Shown piece by piece: positions 1-64,000 of a stretch of 64,000 nucleotides of DNA. Within the stretch, counting starts at the first letter, position 1; each line of letters starts with the position of its first letter. A program made the translations under genes and the position numbers. The notes under the pieces were generated by a model. That model had not been told where the DNA came from. It was given only the letters and a program-made list of their open reading frames with translations, and searched no databases. This DNA is from Banduia mediterranea. GTDB taxonomy: Bacteria > Pseudomonadota > Gammaproteobacteria > Nevskiales > Nevskiaceae. The stretch is taken from NCBI RefSeq assembly GCF_031846245.1, contig NZ_JAVRIC010000009.1:62001-126000 (forward strand), written 5' to 3'.

Positions 1-258
1 CTTGCGCTCGGTGATCACCGGCCATTTCGGTGTCAGCTCCGCGTTGAGTTCCTTGTAATGCGCCTGTTCCGCCGGCAGATCGTCTTCCGCGAAAATTGCG
101 TTCACCGGGCATTCCGGTTCGCACAGCGTGCAGTCGATGCATTCCTCGGGATCGATCACCAGAAAGTTCGGGCCCTCATGGAAACAGTCCACCGGGCAGA
201 CTTCCACGCAGTCCGTGTACTTGCACTTGATGCAGTTCTCGGTAACAACGAAGGTCAT
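1..258 (-). CDS. fdxA: 7Fe ferredoxin, C-terminus beyond window
   Basis: This is a small soluble electron carrier of the FdxA (3Fe-4S/4Fe-4S) type. The 86 visible codons contain two cysteine clusters: C9, C12, C17 and C21 near the N-terminus, then a [12 protein letters not shown] segment typical of the second cluster. The C-terminal tail typical of this roughly 107-residue family has begun when the window edge cuts the gene. The start ATG at 258 matches the conserved [20 protein letters not shown]-type N-terminus. The gene probably has its own promoter in the gap after the upstream Nudix gene, where a TATAAA-like box can be read on the minus strand near 305. The redox partner cannot be deduced from the context. 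Confidence 0.95.
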
Positions 259-365
259 GGCGGTTCCGTTTATGGTCCTGGTGGATGCGTGGAGGCGCGC
301 ATTTTATAGATTCGCGACAGTTTTTGGGTACTTCAGTTGTGAGGTACTCCCAGCCAGCGTGCGAA

Positions 366-944
366 TCAGTCGCCCGAGCCCGTCGAGACTTCGCGGCGCG
401 ACGGATCCAGTGGCCGGCGGCTGAGGTCCAGCGCGTGAAAATTCGTCTGTCCGGCCGCACGGTCGGCGAAGAAGAACTTGAGGCTGTGCCAGATCGTCGG
501 AAAGGCGATCTCGTCCCAGGGAATCTCGTCTTCGCGCATCAGTTGCGTTTCGGAGCTTTCGAAAGTCGGATGATGCTTGTCGCTGCGCATGCGACCGCGA
601 TAGATCGCGTAGATCTGCGACACGTAGGGCACGTTGATGACCACGAACAGATCATCGATATCGACCTCGGCGCCGGATTCCTCCAGGGTTTCGCGCGCGG
701 CCCCTTCGCCACTGGTTTCGCCCATTTCCAGAAAGCCGGCCGGGAAGGTCCACTTGCCCAGGCGCGGCTCGATCGCGCGGCGGCACATCAGCACGCGGTC
801 TTCCCACACTGGCACGCAACCGGCAATGACCTTGGGGTTGCGGTAGTGAATCGTTTCGCAGTTGGGGCAGACATGGCGCGGCAGGTGGTCGTGTTCGGGC
901 ACCTGCAATTCCACGGCGTGCCCACATTCACTGCAGAACTTCAC
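366..944 (-). CDS. Nudix hydrolase with N-terminal zinc ribbon
   Basis: A 192-residue protein with two CxxC knuckles at C4/C7 and C26/C29, a zinc-ribbon-like N-terminus, followed by a Nudix fold. The Nudix box starts near G70 and fits GX5EX7REXXEEXG exactly (GFLEMGE, then RETLEESGA). The family hydrolyses nucleoside diphosphates linked to other moieties; NADH pyrophosphatase-like proteins share the ribbon, but the substrate cannot be assigned. The start is the GTG at 944, preceded by GGAG; a longer reading frame upstream has no ribosome site and a low-complexity, non-protein-like sequence. It lies upstream of fdxA on the same strand but is separated by about 100 bases. Confidence 0.88.
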   Translation of the reverse strand: MKFCSECGHAVELQVPEHDHLPRHVCPNCETIHYRNPKVIAGCVPVWEDRVLMCRRAIEPRLGKWTFPAGFLEMGETSGEGAARETLEESGAEVDIDDLFVVINVPYVSQIYAIYRGRMRSDKHHPTFESSETQLMREDEIPWDEIAFPTIWHSLKFFFADRAAGQTNFHALDLSRRPLDPSRREVSTGSGD

Positions 945-1156
945 AGACCGCTCCGGCTTACGACGGGAGCTTGGGCAAAGGGCAGCGGGCAGCGATGAGA
1001 CTGGATCATGGATCTGGGGCGGAAACGATCGGGTGGGCGCTGGCGCCACGGAGCGCGCCAAGTCGGTACAGAGTAGCAGTCAGCGGCGCGGCAGTGGAAT
1101 TCACCTGAAAAATCGGTGAACATCCGTGAAAACAACGCACTGACCATCATGCGTGA

Positions 1157-1552
1157 TCGAAGTATTTTTGGCGGCTGTCGCGGCTGCAGCATCGCTTGGC
1201 GGGCAATAAGCAGCTTCTGCCATATGAACAGATATGCTTGGATGCTTGGCGTGCCTCGCTCGCTGACCGACAGAAAGCCGCGCTGGACGCTCAGCTTGCT
1301 GGCGTGAATATCATTCAGCGGCAGGCTGGGGGCGCGAAGCTCTGCTTCTTCCAGGTAGATCAAAAGCCGTTGCCGCTATTTTCAAATCAGGAACCTGACC
1401 AGCATGTAGCTGATGTCAACCTGAAGTCAGGCAGTGAGCCTACGGCGCCGACCATGCGGGCCAAGCTCTTTGTCCACCGAGAATGCGTGTCGGAAGTGTG
1501 CCTGCATGCTAAGCCCCTCGCCTTGGGCGTCCTTGACCGCGATACCTTATGA
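1157..1552 (+). CDS. Hypothetical ORF, possibly frameshifted at its 5' end
   Basis: An open frame of about 130 codons with protein-like composition, including SKYFWRLSRLQHRLAGNKQ and an RVKLFVHRE-like segment. I do not recognise the family. The first possible start inside it is TTG at 1196, yet the protein-like sequence reaches back to the stop at 1154. An ATG at 1149 in the neighbouring frame reads MRDRS before meeting the same position. A one-base indel near 1160 would join them, so this may be a decaying gene or a sequence error. The rest of the 945-1634 gap shows nothing else convincing. No ribosome site is visible. Confidence 0.35.
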   Translation, partial: SKYFWRLSRLQHRLAGNKQLLPYEQICLDAWRASLADRQKAALDAQLAGVNIIQRQAGGAKLCFFQVDQKPLPLFSNQEPDQHVADVNLKSGSEPTAPTMRAKLFVHRECVSEVCLHAKPLALGVLDRDTL

Positions 1553-1634
1553 GGTGACACGATACTATATCGTCAGGGCATCGACACACACCTTTCGGGA
1601 GCCCACTTAAAGTCAGGGAAGCTTGAGGGAGGCC

Positions 1635-2204
1635 ATGAAGAAACTCGCATTGTTGCTGTTGCTCGGTACGCTGAGTCCGGTCGTGTTCGCGCAGGATGAC
1701 GACGAATCCGAAGGTCTGTTCGGTCTTGGCCTGCCCCTGTACGTGGCGGTGGACTACGTGATCGACGCCAAATTGTCGGTCTCTGATTCGAACGTGTTTC
1801 CGGAAGAGGACTTCGATACCAACTTCTACGTCGCGCATGTCGGCACGCGTTACAAGGCGATCGGCTTCGAACTTCAGTACGGAATCGGCGAGGACGATAA
1901 CGACGCCGATTACGTTGAAACCGACCAGTACTACGGGGCCTTCGTGGTACCGACCGGCACCGTACGCGACATGGTCGAGATCGCCTTTCCGATCGGCTAT
2001 ACCCGCATGACCCTGAAACAGGGTGATCTCGAAGACGACTTCGAAGGCGGCGCCTACGGCATCAATCTGCAACTGCCGCTGAAGCTGGTGTCCGACAGTC
2101 TGCCGGACCTGCGCATCGTCGTTGGCGCCATGGTCTATCAGCAGAACGCCAACAGCCGGATCTACGGCTGGCACGCCGGCTTGCGCTACGACTTCAAGAT
2201 TTGA
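1635..2204 (+). CDS. Outer-membrane beta-barrel-like protein
   Basis: A 189-residue protein starting with a Sec signal peptide (MKKLALLLLLGTLSPVVFAQ) and an Ala-Gln cleavage site near residue 18. The mature part is acidic, with alternating hydrophobic and polar residues, many Tyr and Gly, and a terminal aromatic-containing strand (GLRYDFKI). This is the usual look of a small eight-stranded beta-barrel of the outer-membrane-protein superfamily. No specific function can be inferred. The ATG at 1635 follows a GAGGGAGG ribosome site; a TTG four codons upstream is less likely. It is a single-gene unit ended by a strong terminator. Confidence 0.8.
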   Translation: MKKLALLLLLGTLSPVVFAQDDDESEGLFGLGLPLYVAVDYVIDAKLSVSDSNVFPEEDFDTNFYVAHVGTRYKAIGFELQYGIGEDDNDADYVETDQYYGAFVVPTGTVRDMVEIAFPIGYTRMTLKQGDLEDDFEGGAYGINLQLPLKLVSDSLPDLRIVVGAMVYQQNANSRIYGWHAGLRYDFKI

Positions 2205-2217
2205 GATCAAGCTGAAA

Positions 2218-2248
2218 CGAAAAAAGGCGGCTCGGGCGCCTTTTTTCG
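2218..2248. terminator. Rho-independent terminator
   Basis: A perfect 12-bp stem (2218-2229 and 2237-2248) with a 7-base loop. The arms carry A6 and T6 runs, so it can work on both strands. It lies just after the outer-membrane-protein stop codon. Confidence 0.92.
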
Positions 2249-2337
2249 TGCCCGGCCAAACGCAAACGATGTATTGCAGGCACTGCACGACAGGTTCGCC
2301 CATGAGCGCAGAGCTTGAACCCAGCAACGCGTGGGCT

Positions 2338-2360
2338 CCCTTCTCCCTCCGGGAGAAGGG
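2338..2360. repeat. Short intergenic palindrome
   Basis: A perfect 10-bp inverted repeat (CCCTTCTCCC and GGGAGAAGGG) with a 3-base loop. It sits in the 2249-2644 stretch, which has no convincing gene. Related CCC/GGG-rich hairpins are common repetitive intergenic elements in high-GC gammaproteobacteria; a looser one is present near 22120-22190. Confidence 0.5.
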
Positions 2361-2460
2361 CTGGAAATGAGGATGCTTTTCGCCGACCCGTACGTCTCGG
2401 ATCGGAACACGACCAGCAGTCGCAGCTGGCCCAAGCCAGCTTCGTCCACTGCGGGCAGCT

Positions 2461-2498
2461 CACGGCACCAATTAAAAAGGCCTGGCGTCAGCCAAGCC
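2461..2498. repeat. Direct repeat copy A of the tRNA-Leu terminator arm
   Basis: A 38-bp sequence identical to 2599-2636, containing GGCACCAATTAAAAAGGC. That segment is the reverse complement of the end of the tRNA-Leu acceptor plus its terminator. About 100 bases of G-rich, apparently non-coding DNA lie between the two copies. Confidence 0.85.
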
Positions 2499-2601
2499 GG
2501 AGATCGAGCCGCCTCGGTTGGGGCGAAGAGGGTGGCCGCAGGTCCCCGGCCCCTGCGGAGGGGGCGGGACAGGGTGGGGGCGTCGAACCCTGTGTGCCCA
2601 C

Positions 2602-2651
2602 GGCACCAATTAAAAAGGCCTGGCGTCAGCCAAGCCTTTTTAATTGGTGCC
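2602..2651 (-). terminator. tRNA-Leu terminator overlapping the tRNA 3' end
   Basis: Perfect 18-bp arms at 2602-2619 and 2634-2651 flank a 14-base loop. On the minus strand the T-run follows the hairpin directly downstream of the tRNA. One arm includes the last bases of the tRNA acceptor (GGCACCA), so the far arm is an inverted copy of the tRNA 3' end. Confidence 0.8.
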
Positions 2652-2732
2652 GGAGGTGGGAATCGAACCCACACTCGGGGCTACCGAACACGATTTTGAG
2701 TCGTGCGCGTCTACCAGTTCCGCCACTCCGGC
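2645..2732 (-). tRNA. tRNA-Leu (anticodon CAA)
   Basis: An 88-nt class II tRNA with a 7-bp acceptor (GCCGGAG with CTCCGGC), encoded CCA, D-arm with GGTAGACGCG, an anticodon stem CACGA/TCGTG around loop CTCAAAA (anticodon CAA, reading UUG), a long variable arm, and a T-arm with GGTTCGATTCC. It is a single tRNA gene with its own hairpin terminator. Confidence 0.95.
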
Positions 2733-2812
2733 TCTTCGTGGACGCGATGCACGCACCGCACTCGAAGGTCGCGCATTATATCGACCCTCCGTCATTTGAG
2801 AAGCAAAAGTTC

Positions 2813-3859
2813 ATGCATCGCAAGGACTTCGACTACGTGCTGCCCGAAGAACTGATCGCGCAACAGCCGGTGGAGCCGCGCTCCGCCTCGCGATTGCTGT
2901 GCGTGGACGGCGAAACGCCGACAGACCGGCAGATGCGCGATTTCCCGTCGCAGCTGAACTCCGGCGATCTGCTGATCTTCAACGACACGCGCGTGATCCC
3001 GGCGCGCTTGTATGGGCACAAGGACAGTGGCGGCCGGGTCGAGATCATGGCTGAACGCCCCCTGGGCGGCGCTGAATTCCTGGCGATGATCCGTGCCAGC
3101 AAGACCCCGCGCACCGGCAGCCGGATTCGCATCAACGACAGCGAGCAGCAAGTGGAAGTGCTGGGGCGCCAAGGGGAGTTTTTCCACTTGCGCCGCGCCG
3201 ATGGCGGTGACGCGATCGAGCTTCTGGAGGCGGCCGGACATATCCCGCTGCCGCCCTACATCACACGCGGCGACACCGAGGATGACCGCCAGCGCTACCA
3301 GACCCTGTTCGCCCGCGAACCGGGCGCCGTCGCCGCGCCCACCGCCGGCCTGCATTTCGACGACGCGCTGATCGACGCGATCCGCGCGCGCGGCGTCCGT
3401 ATCGAAACGCTGACGCTGCACGTGGGCGCCGGCACCTTCCAGCCAGTGCGCGTCGACAATCTGGACGAGCACCGCATGCACGCCGAGCGCTTCGAAATCA
3501 CCCTGAAGCTGATGGAGGCGATCGAACACACCCGAGCCCAGGGCGGTCGCATCGTCGCCGTGGGCACTACCGTGGTCCGTGCTCTGGAATCCGCTGCGCA
3601 GGAGGGCGGCCTGCGTGTCGGAGCCGGCGAGACCCGCTTGTTCATCACCCCCGGTTACCGCTTCCGCGCGGTGGATGCGCTACTCACCAATTTCCACCTG
3701 CCCGAAAGCACGCTGCTGATGATGATCTCCGCGTTCATCGGCTACGAGACCACGATGAACGCTTATCGCCATGCCGTGCAGCAGCGCTATCGCTTCTTCA
3801 GCTACGGCGACGCGATGTGGCTGCCGCATTGCCGTTCCAAGGCGCAGCGGGAATCCTGA
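2813..3859 (+). CDS. queA: S-adenosylmethionine:tRNA ribosyltransferase-isomerase
   Basis: QueA transfers and rearranges the ribose of S-adenosylmethionine onto preQ1 in tRNA wobble position 34 to give epoxyqueuosine. The 348-residue length fits the family (about 350). Recognisable segments are MHRKDFDYVLPEELIAQQP at the start, LLIFNDTRVIPARLYG, the AAPTAGLHFDDALI block and LTNFHLPESTLLMMISAF near the C-terminus. The ATG at 2813 gives the conserved N-terminus; the frame stays open further upstream through the tRNA region but that sequence is not protein-like. The usual partner tgt does not follow here; a cupin gene comes next. Confidence 0.96.
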   Translation: MHRKDFDYVLPEELIAQQPVEPRSASRLLCVDGETPTDRQMRDFPSQLNSGDLLIFNDTRVIPARLYGHKDSGGRVEIMAERPLGGAEFLAMIRASKTPRTGSRIRINDSEQQVEVLGRQGEFFHLRRADGGDAIELLEAAGHIPLPPYITRGDTEDDRQRYQTLFAREPGAVAAPTAGLHFDDALIDAIRARGVRIETLTLHVGAGTFQPVRVDNLDEHRMHAERFEITLKLMEAIEHTRAQGGRIVAVGTTVVRALESAAQEGGLRVGAGETRLFITPGYRFRAVDALLTNFHLPESTLLMMISAFIGYETTMNAYRHAVQQRYRFFSYGDAMWLPHCRSKAQRES

Positions 3860-3942
3860 GGCGCCCGCACGCTCCGCTTGCCGGTCGCGCGGCTGGCCTG
3901 CATCTTGCCGCTTCACCTTTTTTGGTCCGCGGCCCAGATTCC

Positions 3943-4947
3943 ATGCGTAGCCTACTCTGTCTGTTGTTGCTTGCACCCGCTTCCTTGGTCTTCGCGGACG
4001 GACCACCGGATCAGTCCGCGAATGCGATCATCGAAGCGCTGCACATGCAGAAAATCCCAGACGAGGGCGCCTGGTTCGCGCCGAGCTATCGCAGCGAATT
4101 GCGCGTGCCACCGAGTGCACTGCCGAAACGCTACGGCGCGGCGCGTGACCTCGGCAGTGCGATCTACGCGCTGATCACGCGCCGCGATTTCTCGGCCATG
4201 CACAGGCTGCTTACCGACGAAACCTGGCACTTCTATGCCGGCGATCCGATCGAACTGTTGCTGCTCCACCCGGACGGACACAGTGAGCAGGTGCTGCTCG
4301 GTAGCGAGGTGCTGGCCGGGCAGCGGCCGCAGTTCACCGTTCCGGCAGGTGTCTGGATGGGCGCGCGGCCCGCGCGAGACACCGCCGATGCCTACTCCCT
4401 GTTCGGTTGCACGCTGACCCCCGGTTTCGACTACGGCGACTACGAGCCCGGCTACCGCGATCAACTGCAGGCCCGCTACCCGGCACAGGCCGAGCGAATC
4501 GCCGAACTGACACGCCCGCAATTTCTCACCGCACCGCCAGCGGAGGCTGCCCCAAGCGAAGCGGCTGTCGAATCGACACCGCCACGCCCGTTTCAGACTC
4601 AGGCGATCGCGGCCAGCGAACTCGCGCCCGGCGTTTCGCTGCGCGAACTGGTCGGCCGCAGCGCCGTCGTTCCGCGCGAGGATTACAGCGTGGCCCACTT
4701 CAGCCTGGAAGCCGGCAAGGGGACAGGCCAGAGCTACAACCGGGCGGGCAAGGAATTCTTCATCGTCACCGCCGGAGCGGGCACGGTAGCGGTAAACGGC
4801 ACCGAATCACCGGTCAGCGCCGGCAGCATCGTGGTGCTGGACCCGGGCGTGAAGCATGCGATTTCGGCCGGCGCGGATCAGGGTATCGAGTTCTATGCGG
4901 TGACCGTGCCTGCCTTCAGTCGCGAGGACTACGTGCCTGTCGAGTGA
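3943..4947 (+). CDS. Exported double-cupin protein (DUF985-like plus cupin_2)
   Basis: A 334-residue protein with an N-terminal signal peptide (MRSLLCLLLLAPASLVFA). The first domain, about residues 25-190, resembles the DUF985/cupin_5 family, with the LHMQKIPDEGAWF, TDETWHFYAGDPIELLLL and LFGCTLTPGFDYGDYE blocks. The second, about 215-325, is a cupin_2 domain (AGKGTGQSYNRAGKEFFIVT and VLDPGVKHAI). DUF985 proteins are usually single-domain and cytosolic, so an exported version fused to a second cupin is unusual. No reaction can be assigned. It starts 80 bases after queA, on the same strand. Confidence 0.78.
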   Translation: MRSLLCLLLLAPASLVFADGPPDQSANAIIEALHMQKIPDEGAWFAPSYRSELRVPPSALPKRYGAARDLGSAIYALITRRDFSAMHRLLTDETWHFYAGDPIELLLLHPDGHSEQVLLGSEVLAGQRPQFTVPAGVWMGARPARDTADAYSLFGCTLTPGFDYGDYEPGYRDQLQARYPAQAERIAELTRPQFLTAPPAEAAPSEAAVESTPPRPFQTQAIAASELAPGVSLRELVGRSAVVPREDYSVAHFSLEAGKGTGQSYNRAGKEFFIVTAGAGTVAVNGTESPVSAGSIVVLDPGVKHAISAGADQGIEFYAVTVPAFSREDYVPVE

Positions 4948-5028
4948 GCTGCGAAAAAGGTGGCTGATTCAGTTTCCAGTTATCGACAGACATGTTGTGT
5001 CCAAAAGCAATTCTGGCGAGGGTCTTGC

Positions 5029-5158
5029 GAAATTCCCGCTGAAGTTGGGTTGAGAGCTTGCGCCAGCCGCGCGCTGGTCAAGTTGCGACCAATCCGGAAG
5101 CCTTTGACTGAAATCCGGATAACGATGTGGTCAAGAAGAGTCCATGTCTCGGTTTGGC
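5029..5158. repeat. 130-bp dispersed repeat, copy 1
   Basis: It aligns without gaps to 19157-19286, with 8 differences in 130 positions. No terminal inverted repeat is visible. It lies in the 4948-5341 gap between the cupin gene and the leftward GST gene, where I see no gene; the remainder of the gap holds only a weak GTCCGA/TCGGAC hairpin near 5268-5287. Confidence 0.85.
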
Positions 5159-5341
5159 GGGCACGGTGAACCCGGCGCCATCGCGCGCGGAGGGTGTGGA
5201 CGGGGTCCGACGCCGGGGGCTAGGTGACCCATCGCAGCATTTGATCGGCGTTGAGTCGCTCCACCAAGTCCGAAGTCTGCGTCGGACATCGCCGGTGAGA
5301 AAATCAGGCTTGTTCTGGAATTTCGAAAGAGGCTCTTCTGA

Positions 5342-6022
5342 CTATTTTTTCTGAGCGATGGCCGAGAAGAAGGCGCCCTGATCCGCAGCCGCCTGCTCGC
5401 AAATCTGCTTTACCGATGCGCGTGAGGCCATCGCTCGGTTGTAGTCGTCGAACTGCGGGATCGCCGCGCCGACGAGATCCTCGTTCCAGATCGCGAGGCA
5501 GCAGCGCTTCACCAGGTTCAGGTGCGGCCAGACGGCGCAATCCACGGCGCTCAATTCCGTACCCACGGCAAACGGTGCGAAGCTCAGCAGTCGGGCCAGA
5601 GCCGGCAGGTTCACATCGAGCTGTTGCCGCACTTCACGCTCCTGGCTCTCCGAACGCGGCGCGCGGAAGAACGCGGCCGGGTAGAGCCGCCGCGCCACCC
5701 ATTCCACATAGAGTTCGCAGAACTGGATCGCCTCGCGCTGCTTGGCGCGCGTGAACGGATCTGCGCTATACAGCGGCGCTTGCGGATACTGATCGTCCAG
5801 ATATTCCAGAATGGCTTGCGATTCGCTGATGCTGCCCTGTGGTGTGATCAGGAACGGCACCTTGCCGATCGGCGAGTCGGCGTAGGCCGCCGGCTCCAGC
5901 CACGGGAAGCAGCGCTGCTCGTCGTAGTCGATGCCTTTTTCCAGCAGGGCCAGGGCGATCTTGTTGTGGTAGTTGCTGGTGGCGAAGCCACGCAGGCACA
6001 GCGTGGGGGCAGGGGTGCTCAT
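5342..6022 (-). CDS. Glutathione S-transferase family protein
   Basis: A 226-residue GST-fold protein. The N-terminal thioredoxin-like domain runs to about residue 80, with a conserved cis-Pro region (SPIGKVPFLI) and the glutathione-binding ESQAILEYLDD motif. An all-helical C-terminal domain with the AVDCAVWPHL segment follows. The start ATG at 6022 overlaps the stop of the upstream acyl-CoA synthetase by four bases (ATGA), so the two are translationally coupled. This ties the GST to acyl-CoA metabolism; it might process reactive intermediates of the pathway, but that is inference. Confidence 0.88.
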   Translation of the reverse strand: MSTPAPTLCLRGFATSNYHNKIALALLEKGIDYDEQRCFPWLEPAAYADSPIGKVPFLITPQGSISESQAILEYLDDQYPQAPLYSADPFTRAKQREAIQFCELYVEWVARRLYPAAFFRAPRSESQEREVRQQLDVNLPALARLLSFAPFAVGTELSAVDCAVWPHLNLVKRCCLAIWNEDLVGAAIPQFDDYNRAMASRASVKQICEQAAADQGAFFSAIAQKK

Positions 6023-7641
6023 GCGCTGGGCAGCCTGTAGTCGGCGTACTGCTCACGCAGCTTGAGCTTCATCAATTTTCCGGTCGCGGTATGCGGCAGG
6101 TCTTCGGCGAACACCACGTCGTCCGGCATCCACCACTTGGCGATCTTGCCTTCGAACCAGGCCAGCATCCGGTCGCGGTCGAGGTCGGAATCCGGTTTGC
6201 GGATCACCACCAGCAGCGGGCGTTCGTCCCATTTCGGATGCTTGACAGCGATGGCCGCCGCTTCCAGCACATCCGGATGGCCGATCGCGATGTTCTCGAG
6301 TTCGATCGAACTGATCCATTCGCCACCGCTCTTGATCACGTCCTTGCTGCGGTCGGTGATCTGCATGAAACCCTCGGCGTCGAAGTTGGCGACATCGCCG
6401 GTGGTGAACCATCCGTCGCGCACGGATTGGTCGTCCGGCTTGCGGAAATAGCCGCTGGTGACCCAATGGCCGCGAATCTGAAGATTTCCGGAGGAGTTGC
6501 CATCGTGCGGCAGGGCTTCGTTGTCGGGGCCGGCGATGCGGCAGTCAACACCGAACAGCGGGCGGCCCTGCTTGCATTGAATCGCCAGCTTGTCCTCGGT
6601 CGACAGATTGCGCTGCGAATATTTGAGCGAGCCCGCGGTGCCGACCGGACTGGTCTCGGTCATGCCCCAGGCATGCATCACCTCGACGCCGTAGACCTCC
6701 TGAAACTCGCGAATCATCGACGCCGGCGCGGCCGAGCCGCCGACCGTGATCTTCTTCAGCGTGGAGAACTTGAGCCCGTGCTCACGCACATGGTTGAGCA
6801 GACCGAACCAGATTGTCGGCACGCCCGAACTGGCGGTGGTGCCGGTTTGCTCGAAGAATTCATAGAGGCTCTTGCCGTCCAGTCCCGGGCCCGGCATCGC
6901 CAACCGGTTGCCGACGATGGGCGCCGCGTATGGAATACCCCAGGCGTTGACGTGGAACATCGGCACCACTGGACATAGCGTGTCCGTGGCCTTGAGTCCC
7001 AATACATCCGGCACGCAGGTGGCAAGCGCATGCAGCACGGTGGAGCGATGCGAATACAGCACGCCCTTGGGATTGCCGGTGGTGCCCGAGGTGTAGCACA
7101 GCGAGGAGGCGAGCCGTTCGTCGAGTTCCGGCCAGGCGTAGTCGCCGTCCTGCGCGGCCAGCAGTTCCTCGTAGCAGAGCACGTCCAGCGCGGTGTCCGG
7201 CATGTGCGCTCGATCGGTCATCAGCACCACACGCGGCTGGCACTTGAACTGCCCGTAGAGCTTTTCGACCAGCGGCAGGAACGTGAGATCCACGAACAGC
7301 AGCCGGTCTTCGGCATGGTCCACGATGAAGGCGATCTGTTCGGCGAACAGGCGCGGATTGATGGTGTGACAGATCGCGCCGGTGCCGGAGATCGCGTAAT
7401 ACAACTCCACGTGCCGGTAATTGTTCCAGGCCAGCGTGGCGATGCGGTCGGATTCGTTCACGCCCAGCGCCAGCAAGGCCTTGGCAAGCTGGCGCGAGCG
7501 TTGTTCGACTTCGCTCCAATTGCTGCTGTGAAAGCCACCCTCGGTGAGTCGTGATTCGATTGCGGCATTGCCATGCCAGCGTGCGGCATGTTTCAGCAGT
7601 GCCGCGATATTCAGCGGCATGTCCATCATCAGGCCATTCAT
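6019..7641 (-). CDS. Acyl-CoA synthetase (AMP-forming)
   Basis: A 540-residue ANL-superfamily ligase that activates a carboxylic acid to its CoA thioester through an acyl-adenylate. Motifs: the P-loop [18 protein letters not shown] near residue 180, the [10 protein letters not shown] block, the [13 protein letters not shown] hinge region and a C-terminal [13 protein letters not shown] with the catalytic lysine. The sequence is of the medium/long-chain fatty-acid ligase type; the chain-length preference is not readable. It is divergent from the fadB-like gene and is the first gene of a two-gene unit with the GST. It presumably feeds the rightward beta-oxidation genes. Confidence 0.92.
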
Positions 7642-7794
7642 TTCGTCTCCTTAGCGGCATGCGTTGAAGCGTTCGGTCAGCGCTAGCATCCGGAATTGTC
7701 ATGACCGATACGCAAGCCCGAATTCGCAAGGATTCGGCATCGCTCATTTCTTTACATCGATGAGGGGCGACGATAGCATCGGCTTCCATAAAAA

Positions 7795-7819
7795 CGAAAC
7801 AGTATTTCGCACAGCGAAA
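7795..7819. promoter_or_regulatory. Three-half-site operator-like repeat in the divergent promoter
   Basis: CGAAA-N5-TTTCG-N5-CGAAA, with half-sites at 7795, 7805 and 7815, exactly 10 bp apart. This makes two overlapping inverted repeats plus one direct repeat. It lies between the divergent acyl-CoA synthetase and hydratase/dehydrogenase genes. Three half-sites spaced by one helical turn recall the operator of the IclR-family protein PcaU. An IclR-family gene ends this cluster, so autoregulated control by it is a reasonable inference. Confidence 0.6.
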
Positions 7820-7899
7820 CAAAATAAGTCTTTGCCGAATCCGCGACCGTCCCTGAAAGCTCGTGGTGCGAGGATTTCCGACTTTTGAGAGGAGCGAGC

Positions 7900-9990
7900 A
7901 TGTCCGCAGTTGAGTACCGTATCGAGGGGCCGTGCGCCGTCCTTGTGATGCAGAACCCGCCAGTGAATGGCTTGGCCCAGGCGGTACGAACGGGCGTGAT
8001 GGAAGCGCTGGATCGCGCGCTTGCGGACGCCGAAATCAAGGCGGTCGTGATCACCGGTAGCGGCGGGCATTTCTCGGGCGGCGCGGATATTCGCGAGTTC
8101 AACACGCCGAAGATGGAAGCCGCACCGAGCCTGCACGACCTCATCGCGGCGATCGAGCGATCCGCCAAACCTGTCGTCGCCGCGATCGAAGGCACCGCCA
8201 TGGGCGGCGGCCTGGAGCTGGCGCTGGCCTGTCACTACCGCGTCGCCACCGGCAAGTCGGTGATCGCGCTGCCGGAAGTGAAGCTGGGCCTGCTGCCGGG
8301 TGGTGGCGGCACGCAGCGACTGCCGCGCGTCGTGGGCCTGGAGCTGGCGCTGAACATGATCGTTTCCGGCACGCCGGTGCCGGCCGCCAAACTGGCGCAG
8401 ACCGAGTTGTTCGACGCCGTGGTCGAATCCGGCGCGGTGGCGGCCGCCAGCCAATTGATCGCGGACCGTCTCGCCGCCGGCGAAGTGCCGGTGCTGGTGC
8501 GCGACCGCAAGCTCGTGCACGCCGATGCCGAGGCCTTTCTCGACATCGCCAGACTCAATGTGCGCGCCATGGCCGGAGCTTATCCGGCGCCGATGGCCTG
8601 CCTGGAATGCGTGGCCGCGTCGACCAGCAAGCCGTTCGACGAAGGTCTGCGTTTCGAGTGCGAGCAGTTCACCTTGCTGATGAACGGCGAGGAATCCAAG
8701 GCGCTGCGTCACGCGTTCTTCAGCGAACGCGCGGCCAGCAAGATTCCGGATGTACCGTCGGACACGCCGCTGCGCCGCATCGACAAGCTGGGCGTGATCG
8801 GCGCCGGCACCATGGGCGGCGGCATCAGCATGAATTTTCTCAACGCCGGCATCCCCGTCACCCTCGTCGAGCAGAAGCAGGACGCGCTGGATCGCGGCGT
8901 GGCGACGATGCGTGGCAACTACGAGCGCTCGCTGAAGAAGGGCAAGCTCAGCCAGGACAAGCTCGATACACGCATGGCCTTGCTCACGCCGTCCCTGTCG
9001 ATGGAGGCGCTGGCGGACTGCGATTTGATCATCGAAGCGGTGTTCGAGGAGATCGGGGTCAAGCAGCAGGTGTTCGAAGTGCTGGATGCGATCGCCAAGC
9101 CCGGCGCGATCCTGGCTTCGAATACTTCCACGCTGGATGTGGACCGGATCGCTGGATTCACCCGGCGGCCGGCCGATGTGTTGGGCATGCATTTCTTCTC
9201 GCCGGCCAACGTCATGAAGTTGCTGGAAGTGGTGCGCGGCAAGGCCACCGCCAAGGACGCCCTGGCCACGGTCATGGCGCTGGGCAAGAAGATCGGCAAG
9301 ACCGCCGTGGTGTCCGGGGTCTGCGACGGTTTCATCGGCAATCGCATGCTCGAACCCTATGTGCGCGAGGCGCTGTTTCTGGTGGAGGAAGGTGCGAGCC
9401 CGCAGCAGGTCGACAAGGCGATGGAGCGTTTCGGCATGGCCATGGGGCCGTTCCGTGTCGGCGATCTGGCCGGCAATGACATCGGCTGGTCGATCCGCAA
9501 GCGGCGCTACGTCGAGCGGCCGGAGATGTTCTATCCCAAGCTGGCCGATCGCCTGTGTGAACTCGGCCGCTTCGGCCAGAAGGTCGGCAAGGGTTGGTAT
9601 CGCTACGAACCGGGCCGGCGTGACGCGATTCCCGATGCCGAGGTGACGGCCTTGATCGACTCGCACCGGCGCGAACTGGGCATTACTCCACGCGCGCTCA
9701 GCGATGAGGAAATCGTTTCGCGCTGCGTGCTGGCACTGGTCAACGAGGGCGCACGGCTACTGGAAGAAGGGATTGCCGCACGCGCGTCCGATCTCGATGT
9801 GGTCTATCTCAGTGGCTACGGCTTCCCCGCGCTGCGCGGCGGCCCCATGCACTACGCGGACAGCCTGGGCCTCTACAACGTGGCCCGCAGCATGCGCGGC
9901 TACGCCGCCAGCGCCCACGGTGATCGCGCGTTCTGGACGCCTGCTCCCTTGATCGAAAAGCTCGCCGCCGACGGCGGAACCTTCAACTGA
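7900..9990 (+). CDS. Fused enoyl-CoA hydratase / 3-hydroxyacyl-CoA dehydrogenase
   Basis: A 696-residue bifunctional beta-oxidation enzyme that hydrates trans-2-enoyl-CoA and oxidises the resulting 3-hydroxyacyl-CoA with NAD. Residues 1-200 form a crotonase domain with [15 protein letters not shown] and both glutamate-bearing segments (GGGLELAL and [16 protein letters not shown]). From about 295 comes the NAD-binding domain ([13 protein letters not shown]), the [18 protein letters not shown] block with the catalytic His, and two C-terminal dehydrogenase domains. The order is that of FadB/FadJ and peroxisomal EHHADH. The ATG at 7900 follows GAGAGGAGCG. It is the first gene of the rightward operon. 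Confidence 0.95.
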
Positions 9991-10007
9991 GCCCGGACCC
10001 TTCAGCC

Positions 10008-11186
10008 ATGAAAGAAGCCCTGATCGTTTCCACCGCGCGTACCGCCCTGAGCAGGAGCTGGAAAGGCGCGTTCAACATGACTCACGGCGCCACCCTGGGC
10101 GGCCATGTGACGCAGCACGCCGTCGAGCGTGCCGGGGTCGACCCGGCCGAAATCGAGGATGTGCTGTTCGGCTGCGGGTATCCGGAGTCCGCCACCGGCT
10201 CCAACATCGCGCGTCAGATCGCCTTGCGCGCAGGCTTGCCGGTGTCGGTGGCCGGCGCCACCGTCAATCGTTTCTGCTCGTCCGGCCTGCAGACCATCGC
10301 CATGGCGGCGCAGCGCATCATTGCCGGCGAAGGTGAAACCTACGTCGCGGGCGGCGTCGAGTCGATCTCCTGCGTGCAGAACCGCATCAATCGTCACATG
10401 CTCGTGGAGAACTGGCTCGGCGAACATAAGCCGGAAATCTACTGGTCGATGCTGCAGACTGCCGAGACCGTGGCCCAGCGTTACGGCATCAGCCGCGAAC
10501 GGCAGGACGAGTACGGCGTGCGCAGCCAGCAACTCGCCGCCGCCGCGCGTGAGGCCGGAAAGTTCGACGACGAGATCGTGCCGCTGAGCACGCGCATGGC
10601 GGTCGCCGACAAGAAGACCGGTCAGCTCGGCACGCGCGACGTCACCGCCGCGGCCGATGAAGGCATACGCGGCGACACCGTGCTGGAGGTCGTCTCCAAG
10701 CTGCGTCCAGCCTTGCCGGGCGGCGTGATTTCGGCCGGCAACGCCAGCCAGTTCTCGGACGGCGCCTCCGCCGCCGTGGTGATGGACGCGGCTACCGCCG
10801 CCGCCCGCAACATCAAGCCCCTGGGCGTGTTTCGCGGCTTTGCCGTGGCCGGCTGCGAACCCGATGAAATGGGTATCGGTCCGGTGTTCGCCGTGCCCAA
10901 GCTGCTCAGGCGCGCCGGCCTCACGGTGGATGACATCGACCTCTGGGAACTCAATGAGGCGTTCGCGGTGCAGGTTCTGTACTGCGCCGACCAGTTGGGT
11001 ATCCCGATGGACAGGCTCAACGTCAACGGCGGCTCGATCGCGGTGGGCCATCCCTATGGCATGACCGGCGCGCGTCTGGTCGGGCACGCACTGATCGAGG
11101 GCAAGCGTCGCGGCGCCAAGCATGTGGTGGTGACGATGTGCATCGGCGGCGGAATGGGGGCGGCCGGCCTGTTCGAAGTGGTGTAG
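10008..11186 (+). CDS. Acetyl-CoA acyltransferase (thiolase)
   Basis: A 392-residue thiolase that cleaves 3-ketoacyl-CoA with CoA to acetyl-CoA and a shortened acyl-CoA. The nucleophilic Cys lies in [10 protein letters not shown] near residue 90, the His in [17 protein letters not shown], and the second Cys in [10 protein letters not shown] near the C-terminus. It begins 17 bases after the bifunctional hydratase/dehydrogenase and completes the beta-oxidation spiral with it. Confidence 0.95.
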
Positions 11187-11247
11187 TGCCACGAGCAATG
11201 CGCCGATCCCAAGCCATATCAAATCCCACAATTCGGAGACCCTTCCC

Positions 11248-12024
11248 ATGAGCGTCAAACAACTACTCGACCTGAGCGGCAAGGTCGCCGTCATCACCGG
11301 CGGCTCGCGCGGCCTGGGCCTACAGATGGCCGAGGCACTCGGCGAAATGGGGGCCAGGCTCGCCATTACCGCGCGCAAGCCCGCCGAACTCGAAGAGGCC
11401 AAGGCGCATCTCGAAGGCATGGGCATCGAAGTGCTGACGGTGGTCGGTGATCTTTCGAAGTTCGACACCATCGTCGGCATCGTCGATGCGGTGATGCAGC
11501 GCTATGGGCAGATCGATGTGCTGGTGAACAACGCCGGTACCACCTGGGGCGCCAACGCCGAGGATCATCCGCTGGAGGCCTGGCAGAAGGTCGTGGACCT
11601 GAACCTGACCGGTCTGTTCCGCATCACCCAGGAAGTGGGCCAGCGCTCGATGTTGCCGCGCAAACAGGGGCGCATCATCAATGTGGCCTCGATCGCCGGC
11701 TTGCTCGGCAATCCGCACCAGATTCAGCGCACCCTGGCCTATAACACGACCAAGGGCGGCGTGGTCAATCTGACGCGCGCGCTGGCGGCGGAATGGGGCC
11801 AGCATGGTGTTACCGTCAACGCGATCTGCCCGGGCTTCTTCCATAGCAAGATGGCCGACAAGCTGATCGAGAACAGCGAGAAGATGATTCTTGAGCTGAC
11901 ACCCACCGGCCGCATCGGCGGCAATGAGGATCTCAAGGGTCTTGCCGTGCTGCTGGCCTCCGGTGCGTCCGCGCATATCACTGGCCAGGCCATCGCGGTT
12001 GATGGCGGCGCCTCCGCAATCTGA
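11248..12024 (+). CDS. Short-chain dehydrogenase/reductase
   Basis: A 258-residue classical SDR with the cofactor motif TGGSRGLG near residue 16, NNAG, the catalytic Ser in NVASIAGL and the YNTTK catalytic pair. The substrate is unknown; the context points to a hydroxyacyl-CoA or keto/hydroxy acid. The P. putida levulinate operon likewise places an SDR (LvaD) beside its kinase and dehydrogenase. The ATG at 11248 follows CGGAGAC. It lies 61 bases after the thiolase and 7 bases before the next gene. Confidence 0.9.
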   Translation: MSVKQLLDLSGKVAVITGGSRGLGLQMAEALGEMGARLAITARKPAELEEAKAHLEGMGIEVLTVVGDLSKFDTIVGIVDAVMQRYGQIDVLVNNAGTTWGANAEDHPLEAWQKVVDLNLTGLFRITQEVGQRSMLPRKQGRIINVASIAGLLGNPHQIQRTLAYNTTKGGVVNLTRALAAEWGQHGVTVNAICPGFFHSKMADKLIENSEKMILELTPTGRIGGNEDLKGLAVLLASGASAHITGQAIAVDGGASAI

Positions 12025-12031
12025 GAATTGA

Positions 12032-13039
12032 ATGACGCCGATCCCGAACAGCAATCGCCAGATTCTGCTGGTCTCGCGTCCGCAGGGCGCCGTCAGCGAA
12101 GACAGCTTCCGCATCGTCGACGCCGCCGTGCCTGAGATTAGCGACGGCCAGGTGTTGGTGCGCAATCACTACCTGTCACTGGACCCCTATATGCGTGGGC
12201 GCCTGAATGACGCCAAGAGCTATGCCGATCCGCAGCCGCTGGACGAGGTGATGATCGGCGGCACCGTGGGCGAGGTCATCGACTCGAAATTCGACGGGCT
12301 CGAAGCGGGTGATCGCGTCGTCGGTATGGGTGGTTGGCAGCTGGTTTCGGCTCAGGCCGGGAACAGCTTGCGCAAGTTGCCGCCAGGCTTGCCGCTGTCC
12401 GTGTTCCTGGGCGCGGTGGGCATGCCGGGCGTGACCGCCTGGATCGGCCTGATGACGATCGGCGAACCCAAGGCCGGCGAAACCGTGGTGGTGTCCTCGG
12501 CGGCCGGAGCGGTCGGCGGCGTGGTGGGCCAACTCGCCAAGGCGCGCGGTTGCCGCGCGGTCGGCATTGCCGGCGGCCCGGAAAAATGTCGTTACGTGAC
12601 CGAGGAACTCGGCTTTGACGCCTGCCTCGACTACAAGGCCGGTGATCTCTATGCCCGACTCAAGGCGGCCACGCCGGACGGTATCGACGTGTACTTCGAG
12701 AACGTCGGCGGCGAGATATTCGACACGGTGATTCGGCGCCTCAATCCGTTCGCGCGGATACCGGTCTGCGGCTGGATTTCCAGTTACGACAGCGGCGCGC
12801 TGTATCCGATCAGGAATCTGCCGATCATTCTGACGATGCGCGCCAGGATGCAGGGCTTCATCGTCAGCGAACATCTGGAGCACTGGGCCGACGCGTTGCG
12901 TGAACTCGGCGAACTGGTGGCGGCCGGACGGATCAAGTATCGCGAGCGCATCACCGAAGGGCTCGAAAAGGCACCGGCCGAATTCATCGGCCTGCTGCAC
13001 GGCGCCAACTTCGGCAAACAGCTGATCAAGCTGATCTGA
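12032..13039 (+). CDS. NADP-dependent oxidoreductase, MDR superfamily
   Basis: A 335-residue zinc-less medium-chain reductase of the leukotriene B4 dehydrogenase/prostaglandin reductase type. The N-terminal catalytic half contains HYLSLDPYMRGRL and the Rossmann half contains SSAAGAVGGVVGQLAKARG. Family members reduce the carbon-carbon double bond of enones or enoyl compounds with NADPH. In this operon it could remove an unsaturation that blocks beta-oxidation; that is inference. It starts 7 bases after the SDR stop, so the genes are tightly coupled. Confidence 0.9.
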   Translation: MTPIPNSNRQILLVSRPQGAVSEDSFRIVDAAVPEISDGQVLVRNHYLSLDPYMRGRLNDAKSYADPQPLDEVMIGGTVGEVIDSKFDGLEAGDRVVGMGGWQLVSAQAGNSLRKLPPGLPLSVFLGAVGMPGVTAWIGLMTIGEPKAGETVVVSSAAGAVGGVVGQLAKARGCRAVGIAGGPEKCRYVTEELGFDACLDYKAGDLYARLKAATPDGIDVYFENVGGEIFDTVIRRLNPFARIPVCGWISSYDSGALYPIRNLPIILTMRARMQGFIVSEHLEHWADALRELGELVAAGRIKYRERITEGLEKAPAEFIGLLHGANFGKQLIKLI

Positions 13040-13055
13040 ACGGAGAAAGGCGGCG

Positions 13056-14114
13056 ATGACCCAATCCAGCCGTGTCCCCAGCACGCCGGTGCGCGAGGCA
13101 CACCGCTTCGACGAATCCAACCTGCACGCCTACATCGAGCGCGAACTCGGCCTCAAGGGCGAGCTCAGCGTCGAACGGTTCGAAGGCGGGCAGTCCAATC
13201 CGACCTATCGAGTGACGATGGGCGGCGAGCGCATGGTGCTGCGACGCAAGCCACCGGGCCCGCTGCTGCCATCCGCGCATGCGGTGGATCGCGAATTCCG
13301 GGTGATGCGCGCGCTCGAGGACAGCGCCGTGCCGGTGGCGAAGATGCTGGCGCTGTGTGAGGACGATTCCGTCATCGGCACCATGTTCTATCTGATGCAG
13401 TACGTCGAAGGGCGCATCTGGTGGGACCCGCGGCTACAGGACCTCGGCAGCGATCAGCGCACCGCAGTGTTCGACGAAATGAACCGCGTCATCGCCGCGC
13501 TGCACCAGGTCGACTACGAAGCGCGCGGTCTCGGCGACTACGGCAAGACCGGCGCTTACATGGAACGCCAGATCGGGCGCTGGTCCAAGCAGTACCTGGC
13601 CGCCGAAACCCAGCCGATCGAGGCCATGCACAAGCTCATCGAATGGCTGCCCAAGCACCGTCCGGACGACGACGCCAGCAGCATCGTTCACGGCGACTTT
13701 CGGCTCGACAACCTGATGTTCCACCCGCAGGAGCCGCGCGTTCTGGCGGTGCTCGACTGGGAGCTGTCGACACTCGGTCATCCCTTGGTGGACTTCGCCT
13801 ATCACCTGATGACCTGGCGGATTCCAGCCGAGCTGATGCGCGGCCTGGCCGGCGCCGACCTCAAGGCGCTCGGGATTCCTGGCGAGGCCGAATACGTTGC
13901 GCGGTATTGCGCACGCACCGGTCGCAGTGGCGGTATCGCCGATCTGGATTACTACGTCGCCTTCAACATGTTCCGCCTCGCCTCGATTTTGCAGGGCGTG
14001 GCCAAGCGCGCCGAACAGGGCAACGCCTCCAGCGCCAAGGCCGTGGAAATGGGGAAGGCGGCACGGCCGCTGGCCGAACTGGCCTGGCAACAAGCCCGCC
14101 GTGTCGGCGGCTGA
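13056..14114 (+). CDS. APH-family phosphotransferase, ACAD10/11 kinase-like
   Basis: A 352-residue aminoglycoside-phosphotransferase-fold kinase. The N-lobe carries FEGGQSNPTYRVT and VLRRKPPG. The catalytic loop is VHGDFRLDNLMFHP, near residue 210, and the metal-binding LDWELSTLGHPLVDFAYHL follows. Kinases of this group are fused to, or sit beside, acyl-CoA dehydrogenases: in mammalian ACAD10/11 and the P. putida levulinate pathway (LvaA) they phosphorylate the 4-hydroxyl of a 4-hydroxyacyl-CoA. The next gene is such a dehydrogenase, 21 bases downstream. Antibiotic resistance is unlikely in this context. Confidence 0.85.
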   Translation: MTQSSRVPSTPVREAHRFDESNLHAYIERELGLKGELSVERFEGGQSNPTYRVTMGGERMVLRRKPPGPLLPSAHAVDREFRVMRALEDSAVPVAKMLALCEDDSVIGTMFYLMQYVEGRIWWDPRLQDLGSDQRTAVFDEMNRVIAALHQVDYEARGLGDYGKTGAYMERQIGRWSKQYLAAETQPIEAMHKLIEWLPKHRPDDDASSIVHGDFRLDNLMFHPQEPRVLAVLDWELSTLGHPLVDFAYHLMTWRIPAELMRGLAGADLKALGIPGEAEYVARYCARTGRSGGIADLDYYVAFNMFRLASILQGVAKRAEQGNASSAKAVEMGKAARPLAELAWQQARRVGG

Positions 14115-14135
14115 ACGACCACCCAGGAGATTTCA

Positions 14136-15359
14136 ATGGACTTCGCCTATTCCGAGCGCTGTCAGCAGTACCGCGAACGTGTCAGCCGCTTCATGGACGA
14201 GCACGTGTTCCCGGCCGAGGCCGATTTCTTTGCGGAGGTCGCAGCCAATCGTCAGGCCGGCAACGCCTGGGTGCCGACCGCTGTCGTCGAAACCCTCAAG
14301 GAGAAGGCGCGGGCGGCCGGTCTGTGGAACCTGTTCCTGCCCGAATCCGGGGACGGAGCCGGGCTCAGCAATCTGGAATACGCGCCGCTGGCGGAATTGA
14401 TGGGGCGGTCGCCGATCGCACCGGAAGTCTTCAATTGCAGCGCGCCGGATACCGGCAACATGGAAGTGCTGGCGCGCTACGGCTCGCCGCAACAGCAGGA
14501 ACGCTGGCTCAAGCCGCTGCTGGCCGGCGAGATTCGCTCTTGTTTCGCGATGACCGAACCGGCCGTGGCCTCCAGCGATGCCACCAATATCGAAGCGCGT
14601 ATTACGAGGGATGGAGACGACTACATCCTCAAGGGGCGCAAGTGGTGGACCTCTGGCGCCAATGATCCGCGCTGCAAGGTTGCGATCTTCATGGGCAAGT
14701 CCGATCCGGACAATGCCGACCGGCACCGCCAGCAATCCATGATTCTGGTACCGATGGACGCGCCAGGCCTGAAAATCCTGCGTCACCTGCCGGTGTTTGG
14801 CTACGACGACGCGCCGCACGGCCACGCCGAGATCGAGTTCGACGATGTGCGCGTGCCCGCGTCCAATATATTGCTGGGCGAGGGGCGCGGATTCGAGATC
14901 GCCCAGGGCCGGCTCGGGCCGGGCCGGATTCATCACTGCATGCGCCTGATCGGTCTGGCCGAACGCGCCTTGCAGTTGATGTGCCGGCGTGCCTCGCAAC
15001 GCAAGGCCTTCGGGCGGCTGGTGGCCGAGCAATCGGTGACGATGGAACGTATTGCCGACGCGCGCATCCTGATCGATCAGGCACGCCTTCTCACGCTCAA
15101 TGCCGCCTGGATGATGGACACGGTGGGCAACAAGGCCGCGCTCAAGCAGATCGGCATGATCAAGGTGGCCGCGCCGAACATGGCCTGTCAGGTCATCGAC
15201 TGGGCGATGCAGGTCCACGGCGCAGCCGCAATGTCGGACGACTTCCCGCTGGCCTATGCCTATACCAGTGCGCGCAGTCTGCGTTTCGCCGATGGCCCGG
15301 ACGAGGTGCATCGCAATCAGATCGCCAAGCTCGAGCTGCGTGCGCAGTTGCCGCGCTGA
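14136..15359 (+). CDS. Acyl-CoA dehydrogenase, ACAD10/11 type
   Basis: A 407-residue flavoprotein of the acyl-CoA dehydrogenase family. Motifs are [17 protein letters not shown] for FAD/substrate binding, [34 protein letters not shown], and a C-terminal [15 protein letters not shown] that carries the expected catalytic-Glu segment in the ACAD10/11 form. It directly follows the APH-type kinase with its own AGGAGA ribosome site. In the known pairs this protein eliminates phosphate from a 4-phosphoacyl-CoA instead of simple dehydrogenation, so the annotation as a dehydrogenase may be only structural. Confidence 0.9.
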
Positions 15360-15381
15360 GCCCAGGCCGAAAGACAAGAAT

Positions 15382-16191
15382 ATGCCTGACGACTACGCCG
15401 AACGGCCCGACACAGCGGGTAGCAAGGACCGTCAATTCGTGACCGCGCTGGCGCGTGGCTTGTCGGTGCTGCGCTGCTGGAAAGGCGGTGACAAGTACCT
15501 TGGCAATCGCGACATCGCCGCGCGCACCGGCTTGCCGAAACCCACCGTATCGCGCCTGACCCACACGCTGACCGAACTGGGTTATCTGGACTATTCGGAG
15601 ACGCTGGAAAAGTACTCGCTGGGTGTCGGCGTGCTCGCGCTCGGTCATGCCTATCTGGCCAACCAGAGCGTTCGCGAGGTGGCGCGGCCGTTGATGCAGG
15701 CGCTGGCCGAGGCGTTCGAGGCGACGGTATTGCTGGGCACGCCGGATCAGACGCACATGGTCGTGGTCGAGGTCTGCCACGGCAACGAGAACTTCCTGCT
15801 CAAGCGTGATGTTGGCCAGCGTGTTCCGCACTGCACCACCGCACTCGGCCGAGCCTATCTGGCCGCCCTGCCAGCGTCCGAGCGGGAGCAGGCGATTCGC
15901 CGGCTGCAAACGCATTCTCACGGCGCAGACTGGGCGCGTGCGCGCGCGGGCATCGATCAGGCCTGCGCGGACTATCAGCGCTACGGTTTCGTCTTTTCGC
16001 TGGGCGAATGGCGCCCGCAGGTTTACGCCGCCGGCGTGCCACTGGTATCGCAGGACGCTTCGCGCATCTTCGCGATCAACTGCAGTGGTCCGCTGTACGC
16101 CATGACTAGAAAGCGCATCGTGCAGGACATCGGGCCGCGCCTGTTGCAGATGCGCGATCAGATCATCTCGACGCTGGGCGGCCGCTTCTGA
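15382..16191 (+). CDS. IclR-family transcriptional regulator
   Basis: A 269-residue regulator. The N-terminal winged helix (residues 20-85) contains NRDIAARTGLPKPTVSRLTH. The C-terminal IclR effector domain includes HCTTALGRAYLAAL and FAINCSGP. It is the ninth gene of the catabolic locus, 22 bases after the acyl-CoA dehydrogenase, on the same strand. The spaced CGAAA/TTTCG repeat in the divergent promoter is the likely binding site. An acyl-CoA or free-acid effector is probable. Confidence 0.92.
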   Translation: MPDDYAERPDTAGSKDRQFVTALARGLSVLRCWKGGDKYLGNRDIAARTGLPKPTVSRLTHTLTELGYLDYSETLEKYSLGVGVLALGHAYLANQSVREVARPLMQALAEAFEATVLLGTPDQTHMVVVEVCHGNENFLLKRDVGQRVPHCTTALGRAYLAALPASEREQAIRRLQTHSHGADWARARAGIDQACADYQRYGFVFSLGEWRPQVYAAGVPLVSQDASRIFAINCSGPLYAMTRKRIVQDIGPRLLQMRDQIISTLGGRF

Positions 16192-16251
16192 ACCTTGTCC
16201 TGGCAGCGGATCCGGTTTGCATGGCGTCGGGCGCTGCGGCAGGCTGGGCTC

Positions 16252-16701
16252 ATGAACGCGAACAAGCACCTGATCGAAGACGAGGGCGGTATGGACCGCC
16301 TGCTGGCCGGGATCCGAAGCATCGCCGTGCTCGGTATCAAGACCGAAGCGCAAGCCGGACAGGCGGCCTTCTATGTGCCAAAGTACTTGGTGGAGGCGGG
16401 GCTGAGGGTGATCCCGGTGCCGGTCTATTACCCCGAAGTCGAGCAGATACTGGGTGAGCCGGTCAACCGCCGGCTGGCAGACATTCCGCAGGACGTCGAT
16501 CTGGTCAACATCTTTCGTCGGCCGGCGGATATCGATGCGCATGTCGATGACATCCTGCTCAAGCGTCCACGCGCAGTGTGGATGCAGCTCGGGATTCGCA
16601 ACGATGCCGTCGCGCGGCGGCTGGCGGATGCCGGAATCGACGTGGTGCAGGATCGTTGCCTGATGGTGGAGCATCGCCGCTTCGCCGCCGCTGCTCGATG
16701 A
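16252..16701 (+). CDS. CoA-binding protein, YccU-like
   Basis: A 149-residue single Rossmann-fold CoA-binding domain (SIAVLGIKTEAQAGQAAFYV, then VIPVPVYYP, VDLVNIFRRP and AVWMQLGIRNDAVARRLADA). Family members bind CoA or acyl-CoA but have no known catalytic role. The ATG at 16252 is favoured since it lies next to the conserved start of the domain. The gene is 60 bases after the IclR gene and converges on the fatty-acid transporter gene. Confidence 0.85.
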   Translation: MNANKHLIEDEGGMDRLLAGIRSIAVLGIKTEAQAGQAAFYVPKYLVEAGLRVIPVPVYYPEVEQILGEPVNRRLADIPQDVDLVNIFRRPADIDAHVDDILLKRPRAVWMQLGIRNDAVARRLADAGIDVVQDRCLMVEHRRFAAAAR

Positions 16702-16722
16702 GGCCCGGCGCGTCGACGCACT

Positions 16723-18069
16723 TCAGATCGCGCTGAGCGACACCACAAAGATCAGGCCCGACCACAGCAGCGCCACGAACGAATAGCCCATCACGGACCG
16801 TGCGCTGACCCGGGCCAGGGTCAGCACCGGCAGCATGATCAGCGGCTGGATGAGGTTGGTCCATTCGTCACCCAGCGACACCGCCATCGCGGTGGCCGAT
16901 AGCGAGGCGCCGATCTGGTCCGCCACCGTCATCATGATCGGCCCCTGGACCGCCCATTGGGCACCGCCCGAAGGAATGAAGATGTTGAGCAGGCCGCCGC
17001 TGAAGAAGGCGAACAGCGGCAGGCTGTCGGCATCCGCCACCGAGGCGCAAGCAGCTACCAGCATGGCGCCCAGGCCGGAACTGGCGATCAGCCCCGCGAT
17101 GCCCGCATAGAACGGGTACTGAACCAGAAACGGCGCGGCGATGCGGCCGCCAGCCACCGTGATGCGGGCATAGCGATCAAGGTTTCCGGCGCAAAGTATC
17201 CCCACCGTCAGCAGGCTGAAGTTCATCAGATTGAGCGTCAGCCCGTCGCCGCGTGCGATGTAGTGGATGTACAGATAGATCAGCCCGAGCGCGGCAATCG
17301 CAGCGGCGAGCAGACGCGAGCGTTCGAGGCGCAGTGCCGGTGTGGCCGTCGCCGTGGTTTCGCCATCGGTGTCTGGGCCCGGCTGCGTCTCGCGCCTCAG
17401 GTGGTCCGGAATTTCCGCGATCTGCGCCGGATCGCGGGGGTGCAGCAGGGCCATGAGCACCGGCAGGCTCAGCAGGAGCACCGCCACGGTCAGCAGATTC
17501 CAAAGGGAAAACAGCGTCTCCGAGGCGGGGATGACGCCAATCTGCTCCTCAAGGAAATGGCCCGGTGTGGCGATCGTCAGACTGATCGATGCCGAGATGC
17601 CCTGATGCCAGACCACGAATCCGGAAAACGCCGACGCCACCAGTAGCGGATAGTGCACGCGAATGCCTCGCCGGCGACAGGCTTCGCCGACCGCGCGCGA
17701 CATGATCCCGGCGGCAACCAGCGCGGTCGACCAGGACAGCAGCGCGATCAGACCGGTCAGCAGGCATACCGTGATATAAGCCATGCGCGCCGAACGCACC
17801 AGGCCGGCGGTGTGCAGCAGCAGCGCATTGACCGGTCGCGTGCTCGCCAGCGCGTAGCCGAGCAACAGCGTCAGCGCGATCTGGTTGGTGAACGCGAGCA
17901 GATTCCAGAAGCCGTCGCCCCAGGCTTCGACCGCGCCGATCAGCGTGGTGTCCGTCAGCCCGATCGCCAGCGCGAACGTCAGCAGTGTAAGCAGCACGGC
18001 GATCACGAAGGAATCGGGCAGCCATCGTTCGAACACACGGACAATGGCGGTGATCAAGCGGTTCAACAC
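16723..18069 (-). CDS. Short-chain fatty acid transporter, AtoE family
   Basis: A 448-residue membrane protein with about ten hydrophobic helices. It matches the AtoE/short-chain fatty acid transporter family with FVIAVLLTLLTFALAIGLT, GDGFWNLLAFTNQIALTLLL, HQGISASISLTIATPGHFLE and the C-terminal FIPSGGAQWAVQGPIM. It should import acetoacetate, butyrate or similar short acids at the inner membrane. The GTG at 18069 lies five bases after GGAGGAG. It converges on the acyl-CoA catabolic operon, which could use its substrate. Confidence 0.9.
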   Translation of the reverse strand: MLNRLITAIVRVFERWLPDSFVIAVLLTLLTFALAIGLTDTTLIGAVEAWGDGFWNLLAFTNQIALTLLLGYALASTRPVNALLLHTAGLVRSARMAYITVCLLTGLIALLSWSTALVAAGIMSRAVGEACRRRGIRVHYPLLVASAFSGFVVWHQGISASISLTIATPGHFLEEQIGVIPASETLFSLWNLLTVAVLLLSLPVLMALLHPRDPAQIAEIPDHLRRETQPGPDTDGETTATATPALRLERSRLLAAAIAALGLIYLYIHYIARGDGLTLNLMNFSLLTVGILCAGNLDRYARITVAGGRIAAPFLVQYPFYAGIAGLIASSGLGAMLVAACASVADADSLPLFAFFSGGLLNIFIPSGGAQWAVQGPIMMTVADQIGASLSATAMAVSLGDEWTNLIQPLIMLPVLTLARVSARSVMGYSFVALLWSGLIFVVSLSAI

Positions 18070-18206
18070 GAATGCTCCTCCAGCGGTTCTGTTGTTGTGC
18101 CGCACCGCTGAACCGGGGCCGGCTATCGTTCTGTGCAGCAACTGTAGGGTTCGAGCTGCGCGGCGTCGAGGGTGGGCAGGGCTGCCCATCGCACGCAAGT
18201 CCAAGT

Positions 18207-18806
18207 ATGTTGGCGGCTGGTTTCGATGCGATCTCCGATGTGTCGATTGAACTGACGCAATTTGCCCGAATTCGACTGTTTCCGTGCTCTGGTCGCCGCA
18301 ACGCCATCGACGGTTGCAGCCCGAAGGCCTTCCAGCAACATCTGAACGAGGTGACACCGGTCAAGGTGCTCGAGGGCTATGCGCCGTTCTGTCAGTTGCG
18401 CGTTTATCGCAACTGGACACGGACGCGCTGCACCACCGTAGCAATCACGCCCGACAACGCCCAGCTGCTGAAGTCGGCCTATGAGGCCCGCACACGCGAT
18501 GAGCTGCCTGTTCTGAACCGCTGGTTCGAAGGTGTCAGTCCGCCGCTTGCGAGCTACCTGATCGTGATTGTCTACGACCGCGAACAGCTGCAGAAGGAAG
18601 GCGAATCGATCGCGGCGGAGTGGGGGATCGTCGGCTGCATGGCAACCGATTTGCCGGAAGAAGTGCCGATGGCACCAATCACGATGATGCGCAATGCACT
18701 GGGCGTGGACGAGGGCGGCTCCGGCGTTCCACTGGACCGGGACGCCTATCGGCGCAGTGTCGAATTCTGGAGCACGCACGCGAACTGGCGCGAAGCACCG
18801 CCCTGA
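18207..18806 (+). CDS. DUF3228 family protein
   Basis: About 199 residues from the ATG at 18207; a GTG at 18240 is an equally possible start, because family similarity begins around FARIRLFPCSGRRNAIDG. The conserved blocks RNWTRTRCTTVAIT, SYLIVIVYDREQLQKEG, WGIVGCMATDLPEEVPMAP and MRNALGVDEGGSGVPLDR identify DUF3228. Its function is unknown. It is divergent from the AtoE gene and followed by a convergent small membrane protein. Confidence 0.82.
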   Translation: MLAAGFDAISDVSIELTQFARIRLFPCSGRRNAIDGCSPKAFQQHLNEVTPVKVLEGYAPFCQLRVYRNWTRTRCTTVAITPDNAQLLKSAYEARTRDELPVLNRWFEGVSPPLASYLIVIVYDREQLQKEGESIAAEWGIVGCMATDLPEEVPMAPITMMRNALGVDEGGSGVPLDRDAYRRSVEFWSTHANWREAPP

Positions 18807-18818
18807 AAGAGATGCCGC

Positions 18819-19046
18819 TCAGTTGGCCGGGGGTTTGCGCCCGAGATTCGTGAAGCGCCCGATGACAAACAGCACGAAGCCTGTGGTAATCGCAGCCGCC
18901 CCCCAAGTTGCGAGCGGAATTGCAGTGGTCAGCGCCACGAGCATGCCGCAGGCGATCAGCACGAAGCCCACGCGCTCCCAGTAGCTGATCGGTCTCGGCT
19001 CGGCACCACTCGGGCCATTGGTGTTCGGTGTATTGGACTCAGTCAT
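18819..19046 (-). CDS. Small two-helix membrane protein
   Basis: 75 residues. A polar Pro/Asn-rich N-terminus is followed by two hydrophobic helices (VGFVLIACGMLVALTTAI and WGAAAITTGFVLFVIG) and a basic tail (GRKPPAN). It is of the DUF-type inner-membrane small proteins; no function is recognised. A TTG one codon upstream is a less likely start. Confidence 0.6.
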   Translation of the reverse strand: MTESNTPNTNGPSGAEPRPISYWERVGFVLIACGMLVALTTAIPLATWGAAAITTGFVLFVIGRFTNLGRKPPAN

Positions 19047-19156
19047 CAATCGTATCCACAGTCCCCGGTTCAGGGAGCGACCTTTACATGCGAGCGGGCG
19101 GCGCGCAAACGGGAGGCTGGTGATTCGCCGGTCTCCTTGGTCACGGGAGGGACTTG

Positions 19157-19286
19157 GAAATTCCCGCTGAAGTCGGGTTGAGAGCTTGCGCCAGCGGCGC
19201 GCTGGTCAAGTTGTGACTAATCCGGAAGCCTTTGACGGAAATCCGGATATCGATGTGGTCAAGTAGTGTCCATGTCTCGGTTTGGC
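19157..19286. repeat. 130-bp dispersed repeat, copy 2
   Basis: The second copy of the element at 5029-5158, same orientation, same length and about 94% identical. It sits in the 19047-19697 gap. A minus-strand frame here reads TETWTLLDHIDIRISVKGF, but copy 1 gives a different continuation, so coding is not supported. Confidence 0.85.
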
Positions 19287-19330
19287 CAGAATTTTTCATA
19301 AAAGCGGGTGAATCTCGTTTATCCATTTGA

Positions 19331-19368
19331 TATAATTTGAATTATTCAAATAACGCTTCGGACGAAGC
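19331..19368 (+). promoter_or_regulatory. TATAAT box overlapping a palindrome, then a hairpin
   Basis: A consensus -10 hexamer TATAAT (19331-19336) merges into the perfect palindrome TTTGAA-TTA-TTCAAA (19336-19350). GCTTCG-GA-CGAAGC follows at 19355-19368, directly before an ATG at 19369. The arrangement looks like a regulated promoter. The frame that starts there (110 codons to 19701) has no ribosome site and unconvincing composition, so what is transcribed is unclear. The rest of 19369-19697 holds nothing recognisable. Confidence 0.4.
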
Positions 19369-19697
19369 ATGGACGAGGCCGCCAGTGAATCAGTCCCGGA
19401 CCCAGCTGCGTTTTCCCTCCATCGCCGGCTTTACGGTGCGCGCCGCTCTGCTCAGGCCGAGCCAGCCGCCAAAAACGACCTCGGCAGTGATCGCACGTCC
19501 GACCACGGGTTCCTCGCCTGCGCGCAAGCCGGGGAAACAGCACTTGGCGCGTGCTCGAAGCGCCCAAGACCCGCGATCATGGCCGCCGGCAGCACTTCGC
19601 TGGATCGGACTGGCGCAGAAATCGGCTCGGTCGAGCGCCGGTCAGCTGGCGGAGGGTGCCGAGCGGGGCGTGGGGGGCGGTTTGTGAAACATCCGGC

Positions 19698-20231
19698 TTA
19701 GGTATTGCGCTCAGCGCGTGCGAGCAGATCGTCGAACAACAGGCACAAGGACTCAAGCTGATCATTGAGATCGTGTCCAGCATCCAGCACATGCAAGGCC
19801 GCCCTGTTACGCTGCGCGAATCTCCAGGCGGCCTCCACCGGAACAATATCATCACGCCAGCCATGCGCGACGGCGGCCAGCTCCGGAATGCCCGCCGGCT
19901 CCTCGTCCCAGTTCGGGAAGTACAAGGCCGGCGCCATCAAGAAAAGGGCGGTCGGGCGCAGTGCCGCGCAGGCTTGTGCCGAGACGTAGCCGCCCATGCT
20001 GGAGCCGCACAGCACCAGTGTCTTCGCCCGAGGATGCTGGCCTAGCAGTTGCTGGACGCGTTCGCGGGGATCGTGGGTGCGACTATAATCCGGGCTATCC
20101 ACGGCGAATCCCCTAGCCCGCGCCACCTCGGCGAGGCGGGTGATCTTGATGCCCCAGGGGCCGCTTTCCTTGCCATGGGCAAACGAGACAAGCTTGTCGA
20201 CATCCTGCATGGCTGAATCTGTGGAGATCAT
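19698..20231 (-). CDS. Small alpha/beta hydrolase (YqiA/RBBP9-like)
   Basis: About 177 residues. The fold is shown by VSFAHGKESGPWG at the N-terminus (oxyanion-type HG), the nucleophile elbow GSSMGGYVSAQA, APALYFPNW, WRDDIVPVE (acid) and DAGHDLND (His). Such minimal esterases hydrolyse acyl-CoA or aryl esters. The start may be 20231 (MISTDSAMQDV, with GAAAG upstream) or 20210. It is divergent from the small membrane protein gene that begins at 20295. Confidence 0.8.
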   Translation of the reverse strand: MISTDSAMQDVDKLVSFAHGKESGPWGIKITRLAEVARARGFAVDSPDYSRTHDPRERVQQLLGQHPRAKTLVLCGSSMGGYVSAQACAALRPTALFLMAPALYFPNWDEEPAGIPELAAVAHGWRDDIVPVEAAWRFAQRNRAALHVLDAGHDLNDQLESLCLLFDDLLARAERNT

Positions 20232-20294
20232 GACTTTCGATTCTAGGGTACTGCGGAACCGAAATCGCCATCCCTTGCGCTTGTGGACGCGTCC

Positions 20295-20591
20295 ATGAAT
20301 CTGCTCAAGCTGGCCAACCTGGTGCTCGCGCTGATTGGCGCGGTACTCGCGATCGTGACCGCCGTCGTTGCGATCCTGTTTGCCGCCAATCTGCATTTGG
20401 CGCCCGAACTCGCCGCGGAACTGCCACGCCTGCTGCGTTTTGGTCTGAGTTTTGCCGCGTTCGCGGTCGTCGCCGGTCTGGCCGCCTGGGCGCAGCATCG
20501 CGTTCATCCCTGGCGCTGGGTGTTTCAGTTGGCCTTGCCGGCCGTGGGCGTGGTTTGTGCCCTGGTGCTGTGGTCCCTGGCGACGAAATGA
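20295..20591 (+). CDS. Small membrane protein with three predicted helices
   Basis: 98 residues, with three hydrophobic stretches: LVLALIGAVLAIVTAVVAIL, FGLSFAAFAVVAGLAAWA and LALPAVGVVCALVLWSLA. A basic HRVHPWRW loop precedes the last. I do not recognise a family. The ATG at 20295 is preferred; a GTG four codons upstream is possible. It is 44 bases ahead of an alpha/beta hydrolase that also starts with membrane helices, so they may be one unit. Confidence 0.55.
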   Translation: MNLLKLANLVLALIGAVLAIVTAVVAILFAANLHLAPELAAELPRLLRFGLSFAAFAVVAGLAAWAQHRVHPWRWVFQLALPAVGVVCALVLWSLATK

Positions 20592-20634
20592 CCGCCAGCT
20601 GCGCGGTGCCGTTCAACGCGACTACCATCGGCCC

Positions 20635-22053
20635 ATGCTGACCAAACCTCATCAATGGAATCCCTGGGCGCTGCTGCCGCTGTTGGCCGGCGTCTACTGG
20701 CTGCTTGCGGCGCAAGGTGGCTTGTGGCTGACGTTGGGTCTGGTGCCGGCTACATTGATGATCGCCGGCGGGGTGTCGATGTTCCTCTGGCCCGGCGTGG
20801 ACAAGACCATGCAGTTCGTTTCGGCGGGCAGTGCGCTCGGCGTCGTGGCCGCGATTCCACTGCTGTTCGTCAATCGCGAAGCGCTGCTGACCGCGGCCTT
20901 GTCCGCCGCCAGTTTTGTTGTCGCCGGCCGCATGCTGATCCGCCAGACTCGAATCGTCGAAGACGTGCCGCCGCCGCAGGACAAGTTGTCGCTGTGGATC
21001 AAGGCAGCGCTGGACGACATGCTGCTGGCCTATTTGTCCGGTACGGCGCACGTACCGGGCGGTGCCGCGGCTGACCGCATGTGCGCCGATCTCAAATCGG
21101 CTGCTGAAACACTGGCTGCGCGCGGGCAGCTGGAGAACCCGGCGGCCTATCACCGCACACCGATCGCACCCGGCGAGGTCCGTCTGCGCGCGCGTCGGGC
21201 GGCCGGTCACGATTTCGAGGAACTGCGGTTCAACAGCGGCTATCAGCCGGATTTGGAACTCCCCGGCGCCGAACGGCATCTGTCGTACAAGAACAATGCC
21301 GAGGTGGCCGCCTGGGTGTTCCGGCGCGGTGCGGGCGATGCCGCACCGGAGAGACCGTGGCTGATCTGCATTCATGGCTATCGCATGGGCGTGCACTGGC
21401 AGGATTTCGGTCTGTACCGCCCGGCTTGGCTGCATCAGCGACTGCGGCTCAATCTGATGATGCCGGTACTGCCGCTGCATGGCCCGCGCCGCGAAGCCTG
21501 GCGCAGCGGTGACGGTTACCTCGATCACAACTTCGCCGATATGCTGCATACGCATGCACAGGCCTTGTGGGACATTCGGCGCTGCATCGCCTGGGTCCGG
21601 CAACAGCAGCCGGATGCTCGTATCGGATTGCTGGGTTTCAGTCTGGGTGGTTACACCACGGCCTTGGCAGCGCAGTACGAAGCCGAGCTTGACTTCGCGG
21701 TGGCCTGCATTCCGGCCACGGATTTCGCTTCCACGCTATGGCGCCAGGTACCGCCCGAACATCAGCGCTATTACCGCGAACGCGGTGTCGACGAGGACTT
21801 CCTGCGCGCCGTCATGGCCCCGGTGTCGCCTTTGTCGTCACCACCGCTGTTGTCGCGCGATCGCTGCCATATTGTCGCTGGCGTCGCCGATCGCGTGGTG
21901 CCGCCGGTCGAAGCGCTGAAGCTTGCGCAGCATTGGCAAACACCGGTGCACTGGTATCAGGGCGGGCACCTGAGCTTTCGCCGGGAGCCGGTAGTGCGCG
22001 AGACCATCGAGAACGCCATGCGCGCCGCCGGTTGGGCGATTCCGTCGGCGTAA
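20635..22053 (+). CDS. Membrane-anchored alpha/beta hydrolase
   Basis: 472 residues. The first 110 contain three or four hydrophobic helices, then a cytosolic or periplasmic hydrolase domain from about residue 190. Nucleophile elbow: GLLGFSLGGYTT. The acid/His region is AGVADRVVPPVE and YQGGHLSF, with an ICIHGYRMG oxyanion segment. ABHD18-like hydrolases show a similar layout, but that assignment is tentative. It is followed by a FabH2-type ketosynthase gene about 200 bases downstream; the gap holds a GC-rich hairpin-like repeat near 22120-22190. Confidence 0.75.
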   Translation: MLTKPHQWNPWALLPLLAGVYWLLAAQGGLWLTLGLVPATLMIAGGVSMFLWPGVDKTMQFVSAGSALGVVAAIPLLFVNREALLTAALSAASFVVAGRMLIRQTRIVEDVPPPQDKLSLWIKAALDDMLLAYLSGTAHVPGGAAADRMCADLKSAAETLAARGQLENPAAYHRTPIAPGEVRLRARRAAGHDFEELRFNSGYQPDLELPGAERHLSYKNNAEVAAWVFRRGAGDAAPERPWLICIHGYRMGVHWQDFGLYRPAWLHQRLRLNLMMPVLPLHGPRREAWRSGDGYLDHNFADMLHTHAQALWDIRRCIAWVRQQQPDARIGLLGFSLGGYTTALAAQYEAELDFAVACIPATDFASTLWRQVPPEHQRYYRERGVDEDFLRAVMAPVSPLSSPPLLSRDRCHIVAGVADRVVPPVEALKLAQHWQTPVHWYQGGHLSFRREPVVRETIENAMRAAGWAIPSA

Positions 22054-22256
22054 GCGGACGTGTTGCGCTAACGGCCATGGCGCAAGCGCCACCCTGCACA
22101 ATGAATCGCCTGCGGGATGGCCGTTCCCCTCACCCACCGTTCGCATTCGCGAGCGGCCCCCCTCCTCCCGCAAGCGGGCGAGGGTCGGTCGGCATCACGC
22201 AGTGCGTGATTCACGTTAAAGTGACTGCAAACCAAGCCAGAAGACCCCGAACCCGC

Positions 22257-23375
22257 ATGCGTGTCGCAATTTCGGCCACCGGCCTCCATACCCCTCCGGC
22301 GTCGATCTCCAATGACGAGCTGGTCGCGTCATTCAACGCCTACGTCGAGAAATTCAACCAGACCCACGCGGCCGAGATCGAGGCCGGCACGGTTGCCGCT
22401 TTGGCGCCGTCCAGCAGCGGGTTCATCGTCAAGGCCTCGGGTATTCACAGCCGACACGTGGTCGATCGCGACGGTGTGCTCGACATCGATCGCATGCGCC
22501 CGTCGATTCGTGCGCGTAGCGAGACCGAGCCCTCGCTGATGTGCGAAATGGGTGCGGCCGCTGCCAACCAGGCGCTGCAGCGCGCCGGCCGCCGTGCTGA
22601 CGAGATCGATGCCGTGATCGTGGCCTGTTCGAACATGCAGCGGGCTTATCCGGCGATCGCCGTGGAACTGCAGGCCGCGCTCGGGGCCGGGGGCTTTGGC
22701 TACGACATGAACGTGGCCTGCGCCTCGGCCGCCTTCGGCATCCAGACCGCAGTGGATGCGGTACGCCAGGGCAGCGCACGGCGCGTGCTGGTGGTCTCGC
22801 CGGAAATTTGCAGCGGTCATCTGAACTTTCGCAATCGCGACTGTCACTTCATCTTCGGCGACGCTGCCACCGCGGTCGTGGTCGAACCGCTGGAGGAAGC
22901 GCACGGCGAGGTCGTGTTCGAGGTCTTGGGGACGCGCCTGAAGACGCAGTTCTCGAACAATATTCGCAACGAGCTCGGTTTTTTGTCGCCCACTGAAGTT
23001 CCGCCACGGCGCTGGGATGAACTGCTGTTCCGGCAGGAAGGACGTAAGGTCTTCAAGGAAGTGGTGCCGATGGTGGCGGAGCTGCTGACGACGCATCTGG
23101 CGGATCTGGGCCTTGCGCCGGCCGATGTGCGCCGCTTCTGGCTGCATCAGGCCAACCTGGGCATGAACGAGCTGATCGCCAAGCGTGTGCTCGGGCGCGA
23201 GGCGACGCGCGAGGAGGCGCCGGTGATTCTGGATGAATACGCCAACACCAGCTCGGCCGGATCGGTCATCGCATTCCACAAGTACCAGCAGGGCCTGCAG
23301 CCGGGCGATGCGGTGGTGCTCTCGGCTTTCGGCGCTGGCTATTCCGCAGGCAGCGTGGTGATGCGGCGAGCCTAG
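22257..23375 (+). CDS. Beta-ketoacyl-ACP synthase III, FabH2-like (PA3286 type)
   Basis: A 372-residue KASIII that condenses an acyl-CoA with malonyl-ACP. The active-site triad is visible: C155 in NVACASAAFG, His in FWLHQANLGMN and Asn in EYANTSSAGSV. The long N-terminal insertion (SISNDELVASFNAYVEKFN, then SGIHSRHVVDRDGVLDIDRM) is the signature of the P. aeruginosa PA3286 group. That group uses octanoyl-CoA from beta-oxidation to prime fatty-acid synthesis. It therefore may link the catabolic cluster with synthesis. It stands alone. Confidence 0.88.
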   Translation: MRVAISATGLHTPPASISNDELVASFNAYVEKFNQTHAAEIEAGTVAALAPSSSGFIVKASGIHSRHVVDRDGVLDIDRMRPSIRARSETEPSLMCEMGAAAANQALQRAGRRADEIDAVIVACSNMQRAYPAIAVELQAALGAGGFGYDMNVACASAAFGIQTAVDAVRQGSARRVLVVSPEICSGHLNFRNRDCHFIFGDAATAVVVEPLEEAHGEVVFEVLGTRLKTQFSNNIRNELGFLSPTEVPPRRWDELLFRQEGRKVFKEVVPMVAELLTTHLADLGLAPADVRRFWLHQANLGMNELIAKRVLGREATREEAPVILDEYANTSSAGSVIAFHKYQQGLQPGDAVVLSAFGAGYSAGSVVMRRA

Positions 23376-23490
23376 GTAGCGCGGCGCTGGCATAGGCACG
23401 AATCGTTTCAATTCGAAAGGCCGCGTGAATGCCTGAGCATCGCGAGTCCGCATCGGGTTAAGCTGGACTCCCCTTTTTTTCAGCGTTGCC

Positions 23491-26073
23491 ATGCCACGTC
23501 CCGCCGTTCTGCGCGAGGCCTATCAAGCGCCCGCCTTCCTGATTTCTCAGGTGGCGCTCGACGTCGAGATTCGTGACGAGCACACCGTGGTTCGGGCCGA
23601 TCTGAACATCGAGCGGCAGCGCCCTGATATTCCATTGCTGCTCGATGCCCGTCACATGAGACTGCAGGCGATTGCCATCGACGATCGTCGATTGCGCGCT
23701 GCTGAATACGAAGTCAGCAGCGACCGCATCGAGATCGCCGACGTTCCGCAGCGCTTCCGCCTGGCGACCACGGTTGTCATCGATCCGGAAGGCAACCGCG
23801 CGCTGGAAGGCCTGTATCGTTCCGGTCCGATGCTTTGCACGCAGTGCGAGGCTCACGGCTTTTCACGGATCACGCCATTTCCGGATCGGCCGGACGTCCT
23901 GTCGCGTTACCGCGTGCGCATCGAGGCCCACCGGGCGACCTATCCGGTGCTGCTATCCAATGGCAACCCTGTGGAATCCGGCGATTTGCCGGAGGGCCGC
24001 CATTTCGCGGTGTGGGAAGACCCCTACGCCAAACCCTGTTATCTGTTCGCGCTGGTCGCAGGCGACCTGAGCTGTGTCGAGGACGAGTTCGTGACCCGGT
24101 CCGGGCGCCCCGTGCGCATCGGTTTCTACGTGGACCACGGCAACGAATCGCGGGTCGATCACGCGATCGCTTCACTGAAGCGGGCGATGCGCTGGGACGA
24201 AGACCATTACGGCCTTGAATACGATCTGGACCGCTACATGGTCGTCGCCGCGCGAGACTTCAACATGGGCGCGATGGAGAACAAGGGCCTCAATCTGTTC
24301 AACGCGGCCTACGTGCTGGCCTCGCCCGACACGGCGACCGACGATGACTACGAAGCCGTCGAGGCGGTGATCGGGCATGAGTACTTTCACAACTGGACCG
24401 GCAATCGCGTGACCTGTCGTGACTGGTTCCAGCTGTCGTTGAAGGAAGGCCTGACGGTGCTGCGCGAGCAACAGTTTCGGACCGCCTCGCGCGCCAGCGG
24501 CGTGGCGCGAATCGAGCAGGTGCAGACCCTGCGCGCCCAGCAGTTCCCGGAGGATGCGGGCCCGACTGCGCATTCGGTGCGTCCCGACCGGTATGTGGAG
24601 ATCAACAATTTCTACACGCCCACCGTTTACGAGAAGGGCGCCGAGATCCTGCGCATGATCGAGGCCCTGCAAGGGCCGGGCACCTTCGTCGAAGGTGTGC
24701 GTCGCTATCTGCACGAGTTCGATGGGCAGGCGGCGACGATCGAGGATTTCCTGGCGGCGCAGGAGTCGGTCGGCCAGCGGAATCTCGATGGGTTCCGAAC
24801 CTGGTACAGCCAGGCCGGCACGCCGGTGGTACGCGTCGAGGACGAGTGGCGTGATGGCCATTACCGCCTGCGCCTGTACCAGCAAACACCGCCGACACCA
24901 GGGCAGCCGGTAAAGCGGCCAGTGCCGATTCCGATCGGTTTCGCGCTCTATGATCCGAATGGTGCGGAGCTTGAGCTGCCGCCGACGCAGGGGCTGGTCC
25001 GCGAGGATCTGATCCTGATCGAGGACGAAGCCATGGAGTTGTCGTTCGGCCCCTTCGAGCGGCGTCCGGTCCCGGCTTTTCTGCATGGTTTCTCGGCGCC
25101 GGTGCGGCTTGATTATGCCTATACCCCGCAGCAGCTCGCCCTGCTGGTGACGGCCGAGGCCGATCCGTTCCTGCGTTGGGAATCCGTGCAGGAATTGATG
25201 ATCCTGGCTCATGCCGAATTGGTGGACGGTGAGCCGGGCGCCATTGTGGGCGTGCTGCTCGAAACCCTGCAGCGGCTCGCTGCCAATCCGCCCGAGGACC
25301 GCGCATTGCTGGCCTGGCTGATGAGCCTGCCGGCTCTGACGATGCTTGCGGAACGTCAGGCGCGGATCGATCCGGAAGCGGTTGTCGCCGCGCACCAGCG
25401 ACTCAAGCTCGAAATCGGCGCGGCGCTGTGCGGGCCGTTTTCGGTTTGGGCGGAGTGGGGCAGTACCGGTGAACGGGGTGTCGATCGCCGCGCTCTGTCC
25501 AACGTGGCCCTGGACTACCTCGCGGCTCAGGGCACGTCTGCCGCGCTGGAACTTGCGCGCAAGCGGGCGATGAACAGCCACAATTTCACGCTGGTCTTGG
25601 GTGCGCTCAATGCGCTCAATGGTACGGGGTCTTCGCAACGAGCCCTCGCGCTGGCGGCCTGCCGCGAATCATGGCGCGATGATCCCCTGCGCCTGGATCG
25701 CTGGTTTTCGCTGGAAGCTCGTGCAATCGATGGCGATGTCGCCGCCAGTCTGCAGATCCTTCTGGACGACTCAGCCTTCACCTGGGCGAATCCGAACCGG
25801 GTGCGCGCCGTGCTCGGCGCCTTCGGCACCCAGAACTGGCGGGCCTTCCATCGGCCGGAATCGTATGCCCTGTATGCGCGCCTGCTGCTGCGTCTGGACG
25901 GGACCAATCCGCAGGTCGCATCGAGGCTGTCCAAGCCACTGCTGCGCTGGCGCCGCTATGCCGAGCCCTGGGGTGGCGGCATGCATGACGCTTTGATGAC
26001 GCTGTCCGCAGAGCGCCTGTCACCGGATCTTGGTGAGATGGTAACGCGTGCCCTGGATGGCGGACACGATTGA
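23491..26073 (+). CDS. pepN: Aminopeptidase N
   Basis: An 860-residue M1 metallopeptidase that removes N-terminal residues from peptides in the cytoplasm. Clear motifs are the exopeptidase GAMENKGLNLFN near residue 260, the zinc site HEYFHNWTGN followed by the third ligand in SLKEGLTV, and the C-terminal helical domains with ALNALNGT and FSLEARAIDGDVA. The length fits the proteobacterial family (about 870). The ATG at 23491 is in a weak ribosome context. The gene is single and ends 84 bases before phoB. Confidence 0.96.
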   Translation: MPRPAVLREAYQAPAFLISQVALDVEIRDEHTVVRADLNIERQRPDIPLLLDARHMRLQAIAIDDRRLRAAEYEVSSDRIEIADVPQRFRLATTVVIDPEGNRALEGLYRSGPMLCTQCEAHGFSRITPFPDRPDVLSRYRVRIEAHRATYPVLLSNGNPVESGDLPEGRHFAVWEDPYAKPCYLFALVAGDLSCVEDEFVTRSGRPVRIGFYVDHGNESRVDHAIASLKRAMRWDEDHYGLEYDLDRYMVVAARDFNMGAMENKGLNLFNAAYVLASPDTATDDDYEAVEAVIGHEYFHNWTGNRVTCRDWFQLSLKEGLTVLREQQFRTASRASGVARIEQVQTLRAQQFPEDAGPTAHSVRPDRYVEINNFYTPTVYEKGAEILRMIEALQGPGTFVEGVRRYLHEFDGQAATIEDFLAAQESVGQRNLDGFRTWYSQAGTPVVRVEDEWRDGHYRLRLYQQTPPTPGQPVKRPVPIPIGFALYDPNGAELELPPTQGLVREDLILIEDEAMELSFGPFERRPVPAFLHGFSAPVRLDYAYTPQQLALLVTAEADPFLRWESVQELMILAHAELVDGEPGAIVGVLLETLQRLAANPPEDRALLAWLMSLPALTMLAERQARIDPEAVVAAHQRLKLEIGAALCGPFSVWAEWGSTGERGVDRRALSNVALDYLAAQGTSAALELARKRAMNSHNFTLVLGALNALNGTGSSQRALALAACRESWRDDPLRLDRWFSLEARAIDGDVAASLQILLDDSAFTWANPNRVRAVLGAFGTQNWRAFHRPESYALYARLLLRLDGTNPQVASRLSKPLLRWRRYAEPWGGGMHDALMTLSAERLSPDLGEMVTRALDGGHD

Positions 26074-26100
26074 TCGCCAAATAATTCAACAAGTTGCGAT

Positions 26101-26127
26101 CTGTCAAATCACTGTCATCATTTGTCA
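26101..26127 (+). promoter_or_regulatory. Pho box upstream of phoB
   Basis: CTGTCA at 26101 and CTGTCA at 26112, exactly 11 bp apart, with AT-rich spacers, then TTGTCA at 26122. This matches tandem PhoB half-sites and implies phosphate-starvation autoregulation of phoB-phoR. It lies 31 bases before the phoB start. Confidence 0.8.
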
Positions 26128-26157
26128 ATATTGTAATGAAGTGGCAACAGTCCAAAT

Positions 26158-26856
26158 ATGACAATGACGAACAAGCAGGTTTTGGCGGTCGAAGATGAAA
26201 GCTCGATCCGCGAGATGGTTCGCTTCGCGCTGGAGCGCGCGGATTTCTCGGTGGCCGAAGCGGCGGACGTGGCGCAGGCGCGGGTGCGGATCGCCGATGC
26301 GCGTCCCGATCTGATTCTGCTCGACTGGATGATGCCCGGCGTGTCCGGTGTGGAGTTCGCGCGCGAACTCAAGAGCAGTCCGACCACACGCGATATTCCG
26401 ATCATCATGGTGACGGCGCGCGCCGAAGAGGAAGACCGCGTGCGCGGGCTCAACCTGGGCTGCGACGATTACGTCTGCAAGCCGTTCTCGTTTCCGGAAC
26501 TGATCGCGAGAATTCAGGCGGTGATGCGTCGCAGCATGCCGGGCGGGGAAGAGGAGAAGCTGCGGATTTCCGGCCTGGAAGTCGACGCGGCGAGCCAGCG
26601 GGTGACCGCCAGCGGCGAACCGGTACGGCTTGGCCCGACCGAATATCGATTGCTGCATTTCTTCGTCAGCCATCCGGAGCGGGTGTATACGCGCGAACAG
26701 GTACTCGACCGCGTGTGGGGACAGAACGTCTATGTCGAGGAGCGCACGGTCGACGTGCACATCAGGCGGCTGCGCAAGGCGCTGGCGCCGCATGGCTATG
26801 ATGCGATGATCCAGACTGTGCGTGGAACGGGCTACCGGTTTTCGGAGACGGTCTGA
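26158..26856 (+). CDS. phoB: Phosphate regulon response regulator
   Basis: A 232-residue OmpR/PhoB-type regulator. The receiver domain has acidic residues in VEDE, phosphoacceptor D56 in [10 protein letters not shown] and the conserved Lys in [10 protein letters not shown]. The C-terminal winged helix contains [20 protein letters not shown] and [10 protein letters not shown]. It activates phosphate-scavenging genes at Pho boxes. An in-frame ATG two codons downstream (26164) is an alternative start. phoR follows after 82 bases. Confidence 0.95.
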
Positions 26857-26938
26857 GCGTGCCTGCTGAGCGGCGTCATCGTTTCGCAGTCCGCTGTCGT
26901 TAAACTCGTCCCATGCCTGTATGGACTTCTGAGCGCCG

Positions 26939-28273
26939 ATGGACACCGGTTTGATGCAAGCGGCCTGGCGGCGCGAGATCGCGAGAATAATCGCGCTGCT
27001 GCTGGTCTTCGGCCTTGCCGGTGGCCTGCTCGGTCATGTCTGGGCCGGTCTTGTGATCGCGCTTGCGATCTGTCTGGCGCTGCAGCTGCGCATGTTGCGC
27101 TGGCTGTCGCGTTGGGTGGTTCATCCCAAGCGCGTCGATCTTCCGGATCCGACCGGCGTCTGGGGCGAGGTCTTCGAGCAACTGCTCGAAATGCAGAAGC
27201 GCAATCGCAAGCGCAAGAAGCGCCTGGCCGCGATCGTGGCCGAATTTCAGTCCTCGACCGCCGCCCTGCCGGATGGTGCCGTGGTGATGTCGTCGCGTGG
27301 CGAGATCGTCTGGTTCAACAGTTCCGCGCAGATTCTGCTGGGCCTGCGTTCACCGCAGGACGTGGGGCAGCGCATTGCCAATCTGGTGCGTCATCCGTCG
27401 TTCGCCAACTACCTGGCGGTCGAGCAGTTCGAATCCGATGTCGAGCTGATCTCGCCGATCAATGAGCACGTGACACTGGCGATGCGCATCATTCCCTATG
27501 GCGAAGGACAACGCCTGCTGATCGTTCGTGATGTCAGTGAGCATCGGCGTCTGGAAGTGATGAGGCGCGACTTCGTCTCCAACGCCTCGCATGAATTGCG
27601 CACGCCGCTGACAGTATTGCGCGGCTACCTCGACATGATGGAGCCGGATACGCGCGGCAAGGGTGCACTGCTCGAATGGAAGGCGCCGATCGGCGAGATG
27701 CGCGCCCAGGCGACGCGCATGGAGTCCTTGATCACCGACCTGCTGAAGCTGGCACGACTGGAATCGGATTCCTCGGTCGCTCGTCAGGAACTGATCGACG
27801 TGCCGCATCTATTGCATCGCATCGCCGAGGATACGCGGCGGCTGTCACCCGACCGGCACACCGTGGAAGCCGCCATCGAAGCGGATATCAAGCTGCTGGG
27901 CCGCGATTCTGAATTCCACAGTCTGTGCCAGAATCTGCTGCAGAACGCGATCCAGTATTCGCCCGACGGCGGGGCTGTTCGCTTGCGCTGGTGGGGCGAT
28001 GAGGACGGCGCGCACCTGTCGGTGGCCGACAGTGGCCTGGGGATCGACGAGGCCGATATTCCACGGCTCACCGAGCGCTTCTACCGTGTCGATGTGGCCC
28101 GCTCCCGTTCGCGCGGCGGCACCGGCCTGGGCTTGGCGATCGTCAAGCACGCGCTCGAACACCACGAGGCCAGATTGGAAATTATCAGCCAGCCGGGCAT
28201 CGGCAGCACCTTCATCTGTCATTTTCCGGCGCACCGGGTTCAGCGTGCGCAGCCGATGGTCGTCAACGGCTGA
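26939..28273 (+). CDS. phoR: Phosphate regulon sensor kinase
   Basis: A 444-residue membrane histidine kinase. Two hydrophobic helices lie at about residues 14-48, followed by a charged linker (QKRNRKRKKRL), a PAS domain (about 105-200, GEIVWFNSSAQILLGL), the dimerisation/phosphoacceptor H218 in SNASHELRTPLTVLRG, and an HATPase domain with NLLQNAIQYSPDGG, DSGLGIDEADI and RGGTGLGLAIVKH. It pairs with phoB. Confidence 0.95.
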   Translation: MDTGLMQAAWRREIARIIALLLVFGLAGGLLGHVWAGLVIALAICLALQLRMLRWLSRWVVHPKRVDLPDPTGVWGEVFEQLLEMQKRNRKRKKRLAAIVAEFQSSTAALPDGAVVMSSRGEIVWFNSSAQILLGLRSPQDVGQRIANLVRHPSFANYLAVEQFESDVELISPINEHVTLAMRIIPYGEGQRLLIVRDVSEHRRLEVMRRDFVSNASHELRTPLTVLRGYLDMMEPDTRGKGALLEWKAPIGEMRAQATRMESLITDLLKLARLESDSSVARQELIDVPHLLHRIAEDTRRLSPDRHTVEAAIEADIKLLGRDSEFHSLCQNLLQNAIQYSPDGGAVRLRWWGDEDGAHLSVADSGLGIDEADIPRLTERFYRVDVARSRSRGGTGLGLAIVKHALEHHEARLEIISQPGIGSTFICHFPAHRVQRAQPMVVNG

Positions 28274-28467
28274 AACCGCGGCAGTTCCTGTTCAGCAATG
28301 GCGATGACGTCAACACGCTGAAATTCAACTCAAGCACACTGCCGAGCTTTGCGCTGCGGGCGGATGTTCCGGCACGCGCGTGACGCGGTAAGCTGCCGTA
28401 CGGCGCGATCCTGCAATAATCGGAGCGCCCCACGTCGGGACATCAAGGATCCGCCGGGTCGATAGGA
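28274..28467 (+). other. phoR-phoU gap with a short protein-like frame
   Basis: The frame from 28261 to 28383, overlapping the phoR 3' end, reads FLFSNGDDVNTLKFNSST and ends at TGA. It has no start codon and may be the tail of a lost gene. A CAATAAT-like -10 near 28415 could serve phoU. Confidence 0.25.
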
Positions 28468-29235
28468 ATGAGGCATATGGTTGAAAAGTCGTTGTACAGC
28501 AAACACATCTCCACCCAGTTCAACGCCGAACTGGAGGACGTGCGCCAGCGCGTGCTGGCGATGGGTGGGCTCGTCGAGCAGCAGATTATCGATGCGACGC
28601 GCTCGCTGATGGACGGCGACGGCATGCTCGGCGAAACCGTGCGCAGGAACGACTACAAGATCAATCAGCAGGAAGTCTTCATTGACGAGGAATGCAGCCG
28701 TATTCTGGCGCGCCGACAACCTACCGCCAGCGACCTGCGGCTGGTCTACGCGGTCATCAAGACCATTACCGATCTCGAACGCATCGGCGATGAAGCCGAG
28801 CGTATCGCGCGCATGGCTGCCGATCTGGCTTCACAGGAGCGCCTGCGTTACGGCTACAACGAGATTCAGCATCTGTCCAAGCACGTCTCGCAGATGGTGC
28901 ACGATGTGCTCGATGCTTTCGCACGTATGGACATCGAGGCGGCTCTGGCAGTCGCCAAGGAAGACGTCACGGTCGATCGCGAGTACGAGGCTCTGATGCG
29001 TCAGTGCATCACCTTCATGATGGAAGACCCACGCCAGATCCGGCGCGTGATGGATCTGATCTGGGTGGTTCGCTCCCTGGAGCGTATCGGGGACCACGCC
29101 GGCAATATCGCCGAGTACGTGATTTTCTTCGTCAAGGGCAAGGACGTGCGGCATCTGAGTCTCGAACAGATGGAGAGGCACGTGCGCGGGGAAGACGTTT
29201 TGCCGGAAAACGGCCCTTCGGCAGGCGCGCAGTAG
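28468..29235 (+). CDS. phoU: Phosphate signalling protein PhoU
   Basis: A 255-residue, two-repeat helical protein that restrains PhoR signalling and PstSCAB transport when phosphate is sufficient. Each half carries the family's metal-binding signature (ITDLERIGDEAERIARM and VRSLERIGDHAGNIAEY). The opening KHISTQFNAELEDVRQRVL is typical. The start may be 28468 or 28477; the second has GAGG a short distance upstream. The pstSCAB genes usually next to phoU are not in the window. Confidence 0.95.
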   Translation: MRHMVEKSLYSKHISTQFNAELEDVRQRVLAMGGLVEQQIIDATRSLMDGDGMLGETVRRNDYKINQQEVFIDEECSRILARRQPTASDLRLVYAVIKTITDLERIGDEAERIARMAADLASQERLRYGYNEIQHLSKHVSQMVHDVLDAFARMDIEAALAVAKEDVTVDREYEALMRQCITFMMEDPRQIRRVMDLIWVVRSLERIGDHAGNIAEYVIFFVKGKDVRHLSLEQMERHVRGEDVLPENGPSAGAQ

Positions 29236-29373
29236 TCCCGGAACGGTCAATCAGTCCCATTGCGTGGTACTTCGGGCCGACGATCCTCGGCGTCGATATT
29301 GACGGTCTCAATATCCAGATGAACGTGCACCGCGATGTCCGGTCCGGCCTTGGCTGCACCGCGCCAGTTTCTG

Positions 29374-30282
29374 TCAGAGTCTGACCGGTGTCACCTCGGG
29401 CAGGCGGGCCTCGATGCCGGGGCCCAGCTGATCGTGCCAATGGCGATGATTGTAGACCTCGCCCTCGTCGCGCACGCGCCCGACCCGTGAAAGGTCGACT
29501 TCGGCGTAGACCCAGCTCGGATCGTTGAGGCCGCCCTGCACGAGGATGCCGTTGTCCGGGAAGCCGCGATCGGGCGGGCCGAAGATCGCGGCCGATCCAT
29601 GAGAGACGTCGATCGCCGGCGACCAGGGCGCGGTGCCGACCAGCGGAACCTGGACCGTGAAGCATTGGTTCTCGAGCGCGCGTGCGGCGCAACCGGTACG
29701 CACCCGATGGTAGCCTCCCAGCGTGTCGGTGCAACTGGGCGCCAGAATCAGTTCGGCTCCGGCCTCGACCTGCGCGCGGGCGAGCAGCGGAAATTCGATG
29801 TCGTAGCAGATATTGATGCCGAAGCGACCCAACTCGGTTTCAAACAGTTTCAGCGGCGCGCCGCCACGGATGTCCCATTCCTCGCGTTCGAAACGCGTCA
29901 TCACGCGCTTGTCCTGATGCTCCATGCCGCCGTTCGGCGCGAACACCCAGGCGCGATTGACGTAGACGCCGGTGTCCATTTCCCAGGGATAGCTGCCGGC
30001 GACAATGTAGACGCCGTGACGCTGTGCGAGGCGCTGATGCAAGGCGAGGTAATCGTCGCGATAGCGCTGGATCTCGCCGATCTGGCCGAGCACGTCGGCC
30101 TGCATCGGTTCCGGCAGCAATCCGGCCAGTACCATCGACGAATACTCCGGGAACACCAGCAAGCGTGCGTGTTGACGCACCGCCTCGGCCACCCAGTCGG
30201 CGATTGTCTGTTCAAACTGCGACCAGTTCTCCGGCTTGAGCGTCGGAAACTGGGCAGCGGCCAGCACGAAGGAATGGCTCAT
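29374..30282 (-). CDS. Carbon-nitrogen hydrolase (nitrilase superfamily amidase)
   Basis: 302 residues with the full Glu-Lys-Cys triad: LLVFPEYSS (Glu near residue 46), DKRVMTRFE (Lys) and INICYDIEFP (Cys), plus the SCTDTLGGYHRVRTG substrate-loop segment. The superfamily hydrolyses amide or carbamoyl bonds. The start overlaps the stop of the upstream GNAT gene by four bases (ATGA). GNAT-nitrilase fusions exist in other bacteria, so the pair probably acts on the same metabolite or modified peptide. Confidence 0.9.
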   Translation of the reverse strand: MSHSFVLAAAQFPTLKPENWSQFEQTIADWVAEAVRQHARLLVFPEYSSMVLAGLLPEPMQADVLGQIGEIQRYRDDYLALHQRLAQRHGVYIVAGSYPWEMDTGVYVNRAWVFAPNGGMEHQDKRVMTRFEREEWDIRGGAPLKLFETELGRFGINICYDIEFPLLARAQVEAGAELILAPSCTDTLGGYHRVRTGCAARALENQCFTVQVPLVGTAPWSPAIDVSHGSAAIFGPPDRGFPDNGILVQGGLNDPSWVYAEVDLSRVGRVRDEGEVYNHRHWHDQLGPGIEARLPEVTPVRL

Positions 30283-30890
30283 CAAGCGTCCAGGTTCTTG
30301 AGCCAGAAGCTCATCGGTTTTTCGGTGGATTGCTCCTGCCCCAGGTCCGGCCAGGCGAACGAGGTTCGCAGGTCGGGCCGGGGCTGGTAGCCGCGCCGCC
30401 GCCAGAACGCATCATTGGAGACGTAATCAACAGGTCGGGCAGGGTGCCGATCATCACGCTCCACAGCGCAGAACGCACAGAGGTTCAGCCCCTGTGCGCG
30501 CGCGTGCGCCTCACGTAACTCGAAGAACTTCACGCCCAGTCCGAGGCCGCGGTATTCCGGCAGCAGGACGGATTCACCGAAATAGTCGATTCGTTCGACG
30601 TCCAATCCGACACCTTCGAACGGAGCCCGGACCTCGGCGCTTTCGTCGGCCAGCGGAATCGCGGTGGTGGCGCCAATGCAATGCCCACGGTCCCAGACCA
30701 GTACGGCAAGGCTTCCAGGGCAGCGCAGGTAGGTCTGCAGATACTGGCGCTCGTATTCCAGAGAGCCCGCGTACAGGTAGGGCCAGTCGCGAAACACCCG
30801 CATGCGCACGCGCGCCAGCGCCTCGAGGTGCAGGGCGATTTCGGGGCCGCTCAGCGGCATCAGTCGCAGGCCCTCGTATTCGAGCACCAT
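30282..30890 (-). CDS. GNAT-family N-acetyltransferase
   Basis: A 202-residue acyltransferase. The acetyl-CoA loop region is LLPEYRGLGLGVKFFELREA (the R/Q-x-x-G-x-G/A variant), preceded by the GATTAIPL strand and followed by CAFCAVERDDRHP. It is translationally coupled by ATGA overlaps to both neighbours, the SnoaL-like gene upstream and the nitrilase-family gene downstream. The substrate is unknown. Confidence 0.87.
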   Translation of the reverse strand: MVLEYEGLRLMPLSGPEIALHLEALARVRMRVFRDWPYLYAGSLEYERQYLQTYLRCPGSLAVLVWDRGHCIGATTAIPLADESAEVRAPFEGVGLDVERIDYFGESVLLPEYRGLGLGVKFFELREAHARAQGLNLCAFCAVERDDRHPARPVDYVSNDAFWRRRGYQPRPDLRTSFAWPDLGQEQSTEKPMSFWLKNLDA

Positions 30891-31302
30891 CAGGCCTCGG
30901 TACCCACTTGTGTCAGCCAGTCCTGAAGATGGTAGTAATTGCTGATGCGGACCACCTTGCCGGCCCGTAGTTCGAAGAAGGCGCCGCCAGGTCGGTGATA
31001 GGTCTGGCCACGGACTTCGGGCGGGCCCTCATCGGTGTTCAGGTAGGTGCCGAGCACCGTGAACTCCAGGGCGCAGCGGGTGCCGTCCGGATCGCTCGTG
31101 ATCTCGATATTCTCGACCCGTTCGCGATAACAACGGTTCATGCGATGCATGAAGGCAATGAAGGCGTCGCGCCCCAGCTCACGCCCCCCTGATTGATATC
31201 GTGAACCACGTCGTCGGCCAGCAAGTCGACGAAGCGGTTCCTATCGCCGGCATTGAACGCGGCGTAATAGCTCTGCAGGAGTTCATGTGCTGCGCGGCTC
31301 AT
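30890..31302 (-). pseudogene. SnoaL-like/NTF2-fold protein, frameshifted
   Basis: Two frames together make one intact-looking protein of about 137 residues. Frame one begins at the ATG at 31302 (MSRAAHELLQSYYAAFNAGD) and reaches DDVVHDINQGG. The next frame continues RELGRDAFIAFMHRMNRCYR to the stop at 30890. The shift lies at a run of six C (31184-31189); one additional C would restore the frame. The stop overlaps the GNAT start, as in a working operon. So it is either a recent loss, a phase-variable tract or a base-calling error. Confidence 0.75.
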
Positions 31303-31428
31303 GGGCTCGGCATCCTGATCGACGGGGGAACCGCCAATTCTAGCGGTTTGTGCGCCGATCACGGAACCGGTTGGGCCGAATCTTGCGTTCAGACTTGCCA
31401 TTGCCGGTGAGCACAACAAGGGGCGGGG

Positions 31429-32358
31429 ATGTTCAAGGTCTTGGTGGTCTATTTCACGCAGACGGGCCAGCTCGGGCGCATCGTGCGTTCGGTGATGGCG
31501 CCGTTCGAGGAAGCCGAGGGTGTGGAACTGGTCTACGAACAACTGGAACCACGTAAACCCTATCCGTTTCCGTGGCCGATCGTGAGCTTTTTCGATCAAT
31601 TTCCTGAAAGCGTGCACCGCGATGGCCCGGAACTGCGGCCCACCGCGTTCGATCCGGACGCGGACTACGATCTGGTGGTGCTGGGGTGGCAACCCTGGTA
31701 TCTGTCGCCGTCGCCACCCACGTCGGCCTTTCTGAAGTCCGAAGCGGGGCGCCGCGCGCTCTCCGGCAAGCCCGTGGTCACCATCATCGGTTCGCGCAAC
31801 ATGTGGCTGATGGGGCAGAAGGCGGTGCGCGAGATGATCGACGAAGCGGGCGGGCGCCTGGTTGCCAATATCGCGCTGGTTGACCAGGGATCTCCGGCGG
31901 CTACCTTTGTGACGACGCCATTGTGGCTGTTGACCGGTTTTCGCAAGGGCGTTCGCGGCGTGTTGCCGCCAGCCGGCGTGGCCGAGCACGAGATCATCGG
32001 TGCACGTCGCTTCGGCACGCCGCTGCTGTCCGCGCTGATGGAGGGCCGTCTGGGCTCCGGTGAAGTGCTGCTGGACCCGGCGGAAGCGGCGCCGGTCAAT
32101 CCGAAGTATGTGGTGGCCGAGCAACTCGGCTGGCGCAGTTTCTTCGTCTGGGGCTGGCTGGTGCGTCTGGCAGGTCCGCAGGGGCGTTGGTTGCGGGTGC
32201 CGCTGCTGGCCGTTTACACCGTGTTTCTGTGCGCGGCGATCTGTACCGTGGTGCCGCTGACGGTGCTGGCGCGTCTGCTGCTGGGCTTCGTGCCGGCCTA
32301 TCGGCGCTGGATCGACCGGCGTGTGGCGTTCTTTGAGCGCTGCGGCGAACAGTCCTAG
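31429..32358 (+). CDS. darA: DarA-like dialkylresorcinol-forming enzyme
   Basis: A 309-residue protein closely resembling DarA of dialkylresorcinol clusters (also annotated as dialkylresorcinol condensing enzyme). The N-terminal flavodoxin-like part carries VYFTQTGQLGRIVRSVMAPF, EPRKPYPFPWPIVSFFDQFP and LGWQPWYLSPSPPTS, and the IGSRNMWLMGQKAVREMID stretch follows. The last 80 residues include a hydrophobic hairpin (LLAVYTVFLCAAICTVVPLT), suggesting membrane association. In Photorhabdus DarA aromatises the cyclohexanedione made by DarB. It converges on the darB-like gene, separated by a shared terminator. Confidence 0.85.
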   Translation: MFKVLVVYFTQTGQLGRIVRSVMAPFEEAEGVELVYEQLEPRKPYPFPWPIVSFFDQFPESVHRDGPELRPTAFDPDADYDLVVLGWQPWYLSPSPPTSAFLKSEAGRRALSGKPVVTIIGSRNMWLMGQKAVREMIDEAGGRLVANIALVDQGSPAATFVTTPLWLLTGFRKGVRGVLPPAGVAEHEIIGARRFGTPLLSALMEGRLGSGEVLLDPAEAAPVNPKYVVAEQLGWRSFFVWGWLVRLAGPQGRWLRVPLLAVYTVFLCAAICTVVPLTVLARLLLGFVPAYRRWIDRRVAFFERCGEQS

Positions 32359-32365
32359 AACGAGA

Positions 32366-32398
32366 AAACCGGACGCGCCGTGGCGGCGCGTCCGGTTT
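32366..32398. terminator. Bidirectional terminator between darA and darB
   Basis: A perfect 14-bp stem (32366-32379 and 32385-32398) with a 5-base loop. A-rich and T-rich ends serve both convergent genes. Confidence 0.88.
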
Positions 32399-32412
32399 CG
32401 GCTGAAGCCTCC

Positions 32413-33561
32413 TCAGACCACGGTCAGCGCCATGCCGGCGACGGTAAAGCGCCCGCTCTCGGGAACTGCGCAGAAGATCTTCTGGCCCTTCTTGAGCTTG
32501 CCGGAGTGCAGTAGTTCGTCGAGGATGATGTAGATCGAAGCGGAGCCGGTATTGCCGCATTCGGCCAGGTTGGTAAACCACTTGTCGTCGCCGACATTGA
32601 TGCCGGCCTCTTTCATGCCGCCGTCGAGCCGCCCCTTGAAGTACATCGACGACAGGTGCGGCAGGAACCAGTCGACTTTTTCGAAGTCCACGCCGTGCTC
32701 GTCGCGCGCGACGCACAAGCCCGCAACGCCGACCCGCACCATGTGTTCCTCCAGCGCGCGCACGTCCTGCTGCAGCAGCAGATAGCCTTTGCGCACCACG
32801 TCGAAGATGTCTTCCTCGTCGGTCCAGTACTTCCAGCCGCCGTCCTTGTCCTTGTTGAGGCCGTTGTACATGCAGGTGGGGGTTTCGCCGGACCAGCAGC
32901 GCACGTCGATGGCGTCGATGCGCAGATTGAGCTGGCCGGGCCGCGGCTCGGCTTCCATCATCACCGCGCCCGCACCGTCGGAGAGCATCCAGCGCAGGAA
33001 TTCCTTCTCGAAGCTGACCATGGGCGCGAGATCCTTGCCGGGCTCGATATCGGAGGTCATCGCGGTGTAGGCCTTGCGCGCCATGAAGGCGCTGGCCCGC
33101 TCCGAACCGGTGGCGACGAAGTTTTTCTTCAGCCCCAGCGCCATGCACATCCACGCGTATTTCATGGAGGTCATGCCGGACGCGCAGACGCCGGCCGTGG
33201 ACATGATTTCGGCAGGCGCCATGCCCAGCTCGCCGGCCACCATGTTGGAGTGGGACGGCAGCAGCTGATCGGGCGACGCCGAGCCGCAGGCAAGGCCTTC
33301 GACCGCGTCCAGCGGCATGTCGAGCTGCGCGGTCAGCTTGCGCACGGCTTCGGCGGTCAGCTCGGCGTTGGTGTGCGTACGCTTTCCGGTTTCGGGCTCG
33401 ATCGCGTAGTGGCGGTGCTTGATGCCGTTGTTCTGAAGAACGAACAGCTTCACGCGTGGCGACTGGTTCTCGATCTTGCCGAGTATGGCTTCGATGCGGT
33501 CGTTGCCGACCGGCTCGTTGGGAAGAAATGAGGCGACGTCAGTGATGTAGACCGTATTCAT
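32413..33561 (-). CDS. darB: DarB-like ketosynthase (KASIII fold)
   Basis: A 382-residue KASIII-like enzyme with C126 in AGVCASGMTSMKYAW, H302 in WFLPHLSSMYFKG and N337 in AECGNTGSASIYIIL. DarB enzymes condense two beta-ketoacyl thioesters head to head into a 2,5-dialkyl-1,3-cyclohexanedione. The substrate-loop region CWSGETPTCMYNGLNKDKDG differs from FabH. The ATG at 33561 is 60 bases after the beta-ketoacyl-ACP synthase gene, in the same operon. Identification as DarB rests on sequence and on the DarA-like neighbour; a related ketosynthase in another lipid pathway is the alternative. Confidence 0.82.
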   Translation of the reverse strand: MNTVYITDVASFLPNEPVGNDRIEAILGKIENQSPRVKLFVLQNNGIKHRHYAIEPETGKRTHTNAELTAEAVRKLTAQLDMPLDAVEGLACGSASPDQLLPSHSNMVAGELGMAPAEIMSTAGVCASGMTSMKYAWMCMALGLKKNFVATGSERASAFMARKAYTAMTSDIEPGKDLAPMVSFEKEFLRWMLSDGAGAVMMEAEPRPGQLNLRIDAIDVRCWSGETPTCMYNGLNKDKDGGWKYWTDEEDIFDVVRKGYLLLQQDVRALEEHMVRVGVAGLCVARDEHGVDFEKVDWFLPHLSSMYFKGRLDGGMKEAGINVGDDKWFTNLAECGNTGSASIYIILDELLHSGKLKKGQKIFCAVPESGRFTVAGMALTVV

Positions 33562-33621
33562 GGCACTTTCGGGCAAGGTGGGGCGGCATGACCGTCGGGG
33601 GACGGTCACCATTTCGGAGCT

Positions 33622-34893
33622 TCAGGGGCCAGGTTGTCGTGGGTTTGGCGGCGCTGCAGATCCCTTACATAACATCGAACGCATCGCCAGAATCGTGTTA
33701 CAACCGCCGAAGCCGAAGGTATTCGACAGCAGCGTCTTGACCTTCACGTCCCTGGCCTCGTTGGGGACGTAATCCAGATCGCAGTTCGGATCGCGTTCGT
33801 GATAATTGATGGTGGGCGGTACCACGCCGTCGCGCAGCGTCATGCAGGCTGCGACGAACTCGATCGCACCGGCGGCGCCCATGGTGTGTCCGAGCATCGA
33901 CTTGATCGAGCTCATCGGCACCTTGTAGGCGTGATCGCCGAATGCGGCCTTGACCGCATGCGTTTCGGTGGAATCATTGGCGGACGTGGCGGTGCCATGC
34001 GCATTGATGTAGTCGATGTCGTCGACATTGAGTTCGGCGTCTTCCAGGGCGCGTTTGATCGCCTTGGTCTGGCCTTCCGCGCTCGGGCGAGTGGCATGGA
34101 AGCCGTCGTTGTTGAAGCCGTAGCCCACAAGCTCGCAATAGATCGTGGCACCACGCTTCCTGGCATGCTCGTATTCTTCGAGCACCACGACGCCGGCGCC
34201 TTCGGACAGCACCAGGCCATCGCGATCTCGGGCGAACGGGCGCACCGCTTCACCCGGATTGCCGTTGCGCGTCGACATCACGCGCAGCGCATTCCAGCCG
34301 CTGAAGATGCCGTAGGACAACGGCGCTTCGGTACCGCCGGTCACCATCGATGTGGCATAGCCATGCTGGATCAGTCGGAAAGCTTCACCGATGGCGTTGG
34401 AGCCGGACGAGCAGGCGGTGGACACGGTGAAGGTCGGGCCGCGCAATTTGTGGCGAATGCAGATGTGCCCGGCTGCGGCATTGAACATCGACAGCGGAAC
34501 GGTCAGCGGGCTGACGAAACGCGGACCCTTGCTGTGCAGCGCCTTCTGCTGCGTGTCGATGGTGTTGATGCCGCCGATGCCGGTGCCGATGACGACGCCA
34601 GTCTTGTCCTCGTCGACGTCACTCAATCCGCTGTCCGCCATGGCTTCGTCGGCCGCGAACAGTGCGAGCTGACAGACACGGTCGAGGCGGTACGCGTCCG
34701 GATAATCGATATCGGCGACCTTGAAGTCCTTGATTTCACCACCGATGCGGGTCCGGAACGGTGCTGCATCGAAGGCATCGATCGAGGTCACCCCGGTACG
34801 CCCCGCGGCGATGCCGTTCCAGAATGCCTGACGACCGACGCCGACCGAGGTGACCGCGCCGAGACCGGTGACGACGACTCTATGCCGCTGCAT
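33622..34893 (-). CDS. Beta-ketoacyl-ACP synthase, FabF-like
   Basis: A 423-residue elongating ketosynthase: C161 in TVSTACSSGSN, His in NAHGTATSANDSTE and His in SMLGHTMGAAGAIE, with GFGGCNT near the C-terminus. The catalytic set is complete. It overlaps the 3' end of the ACP gene by 14 bases, so it very probably works on that dedicated carrier to supply the beta-ketoacyl-ACP used by the DarB-like enzyme. It is unlikely to be the housekeeping FabF, given the cluster. Confidence 0.9.
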   Translation of the reverse strand: MQRHRVVVTGLGAVTSVGVGRQAFWNGIAAGRTGVTSIDAFDAAPFRTRIGGEIKDFKVADIDYPDAYRLDRVCQLALFAADEAMADSGLSDVDEDKTGVVIGTGIGGINTIDTQQKALHSKGPRFVSPLTVPLSMFNAAAGHICIRHKLRGPTFTVSTACSSGSNAIGEAFRLIQHGYATSMVTGGTEAPLSYGIFSGWNALRVMSTRNGNPGEAVRPFARDRDGLVLSEGAGVVVLEEYEHARKRGATIYCELVGYGFNNDGFHATRPSAEGQTKAIKRALEDAELNVDDIDYINAHGTATSANDSTETHAVKAAFGDHAYKVPMSSIKSMLGHTMGAAGAIEFVAACMTLRDGVVPPTINYHERDPNCDLDYVPNEARDVKVKTLLSNTFGFGGCNTILAMRSMLCKGSAAPPNPRQPGP

Positions 34894-35137
34894 TTTCTTT
34901 CTTCGCAAGTTGTTCTTTGACGACCTTCACGATCGAGTCAAAGTCTGAAATCTCCTGGCCGGCGTCATCCGGGAACGAGATGCCGAACGAGGTTTCGACT
35001 TCGAAGATCGTCTCCAGAAACTGCAGGGAATCCGCGCCCCAGTCCGACAGTTTCGATCCGTGCGTGATGATTTCCTTGTCGATCTTCAGGTTTTCGGCGA
35101 GAAGCTGGCGGAGCTTTTCTTCGGTGGTGTCATACAT
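34880..35137 (-). CDS. Acyl carrier protein
   Basis: 85 residues, acidic and helical. The phosphopantetheine attachment Ser is S37 in the motif WGADSLQFLE, followed by an acidic helix II (ETIFEVETSFGISFPDD). It is a dedicated carrier: the gene overlaps the ketosynthase gene downstream and follows the sulfotransferase by 50 bases. DarC of known dialkylresorcinol clusters is also an ACP. Confidence 0.93.
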   Translation of the reverse strand: MYDTTEEKLRQLLAENLKIDKEIITHGSKLSDWGADSLQFLETIFEVETSFGISFPDDAGQEISDFDSIVKVVKEQLAKKENAAA

Positions 35138-35187
35138 GGTTCAATCCCCTTGCGAGCAAATGAAAAAATATCGGGCTTCCTGCCGTG

Positions 35188-36291
35188 TCAGCTCAGGTAC
35201 CCGTACTGACGCAGGCTGTCACCTGCGATCGACTCCACCACGTCGAACGAGCCATAGCTGTTCTTGTGGTGGAGTACCCCAACCTTGGCCAGCAAGCCAT
35301 CCAGCTTCGGCTTGCCGCGTTTGATTTTTGGAAGGCCACAGAACTTGAAAATCCTGTTGATCTCGCTGCGCGGGTTGGCGAGCACGTCTTCGTAGCGGAC
35401 TTCATGGAAGTGCCGAATCTGCGGCCGAACCTCGTTGATGAACTTGACCGAAGCATCCCAGACGTGCGCGGTGGTGCGTACGTCTTCAAGGCCGTACTGG
35501 GCTGCGTGCTCCGACAGGCCGGTCACGCGCGGGTAGGGCACAAAGGCTTGATCCTTGAAGTACGGATGCCTGGTCTTGAGATCCTGTTCACGCTGCAGCC
35601 GGTAGAGCTTGAGCAGGGAATTGGCCACCATGCGACCGTCACGCACCAGATAGACGAAGCGTGCATCCGGAAACAGATCCTGCAGCAGCAGGATTTCGGT
35701 CAGCAGTGCCGGAGACTTGTTGAGGAAGCGGTGGCCACCACTTTCACGGAAGCAGTCGATGACATGCTTGATGCCATCGTAGAGTCTGTCGATATCCTGC
35801 TGTTGCAGGTCGCTGGCGCGCATCCGCCGCGGCGCCAGCGAGAACGGCTCGAACTTGAGGCATTCGCCCCAGAAGCGCATCGCCTCGGATGGCGAGCTGC
35901 CGTCGACCATGACGCTGTCCTTCAGATAACGCTCGCCGCGCACATCCAGGCGCAGCGTTCGGCGCAGCCAGTCCGCTGCCTTGAAGGTGCGCGGGTCGAC
36001 GAACACATCCATCGCGTGCGTGAAGTAGGCGATGTCTTCGTGCGTGGACAGGATTTCCTGCAACATCGTGGAGCCGCAGCGCGGCGTGCCGATGATGAAG
36101 ATCGGCGCCTTGATCTGGATGTCGTCGATCTTGCCGCGCATCATCGACAGGCTGATCGCCCGCACCAGCATCTTCAGCGGCAGCGGCTGTTCGAGCGGGA
36201 TCAGATGCTGGTTCTTCCACTGCCGCGACAGCAGCAAGCGGGACGCCAGGTTTCGGTACTGGTCCGTTTTCAGCGCTGTGGGTTCGACCAT
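35188..36291 (-). CDS. PAPS-dependent sulfotransferase
   Basis: A 367-residue sulfotransferase. The 5'-phosphosulfate loop is IIGTPRCGSTMLQEIL near residue 68 and the 3'-phosphate site is FVYLVRDGRMVANSLLKLY near residue 220. It transfers sulfonate from PAPS to a hydroxyl or amine. Its stop is 50 bases before the ACP, and its ATG shares a base with the P450 stop (TGATG). In this cluster it may sulfonate a hydroxyl of the lipid product, which would be rare among dialkylresorcinols. The nearby sulfate-assimilation genes could supply PAPS, though co-regulation is not shown. Confidence 0.9.
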   Translation of the reverse strand: MVEPTALKTDQYRNLASRLLLSRQWKNQHLIPLEQPLPLKMLVRAISLSMMRGKIDDIQIKAPIFIIGTPRCGSTMLQEILSTHEDIAYFTHAMDVFVDPRTFKAADWLRRTLRLDVRGERYLKDSVMVDGSSPSEAMRFWGECLKFEPFSLAPRRMRASDLQQQDIDRLYDGIKHVIDCFRESGGHRFLNKSPALLTEILLLQDLFPDARFVYLVRDGRMVANSLLKLYRLQREQDLKTRHPYFKDQAFVPYPRVTGLSEHAAQYGLEDVRTTAHVWDASVKFINEVRPQIRHFHEVRYEDVLANPRSEINRIFKFCGLPKIKRGKPKLDGLLAKVGVLHHKNSYGSFDVVESIAGDSLRQYGYLS

Positions 36292-37664
36292 CACTTGCCT
36301 GTCGCTCCTGAGCGCCGTTTGAGCCGGACCGGCACGCCGCCCACCGGAATCAGAGTGATCGAAGCGAATGGTTTCGGAGGTTTGTCGCCCGCGTATTCGA
36401 ACTCGAACTGCTGGACGAAACTTGCCAGCAGCAACACGGCCTCCATGATGGCGAAGCGGTCGCCGATGCAGGTCCGCGGTCCGCCGCCGAATGGCATGAA
36501 CACATAGCGTGGCAGACGGGAATCCAGGCCGTCGGACCAGCGCTCCGGTTTGAAGTCCCTGGCATCGTTGAAATAGCGTGGGTCACGCTGCATCGCCCAG
36601 GGAGAGATGTAGATCAGTGATCCGGCGGCGATCGGATAGCCGCCGATCTCGCAATCGTCGACCGCCTGGCGCGCCACCAGCGAAACCGGCGGGTAGAGGC
36701 GCATGCTTTCGCGCACGGTCCATTCCACCGCCTGCAGCACTGCCAGGTCCGCCGCCTGCGGGGCACGGCCGGCCAGGGTCTGGTCGATCGCGGCGTGCAG
36801 CGTCGCCTGCCATTGCGGATGCTGCGTCAGCAGATACAGCGTCCAACTCAGGGCGGTCGCGGTGGTGTCGTGGCCGGCGACGAACAGGGTGACGGCCTCG
36901 TCGCGAATCTGCGCGTCGGGCATCGGCTTTCCGTCTTCGTCGCGCGCTTGCATCAGCATCGCCAGCAGCGTTCCGCGTTCGTCCAGGTTCTTGCGGTGCT
37001 GGGACATGAACCGCGCCACCAGTTTGTCGATGCGCGCCACGGCCCGCCGGTAGCGGCGGACATTGCGCGTCGGCGCCCAATCCGGGGCGACCAGCGGGTG
37101 CAACATGCGTTCGGTGATCCCGCCCAGCAGATCGTCCATGGCCGAGCCGACTTCGGCGACATCTCCCGCCACATCCTCGTCGAACAGCGCGCGGGCCACG
37201 ACCTTGGACGCGATGTCACGCATGTCCACATACATGTCGCGCACCTCGCCGTCCCGCCACTCGCCGACCAGCTCGGCGGCGTAGTCCGACATGATGCGAC
37301 CGTACTCGGCAATGCGGTCGCGATGAAAGCCGGGCGCCGCGAGGCGACGCTGCTTGCGCCACTGATCGCCGTCCGCCGACAGCAGTCCCCAGCCGAACAC
37401 GCGGCGCACGCGGCTGAAGAACATCTGGTGTTTGACGAAATTGCGGTAGTTGCCGAGCAGCACGTACTCGTTGAGCTCGGGGTCGGCAATCAGATAGGCG
37501 GCGCGATGCACCATCCGCAGTTTGACAATGGGCCCGTACTCGCGGGCGCAGCGTTCGAGGAATCCGTTGAGGTCGCGGCCGAAGTCGAGAATGTTGCCCA
37601 GCACCGGGCGGCCAGGCGGGCCGAGGGGCCTGGGTGCGGCAATGGCTAGCGACAACAACGACAC
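36291..37664 (-). CDS. Cytochrome P450
   Basis: 457 residues from the GTG at 37664, chosen because AGGGGG lies six bases upstream; a TTG at 37697 would add 11 residues but has no ribosome site. Motifs: oxygen-activating I-helix (LFVAGHDTTATALSW), the K-helix ESMR, and the heme loop FMPFGGGPRTCIGDRFA with proximal Cys 399. It is the first gene of the leftward operon. In context it could hydroxylate an alkyl chain, giving a hydroxyl for the sulfotransferase. Confidence 0.92.
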   Translation of the reverse strand: MSLLSLAIAAPRPLGPPGRPVLGNILDFGRDLNGFLERCAREYGPIVKLRMVHRAAYLIADPELNEYVLLGNYRNFVKHQMFFSRVRRVFGWGLLSADGDQWRKQRRLAAPGFHRDRIAEYGRIMSDYAAELVGEWRDGEVRDMYVDMRDIASKVVARALFDEDVAGDVAEVGSAMDDLLGGITERMLHPLVAPDWAPTRNVRRYRRAVARIDKLVARFMSQHRKNLDERGTLLAMLMQARDEDGKPMPDAQIRDEAVTLFVAGHDTTATALSWTLYLLTQHPQWQATLHAAIDQTLAGRAPQAADLAVLQAVEWTVRESMRLYPPVSLVARQAVDDCEIGGYPIAAGSLIYISPWAMQRDPRYFNDARDFKPERWSDGLDSRLPRYVFMPFGGGPRTCIGDRFAIMEAVLLLASFVQQFEFEYAGDKPPKPFASITLIPVGGVPVRLKRRSGATGK

Positions 37665-37918
37665 AAAAAGCCCCCTGATTTGCAGGTTTTCCGTCAAGGC
37701 AGCTGTTACGGCTGCTTACAAAAGGAATAAGGTTCTTACGATTGGGACCACGCAAGGCGTGGGCCAACTCCGCGACCCCGGTGTGCTGAATGTGCACTGA
37801 ATCACGTTCTGGCCGAAGGGCCGCGCCGGGCTGCCGGACCTGCCGCAATAGGGTTCAAATCTTGCTTGCGCCCTTCCACGCGGCTCGGCAGGCGCTCACT
37901 CCTTGGGGAAACAACCGC

Positions 37919-38944
37919 GTGGAAATTGTTGTCGACATACTCAAACAGCTGAATATCGTCCCGGTGCCGCTGCTCGATGGGCAGGCACAGGTGGTGCGCG
38001 CTCGCGCCTTGCTCGAAGCCAATCGGGAAGGCGTTTTCCATGCCCTGGCCGAGTCTCCGGACGGAATGACCAGCGCGGAACTGGCCGAGAAACTGGGATT
38101 CGCGCCCGACGGCGCCAAGGTGCTGCTGCGCGCCCTGAACAGCATGGGTTACCTGCGCGAACGCGGCGGTCGCTACAGCAACGGGCGCTGGGTGCGACGC
38201 TGGATACTCGACCCCAAGCGTGGTCTGCACTACATGCTGCGCTTGCAGCTCTATACCTATCACCGCCTCGAAGGCCTGGGGCAGAACCTCAAGACCGGCC
38301 GGCCGACCATGGATTTCCATGCGATGGACGCGGCCAATCCGACGCCGCAGCAGGAAACCTATACACGCGCCATGCGCGAGGCGGCACGCCTGATCATTCC
38401 AGACCTGTTGAAGCGTGCGGCGGTGCCGCCGAAGGTCGAGCGGATGCTGGATATCGGCGGGGCGCATGGCGAGTACTCACGTGCCTTCGTCAATCGCTTC
38501 GCGGGGCTCAAGGCCAAGATGATCGATCTCGCCGGACCGGTTGCCACGGCGGCGAAGATCATGGAGGAGGAGGGCAATCCCGAAGGTCTGGAGCTGGCGG
38601 TCGGTGATGCCCTGCGAGACGACTTCGGCAAGAACTGGGACCTGGTGCTGCTCGCCAACATGGTGCATCTGTTCAATACCGAACAGAACGTGGACATGTT
38701 CAAGCGTTGCCGCGCCGCCCTCAAACCGGGCGGCAGTCTGCTGGTGATGGACCAGTTCACCGGTTTGGGGCGCCGCCGTGACCACATTTTCGCGGTGATC
38801 TCGCTGAACTTCTTCAACGTGGGCGGCAAGGCCTACGACGTTTCCGAGATGAACGCGATGCTGCGCGAGGCCGGTTTCGACAAGGTCCAGAGCAAGCCGT
38901 TTTCACTGAGAACGCCGGGCGCACTGATTCAGGCCTGGGCATAG
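37919..38944 (+). CDS. SAM-dependent O-methyltransferase
   Basis: 341 residues. The N-terminal winged-helix dimerisation domain (LAESPDGMTSAELAEKLGF, about 40-110) and the class I methyltransferase domain (MLDIGGAHGEYSRAF near 170, LLANMVHLFNTEQN) place it among small-molecule O-methyltransferases of the plant COMT/bacterial Methyltransf_2 type. The likely start is the GTG at 37919; no ATG gives a complete domain. It is divergent from the P450 gene across about 250 bases that hold the presumed promoters. It may O-methylate the resorcinol. Confidence 0.85.
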   Translation: MEIVVDILKQLNIVPVPLLDGQAQVVRARALLEANREGVFHALAESPDGMTSAELAEKLGFAPDGAKVLLRALNSMGYLRERGGRYSNGRWVRRWILDPKRGLHYMLRLQLYTYHRLEGLGQNLKTGRPTMDFHAMDAANPTPQQETYTRAMREAARLIIPDLLKRAAVPPKVERMLDIGGAHGEYSRAFVNRFAGLKAKMIDLAGPVATAAKIMEEEGNPEGLELAVGDALRDDFGKNWDLVLLANMVHLFNTEQNVDMFKRCRAALKPGGSLLVMDQFTGLGRRRDHIFAVISLNFFNVGGKAYDVSEMNAMLREAGFDKVQSKPFSLRTPGALIQAWA

Positions 38945-38986
38945 CTCAGCGAGCCTTCGGGGTAGGGCGCCGCGTGGTTTGCTGCC

Positions 38987-39490
38987 CTAGCCCGGGGCAC
39001 GTGCGGCGCGGCGTCGTTCCCACACGGTCGTCAGTGGGACCGCGGCGTGCTGATAGCTCAGAGAAAACTCGTCAAGCTTGCGTCGCGCGGCATCTACGGA
39101 CTGGGATTCCGGCAGTACGAAGGCGTCGAAGCCGCAGCGACGCATGAAGTGAATCTGGTCAACGTGAACCTCGCCAACTGCTCGAATCTGACCGGTGTAT
39201 CGATAACGATCACGCAGAACCCGCGCCTGGCTGTAGGCCCGGCCGTCCGCGAACTTGGGGATTTCGAGCAGCAGCATCGGCCGGTCGAGCAGTTCGGCGG
39301 CGAATTCGTCGACATTCTCGGTGTTGGGAATGCTGACGGCGATCTCCAGGCCAGCCGGTGCCTTGCCGAGCTCGCGCCAGCGCGCCAGACTGACGACCAC
39401 GTGTCCGCTTTCGGGCCATGCGGCTTCGTTATCAAGTACGGTCCAGCCGTCGCTGGCAAGCTGGCCGTCCGCCAGAATCAGCGAGCTCAT
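38987..39490 (-). CDS. DUF934 sulfur-assimilation protein
   Basis: A 167-residue DUF934 protein, with LARWRELGKAPAGLEIAV, LLDRPMLLLEIPKFADGRAY and RRCGFDAFVLPESQS. Genes of this family nearly always follow cysI-type sulfite reductase genes and are sometimes named as an oxidoreductase component; a possible electron-transfer or assembly role is not proven. Its ATG overlaps the cysI stop (ATGA). Confidence 0.88.
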   Translation of the reverse strand: MSSLILADGQLASDGWTVLDNEAAWPESGHVVVSLARWRELGKAPAGLEIAVSIPNTENVDEFAAELLDRPMLLLEIPKFADGRAYSQARVLRDRYRYTGQIRAVGEVHVDQIHFMRRCGFDAFVLPESQSVDAARRKLDEFSLSYQHAAVPLTTVWERRRAARAPG

Positions 39491-41169
39491 GCCAAGGCTT
39501 CCGCAGGCGTTTCGGCGCTGTCGTAGAGGCGTGCCTTGAACGGCGGCATGCCGACACGGCGGTAGGTGGCGAGGAAGCTCTCCTCGGCATCGCTGCGCTG
39601 TTCCAGGTAGACCTCGACGATCTTCTGCACGGCGCCCGCGATGTCGGCGCGCGAAACCGACGGGCCGGTTCGGTCGCCCAGGGAAGCGTCGTCCTCGGCC
39701 GAGCCGCCGAGCGTGATCTGGTACCACTCCTCACCCTTCTTGTCGACGCCGAGGATGCCGATGTGGCCGACGGTGTGGTGGCCGCAGCCGTTCATGCAGC
39801 CGGACATCTTCATCTTGATCTCGCCGATGTCGTGCTGATAGTCGAGGTCGTCGAAACGATCGAATATCTCCTGGGCCACGCTGATCGAGCTGGCGTTGGC
39901 CAGCGAGCAGAAGTCCAGGCCGGGGCAGCAGATCAGGTCGGTCAGCAGGCCGATGTTCGGCGTCGCCAGCCCCAGTTCGGACAGGCGCTGCCACACCGCG
40001 TAGACATCGCGGTCGGCGACGTCGGCCAGCACCAGGTTCTGGTCGTGCGTGGCGCGGATTTCGCCGGCGCTGTAACGATCGGCGAGATCGGCCACTGCAT
40101 CCATCTGCTCAGCCGTGATGTCGCCGGGTGCGATGCCGTTGGCCTTGAGCGAGACGAACACGATCGAATAGCCGGACACGCGATGCGGAGCGAGGTTGCG
40201 GCGGGCCCAGCTGGCGAAGCGGCTGTCCACTGCCAGTTGCTTCGCGTAGCCCGGTTCCCCAGCCGCCGCTTCGTCGTACTGCGGCAGTTCGAAGCGGCTC
40301 TTGATGTCCTCGATGTCCTGCGGCTGCAGACGCAGATTGGAATCTTTCAGCGCGTTCCATTCGGCCTCGACCATCCGAGCGAACTGTTCGGGGCCGGTGG
40401 CCTTGACCAGTACCTTGACGCGCGCGCGATGGATATTGTCGCGACGGCCGAGACGGTTGTAGATGCGCAGCACCGCTTCAAGATACGAGATCAGGTCGAG
40501 TTCCGGCAGAAACTCGCGAATCTTGTGACCGATCATCGGCATGCGGCCGAGACCGCCACCGACATAGATCGAATAGCCGAGCTCGCCGGCATCGTTGCGC
40601 ACGATATGGACGCCGATATCGTGGACCTGCGTCGCCGCGCGATCGCGCGTGGACGAGGAGAACGCGATCTTGAACTTGCGCGGCAACCAGTTGAATTCGG
40701 GGTGGAACGTCGCCCATTGGCGTGTCAGTTCGCAATACGGGCGGGGGTCGACCAGTTCGTCGCGCGCCACGCCGGCCAGGTGGTCGCTGGTGATGTTGCG
40801 GATGCAGTTGCCGGAGGTCTGGATCGCGTGCATTTCCACCGAGGCCAGATCGGCCAGAATGTCCGGCACTTCCTCCAGCTTTGGCCAGTTGTACTGGATG
40901 TTCTGGCGTGTCGTGAAGTGGCCGTAGCCCTTGTCGTAGCGGCGTGCGATATGCGCCAGCATGCGGAGTTGCCGGGAGGCGAGCAGGCCGTATGGAATCG
41001 ACACCCGCAGCATCGGCGCGAAGCGCTGAAGATACAGGCCATTGCGCAGCCGCAGCGTCTTGAACTCCTCTTCGTCGAGCTGGCCGGCGAGAAAGCGCTG
41101 GGTCTGATCGCGAAACTGTGCAACGCGTTCGTCGACCAGCGTCTGGTCGAATTCGTCGTAGCGATACAT
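39487..41169 (-). CDS. cysI: Sulfite (nitrite/sulfite) reductase hemoprotein
   Basis: 560 residues, a siroheme-[4Fe-4S] reductase that reduces sulfite to sulfide. The cluster ligands are in ICCPGLDFCSLANAS (C-x5-C) and SGCMNGCGHHTVGHIG (C-x3-C). Two repeats of the ferredoxin-like and siroheme domains are apparent (FTTRQNIQYNWPKLEEVPDI, AGVARDELVDPRPYC). The coupling to DUF934 and proximity to cysB and cysG favour a sulfite rather than a nitrite role. No separate flavoprotein subunit (cysJ) is nearby. Confidence 0.93.
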   Translation of the reverse strand: MYRYDEFDQTLVDERVAQFRDQTQRFLAGQLDEEEFKTLRLRNGLYLQRFAPMLRVSIPYGLLASRQLRMLAHIARRYDKGYGHFTTRQNIQYNWPKLEEVPDILADLASVEMHAIQTSGNCIRNITSDHLAGVARDELVDPRPYCELTRQWATFHPEFNWLPRKFKIAFSSSTRDRAATQVHDIGVHIVRNDAGELGYSIYVGGGLGRMPMIGHKIREFLPELDLISYLEAVLRIYNRLGRRDNIHRARVKVLVKATGPEQFARMVEAEWNALKDSNLRLQPQDIEDIKSRFELPQYDEAAAGEPGYAKQLAVDSRFASWARRNLAPHRVSGYSIVFVSLKANGIAPGDITAEQMDAVADLADRYSAGEIRATHDQNLVLADVADRDVYAVWQRLSELGLATPNIGLLTDLICCPGLDFCSLANASSISVAQEIFDRFDDLDYQHDIGEIKMKMSGCMNGCGHHTVGHIGILGVDKKGEEWYQITLGGSAEDDASLGDRTGPSVSRADIAGAVQKIVEVYLEQRSDAEESFLATYRRVGMPPFKARLYDSAETPAEALA

Positions 41170-41474
41170 ATCAATGCGTCTCGGTGGCGTTCGGCTTCCG
41201 TCGGCGGGCTCGATTCGTCCGCCGGTTCTCAGGGGGCGCGTAGATTAACAGCGTCACCGCCCGCCTTGGAGGGGATCGAATCAAAAGGCATATTGATATA
41301 TCGCAGGGCGAAAAAGCCTTGCTCGGACTCGGACTCAGAGCCTGTGAGTTTTTAGTTCGTCGACACGGGCATCGCGCCGTTCTGTGATTGTTGCGTCCGC
41401 GTCGATGCGTGCTCGAGCGGCGTTGCCAACGCTCATACTTGGCGCTGAGGCTTCGCGCAGGCCGCCTGTTCGTG
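41170..41474. other. Gap upstream of cysI
   Basis: This 305-base stretch should contain the cysI promoter. An AT-rich segment ATATTGATATAT near 41290-41301 is the only notable element and could be part of a CysB site. A 33-codon minus-strand frame from 41436 is open but has no support. Confidence 0.3.
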
Positions 41475-41571
41475 CTTCTTAGGCGCCAGCTCACGATCAG
41501 TAGATGTCGTCATGTCAAAGCACAAGCTATTCGCGTGCCAACCAGGGAGCGTGCAGAAAAACTCTCATGCT
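41475..41571 (-). repeat. 97-bp direct repeat, copy 1 (IS remnant 5' end)
   Basis: It differs from 43223-43319 at only four positions. On the minus strand both copies contain an intergenic leader followed by an ATG and the codons for MTTSTDRELAP. The copies bracket the doxX pseudogene and the VapBC module. Confidence 0.85.
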
Positions 41572-41735
41572 GAAAGGGATGAGAATCGTGGTCCTCATGC
41601 CATAGACGATCGGCAGCCGCTTTTGATTGCAGCCGCCGCGAGGCACACCTGCGTGCAGGCGTACTGGTTCGCGTGGCATGCATTCCATTCGGATACACAG
41701 GTGTACAAGCACACGAAAGACGAGGACCCAGAACA

Positions 41736-42134
41736 ATGACGACACAACGCCTGCAATGGTCCTTGCTGCTACTGCGCCTGAGCGTGTTCCTGGTCATGCT
41801 GATGTGGACGCTCGACAAGTTCGTCAATCCCGCGCACGCGGCGAAGGTCTTCGAGAGCTTCTATTTCATTGATGGACTGGGTGTGGGTTTGATGCGCGTC
41901 ATTGGCGCGATCGAGCTGCTGGTGATCGTCGCATTCGTCGCCGGGCTTGCCAAGCGCTGGACCTACGGCTTCGTGCTGGTCGTGCAGCGGTGTCGACGCT
42001 GTCGTCGTTCAGGATCTACCTCGATCCCTTCGCGTCGCCGAACCTGCTGTTCTTCGCCGCATGGCCGATGCTCGCGGCCTGCGTGACGCTGTTCCTTGCT
42101 CCGCGACGAGGATCGGCTGGCCAGCGTCGGCTGA
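41736..42134 (+). pseudogene. DoxX-family membrane protein with two compensating frameshifts
   Basis: The protein reads MTTQRLQWSLLLLRLSVFL and on to TYGFVLVV in one frame, then VSTLSSFRIYLDPFASPNLL to AACVTLFL in another, then LRDEDRLASVG and a stop back in the first. One base is missing near 41986 and one T is extra near 42097. Restored, it is about 132 residues with four membrane helices, the DoxX/SURF4-type layout. Either the gene is newly dead or both shifts are sequence errors. Confidence 0.8.
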
Positions 42135-42347
42135 GCCGTTGTGCTGGCGCACCGGCGGTGCGCAGTTCGATTCGGTCGTCGTTGCCGTGCTGCGCCCGAG
42201 CCGGCCGGCGGCGTACGCGGCATACGAACGGGGCTGGCACCGCCGCCTGCGCGGAGGCCGGCCAGAAAGTGCCGGCCGGCTGACACCCCCGGACAACCCC
42301 TGCTTCTGTGATACTGTGTTTCACATATTCACAATCTGGAGCCTCCC

Positions 42348-42587
42348 GTGAAGAACGTGACGGTATCCGTGGACGACGAGACTTACACCCATGCGCGCGT
42401 GGTCGCCGCCCAGCGCGGCACCTCCGTCAGCCGGCTGGTGCGCGACTTTTTGGCCAACATCGACCACGGCGCCCAGGAACCTGCGACGGAATGGGAATCC
42501 CTGTGGCAGCTGATCGACGGCGAGCAGGTGGAGGTCGGAGAAACGCCTTCGCGTTCGCGGACCTACGCCGATGCCCGCCTTCGTTGA
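42348..42587 (+). CDS. VapB-type antitoxin, ribbon-helix-helix
   Basis: 79 residues. The N-terminal MKNVTVSVDDETYTHARVVA followed by GTSVSRLVRDFL is a ribbon-helix-helix DNA-binding fold (about residues 1-40); the C-terminus is the toxin-binding tail. The GTG start has GGAG seven bases upstream. The 3' end overlaps the PIN-domain toxin gene by 17 bases, as in vapBC operons. It should autorepress and neutralise the toxin. Confidence 0.82.
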   Translation: MKNVTVSVDDETYTHARVVAAQRGTSVSRLVRDFLANIDHGAQEPATEWESLWQLIDGEQVEVGETPSRSRTYADARLR

Positions 42588-42990
42588 CACCAATATCCTG
42601 CTCTACGCAGCATCGACCGCGCCCCATGAAGCGGATAAATCGCGAATCGCCCGGCAGATACTGGTCGAGGGCAACTGGCGCCTGTCGACCCAGGTGTTGC
42701 AGGAGTTTTATGTCAATGCCATCCGCAAGCTGACGAAACCGCTGAGCGAAGCCGCCGCACTGGCCTTCATGCAGCAAGTGACACGGGTTCAACCCGTAGC
42801 GATCGATCTCGGCATTGTTTTACGGGGGATACACAACGCCAGGCGCTACCGGATCAGTTACTGGGACGGCGCCATCGTGGCGGCCGCCCAGATGTCCGGC
42901 TGCGAGATTCTGTATAGCGAAGACCTCAATCACGGCCAGTCATATGACCAGGTCAGGGCCGTGAACCCCTTCCAATCCGGGTTACGGTGA
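42571..42990 (+). CDS. VapC-type PIN-domain toxin
   Basis: 139 residues. PIN-domain acidic residues are visible: D6 in AFVDTNILLY, Glu in QVLQEFYVNA, Asp in SYWDGAIVAAA and Asp in YSEDLNHG. It is a probable endoribonuclease controlled by the overlapping antitoxin. The C-terminal end lies in a 15-bp tandem duplication (42978-43008), so its last residues may have been altered. Confidence 0.85.
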   Translation: MPAFVDTNILLYAASTAPHEADKSRIARQILVEGNWRLSTQVLQEFYVNAIRKLTKPLSEAAALAFMQQVTRVQPVAIDLGIVLRGIHNARRYRISYWDGAIVAAAQMSGCEILYSEDLNHGQSYDQVRAVNPFQSGLR

Positions 42991-43019
42991 CGCCGGGTTA
43001 CGGTGACGGTATACAAAAC

Positions 43020-43260
43020 GCACGAATTGGTTCGGGATACCAGCCGCGTCCGATGGTCCTCGGCCAACAACGATTCAAGGTTCGACGCCCGCAACTCAAT
43101 CCGTGCGCGGTTGGGCTCCAGCAGCCGCGGCGCGCCTTGCGCTCGCTGCCTGGCGCCCCCTGCGACAGCGCCTCGCGTACTTCGGCTTCGCTGGACTCGA
43201 GCATGTCCGGAAACAGGCCCGCCTTCATAGGCGCCAGCTCACGATCAGTAGATGTCGTCA
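43020..43260 (-). pseudogene. Transposase N-terminal fragment (IS1182-like)
   Basis: On the minus strand, one frame gives MTTSTDRELAPMKAGLFPDM and EALSQGAPGSERK. A second frame reads APRLLEPNRARIELRASNLE followed by SLLAEDHRTRLV, an N-terminus typical of IS1182/DUF772-type transposases. Similarity ends after RLV, so the fragment is cut and frameshifted. The upstream 97-bp leader is repeated at 41475. The 42991-43320 gap holds only this remnant. Confidence 0.55.
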
Positions 43261-43319
43261 TGTCAAAGCACAAGCTATTCGCGTGCCAACCCGGGAGCGT
43301 GCAGAAAAGCTCTCACGCT
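43223..43319 (-). repeat. 97-bp direct repeat, copy 2
   Basis: The copy attached to the transposase fragment. It ends one base before the cysB stop codon. Together with copy 1 it defines an accessory patch of about 1.8 kb. Confidence 0.85.
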
Positions 43320-43320
43320 C

Positions 43321-44304
43321 TCAGATCACGCTCAGTTCCGAAATCAGTCGGCGCGCCTCACTCATGCGCGACTCGTGCTCCGGGATCGCGGCCACCTTGT
43401 CCACGATCTCGCGCGACAGGTGGGGCGCAAACAGATGGATGAAGTCGTACATGTAGGCACGCAGGAACAGCGCGCGCCGAAAGCCGATGTGCGTGGTCGA
43501 CATTTCAAACAGATGAGCCGCCGGTAGTGCCACCAGGTCCTTGTCGGCCTGCTCGTCGTAGGCGAGGTCGGCGACGATGCCGATGCCCAGACCCAGGCGC
43601 ACATAGGTCTTGATCACGTCCGCGTCCACCGCTGTCAGCACCACATCGGGGCGTAGACCGTGTGCGGCAAACGCCTGGTCGAGCTTGGAGCGGCCGGTGA
43701 AGCCGAAGGTATAGGTCACGATCGGGTGCTGGCCGATGTCTTCCAAGGTGATGCGGCGTGACAGTTTCGCCAGCGGGTGATCGGGGCGCACCAGCACGCA
43801 ACGGTTCCAGTGATAACAAGGCAGCATCACCAGTTCCTCGAAATGTTCCATCGCCTCGGTGGCGATCGCGAAATCGGTTTCGCCGTTGGCGGCAAGTTTG
43901 GCGATCTGCGGCGGGCTGCCTTGGTGCAGGTGCAGACGCACCTGCGGGTATTGGCGGCGAAAGCGCTCGATGACGGTCGGCAGCGCATAGCGCGCCTGGG
44001 TATGCGTGGTGGCGATCGACAGATCGCCTCGATCGCTGTGCCGGAATTCCTCGGCCACATTCTCGATATTGGCGACATCCTGCAGGACGCGCTCGGCATA
44101 TTCGAGGATGCGCTGGCCGGCCGGTGTGATCTCACTCAGGTGCTTGCCGTTGCGGATGAAGACTTCCACACCCAACTCGTCTTCAAGCAGCCTGATCTGC
44201 TTGCTGACACCGGGTTGGGACGTGAACAGCGCATCCGCCGCAGCGGTCACGTTGAGCCCGCGTTTGGCAACTTCGTGAATGTAGTGCAACTGGCGAAGCT
44301 TCAT
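43321..44304 (-). CDS. cysB: LysR-type regulator of sulfur assimilation
   Basis: A 327-residue LysR-family activator (CysB of E. coli is 324). The start MKLRQLHYIHEVAKRGLNVT and the helix-turn-helix (AADALFTSQPGVSKQIRLLE) match CysB. The effector domain includes IATTHTQARYALP and TYTFGFTGRS. It senses O-acetylserine/N-acetylserine and activates sulfate assimilation genes. The ATG at 44304 is preferred over an open frame upstream. It is divergent from cysG. Confidence 0.94.
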   Translation of the reverse strand: MKLRQLHYIHEVAKRGLNVTAAADALFTSQPGVSKQIRLLEDELGVEVFIRNGKHLSEITPAGQRILEYAERVLQDVANIENVAEEFRHSDRGDLSIATTHTQARYALPTVIERFRRQYPQVRLHLHQGSPPQIAKLAANGETDFAIATEAMEHFEELVMLPCYHWNRCVLVRPDHPLAKLSRRITLEDIGQHPIVTYTFGFTGRSKLDQAFAAHGLRPDVVLTAVDADVIKTYVRLGLGIGIVADLAYDEQADKDLVALPAAHLFEMSTTHIGFRRALFLRAYMYDFIHLFAPHLSREIVDKVAAIPEHESRMSEARRLISELSVI

Positions 44305-44454
44305 GCGTCGGCGTCCCGGTGTGTCCGGCGGCGGAGTTGCCGCCTTATTCTCTGCGGTTCTCAGCGTATCGAAATTGATACCCACGCGAAACGTCTCGAT
44401 ATGGCGGGAGCGCGCCGGCTGCGGACGCCCTCCAGGTGCGATACGCTCCCGCGC

Positions 44455-45825
44455 ATGTCCGCCCCCTGGCCGTATTTTCCGATTTTCGTGCGCCTTTCAG
44501 GCGAGCCCGTTCTGGTCGTGGGTGGCGGTGAGGTGGCCTTGCGCAAGGTCCGGTTGCTGCGTCGCGCCGGTGCGGATGTCCGTCTGGTCGCGAAGTCGGT
44601 GCTGGACGAACTGAAACCGCTGCGGGTCGCCGAGGCGTTCGATCCCGCGCAACTGGCTGGCTGTCGTATGGCGATCGCCGCGACCGACGACCCGGCACTG
44701 AACCGGCGCGTTGCCGCCGAAGCCGAGGCGCGTGGCGTCTGGGTCAATGCGGTGGACGATCCGCAGGCCAGCCGCTGGATCACACCGGCGATCGTGGACC
44801 GCAGCCCGCTGTTGATCGCGCTGTCCTCGGCCGGCGCAGCGCCGGTATTGGTGCGGCGCTGGCGCGAACGTCTGGAAACCATGCTGCCGTCCGGTTATGG
44901 ACGGCTGCTGTCCTATATCGGCGAACGCCGCGCCGCGATCCGCGAACGTGTGCCGCAGGCGATGCGCCGACGGATCTGGGAAGCCTTCCTTGATGGCCCC
45001 GCCCCCGAAGCAGTGCTGGCCGGCGATGAGGCCGCGGCCGATGCGGTCCTGGAGCTATTGCTGACGGACACATCGGGCGACGGCGAGGTTTATCTCGTCG
45101 GAGCCGGGCCGGGCGATCCCGATCTGCTGACGCTGCGCGCGGTGCGCCTGATGCAGCAGTGCGACGTCGTGCTGCACGATGCACTGGTATCGCCGGCGAT
45201 CATGGAACTGGTGCGGCGCGATGCGGAACGCCTGTACGTGGGCAAGAAGCGCGACAAGCACACGCTGCCGCAGCAGGACATCAACGGCGCGCTGGTGCGC
45301 CTGGCGCGAGAAGGCAAGCGCGTGCTGCGGCTCAAGGGCGGTGATCCCTTCGTGTTCGGCCGCGGCGGCGAGGAAATCGCGGAACTGGCTGCGGCCGGCA
45401 TTCCTTTCCAGGTGGTGCCGGGCATTACCGCGGCCAATGGCTGTGCCGCCTATGCCGGCATTCCGCTGACGCACCGTGACTATGCGCAGGCCTGCATTTT
45501 CGTTACCGGCCATCCGAAGAAGGATGGCAGTCTCGATCTGCATTGGGACCAACTCGCGCGACGCGGTCAGACCGTGGTCATCTACATGGGGCTCAACACC
45601 TTGCCCGATGTGTGTGCGCGCCTCATCGACAACGGCCTGCCGGCGGACTGGCCGGCGGCCGTGGTGGAGGAGGGCACCTCGGCGCGGCAGTGCGTGGTCA
45701 CGGGGACGCTGGCCTCCTTGCCGCAGGCGGTCCGATCCGCCGCCGTGGAGGGCGCGAGTCTGGTCATCGTAGGCGAGGTGGTGCGACTGCGCGAACAGCT
45801 GGCCTGGTTCAAGAACAAGGCCTGA
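44455..45825 (+). CDS. cysG: Siroheme synthase
   Basis: A 456-residue multifunctional enzyme. The N-terminal precorrin-2 dehydrogenase/ferrochelatase half starts with LVVGGGEVALRKVRLLRRAG. The uroporphyrinogen-III methyltransferase half carries YLVGAGPGDPDLLTLRA, RLKGGDPFVFGRGGEE and VVPGITAANGCAAYAGIPLT. It makes siroheme for the sulfite reductase encoded nearby. The ATG at 44455 is right after the divergent cysB promoter region. Confidence 0.95.
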   Translation: MSAPWPYFPIFVRLSGEPVLVVGGGEVALRKVRLLRRAGADVRLVAKSVLDELKPLRVAEAFDPAQLAGCRMAIAATDDPALNRRVAAEAEARGVWVNAVDDPQASRWITPAIVDRSPLLIALSSAGAAPVLVRRWRERLETMLPSGYGRLLSYIGERRAAIRERVPQAMRRRIWEAFLDGPAPEAVLAGDEAAADAVLELLLTDTSGDGEVYLVGAGPGDPDLLTLRAVRLMQQCDVVLHDALVSPAIMELVRRDAERLYVGKKRDKHTLPQQDINGALVRLAREGKRVLRLKGGDPFVFGRGGEEIAELAAAGIPFQVVPGITAANGCAAYAGIPLTHRDYAQACIFVTGHPKKDGSLDLHWDQLARRGQTVVIYMGLNTLPDVCARLIDNGLPADWPAAVVEEGTSARQCVVTGTLASLPQAVRSAAVEGASLVIVGEVVRLREQLAWFKNKA

Positions 45826-45834
45826 CAAAGACCG

Positions 45835-46731
45835 ATGTCCAGGAAAAAACGCAGACGCGTTGCGCGTCGACATGCCGCCTGGCCGCGTGCCACCCTGCTC
45901 AGCGTCATGATCCTGCTGCTGGCGGCCCTGATTCATGTGCTGCTGCCGCCGGCGACGCCGGACGTTTACGGCGGCCTGCCGCAGCCGCAGTCCTTGCCGA
46001 TTCGGCTGAGCTCGCACGTGTTGCGCAACGAGGGTTTCAGCCTGGCTTACTCGGAGTGGTGGCGCACGCCGCTGTGGGTGGCCTACCGATTGTCGGGCCT
46101 GCCGGAGGGCGCTTCGCCGCCGCGCCCGGATCATTTCACCCGCGACCGACGCACGCTGTGGCCGGTGGACGAAGCCGATTATTCACATAGCGGTTACGAC
46201 CGCGGTCATATGGCGCCGAATCATCTGATCGCGAGCCTGTATGGACGCGAGGCGCAGCGCGATTCCTTTCGGATGAGCAATATCGTGCCGCAGAGTCCGC
46301 GGCTCAATCAGTTGCTGTGGCAAAGGATCGAAGCGCTGGAGGCGGATGGGGTCGCCGGCCGCTTTCCAGGCACTTACGTAATGGTCGGCCCGGTGTTCGA
46401 CGCGGCAAGCCGACGGCTGGACAGCGGCGTGGCGGTGCCGTCCGCCTTCTATCGAATCTGGCTGCGCGTCGACGGGGACGCCGTGCCCAAGGCGCTGGCG
46501 TTCCTGGTGCCGCAAACGGTTTGCGGCGACGAGCCTCTGACCCGTTACCTGGTATCCGTGGACGCGCTCGAAGCCGTCACAGGACTCGATTTCTTCGCGA
46601 CGCTCGACGATGCGCTGGAGGCGCAGTTCGAGTCACAGCCGAGCAGCGACTTCTGGTCGCTGACGAGCTATGCAAATCGCCCGGCGCACTACGCCAATTC
46701 GTTTCGCGGCGGTCGCTGCACGCGCGAGTGA
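45835..46731 (+). CDS. DNA/RNA non-specific endonuclease (NucA type)
   Basis: 298 residues. A single N-terminal signal-anchor (ATLLSVMILLLAALIHVLLP) follows a strongly basic head. The nuclease domain shows the beta-beta-alpha-metal motif YDRGHMAPNHLIA with the catalytic His, and later MSNIVPQSPRLNQLLWQRIE. It is likely a membrane-anchored periplasmic or exported nuclease. It begins 9 bases after cysG, but a functional link is not evident. The C-terminus is convergent with dxs. Confidence 0.88.
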   Translation: MSRKKRRRVARRHAAWPRATLLSVMILLLAALIHVLLPPATPDVYGGLPQPQSLPIRLSSHVLRNEGFSLAYSEWWRTPLWVAYRLSGLPEGASPPRPDHFTRDRRTLWPVDEADYSHSGYDRGHMAPNHLIASLYGREAQRDSFRMSNIVPQSPRLNQLLWQRIEALEADGVAGRFPGTYVMVGPVFDAASRRLDSGVAVPSAFYRIWLRVDGDAVPKALAFLVPQTVCGDEPLTRYLVSVDALEAVTGLDFFATLDDALEAQFESQPSSDFWSLTSYANRPAHYANSFRGGRCTRE

Positions 46732-46741
46732 ACCGGCTCGT

Positions 46742-48679
46742 TCAGAGGCTGCGCAAGCCCGGCTCGCGGGCGCCGGTGTCGGTACGGTTGTCGGAGGCAC
46801 CGTCCATGTCCTTGCTGCGCAAGCGCTTGTAGATCGCGCGCTGGATTCCGGCGGAATCCAGCGCGCACTGCGCCAGCAGTTCCTCGCGGGTTCCATGTTC
46901 GACGAACTGGTCGGGCAAGCCGAGATTGAGCACGCCGATGCTCTGATGCTGGGCCGCCAGCACCTCGTTGACGGCGCTGCCGGCGCCCCCGAGCACCGAG
47001 TTCTCCTCGATGGTGACGAGCAGGTCGCTGGACTGCGCCATCTGAAAAACCACGGACTTGTCGATGGGTTTGACGAAGCGCATGTCCACGACCGTGGCAT
47101 CCAGAATCTCGGCGGCTTCCAGCGCGGGGGCCAGCATGCTGCCGAAGGCCAGGATCGCCACACGCGGACGGCGGCGTCCGATCGGCTCGCGCAAAATGCG
47201 CGCCTGGCCGATGCTCAATGGGCGCGGTTCCGCGTCCATTGCCACGCCGGTGCCGCTGCCGCGCGGATAGCGTACGGCGCTGGGGCCGTCATGCTGCAGG
47301 CCGGTTTCGAGCATGCGCCGGCATTCGTTCTCGTCCGACGGCGCCATCACCACCATATTCGGTATGCAGCGCAGATAGCTCAGATCGTAGGCGCCGTGGT
47401 GGGTGGCACCGTCGGCGCCGACCAGGCCGCCGCGATCCAAGGCGAACAGCACCGGCAGGTTCTGGATCGCCACGTCGTGTATCAGCTGGTCGTAGGCGCG
47501 TTGCAGAAAGGTCGAATAGATCGCGACCACCGGATGCACGCCTTCGGTGGCCATGCCGGCGGCCAGGGTCACGGCGTGCTGCTCGGCGATGCCGACGTCG
47601 AAGTACCGGTCCGGGTAGCGCTTTGCGAATTCGACCATTCCGGAGCCTTCGCGCATCGCTGGCGTGATCGCGGCGAGCCGTTCCTTGCGTTCGGCGGCCT
47701 CGCACAGCCAGTCGCCGAAAATCTGGGTATAGCTCGGTTTGCCGCCTGCTTTTTTGAGCGGAAACTCGCCGGTCACGGGATCGAACTGGGTGACGCCGTG
47801 ATACTTGATCGGGTCCGCCTCGGCGGGGTCGAAACCCTTGCCCTTGACCGTGAGCACATGCAGCAACTGCGGGCCGCGAACACACTTGAGTCGCTGTAGG
47901 GTCGGCAGCAGGCTGGCCAGTTCGTGCCCGTCCACCGGGCCGTGATAGTCGAAGCCCAGCGAGCGGAACATCGAACCCGGCGTGTCCAGGTGCACGTCGT
48001 TGATTTCGCCTTCAGAGCCGGATTCGTGCGGAAGCGGACGCCCCGGGCGCAGGCGGTGCGGAGCGTTGAGCCCGAGCTTTTCGGCGACGCGCGCGGTGTA
48101 GTCGCGCATCGCGCCCACGTTCTCGGAAATCGACATGTCGTTGTCGTTGTAGATCACGAGTACGTCGAGACCGAGGTGGCCGATGTGGTTGAGCGCCTCG
48201 AAAGCCATGCCGGCGGTCATGCCGCCGTCTCCGATCACGGCGATGGCGCGACGGTCTTCGCCGCGCATCTTCGCCGCGGCGGCGATGCCGGCGGCGGCCG
48301 ACAGCGAGGTGCTGGAGTGGCCGGCGCCGAACACGTCGTATTCCGATTCGGCGCGGTGCGGAAACGGGGCCAGTCCGCCGAAGCGGCGGATCGTTTCCAG
48401 ACGTGAACGCCGGCCGGTGACGATCTTGTGCGGGTAGGCCTGATGGCCCACGTCCCAGATCAGGCGGTCGTGCGGTGTGCTGAAACAGTAGTGCAGGGCC
48501 AGCGTCAGTTCGACGGTGCCGAGATTGGCCGCGAAATGTCCGCCAATCCGTCCCAGCGTCTCGATCAGGTGGCGGCGCATCTCCACCGCCAGGTGCGGCA
48601 GCTGTTCCGGGGTGAGCTTGCGCAGATCGTCCGGGGTGTTGACGTGGCCGAGCAAGGCATAGCCTGGGATGTCAGTCAT
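46742..48679 (-). CDS. dxs: 1-deoxy-D-xylulose-5-phosphate synthase
   Basis: 645 residues. A thiamine-diphosphate enzyme that condenses pyruvate and glyceraldehyde-3-phosphate in the first step of the MEP isoprenoid pathway. Motifs: [16 protein letters not shown], the ThDP site [20 protein letters not shown], the catalytic Glu region [16 protein letters not shown], and a transketolase C-terminal domain. It follows ispA on the same strand after 181 bases of AT-rich DNA that may hold its own promoter. Confidence 0.96.
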
Positions 48680-48860
48680 GAATGGAGGGGAGACAATTTG
48701 TGCGCCATTATGATGCGGTGAGGGACGCAGGCAAATGGAAACATCGACACTTGCTGTAATAAATGTATATTGTTCTTTAATAACATGAAGTTAAAAGATG
48801 AATTCGCGAACTGGAGTCGCCGCCGTGCGGTCTTTTCGAGGCGAAAGTTTCACACAGCCG

Positions 48861-49763
48861 TCATCGGGCACGCTGCGCGATATGGTCGGCCAGCTGATGC
48901 AGCGGCAGCGCCGCATCGCTAAGCGGGGCCAGTGCAGCATGGGCTTCGACGAACAGCTCGGCCGCCCTTTGCGACGACACGGACAGGCCGAGCAGCGCGG
49001 GAAAGGTCGGCTTGTTGCTCGCTTGGTCCTTGCCTCCGGTCTTGCCCAGAGTCTCAGAATCGCCCTCGACATCGAGTACGTCGTCCTGAATCTGAAAGGC
49101 GAGACCGATGCATTTTCCGTAACGGTCCAGTCCGTCGAGCACGCGCGCGTCAAGCGCGGTTCGCGCCTGGCAGGCCATCAGCAGGCAGGCGCGGATCAGC
49201 GCGCCGGTCTTGTGGATGTGCATGGCCTCCAGTTCGGCGAGGTTCATCTGGCGGCCGGCCGCCGCCAGATCCACGGCCTGACCGCCGCACATCCCACGTG
49301 AGCCGGCCGCTTCCGCCAGCAAATCCACCATGTGCAGCCGCGCCCGTGCCTCGGGACCACGATCGTCGTGCGCCAGCACGTGGAACGCCAGGGCCTGCAG
49401 CGCGTCGCCGGCAAGAATCGCGGTGGCTTCGTCGTAGGCCTTGTGGACGCTTGGACGGCCCCGGCGCAGTTCATCGTCATCCATCGCCGGCAGATCGTCG
49501 TGAACCAGCGAATAGGCGTGGATCAGTTCGACCGCACAGGCCGCGCCGTCAAGCATGGACGGGGCGACGGACAGCGCCTCACCGGCGGCATAGATCAGTA
49601 GCGCGCGCAGGCGCTTGCCGCCCTCGGCTGCGTAGCGCATCGCCTCGTGCAATGTGGCGGGGTAGTGATCGGCTGCGGGCAGCCAGCGCTCCAGCGCTGC
49701 ATGCAGGCGCGCGTGGTAGTCGGGTATGCGGTCGACAAAGCTCGTGGCGCCGTCCGGGTTCAA
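48861..49763 (-). CDS. ispA: Geranyl/farnesyl diphosphate synthase
   Basis: A 300-residue trans-prenyltransferase. First aspartate-rich motif: VHDDLPAMDDDELRRGRPS; second: IQDDVLDVEGDSETLGK, with GGKRLRALL near residue 57. It makes C15 farnesyl diphosphate. The start is probably the TTG at 49763, whose last two bases overlap the xseB stop (TTGA); no upstream or nearby ATG fits. The order xseB-ispA-dxs is standard in gammaproteobacteria. Confidence 0.93.
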   Translation of the reverse strand: MNPDGATSFVDRIPDYHARLHAALERWLPAADHYPATLHEAMRYAAEGGKRLRALLIYAAGEALSVAPSMLDGAACAVELIHAYSLVHDDLPAMDDDELRRGRPSVHKAYDEATAILAGDALQALAFHVLAHDDRGPEARARLHMVDLLAEAAGSRGMCGGQAVDLAAAGRQMNLAELEAMHIHKTGALIRACLLMACQARTALDARVLDGLDRYGKCIGLAFQIQDDVLDVEGDSETLGKTGGKDQASNKPTFPALLGLSVSSQRAAELFVEAHAALAPLSDAALPLHQLADHIAQRAR

Positions 49764-50026
49764 GGTGCTTCGTCCGTCGCGTCCGGTGGGTTTTCCAGCA
49801 GGTTCTGGACGCGCAGTTCGGCGGTTTGCAGGGCCTGGCGGCATTGCCGCGCCAATGAAGTGCCGCGTTCGAACAGTCGCAGCGACTCTTCCAGCGGAAG
49901 CTCACCGCTTTCGATGCGTCCGACGATGCTTTCAAGCTCTCCGAGATCGGTTTCGAATCGGCTGACAGCGTCGGTTTCCTCGGTGGTCGTGGCGGCATCC
50001 GGTTTGCCGGCGCGGGGGCTGGGCAT
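49760..50026 (-). CDS. xseB: Exodeoxyribonuclease VII small subunit
   Basis: 88 residues. The conserved core FETDLGELESIVGRIESGEL, LPLEESLRLFERGTSL and CRQALQTAELRVQNL forms the helical hairpin of XseB, which binds the XseA catalytic subunit. A polar N-terminal extension precedes it. It is the first gene of the xseB-ispA-dxs operon; 245 bases separate it from the divergent parE. Confidence 0.93.
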   Translation of the reverse strand: MPSPRAGKPDAATTTEETDAVSRFETDLGELESIVGRIESGELPLEESLRLFERGTSLARQCRQALQTAELRVQNLLENPPDATDEAP

Positions 50027-50271
50027 GGTGGTGTCCTGAAGTCGGTGGCCTGAAATCGGGCGCGGAGTGCGCGGTTTGTCGCGCGGTGGGGCTCGGTCTG
50101 AGGGCGAAGTTTAAGGGCGCGCGCCGCTTCGGCGATACCGTCGTGAGGGCGGCGTGAACGTCACAGGCTCGCCGGTCCGCACGGAATGGCCGTTCTGGTT
50201 GCGCCTGAGGCCGGGCTTCCGCTACTGTCCGGCGGCTTTCAAGCCCTCTCGCACATCCAGCCAGCACCATC

Positions 50272-52158
50272 GTGAGTCAATACAGCGCAGATCAGATCGA
50301 AGTCCTTTCCGGTCTCGACCCGGTGCGTCGTCGTCCCGGCATGTACACGGATACGACACGGCCCAATCACATGGCCCAGGAAGTTATCGACAATTCCGTC
50401 GATGAAGCTCTGGCCGGGCATGCCAAGACCATTGAGGTCACGGTGTTCGAGGACGGTTCGCTGCAGGTGCGCGACGATGGGCGCGGCATGCCGGTGGATA
50501 TCCATCCCGAGCACGGCGTCAGCGGCATCGAGCTGATTCTCACGAAGCTGCATGCCGGCGCCAAGTTCTCGAACAAGATGTACCAGTACTCCGGCGGCCT
50601 GCACGGCGTGGGCGTGTCGGTGGTCAATGCGCTTTCCAAAAAGTTGCAGGTGCGCGTATGGCGCAATGCGGCCGAGCACCTGATCGAGTTCGCTGGCGGC
50701 GAGCGTCAGGGCGATCTGCAGGTGGTCGGTCCTGCCGCCAAGTCCCGCTCGGGCACGCAGGTGCGTTTCTGGCCGGACGAGTCGTATTTCGATACCGCCA
50801 GGTTTTCGTTGAGCAAGCTCAAGCGGAACCTGCGCGCCAAGGCCGTGCTGTGCCCGAACCTGAAAGTGATGCTGGATGACCAGATCAACAAGGAGCAGCT
50901 GGTCTGGCAGTACGAGCACGGCCTGGTCGATTACATGATGGATGCGCTCAAGGACATCGAAACCTTGCCGGCGCAGCCGTTCACCGGTCTGTTCAAGGGT
51001 GCGCGCGAAGAAGCCGAATGGGCGCTGGTGTGGGCGCCGGACGCGCCCGAGGCGATCGGCGAGTCCTACGTGAATCTGATTCCAACCGCGCAGGGTGGCA
51101 CCCACGTCAACGGCCTGCGTACCGGCCTGACCGAGGCCGTGCGCGAGTTCTGCGACTTTCGCAACCTGCTGCCGCGCGGCGTCAGGATCGCGCCGGAGGA
51201 TGTCTGGAACGGCTGCAACTACGTGTTGTCGATCAAGATGCAGGATCCGCAGTTCGCCGGCCAGACCAAGGAGCGCCTGTCATCGCGTGAATCGGCCTCG
51301 TTCGTTTCCGGGCTTGCGCACGACGCATTCAGCCTGTGGTTGAACCAGCACGCCGAAACCGGCGAACAGATCGCGCAATGGGTGGTCGGCAACGCCTCGC
51401 GCCGGCTCAAGCAGGCCAAGGTGGTGGAGCGCAAGCGCATCACTTCAGGCCCGGCACTGCCCGGCAAGCTTGCGGATTGCGTGTCCAGCGACCCGAGCCG
51501 CACCGAACTGTTCCTGGTCGAGGGTGATTCGGCGGGCGGTTCCGCCAAGCAGGCGCGTGATCGCGATACCCAGGCGGTGATGCCATTGCGCGGCAAGATT
51601 CTGAATACCTGGGAGGTGGAGTCCAACATCGCGCTCGGCTCGCAGGAAATTCACCATATTTCGGTGGCGATCGGCGTGGATCTGGGCTCTTCAGACCTGT
51701 CCGGCCTGCGTTACGGCAAGGTCTGCGTGCTGGCCGATGCCGATTCGGACGGCCTGCATATCGCGACGCTGCTGTGTGCGTTGTTCCTGCGCCACTTCCG
51801 GCCGCTGGTGGAGGCGGGCCACGTCTACATCGCGATGCCGCCGCTGTTCCGCGTGGACGTCGGCAAGCAGGTGTTCTACGCGCTGGACCATGCCGAGCGT
51901 GACGGCATTCTCGACCGGATCAAGGCCGAGAACATCCGCGGCGCGATCAGCGTGACCCGCTTCAAGGGCCTGGGCGAGATGAATCCGCTGCAGCTGCGCG
52001 AAACCACCATGGCCGCGGATACGCGGCGCCTGGTGCAGCTGACGCTGGATGAAGAACCGGCCGACCTGATGATGGACATGCTGTTGTCGAAGAAGCGCGC
52101 TTCGGATCGAAAAACCTGGCTGGAAGACAAGGGCGATCGCGCCGAAGTCGAGGTCTGA
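50272..52158 (+). CDS. parE: DNA topoisomerase IV subunit B
   Basis: A 628-residue GHKL ATPase subunit of topoisomerase IV (E. coli ParE 630). Motifs: VIDNSVDEALAG, RDDGRGMPVDIHPEHG, the GGLHGVGVSVVNALS lid, the TOPRIM acidic site VEGDSAGGSAKQARDRDTQ and DADSDGLHI. It decatenates daughter chromosomes. The start is GTG 50272 with no clear ribosome site. parC follows after 95 bases. Confidence 0.96.
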   Translation: MSQYSADQIEVLSGLDPVRRRPGMYTDTTRPNHMAQEVIDNSVDEALAGHAKTIEVTVFEDGSLQVRDDGRGMPVDIHPEHGVSGIELILTKLHAGAKFSNKMYQYSGGLHGVGVSVVNALSKKLQVRVWRNAAEHLIEFAGGERQGDLQVVGPAAKSRSGTQVRFWPDESYFDTARFSLSKLKRNLRAKAVLCPNLKVMLDDQINKEQLVWQYEHGLVDYMMDALKDIETLPAQPFTGLFKGAREEAEWALVWAPDAPEAIGESYVNLIPTAQGGTHVNGLRTGLTEAVREFCDFRNLLPRGVRIAPEDVWNGCNYVLSIKMQDPQFAGQTKERLSSRESASFVSGLAHDAFSLWLNQHAETGEQIAQWVVGNASRRLKQAKVVERKRITSGPALPGKLADCVSSDPSRTELFLVEGDSAGGSAKQARDRDTQAVMPLRGKILNTWEVESNIALGSQEIHHISVAIGVDLGSSDLSGLRYGKVCVLADADSDGLHIATLLCALFLRHFRPLVEAGHVYIAMPPLFRVDVGKQVFYALDHAERDGILDRIKAENIRGAISVTRFKGLGEMNPLQLRETTMAADTRRLVQLTLDEEPADLMMDMLLSKKRASDRKTWLEDKGDRAEVEV

Positions 52159-52253
52159 GGCGGCGTTGCTGGCTAGAATTGGCCGATTCTTTTCTTCATC
52201 CGTATCCGCCCGAACCGTGACAGGGACGGGCCGCCAAGGACTATCGTCTCGCC

Positions 52254-54482
52254 GTGACCACAGAAGTAACCGAAGCCGAACGCATCCCGCTGCGCGTATT
52301 CGCCGAAAAGGCCTATCTCGACTATTCGATGTACGTGGTGCTCGACCGCGCCCTGCCGCACATCGCGGACGGACTCAAGCCGGTGCAGCGCCGCATCGTC
52401 TACGCGATGAGCGAACTCGGCCTGGGGCCGAACTCCAAACCAAAGAAGTCCGCGCGCACCGTCGGTGACGTGATCGGCAAGTTCCATCCGCACGGCGATT
52501 CAGCCTGCTACGAGGCGATGGTGACGATGGCGCAACCGTTCGCCTACCGCTATCCGCTGGTGGACGGGCAGGGCAACTGGGGCTCGCCGGACGATCCCAA
52601 GTCGTTCGCGGCGATGCGCTACACCGAGGCCAAGCTGGCGCCGTACGCGCAGGCGCTGCTGTCCGAGCTAGACCTGGGCACGGTCGATTTCGCGCCGAAT
52701 TTCGACGGCACGCTCAAGGAGCCGAAGCTGCTGCCGGCGCGCCTGCCGAACATCTTGGTGAACGGCACCACCGGCATCGCCGTGGGCATGGCCACCGACA
52801 TTCCGCCACACAACATCCACGAGTTGCATGGCGCCTGCGCTCATCTGCTGAAGTATCCGAATGCGCGCATCGAGACGCTGTGCGAATTCGTCAAGGCGCC
52901 GGACTTTCCGTCGGGCTGCGAGATCGTGTCCCCACCCGAGGATATCCGCCGCGTTTACGAAACCGGCAACGGCCAGATTCGCGGCCGCGCGCGCTGGGAG
53001 CGCGAGGACAACAACATCGTCATCACGCACCTGCCGCATCAGGTGTCGCCGGCCAAGATTCTGGAGCAGATCGCCGACCAGATGCGCGCCAAGAAACTGC
53101 CGCTGGTCGAGGACCTGCGTGACGAGTCCGACCACGAGAACCCGATCCGTCTGGTGATTGTGCCGCGCTCGAATCGCGTGGACGCCGATCAGCTGATGGC
53201 GCACCTGTTCGCCACCACCGAACTCGAGCGCAGCTTCCGCGTCAATCTCAACATGGTCGGGCTCGATGGCCGGCCGCGCGTCAAGAACCTGCGCGACATC
53301 CTGGTGGAATGGCTGCAATTCCGCGTTGCCACGGTGACGCGGCGCCTGCAGCACCGCCTCGGCAAGGTCGAGGACCGGCTGCACATCCTTGATGGCCTGC
53401 TGATCGCCTTTCTCAATATCGACGAGGTGATTCGCATCATCCGTTTCGAGGATGAGCCCAAACAGGCGCTGATGGCGCGTTTCAGCCTGTCCGATGCTCA
53501 GGCCGAATCCATACTCGACCTGAAGTTGCGGCATCTGCAGCGTCTCGAGGAAATGAAGATCAAGGGCGAGCAGGCTGAACTCGCCGAAGAGCGCGATCGC
53601 CTGCAGGAACTGCTGGGCTCGGACGACAAGCTGCGCAAGCTGGTCGCCGACGAACTCAAGGCCGACGCCAACAAGTACGGTGACGAGCGGCGTTGTCCCA
53701 TTGTCGACCGTCCTGCGGCGCAGGCGATGACGGTCACCGAGATCATGCCGAGCGAACCGGTCACCGTCATCCTGTCCAAGGCCGGCTGGATCAAGGCCGC
53801 CAAGGGACACGGCGTGGACGCGGCCGGCATGGCCTACCGCGCCGGTGACGAATTTCTGTGTTCGGCCGAGGGCCGGACCAATCAGCTGCTGATCCTGCTC
53901 GACAATCAGGGACGCAGCTATCAGATTCCTGCACACGGGTTGCCGTCCGCGCGCGGCAACGGCGAGCCGGTGTCCGGAAAGCTGGATCTCTCGGACGGCT
54001 CGCGCATCGTCGCCTTGCTGTTCGGCGACGCCGAACAGCGCTATGTACTCGGCAGCGACGCCGGCTACGGGTTTGTCGCGGTGCTCGGTGAAATGCAGAC
54101 GCGCCAGCGCGCCGGCAAGGCCGTGATCAGCGTGGACGCCAAATCCAGCGTCCTGCCGCCGGCCTTGTGCACCTCGGTCGCGAGCGATCGCATGGCGGTG
54201 ATCACCGCCGAGGGGCGTCTGCTGGTGTTCGCCGTGGCTGATCTGCCGGAACTCGGCAAGGGCAAGGGCAACAAGCTGATCACGCTGCGTGGCGAGGACC
54301 GCATCATCGCCAGCTGCGTGCTCGGTGAAGGCGCCAGCCTGACGCTGGAATGCGGCAAGCGCACGCTTACCCTCAAACCGGGCGACGTCGCAGCGTATCA
54401 GGGCGCGCGTGCGAGCCGTGGCAGCCATCTGCCACGTGGTTTCCAGCGCGTGGACGCGGTGTATCCGGCCACGGAGGTCTGA
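52254..54482 (+). CDS. parC: DNA topoisomerase IV subunit A
   Basis: A 742-residue cleavage subunit. Catalytic Tyr123 is in [10 protein letters not shown]. The quinolone-determining region reads [12 protein letters not shown] with Ser83 and Glu87, the drug-susceptible form by comparison with E. coli S80/E84. The C-terminal beta-pinwheel follows from about residue 490. The start is GTG 52254. It forms the heterotetramer with ParE. Confidence 0.96.
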
Positions 54483-54562
54483 GTCGGCGAGCGAACCCAG
54501 GCTTGAATTCGCGGTCCAAGCCCCCAGAATTCCTCTGTCATCACCAGGCGATATCTGAACCC

Positions 54563-55447
54563 ATGAAGCGCATACTGCTTTTCCTCGGCACCAACATTGC
54601 GGTGGTGCTGGTCCTGAGCATTGTCACCTCGGTATTGGGCGTGAACCGCTGGTTCACGGCCAATGGTCTCAACTACGAAGCCCTGCTGATTTTCTGTGCT
54701 GTGTTCGGTTTCGGCGGCGCCTTCATTTCGCTGGCGATCTCCAAGCCGATCGCGAAATGGTCGACCGGCGCCAAGCTCATCACGCAGCCACGCAATTCCG
54801 CGGAAGCCTGGTTACTGTCGACCGTGCAGCGCCAGGCGCGGCAGGCTGGCATCGGCATGCCGGAAGTGGCCGTGTTCGACTCGCCGGTGCCGAACGCATT
54901 TGCCACCGGGGCCAGCAAGAACAAGGCGCTGGTCGCCGTCAGTTCCGGACTGATGAACAGCATGACTCAGGAAGAGGTCGAGGCCGTGCTCGGCCACGAG
55001 ATTTCACACGTTGCCAATGGCGACATGGTCACGCTGACCCTGATCCAGGGCGTGGTCAATACCTTCGTCATGTTTCTGGCACGCGTCGTCGGCTACTTCG
55101 TGGACCAGTTCGTATTCCGCCGCGGCTCGGACAGCCAGGGCATCGGCATGGGTTACTACCTGTGCGTGATCGTGCTGGAAATCGTGTTCGGCATTCTCGC
55201 CAGTGCGATCGTCTGCTGGTTCAGCCGTCAGCGTGAATTCCGCGCCGATGCCGGCGGCGCACATCTGGCTGGACGCCGCAAGATGGTCTCGGCCTTGCAG
55301 CGCCTGCAGAGCTTCCATGAGGCGCCGAACCAGTTGCCACAGCAGATTCAGGCGTTCGGCATCCGCGGCGGCAAGATGGCCAAGATGTTCTCCACGCACC
55401 CGCCGCTGGAAGAGCGTATCGCGCGTCTGAACCAGGCCGCAGCCTAG
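54563..55447 (+). CDS. htpX: Membrane zinc protease HtpX
   Basis: A 294-residue M48 metalloprotease of the inner membrane that degrades misfolded membrane proteins. Two N-terminal helices, the zinc motif [14 protein letters not shown] near residue 140, two further helices and the third ligand in [17 protein letters not shown] are all present. The stop codon TAG shares its last base with the beginning of the 161-bp inverted-repeat element, so the 3' flank was rebuilt by insertion. The protein's terminal residues look normal. Confidence 0.95.
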
Positions 55448-55607
55448 CAGCCTGTCGGACTCAGGATGATCGACTGCGACTTCGGCCCTGCGGCTGAAAA
55501 TTCCGGGCGCCCTCGTTGAATAATTCCCGATATTCGCCTCGGTCTCCCGAAATTTTCATCTCACAGGACCAAACCCTCGCGACGACCCCCTAAGTCCGAC
55601 AGGCTGC
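55447..55607. mobile_element. MITE-like element, copy 1
   Basis: 161 bp with 15-bp perfect terminal inverted repeats (GCAGCCTGTCGGACT and its complement), extendable to 19 bp with one mismatch. It differs from 60714-60874 at two positions. There is no coding capacity. Both copies are preceded by CCTA; no clear target duplication is seen. Confidence 0.85.
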
Positions 55608-55643
55608 CAGGGCCCGTTGCGGGCCGGGCTTGAACGGCGATTG

Positions 55644-55723
55644 TTTCGCGCAAAGACACCAAGAACAACAAAGCTGCTGATGCAACACCATTTTGATGTT
55701 TTTCTTTGCGTCTTTGCGCGAAA
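55644..55723. repeat. Long inverted repeat between the MITE and the fimX-like gene
   Basis: 14-bp perfect arms TTTCGCGCAAAGAC (55644-55657) and its complement (55710-55723) with a 52-base centre. It may act as a terminator for the leftward gene or be a repetitive extragenic element. Confidence 0.6.
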
Positions 55724-55748
55724 TGAGTGGCTTGTCGCAGGCGGCGCT

Positions 55749-57812
55749 CTAGCCTACATGCACATCCGCAGACAGCAGTACGACTTCGGGTTCCTGCACG
55801 CTGTTGCCCTGGATGAAGTTGATGCCCATTTGCCACAGTCGCGCCATCACGTTGGCGTCTTCGACATGCGAAACGATGGCCTTGACGTTGCGCTGGCGTG
55901 CCACGTCGAGCAACTCCTTGAGGCGCTTCTGTTTCGTCAGGTCGGTGAATTCCTGGGTAAAGGACGGATGGAACTTCACGAAGCGGGCCGTGACATGCCC
56001 CAGCAGTGGCGCTGAATTGGCACCGGCGCCGAAGTAATCGATCGCTAGATCGGCCTTGAGTTCCGCGAGTCCGGCACACAGCAGTTTGGCTTTGCGGATG
56101 TGGTTCTGGACGATGCCTTCGCGGACTTCGAAAACCAGTTCGTTGGCGCCCAGGGCGCGAGTTTTGGTCTGCTCATGCAACCAGTGCAGGAAGCCTTCGG
56201 CATCGCGCAGGGTGTCTTCGGACAGCCGCACGAACAGGCAGGCGCGGTCGTGGGTCTCTGCCCGTTTGGCCAGTAGGCTCAGCGAGCGCGAGGTCACCCA
56301 GCGATCGATCAGCTTCATCAGGCCGTGTTTCTCGGCATCCGGCAGGAATTCTCGCGCCAAGCGCTCCTGTCCGGTTTCGTCGATCATGCGCACGAATACG
56401 TCGAAATACTGCTGGGTATCGCCTTCCAGGCTGGCGATCGTCTGGTAGGCAAGTTTGAGTCGTCGTTCCTCGATCGCACGGCGGATGCGGCCGGCCTGGC
56501 GCTGGCTTTCCTTTTCGGCTTGTTCGCTTTCGGCCTTGGGGCCCAGCACCAGCACACGGTTGCTGCCCTGGGCCGCACTGCGTCGCGCTTCGAAGACGAT
56601 TTCATCGTTGACCAGCCGCAGATCGCTGTCCTCGGCCAGCGGATACGCCACGATCGTGGTGGTGAGGTGGGCTTCGAAGCGGGCGGTCCTGAACAGCTGC
56701 GACGAGACTTCCTTGCGGATCGATTCGGCCATTGCCTCCACGTTGAGTCCCTTGCGGTTGGCAACCATCAGCGTCCATTCGGCGGCCGAGGTGCGGAACA
56801 GCTTGTCCTGGGCATGAATGAGGTCCGCGACCAGTTCGCGCAGCGTGGCAAAGACCTCGTCGGCATCGACCAGGCCCAGACGTTCCTCCAGGCGGTCGGC
56901 GTCGTCCACACGCAAGGCCATCAGGGCGGCGATGCCGGTGTTCGGCTTGCCGTTCATCGCATGGAAGGCCTTGAACAGCTGTGTGCGTGAATCCGATGGG
57001 CCTGCCGCCTCCGGCGATACGCCAGCTTCACTGCGAATCAGTATTTGGATCGGGCTGTCTGCCGATTGCTCCTCCTTCGTCACGTATGCGGTGACCTGTC
57101 GATGGGTGCCGTCGCGATGCAACAACTGCAAGTCCAGAGAATCCTCGGTCGATTTGCCCTTCTGCAGCTGACGCAGATGGGACTTGACGCGCGGTCGATC
57201 AGGCTCGGCGATCAGGTCCATCAGCGGCTGCCCGTCAAGCTCGGTCTGCGTGTCGAAACCGGTCAGTACCGCGAAGGCGGGATTGGCACTGGCGACGATA
57301 CCTTCCTGAATCTGTGCGATGGCGTCCGCCGTGCCGGCCACGAGATTGCGGTGCCGCGCCTCGAAGTCGGCCAGCTGCATACGCAAACGCCGAATTTCCT
57401 GTCTGTGGCCGTGATTCTGAAGTTCGCGCAGGCAGATGCGTTCCAGATGCGTCAGCGACCGATCGTCCTGAACGCCGACGCAGTCGCGGGCGCCCAACTG
57501 AAGCGCATGCACGGTCTGCTCCCCGGGCGTTTGCTCGGCCAGCATGAGTACCGGAACGTCGGAGGCGATCTCGGCGCACAGGGCCAGCACCCCGCCAAAT
57601 GGTGCATTGGGCAGGCCTTGCGCGCACAGCACCAGATCCGGTGCGGCGCGGCGCAAGGCGTCGTCGAGATCTTCCAGGTCGGTCAGCCAGGCCGCGCGGA
57701 CCGGGTGACCGGCGTTGCGCAGGTGACTCTCGACGGTACGCGCGCTGTTCTGGGATGCGCTGAACACCAGGATCACTGAGCCGGAGCCGAGCGCTGAAAC
57801 CTGCGTGTTCAA
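55749..57812 (-). CDS. FimX-like degenerate GGDEF/EAL protein
   Basis: 687 residues, about the length of FimX (691 in P. aeruginosa). Order: a receiver-like domain (1-130) without a clear phosphoacceptor, a PAS domain (150-260), a GGDEF domain whose signature is lost (TSAAEWTLMV in its place), and an EAL domain whose EAL is replaced by AYQTIASL. It is therefore expected to bind, not make or cleave, cyclic-di-GMP and control type IV pili. The start is a TTG at 57812, four bases after the epmB stop, which suggests coupling. Confidence 0.75.
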   Translation of the reverse strand: MNTQVSALGSGSVILVFSASQNSARTVESHLRNAGHPVRAAWLTDLEDLDDALRRAAPDLVLCAQGLPNAPFGGVLALCAEIASDVPVLMLAEQTPGEQTVHALQLGARDCVGVQDDRSLTHLERICLRELQNHGHRQEIRRLRMQLADFEARHRNLVAGTADAIAQIQEGIVASANPAFAVLTGFDTQTELDGQPLMDLIAEPDRPRVKSHLRQLQKGKSTEDSLDLQLLHRDGTHRQVTAYVTKEEQSADSPIQILIRSEAGVSPEAAGPSDSRTQLFKAFHAMNGKPNTGIAALMALRVDDADRLEERLGLVDADEVFATLRELVADLIHAQDKLFRTSAAEWTLMVANRKGLNVEAMAESIRKEVSSQLFRTARFEAHLTTTIVAYPLAEDSDLRLVNDEIVFEARRSAAQGSNRVLVLGPKAESEQAEKESQRQAGRIRRAIEERRLKLAYQTIASLEGDTQQYFDVFVRMIDETGQERLAREFLPDAEKHGLMKLIDRWVTSRSLSLLAKRAETHDRACLFVRLSEDTLRDAEGFLHWLHEQTKTRALGANELVFEVREGIVQNHIRKAKLLCAGLAELKADLAIDYFGAGANSAPLLGHVTARFVKFHPSFTQEFTDLTKQKRLKELLDVARQRNVKAIVSHVEDANVMARLWQMGINFIQGNSVQEPEVVLLSADVHVG

Positions 57813-57816
57813 ACGA

Positions 57817-58827
57817 TCACCATGACAGCAATGTTTTCGCGGGCTGTCCCGGTTCTTCCTTGGCGAGTCTTGGCACTAGATACCCCGGCAGGCAGTGATG
57901 GAGTTCGCGCAGCAACGCTGCCGCCCTGTGTTCGGAGACTTCGAAATGCGTGCTGCCAGCGACTTTGTCCAGCATATGCAGATAGTAGGGGACGATGCCG
58001 CATGCCAACAAACGTTTTGATAGTGCCGCGAGCGCCGGGACACTGTCGTTGACGCCCGCCAGCAGCACGGACTGGTTCAGCAGCGTGACGCCCAGCGCGG
58101 ACAGGGGGCGCAGCGCTTCGGCTACGGCCTCGTCCAGTTCGTTGGCATGATTGGCGTGCAGGACGATGATTTTGTCGAGCCGGCCGCGTGAGATCCAGTC
58201 CATGAAGGTCTGATCGATTCGCTCAGGCAGCACGATCGGCTGGCGGGTGTGCAGGCGCAAGCGCTGGACGTGCGGAATGAATTCCAGGGCTTCGGCGAAT
58301 TCGGCAAGCTTGTCGTCGGACAGGCTCAGCGGATCGCCGCCGGACAGGATCACTTCCTCGATGCTCGGATCGTCCGCGATCCGTTGCAGCGTGAGCTGCC
58401 AGCGACTGCGCGAGGCGGTCGCATCGGCATACGGAAAATGCCGGCGAAAGCAGTAGCGACAGTGCACGCCGCAGGCCCCGGTGGCGACCACCAGGGCACG
58501 GCCGCGATATTTGTGGATGACGCCACCCTGGCCGAGTTTGTCGAGGTCACCCACCGGATCCCGAATGAAATCGGGATGCGCCGCATCTTCGGCGGCGCGT
58601 GGCCAGACCTGCAGCAGCAGCGGGTCTTTCGGATTGCCCTTGCGCATGCGCGCGGCGAAGCCGCGCGGCACGCGCAGCGGAAAATCGGCCACGCGCGACA
58701 ACGCCAGTTCCGGCAGTTCCGGATCGAGTTCCAGAAATTCGAGCAGTGACGCCGGCTTGGAGAACGCGGCGCGTAAGGCCTGTTGCCAGAGCGGGGGATG
58801 TGGGCGCGGGGAGTTTGCAGTTATCAT
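57817..58827 (-). CDS. epmB: EF-P-(R)-beta-lysine-forming 2,3-aminomutase
   Basis: A 336-residue radical SAM enzyme that converts (S)-alpha-lysine to (R)-beta-lysine. The iron-sulfur motif is [19 protein letters not shown] near residue 115; [17 protein letters not shown] and [17 protein letters not shown] bind SAM and PLP. The ATG at 58827 is chosen because a longer frame would overlap the efp start. It is divergent from efp and followed closely by the fimX-like gene. Confidence 0.93.
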
Positions 58828-58842
58828 GCGCGCCGCATTCTG

Positions 58843-58863
58843 GCCGGTGCATGCCGCACCGGC
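58843..58863 (+). promoter_or_regulatory. Hairpin in the epmB-efp divergent region
   Basis: GCCGGTGC-ATGCC-GCACCGGC, an 8-bp perfect stem with a 5-base loop, 22 bases upstream of the efp start. It would form in the efp leader mRNA. A role in expression is only a suggestion. Confidence 0.4.
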
Positions 58864-58885
58864 AAGTAACCAATTCGGGATTTCC

Positions 58886-59455
58886 ATGGCGAGCTACAGC
58901 ACCAACGAATTCAAATCCGGCCTCAAGATCATTCTCGACAGCGACCCGTACGTCATTGTCGAGAACGAATTTGTGAAGCCGGGCAAGGGTCAGGCCTTCA
59001 GCCGGGTCAAGATCCGCAACCTCAAGAACGCCCGCGTGATCGAGCGCACCTTCAAGTCCGGCGACACGGTGGAAGCCGCGGACGTGCTCGAAACCGAGAT
59101 GCAGTATCTCTACAACGATGGCGAATTCTGGCACTTCATGGATTCGGAAAGCTTCGAGCAGCTGCAGGCCGACGCCAAGGCGGTCGGCGATTCCAATATC
59201 TGGCTCAAGGAACAGGACAACTGCACCGTGTTGCTGTGGAATGGCGTGCCACTGCAGGTGTATCCGCCGAACTTCGTTGAGTTGCAGATCGTGGAGACCG
59301 ACCCCGGTGTTCGCGGTGACACCTCGGGCGGCGGCGGAAAGCCGGCCAAACTGGAAACCGGCGCGGTGGTGCGCGTGCCGCTGTTCATCCAGCAGGGCGA
59401 AGTGATCAAGGTCGACACCCGCAGCGGCGAATACCTGTCGCGCGTCAGCAAGTAG
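58886..59455 (+). CDS. efp: Translation elongation factor P
   Basis: A 189-residue protein that relieves ribosome stalling at polyproline. The KOW-like domain I carries K34 in [12 protein letters not shown], the site modified by beta-lysyl. Two OB domains follow; [20 protein letters not shown] is the conserved C-terminus. Divergent from epmB and followed 12 bases later by epmA, so the factor and both main modification enzymes are together. Confidence 0.97.
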
Positions 59456-59467
59456 CGGATCGGACGG

Positions 59468-60475
59468 ATGTCGGGGCCGGGGACCCGGGGCCTGGGACCC
59501 GGAAACCTCTGGAGGCCTTCGGCCTCGATTGAAGGGCTCCGTCGGCGTGCAGCGCTATTCGCCGAGGTGCGGCGTTTTTTCGCCGAGCGCGGCGTCATGG
59601 AAGTCGATACGCCGGTTCTGTCGCGCTACGCCACGGTCGACCGCCACATCGAAAGCTTCGTCGCCGTTCCTTTTTCGGGACCGGGGACCCGGGCCCCGGG
59701 TCCCGAAAGCTTTCTGCAAACCTCGCCCGAGTTCGCGATGAAGCGCCTTCTGGCCGCCGGCAGCGGGCCGATCTACCAGATCGCCCCAGTGTTCCGGTGC
59801 GAGGAATCCGGCCGGCTGCACAACCCAGAATTCAGGATGCTGGAATGGTACCGGCCCGGCCTGGATCATCACGGACTGATGGACGAGGTCGAGGCGCTGT
59901 GCCGCAGCCTGGGCGTGACCGCCGCCGAGCCGTTCGAACGCCTCGGTTATCGTGAAGCCTTCGTCCGGCATGCCGGTTTCGATCCGATGCAGCCGGCGGC
60001 ACAGCTTCGGCTTGACTTGGAGGGACGGGTTCCGCTGCCGGACGTCGACGACGCCCAGGCAGCGGACCCCGATTTCTGGCGCGATCTGGCGATGAGCCTG
60101 CTGGTCGGGCCTGCGTTGGGCGAACATCAGCCCTGCTTCGTTCATGGATTTCCGGCCTCGCAAGCGGCACTGTCGCGCGTGGAGGGCGGGCTTGCCCAAC
60201 GCTTCGAGCTGGTGTGGCGCGGCGTGGAGCTGGCCAATGGTTTCCATGAACTCGGCGAGGCCGAGGAGCAGCAGTGCCGTTTCAAAGCCGACCGCAGTTG
60301 GCGGCGTGAACATGGCAAGCCGGTGCCGCCGTTGGACGAAGCCTTGATCGCAGCGCTGCGTCACGGCCTGCCGGATTGCGCCGGCGTGGCGCTCGGTCTG
60401 GACCGCTTGTTGATGCTGCTGTGCGGCGAGACCGAGCTGGCGCGCGTGCTGCCGTTTGAGTTTTCACGCGCCTGA
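59468..60475 (+). CDS. epmA: EF-P lysyltransferase (PoxA/GenX)
   Basis: 335 residues. A class II lysyl-tRNA-synthetase-like enzyme that attaches beta-lysine to EF-P. Alignment with E. coli EpmA begins at WRPSASIEGLRRRAALF; motif 2 is RCEESGRLHNPEFRMLEWYR and motif 3 is GVALGLDRLLMLLCG. The N-terminus (SGPGTRGLGPG) and a later loop (FSGPGTRAPGPES) are encoded by two copies of a GC-rich palindromic repeat read in the same frame. The second copy lies where other EpmA proteins have a non-repeated loop. Confidence 0.93.
   Translation: MSGPGTRGLGPGNLWRPSASIEGLRRRAALFAEVRRFFAERGVMEVDTPVLSRYATVDRHIESFVAVPFSGPGTRAPGPESFLQTSPEFAMKRLLAAGSGPIYQIAPVFRCEESGRLHNPEFRMLEWYRPGLDHHGLMDEVEALCRSLGVTAAEPFERLGYREAFVRHAGFDPMQPAAQLRLDLEGRVPLPDVDDAQAADPDFWRDLAMSLLVGPALGEHQPCFVHGFPASQAALSRVEGGLAQRFELVWRGVELANGFHELGEAEEQQCRFKADRSWRREHGKPVPPLDEALIAALRHGLPDCAGVALGLDRLLMLLCGETELARVLPFEFSRA
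59477..59708. repeat. GC-rich palindromic repeat, two copies inside epmA
   Basis: The core CCGGGGACCCGGG is at 59477-59489 and 59681-59693. The second copy is the centre of a 36-bp palindrome (59673-59708, arms TTTCGGGACC and its complement). Both are in the same translated frame and encode the SGPGTR peptide. Confidence 0.6.
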
Positions 60476-60486
60476 GCGGCCGGCGC

Positions 60487-61005
60487 TTACGCGATTCTCA
60501 GTTCATGCTGTCGTTTCCGGCTCAGTCGGGCGGCGACGAACTCGTAGGCGCGGCGTATGCCCTGCTTCAGCCACTCATTGCCGAAACGTTCCGGCTCATC
60601 AACCTGAATCCACTTGGTGCAGGCCAGATAGGGCGCTGCTGACAGGCCCGCGGCTGATCGGTCAGTTCCAGAATGCGATGATCGTCCTCCTTGAACCAGA
60701 CGCGTCCGGCCTAGCAGCCCGTCGGACTCAGGATGATCGACTGCGACTTCGGCCCTGCGGCTGAAAATTCCGGGCGCCCTTGTTGAATAATTCCCGATAT
60801 TCGCCTCGGTCTCCCGAAATTTTCATCTCACAGGACCAAACCCTCGCGACGACCCCCTAAGTCCGACAGGCTGCTTGGGAGCGCCGAGACGCTATAGCGC
60901 GAACATCTTGCCGTCCACGCTGGCCGCCAGCGCGTCGCCCCATTTCACATCGAGCGCGGTGCCCGGCCACGCAGTACACAGCTCGTGCTATCGGGACTCG
61001 TCCAC
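60487..61005 (-). pseudogene. YjbR/MmcQ-family protein, interrupted by MITE copy 2
   Basis: Read leftward: ELCTAWPGTALDVKWGDALA, then SVDGKMFAL, an in-frame TAG near 60900, RLGAPK, then the 161-bp element, then VWFKEDDHRILELTDQP, a one-base frameshift near 60640, and APYLACTKWIQVDEPERF through RKRQHELRIA to the stop at 60487. The pieces in order match a whole MmcQ/YjbR-like protein (PF04237). A GTG at 61005 may have been the start. The remaining 60476-61029 sequence is otherwise empty. Confidence 0.75.
60714..60874. mobile_element. MITE-like element, copy 2
   Basis: 161 bp, two mismatches from copy 1, one of them in the left terminal repeat. Its insertion splits a YjbR-family reading frame, which shows that the element is mobile and gives its boundaries. 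Confidence 0.88.
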
Positions 61006-61029
61006 GTGCCGGCGCCGGACCGAACGCGG

Positions 61030-61362
61030 CTATAGAAACTTGCTGACGGTGCCGGGCAGCTTGAACCGCTTGTTGGCCACGAATTGGTTCAGCAGAGTGG
61101 TCAGCCAGGCGCGCGAACTGGAGAAGCTTTTGGGCACGATGTAGCGCTCCGTGCCCTCGGACTCGAGTTCGTAGCGTTCGATCGTGGCCGTCACCGGTTC
61201 CTTTTCACCCTTGAGCATGGCATGCAGCGTGAGCTTGCCGCTCTTGGTATCCGCAGTGCAGTCCAGCACTTCTCCGTACGCTCTGAAGCGGTCGTTGACG
61301 AAGGCCTTGAGCGACATGGCCAGCGCTCCATCCTTCATGCCGCGTGCCAGAATTCCGAACAT
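61030..61362 (-). CDS. Conserved hypothetical protein, 110 residues
   Basis: MFGILARGMKDGALAMSLKA at the start is followed by a beta-rich segment (YGEVLDCTADTKSGKLTLHA, TATIERYELE) and a helical C-terminus (SRAWLTTLLNQFVANKRFKL). The composition is that of a small soluble protein with a DUF-like fold. I do not recognise a family. Its start is 10 bases after the phoH-like stop, so it is probably in that operon. Confidence 0.65.
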   Translation of the reverse strand: MFGILARGMKDGALAMSLKAFVNDRFRAYGEVLDCTADTKSGKLTLHAMLKGEKEPVTATIERYELESEGTERYIVPKSFSSSRAWLTTLLNQFVANKRFKLPGTVSKFL

Positions 61363-61372
61363 GTTCGTGTCC

Positions 61373-62788
61373 TCACAGAACGTCCGACGCGAAGGCGGCA
61401 AGCCGTGAGCGTTCGCCGCGCGCCAGTGTGACATGGCCGCCGTGCGGCCAGCCACGGAAGCGGTCGACAACGTAGGTCAGGCCCGATGTGGTCTCGGACA
61501 GGTAGGGGGTGTCGATCTGCCCGAGATTGCCGAGGCAGACCATCTTGGTGCCGGGGCCGCAGCGCGTGATCATCGTCCGCATCTGCTTGGACGTGAGGTT
61601 CTGAGCCTCGTCCACGATGATGAACCGGTTCAGGAAGGTGCGGCCACGCATGAAGTTGAGGCTGCGGATCTTGATGCGCTTGGACAGCAGGTCGTTGGTG
61701 GCTGCGCGTTCCCAGTCGCCGGCCTCGCTGGTCTGAGTCAGCACCTCGAGGTTGTCCATCAGCGCGCCCATCCACGGCGTCATCTTTTCTTCCTCGGTGC
61801 CGGGCAGGAAGCCGATGTCCTCGCCGACCGGGACCGTGACACGGGTCATGATGATTTCACGGAAACGCGGTTCGTCCAGAGTCTGCGCCAGGCCGGCCGC
61901 CAGCGTCAGCAAGGTCTTGCCGGTGCCGGCGGCGCCGAGCAGGGTGACGAAATCGATTTCCGGATCCATCAGCAGGTTCAGCGCAAAGTTCTGCTCACGG
62001 TTCTTGGCGTGTATGCCCCAGACCGGCGTCTTGCCGTGGCGGAAATCGCGAATCACGCGAAGTTCACCGGTTTCGCCGTTGAGATTCTGGACCATCAGCT
62101 CCAGACCGCGGTCGGCGCTGGTTTCGCCCGGAAGATGCAGGAATTCGTTCTGCGTCCATTCGCGTGCCAGCGGACCCTTCACGCGATAGCAGGCACGGCC
62201 CAGTTCGTCCTGCCAGGACTCCATGGTTTCGCCATGCGATTGCCAGAAATCGGCCGGCAGATCGTCGTAGCCGCGATACAGCAGATCCAGATCGTCCAGC
62301 ACCTGGTCGTTGTAGTAGTCCTCGCTGTGGACGCCCACGATCGCCGACTTGATGCGCAGGTTGATGTCCTTGGACACCAGCGTCAGCTTGCGCTCGGGAA
62401 ACTCTTGCTGCACCGACAGGGCCGTCAGCAGGATGCTGTTGTCCGGTTTGTTGCCCGGCAGCACGTCCGGCAGCGTGAGGTCCGGCGGCCGCGTCTGGAA
62501 GAACAGGTGTCCGGTTGCCGGAGATTCCCCCTGCGTGCTGTTGGGCACGGCCGGCAGGGGCAGTCCGGTCTTGATCTCGGCATGGCCGCGGCCCCGCATC
62601 AGATCATCGAGCACCCGGCTGACCTGGCGGGCATTGCGCGAAACTTCGCTGGTGCCTTTCTTGGCGGCATCGAGCTCTTCGAGCACCACCATCGGAATGA
62701 ACAGGTCGTGTTCCTCGAAGCGGAACAGGCTGCTCGGATCGTGCATCAGCACGTTCGTGTCAAGCACGAAGATACGGCTTGGCTTCAT
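61373..62788 (-). CDS. PIN-PhoH ATPase (PhoH2/YlaK-like)
   Basis: 471 residues. The N-terminal PIN domain (1-150) has acidic residues at IFVLDTNVLMHDP and TLVSKDINLRIKS. The C-terminal PhoH ATPase carries the Walker A LLGAAGTGKTLLTLAAGLA near residue 280 and the Walker B FIIVDEAQNLTSKQ. PhoH2 proteins are RNA helicase/RNases; some are toxin-antitoxin linked. Here the protein is a stand-alone chromosomal gene with a downstream small hypothetical. Confidence 0.9.
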   Translation of the reverse strand: MKPSRIFVLDTNVLMHDPSSLFRFEEHDLFIPMVVLEELDAAKKGTSEVSRNARQVSRVLDDLMRGRGHAEIKTGLPLPAVPNSTQGESPATGHLFFQTRPPDLTLPDVLPGNKPDNSILLTALSVQQEFPERKLTLVSKDINLRIKSAIVGVHSEDYYNDQVLDDLDLLYRGYDDLPADFWQSHGETMESWQDELGRACYRVKGPLAREWTQNEFLHLPGETSADRGLELMVQNLNGETGELRVIRDFRHGKTPVWGIHAKNREQNFALNLLMDPEIDFVTLLGAAGTGKTLLTLAAGLAQTLDEPRFREIIMTRVTVPVGEDIGFLPGTEEEKMTPWMGALMDNLEVLTQTSEAGDWERAATNDLLSKRIKIRSLNFMRGRTFLNRFIIVDEAQNLTSKQMRTMITRCGPGTKMVCLGNLGQIDTPYLSETTSGLTYVVDRFRGWPHGGHVTLARGERSRLAAFASDVL

Positions 62789-62873
62789 TCGGTGACCGTC
62801 GGCGGAGCCGGCCTCGCATCACGCCGGCGATTTGAAGGGAGAACGCGGATGAGATGCTTGAAAGTCAATCGGG

Positions 62874-63338
62874 TCAAAGGCTTTGCGCCGCCTCCAGCAC
62901 TTCTGCGGCGTGGCCCTTGACCTTGACCCCACGCCACTGCCGTTTGAGTTTGCCGTCGGCGCCGAACAGGAAGGTGCTGCGATCCACCCCCATGTAGGTG
63001 CGGCCGTACATGCTTTTCTCCTTCATGACGTCGAGCGCATTGCACAACAGCTCGTCCGGGTCGGACAGCAGCGTGAACGGGAAGCCGTACTTGCTGCGGA
63101 AGTTTTCGTGGGAACGCACGCTGTCGCGCGAAACGCCGACGATCTCGACGCCGGTGCGCTGAAATTCGGGATACAGCGCAGAGAAATCCTGGCCTTCCAG
63201 GGTGCAGCCCGAGGTGTTGTCTTTCGGGTAGAAGTAGAGAGCCAGTGGCTTGCCCTTGTAGGACTTCAGGTCCACCTCGCGGCCTCCGGTGGCGGCCAGT
63301 TTGATCGCTGGAAGAGACTTGCCAATCGCGATGCTCAT
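62874..63338 (-). CDS. bcp: Peroxiredoxin, Bcp/PrxQ
   Basis: A 154-residue thiol peroxidase. Peroxidatic C45 is in KDNTSGCTLEGQDFS. The second Cys five residues later, present in E. coli Bcp, is missing (GQDF instead), so it works as a 1-Cys enzyme or uses C97 in LLCNALDV. It follows gcvR on the same strand, 39 bases apart, as in many gammaproteobacteria. Confidence 0.93.
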   Translation of the reverse strand: MSIAIGKSLPAIKLAATGGREVDLKSYKGKPLALYFYPKDNTSGCTLEGQDFSALYPEFQRTGVEIVGVSRDSVRSHENFRSKYGFPFTLLSDPDELLCNALDVMKEKSMYGRTYMGVDRSTFLFGADGKLKRQWRGVKVKGHAAEVLEAAQSL

Positions 63339-63377
63339 GCACTCCCCGTGGTGATGTCGGGCTATGGGACTGTCGTA

Positions 63378-63917
63378 TCAGGTCTTGATGGGGTCCAGCA
63401 TACCGTCTGCATTGAGATCGTCGCACAGATCCATGAAAGACTCCCGCAGTGCCTGTGGATGCTGGTTGACCGGTACGTGCACCACCATCTGCACGCTGCA
63501 CATGCCGGCTCCGGTATAGGTCGAGGCGTACTTCTGGGTGGATATCTCTGAAACATCCACATCCTGCCCGTGGAAGAACTCCAGCAGATGCACCAGCAGA
63601 TCCTGCTGCTGAGGTGCGATCACTTCCACCGCGTAGGGGCGAAAGTCCGGAGCCGGTTCGCGCGGCCCGCAGCGGCTGAACTGCACCAGCAGATCGAGTT
63701 TCTGGGCGATACCGGGCATCGCGGTTTCCAGCCGTCCAAGCGCCGCCCAGCTCCCCGAGATCAGCAGGCTGGCCGAAAGCCGGTCGCCAACCGAGGCGAT
63801 TCGACAATCCTCGACCTCGCAGCCGCGCTCACGGATCGCCCGGAACAGCTCCAGCGCGAGCTGGGGACGCGGCGTGGCGAGCACCGACAGGGACAAAAGA
63901 TTTTCGATTGGGGGCAT
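63378..63917 (-). CDS. gcvR: Glycine cleavage repressor-like ACT protein
   Basis: 179 residues with two ACT domains (about 8-80, LALELFRAIRERGCEVEDCR; about 93-170, VIAPQQQDLLVHLLEFFHGQ). GcvR binds glycine and restrains GcvA in E. coli; the gcvR-bcp order is conserved. Whether it regulates gcv operons here is not shown. The last 83 bases of the window are its upstream region with no complete gene. Confidence 0.85.
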   Translation of the reverse strand: MPPIENLLSLSVLATPRPQLALELFRAIRERGCEVEDCRIASVGDRLSASLLISGSWAALGRLETAMPGIAQKLDLLVQFSRCGPREPAPDFRPYAVEVIAPQQQDLLVHLLEFFHGQDVDVSEISTQKYASTYTGAGMCSVQMVVHVPVNQHPQALRESFMDLCDDLNADGMLDPIKT

Positions 63918-64000
63918 TTCGGCGCTTCAGGCCTACCGTCGAAGTCCGAAGGACTTGGGAATGGTTGGAAGGATTTTATTTCCGCGCAGTTTAGCGGTCC

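Follow-up and report, generated by a model that had tools for sequence, protein, structure and literature searches.

A Predicted ACAD10/11-Type Kinase and Dehydrogenase Pair Within a Putative 4-Hydroxy Acid Catabolic Operon of Banduia mediterranea

Introduction

Among the closest described systems is mouse ACAD11 (PDB 8v3u/8v3v; PMC12440821, PMC11342911), which joins a kinase domain to an acyl-CoA dehydrogenase (ACAD) domain. According to PMC11342911, a separate kinase and ACAD of Burkholderia pseudomallei (Q63VL0/Q63VL1) are active on 4-hydroxyhexanoyl-CoA, and bacterial orthologues, replacing each ACAD10 domain, turn this compound into hexenoyl-CoA; thus, the chemistry itself is known. Related genes lie in lva operons, described for Pseudomonas putida KT2440 and for P. 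citronellolis LA18T (PMC6692424, which cites Rand et al. 2017), where kinase, ACAD, short-chain dehydrogenase (SDR) and CoA ligase share one cluster.

Here a locus of Banduia mediterranea is compared with these systems, within a stretch of 64,000 nucleotides of contig NZ_JAVRIC010000009.1 (the window). Its kinase-ACAD pair is of a known kind, and it is the operon setting that is less usual; a keyword-limited search of the open PMC literature brought up no recognisable account of this operon type.

Gene Organization of the Locus

The initial annotation placed an APH-family kinase next to an acyl-CoA dehydrogenase inside an acyl-CoA operon, and two Pfam-confirmed open reading frames were indeed found at exactly 13056-14114 and 14136-15359, spaced by 21 bp. 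The features of the locus are:

5342..6022, minus strand: glutathione S-transferase (GST)-like protein (PF13417, 55.7 bits)
6019..7641, minus strand: acyl-CoA ligase (PF00501), divergent from the operon
7805..7819, no strand: palindrome TTTCGC-ACA-GCGAAA in the divergent promoter, candidate IclR operator
7900..9990, plus strand: bifunctional enoyl-CoA hydratase / 3-hydroxyacyl-CoA dehydrogenase (MFE; PF00378, PF02737, PF00725)
10008..11186, plus strand: acetyl-CoA C-acyltransferase (thiolase; PF00108, PF02803)
11248..12024, plus strand: SDR oxidoreductase, predicted to interconvert 4-oxo- and 4-hydroxyacyl-CoA, with a putative LvaD-like role
12032..13039, plus strand: MDR, an NADPH oxidoreductase of the PTGR1/CurA/double-bond-reductase type, predicted to reduce a C=C adjoining a ketone
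13056..14114, plus strand: APH-family kinase (ACAD10/11 kinase-domain / LvaA type), 352 aa, predicted 4-hydroxyacyl-CoA kinase
14136..15359, plus strand: ACAD10/11-type acyl-CoA dehydrogenase (LvaC type), 407 aa, predicted to eliminate phosphate from 4-phosphoacyl-CoA
15382..16191, plus strand: IclR-family regulator (PF01614, 75.1 bits; PF09339, 58.7 bits)
16252..16701, plus strand: CoA_binding_2 protein (PF13380, 115 bits)
16723..18075, minus strand: short-chain fatty acid transporter, AtoE family (PF02667, 377.4 bits), start uncertain

For the MFE, the ATG at 7900 has a better ribosome site than the TTG at 7885 where the listed frame starts, and for the IclR gene, listed from 15256, the ATG at 15382 was taken as the start; the CoA_binding_2 frame is listed from 16195 and the AtoE-family frame to 18357. 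MFE, thiolase, SDR, MDR, kinase, ACAD and IclR genes form one plus-strand run, with gaps of 17, 61, 7, 16 and 21 bp from MFE to ACAD, in which the pair has the regulator gene behind it. The SDR, MDR, MFE, thiolase and IclR genes named at the outset as neighbours are all in the run, whereas the ligase, also named there, lies outside it, diverging from the same promoter together with the GST gene, which it overlaps by 4 bp. The AtoE-family gene is found downstream, on the minus strand. No conventional ACAD (FadE) was detected among the genes of this operon by Pfam searches.

Sequence Features of the Kinase and the Dehydrogenase

The kinase carries an APH domain (PF01636, 195.8 bits, cut-off 23.2), its best PDB match being 3dxp (436.5 bits), and scores 276.3 bits with ACAD11 (8v3v). 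The ACAD shows acyl-CoA dehydrogenase Pfam domains and reaches 509.3 bits with ACAD11 (8v3u) versus 145.3 bits with the best conventional ACAD. Both proteins match their mouse ACAD11 domains over nearly the full length, with identities of 42% for the kinase and 58% for the ACAD, LvaA being given as 29% identical to ACAD10/11. Alignment to ACAD11 further indicates that the kinase keeps the equivalents of R176 (a CoA-side Arg), D220 (the catalytic Asp) and N225 (Asn), as do all 60 aligned kinases, among them the window kinase and its own copy, L168. For R86, another CoA-side Arg, whose number was unmapped, the column gave Phe, and the DREF stretch of the window kinase has an Arg adjoining the alphaC Glu.

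In ACAD10/11-type enzymes, HCMR and the upstream Arg (R626) hold the 4-phosphate. The window ACAD keeps the equivalents of R626, R631, HCMR (634-637) and D753, the latter a catalytic position occupied by Glu in other ACADs and by Asp, within FADGPDEVH, in this one. All 102 ACAD11-type sequences carry HCMR, R626 and D753, and none of the 16 other ACADs from these loci has HCMR; nonetheless, the border drawn by these motifs is not perfectly sharp, since L169, an ACAD outside the type (39% identical), combines HAMR with R626 and D753. The window pair thus shares HCMR, the upstream Arg, the catalytic Asp, and the kinase Asp and Asn with ACAD10/ACAD11, and differs in consisting of two separate proteins, like Q63VL0/Q63VL1 as presented in PMC11342911, encoded in an operon with SDR, MDR, MFE, thiolase and IclR genes and with a ligase beside it. 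Judged by its sequence, the window ACAD is of the ACAD10/11/LvaC type and not an ordinary dehydrogenase, and it is predicted to remove phosphate from 4-phosphoacyl-CoA; the kinase is predicted to be the corresponding ACAD10/11-type (LvaA) 4-hydroxyacyl-CoA kinase.

The original identification of the pair with the two ACAD10/11 domains, and with LvaA/LvaC, withstood these comparisons. It also concurs with the distribution of the genes across 299 genomes of the phylum, scored from the best 6-8 first-look candidates per genome and given as raw counts uncorrected for relatedness: the ACAD occurs in 111 genomes and the kinase in 105, with 103 having both, 10 having one (ACAD alone in 8, kinase alone in 2) and 186 neither. 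Across 58 adjacent pairs, divergence of the kinase tracks that of the ACAD (Mantel r 0.72, a value that none of 2000 permutations reached); 43 of the 100 ACAD11-type genes in other genomes had no kinase within 5 kb in the part fetched. Relatives of the kinase are found in 241 of 72,556 plasmid records. With the ACAD in 111 of the 299 genomes, 103 of them having the kinase as well, a chemistry described in mammals no earlier than 2024-2025 looks common in bacteria.

Companion Enzymes and Related Operons

The SDR (PF00106, 189.5 bits) fits NF006070, named gluconate 5-dehydrogenase, with 381.9 bits (cut-off 279), and the thiolase NF005494 with 754.8 bits (cut-off 615). The MDR scores 329.2 bits with PDB 5zxn, about 230 bits with PTGR1, and 428.1 bits with NF058644, slightly below the cut-off of 440. 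For the MFE, values of 961.3 bits with PDB 6ium and 533.9 bits with the peroxisomal bifunctional enzyme were obtained, and for the ligase, 854.1 bits with NF005426 (3-(methylthio)propionyl-CoA ligase, cut-off 822) and 632.9 bits with PDB 6ihk. The AtoE-family transporter stays below the cut-off of TIGR00366 (367.8 against 575.75 bits).

Gene linkage in other lineages lends some weight to the earlier proposal that SDR, MDR, MFE, thiolase and ligase serve one pathway with the pair, an assignment that we infer. The SDR subtype, scored in the same way, is present in 14 of the 299 genomes, all 14 with both kinase and ACAD; the relatives in the 13 other genomes are 57-64% identical, and in G328 and G092 the SDR adjoins the ACAD. 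Of 63 places with the ACAD in relatives, 16 have the PTGR-type MDR no farther than 5 kb away, compared with 0.27 expected. In the sister species, all genes from AtoE to GST keep their order at 93-97% identity (L066; AtoE-family transporter, 94%), which speaks against a chance arrangement, and a second copy (L067) has the SDR adjoining the kinase (identities of 73% for SDR, 74% for kinase and 81% for ACAD). The full order MFE-thiolase-SDR-MDR-kinase-ACAD was seen only in these two genomes.

Five other genomes of the class (L273-L277) have MFE-thiolase-FadE-SDR-MDR operons of the same gene order as the window operon (MFE 61-63%, thiolase 71-79%, SDR 58% and MDR 59-63% identical), which differ from it in having a conventional FadE and, in the regions fetched, no kinase/ACAD11 pair. 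Likewise, among 12 regions retrieved from 11 genomes around SDR genes of this subtype, none contains the pair. Thus, the original job of MFE, thiolase, SDR and MDR need not have been 4-hydroxy acids. That the pair replaced FadE was also considered; this idea is weakened by the sister species, which keeps a 55% identical relative of that FadE at G001:C14:19479-21269, some 2.4 kb past the GST gene there, which ends at 17089.

Proposed Pathway and Alternative Readings

Since an ACAD10/11-like pair stands beside fat-breakdown genes, the cell probably uses 4-hydroxy or 4-oxo acids. Probably, though short of certainty, this is a catabolic operon whose kinase and ACAD10/11-type enzyme pass 4-hydroxyacyl-CoA on to a single, dedicated beta-oxidation round; the best reading of the substrates is short or medium 4-hydroxy, 4-oxo or 4-oxo-2-enoic acids, a short or medium chain being likely. 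In such a route, (i) the divergent ligase would make the CoA ester, (ii) given a 4-oxo-2-enoyl substrate, the PTGR-type MDR might reduce its C=C, this being the weakest step, (iii) the SDR would convert 4-oxoacyl-CoA to 4-hydroxyacyl-CoA, by analogy with LvaD, (iv) the kinase would use ATP to form 4-phosphoacyl-CoA, (v) the ACAD would eliminate phosphate to give 2-enoyl-CoA with no net oxidation, steps (iv) and (v) having been shown for orthologues elsewhere, and (vi, vii) the hydratase/dehydrogenase and then the thiolase, going by their families, would yield acetyl-CoA plus an acyl-CoA shortened by two carbons. At this compact locus, the genes for converting a free acid to acetyl-CoA may all lie side by side, and the company of a PTGR-type reductase yields a testable guess at the substrate, 4-oxo-2-enoic acids, which the levulinate model does not make.

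A doubtful but still arguable alternative is an lva-type operon, its substrate being levulinate or 4-hydroxyvalerate processed as in P. putida, with the ligase activating, the SDR reducing, and MDR, hydratase and thiolase as mere conveniences. At family level, ligase, SDR, kinase and ACAD are all present as in the lva cluster described in PMC6692424, with the window ligase divergent; moreover, an AtoE short-chain transporter adjoins the operon and the best ligase model concerns a short acid, 3-(methylthio)propionate. On the other side, AtoE accompanies such genes in the sister species only, among the loci examined, and the PTGR-type MDR, added here together with MFE and thiolase, has no evident function in the use of levulinate. 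LvaB, the small partner of the kinase, belongs to the DUF6285 family, for which a profile search found no match in the whole genome, the model being able to match in 2 of 14 control genomes. Among the operon genes there is no sigma54-dependent regulator of the LvaR type reported for lva (PMC6692424), an IclR protein taking its place. Because the LvaB family and an operon LvaR-type regulator are missing, this is not an lva operon proper, although the P. citronellolis cluster, as outlined in that same source, is also without LvaB; of the levulinate link drawn in the initial annotation, a resemblance in kinase, ACAD, SDR and ligase is what stands.

Unlikely as well is an operon that serves beta-oxidation of ordinary or branched fatty acids in general and to which the pair would only add tolerance for occasional 4-hydroxylated chains. 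The joint presence of MFE, thiolase, FadE, SDR and MDR in L273-L277, where the pair is missing, and the MFE-thiolase-SDR-ligase arrangement of L271 and L272 speak for it; against it, the window operon has no detected FadE of its own, the FadE of L273-L277 has only 36-40% identical relatives in this genome, and the pair sits inside the run ahead of the regulator.

Mammalian GST and PTGR1 act on lipid-peroxidation products (4-hydroxy- and 4-oxo-2-alkenals). As an improbable extension, the locus might correspond, in a bacterium, to the mammalian route that handles these products and their acids. GST and PTGR-type reductase would then take care of the electrophilic C=C and the SDR would set the 4-hydroxyl, with ligase, kinase, ACAD11, hydratase/dehydrogenase and thiolase burning the chain; if true, IclR would respond to a reactive 4-oxo-enoate, either as such or as CoA ester. 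Finally, an accidental neighbourhood of an aminoglycoside resistance enzyme and an ordinary dehydrogenase, suggested by the names of the two families and by the presence of APH as such in 13 of 14 control genomes, is scarcely credible given a score of 42.1 bits with the APH(3') model, whose cut-off is 205 and on which the resistance identity was rejected, together with the ACAD11 scores and motifs and the co-occurrence of the two genes.

Regulator and Candidate Operator

Returning to the proposed 4-hydroxyacyl-CoA operon, its IclR protein probably acts on the divergent promoter (7642-7899) through the TTTCGCACAGCGAAA palindrome as candidate operator. The 3.83 Mb draft genome holds this exact sequence a single time, a uniqueness that is post hoc because the motif was derived from the window site, and three further matches with 1 mismatch are found in the window. 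The palindrome is kept at the same place in the sister species. Elsewhere, eight loci from other lineages (L077, L142, L144, L146, L176, L181, L187 and L313+L314) also combine IclR, kinase, ACAD and MFE genes. In a scan of 16 loci allowing up to 2 mismatches, with 0-1.0 matches per locus after single-base shuffling, promoter-placed matches appeared in 4, one of them the sister species: L066 (0 mismatches), L107 (1), and L142 and L144 (2 each, at the 5' edge of divergent genes). An ambiguous match with 2 mismatches lies at 7001 in L146, just before a predicted thiolase frame. As a separate observation made by eye, L181, L187 and L176 show another palindrome, GTTCC...GGAAC, before the ACAD and on the kinase side.

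Gene organization and identity of the kinase-dehydrogenase pair

ORF calling and Pfam place the APH-family kinase and the acyl-CoA dehydrogenase (ACAD) exactly where the initial annotation had put them, as neighbours in a tightly packed plus-strand run whose intergenic gaps, from the first gene to the ACAD, measure 17, 61, 7, 16 and 21 bp.

Genes of the operon and its neighbours (window positions)
5342-6022, minus strand: GST, overlapping the ligase by 4 bp
6019-7641, minus strand: ligase, opposite in direction to the run
From TTG 7885 as listed, ATG 7900 being better, plus strand: enoyl-CoA hydratase/3-hydroxyacyl-CoA dehydrogenase (MFE), first gene of the run
From 10008, plus strand: thiolase, second gene
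From 11248, plus strand: SDR, third gene
From 12032, plus strand: PTGR1-type NADPH oxidoreductase (MDR), fourth gene
13056-14114, plus strand: APH-family kinase, 352 aa, fifth gene
14136-15359, plus strand: ACAD, 407 aa, sixth gene
From ATG 15382, plus strand: IclR, directly after the ACAD
After IclR, plus strand: CoA_binding_2 protein
Downstream of the run, minus strand: AtoE-type transporter

Elsewhere in the window, a DUF3228 protein (18072-18806, plus strand, 201.5 bits) and a single ORF combining Cupin_5 (DUF985) and Cupin_2 domains (3817-4947, plus strand) were also observed.

The APH family is present in 13 of 14 control genomes and so widespread that its name alone carries little information. 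In matches to PDB sequences, the ACAD scores 509, 507 and 492 bits against the ACAD11 structures 8v3u, 8v3v and 2wbi, and 493 bits against 4hr3 ("putative acyl-CoA dehydrogenase"), versus only 145 bits for the top conventional ACAD structure, while the kinase scores 436 bits against 3dxp (also "putative acyl-CoA dehydrogenase") and 276 bits against ACAD11. Identity with mouse ACAD11 is 42% in the kinase domain and 58% in the ACAD domain. Functionally important residues of the mouse enzyme were taken from sections of PMC12440821 and mapped by alignment. The kinase carries the equivalents of R176, D220 and N225 (R86 was not mappable), identical in 60 of 60 kinases aligned, and the ACAD those of R626, R631, H634-C635-M636-R637 and D753, all seven positions being invariant across the 102 ACAD11-type sequences compared (those scoring over 600 bits, a set that counts both the window and L168, its copy in the genome). 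The HCMR motif was found in none of 16 other ACADs from the loci examined, one of which, in L116, keeps R626 and D753 only. Structure-match scores and mapped residues thereby uphold the earlier equation of the pair with the two domains of ACAD10/11, and on all clearly testable features, R86 lying outside these, the sequences assign it to the ACAD10/11-LvaA/LvaC type.

Also among the 16 is a 39% identical ACAD relative of the same genus (L169, G001:C3), which shows HAMR for HCMR and retains R626 and D753; judged from its sequence, it may be a diverged enzyme that performs the same chemistry. Two more strong APH-family genes occur in the own genome (C1:259890-260570, 141.9 bits; C5:116903-117568, 135.2 bits), and at E 1e-20 no operon protein found a match in their surroundings (L166, L167).

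Conservation of the pair and of its surroundings

At the thresholds used, the own genome holds a single match to the ACAD and a single one to the kinase. Among the own genome and 60 relatives, 61 in all, 57 have an ACAD match at E 1e-60 or better, a threshold that also admits relatives at 36-45% outside the ACAD11 type. Across 299 genomes of the phylum, based on the best six first-look candidates per genome, the ACAD (1e-100) was found in 111 and the kinase (1e-50) in 105, with both in 103, the ACAD alone in 8, the kinase alone in 2 and neither in 186 (Fisher p about 1e-67, kinship ignored). Among loci hand-picked from match lists, 57 of 100 ACAD11-type genes outside the own genome have a kinase no more than 5 kb away (58/101 with L168, the genomic copy of the window locus), and kinase and ACAD identities are correlated across these 58 pairs, that copy included (r 0.72; 0 of 2000 permutations as high). 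Five loci from family f11 (L101-L103, L105, L106) have ACAD11-type genes with no kinase nearby; the kinase of these genomes is more distant (35-38%) and sits elsewhere. Visual inspection of L103 places a LysR-type gene next to the ACAD.

Eight loci from other lineages (L077, L142, L144, L146, L176, the Lysobacter loci L181 and L187, and L313+L314, counted once) bring together IclR, kinase, ACAD11-type ACAD and MFE, with identities to the window proteins of 40-52% for IclR, 48-60% for the kinase and 45-64% for MFE. These are eight among 202 loci outside the own genome (101 + 80 + 12 + 10, one pair joined), which is no frequency because loci were selected for ACAD, kinase, SDR or thiolase relatives; the sister-species counterpart L066, counted in the 202, likewise carries the set. 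The thiolase is 77% identical in the Lysobacter loci. SDRs in five of the eight clusters are just 30-38% identical to that of the window, and L176, L181 and L187 gave no SDR match; L142, L146 and L314 additionally hold conventional ACAD pairs. Among loci examined, the complete order MFE-thiolase-SDR-MDR-kinase-ACAD is displayed by the window and L066 only.

The divergent promoter contains CGAAACAGTATTTCGCACAGCGAAAC, whose core TTTCGCNNNGCGAAA has a single exact occurrence in the genome, at 7805-7819, and recurs in the equivalent promoter of L066. Within 16 loci scanned, three have a match with one or two mismatches so placed: L107, upstream of its ACAD gene, and L142 and L144, each at the divergent promoter. 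The placement of an L146 match is ambiguous, and, L066 aside, the other 11 show no such promoter-placed match. As evidence on regulation, this distribution of the palindrome is suggestive only.

Two modules united in the operon

At E 1e-90, the SDR has relatives in at least 14 of 299 genomes, a lower bound because eight candidates were scored per genome, and all 14 hold kinase and ACAD (13/13 once the own genome is excluded, with p 1.5e-6 for the ACAD). The SDR adjoins the ACAD in G328 and G092 (L259, L260), and a further set is encoded in the sister species (L067: SDR 73%, kinase 74%, ACAD 81%). Speaking against this linkage, twelve further SDR regions from 11 genomes showed neither kinase nor ACAD11-type ACAD; MFE and thiolase accompany the SDR in 9 of them and an adjacent MDR in 7. 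A conserved operon order of MFE, thiolase, FadE, SDR and MDR is seen in L273-L277. In L274, Pfam identifies the FadE along with a 4HBT thioesterase; four of the five loci (L273, L274, L275, L277) have a GST after the MDR, the ORF tested in L276 being an aldolase. The window thus unites two modules that are elsewhere apart. The MDR lies within 5 kb of an ACAD11-type gene in 16 of 63 places, versus 0.27 expected (related genomes being non-independent), and widening the distance to 12 kb raises the count to 20; the sample covers 53 relatives with an ACAD11-type gene, sister species in and own genome out, and the 63 places are the ACAD matches of 52% identity or more.

The top structure match of the MFE is 6ium (961 bits), and a single further full-length relative, 35% identical, exists in the own genome. 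For the ligase, the best model is NF005426, above cut-off, and the best structure 6ihk, a DmdB-type ligase.

Proposed pathway

This kind of enzyme pair is already known and published. According to PMC11342911, both domains of ACAD10, kinase and ACAD, can be substituted by orthologues from Burkholderia pseudomallei (Q63VL0 and Q63VL1) with 4-hydroxyhexanoyl-CoA as substrate, and ACAD10 and ACAD11 need no added electron acceptor; PMC12440821 describes two-step chemistry of ACAD10/11 requiring redox-active FAD. In the window operon, the kinase would phosphorylate a 4-hydroxyacyl-CoA and the ACAD would eliminate the phosphate to yield a 2-enoyl-CoA, both steps being demonstrated elsewhere for orthologues, while we infer that ligase, MDR and SDR would provide feeder steps and MFE and thiolase the finishing ones. 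Since the pair is redox neutral and its enoyl-CoA product is of the type that a conventional ACAD makes, a first round would need no FadE, consistent with none being found in the operon; for a C5 substrate, the products of one round would be acetyl-CoA and propionyl-CoA.

The operon would work like the levulinate (lva) operon of Pseudomonas in its core. Its assignment as an lva operon proper was nonetheless rejected, because two defining features are missing: the LvaB family is absent from the whole genome (DUF6285 search), and no LvaR-type regulator was found within the operon. It is the operon composition, chiefly the PTGR-type reductase, that adds to existing knowledge.

In Lysobacter aestuarii, a PF04029 phosphatase-family gene (L181:9171-9947) lies between the ACAD and kinase genes, and for the levulinate cluster of P. 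citronellolis PMC6692424 describes a histidine phosphatase that separates kinase from ACAD; the 4-phospho route may be accompanied by phosphatases.
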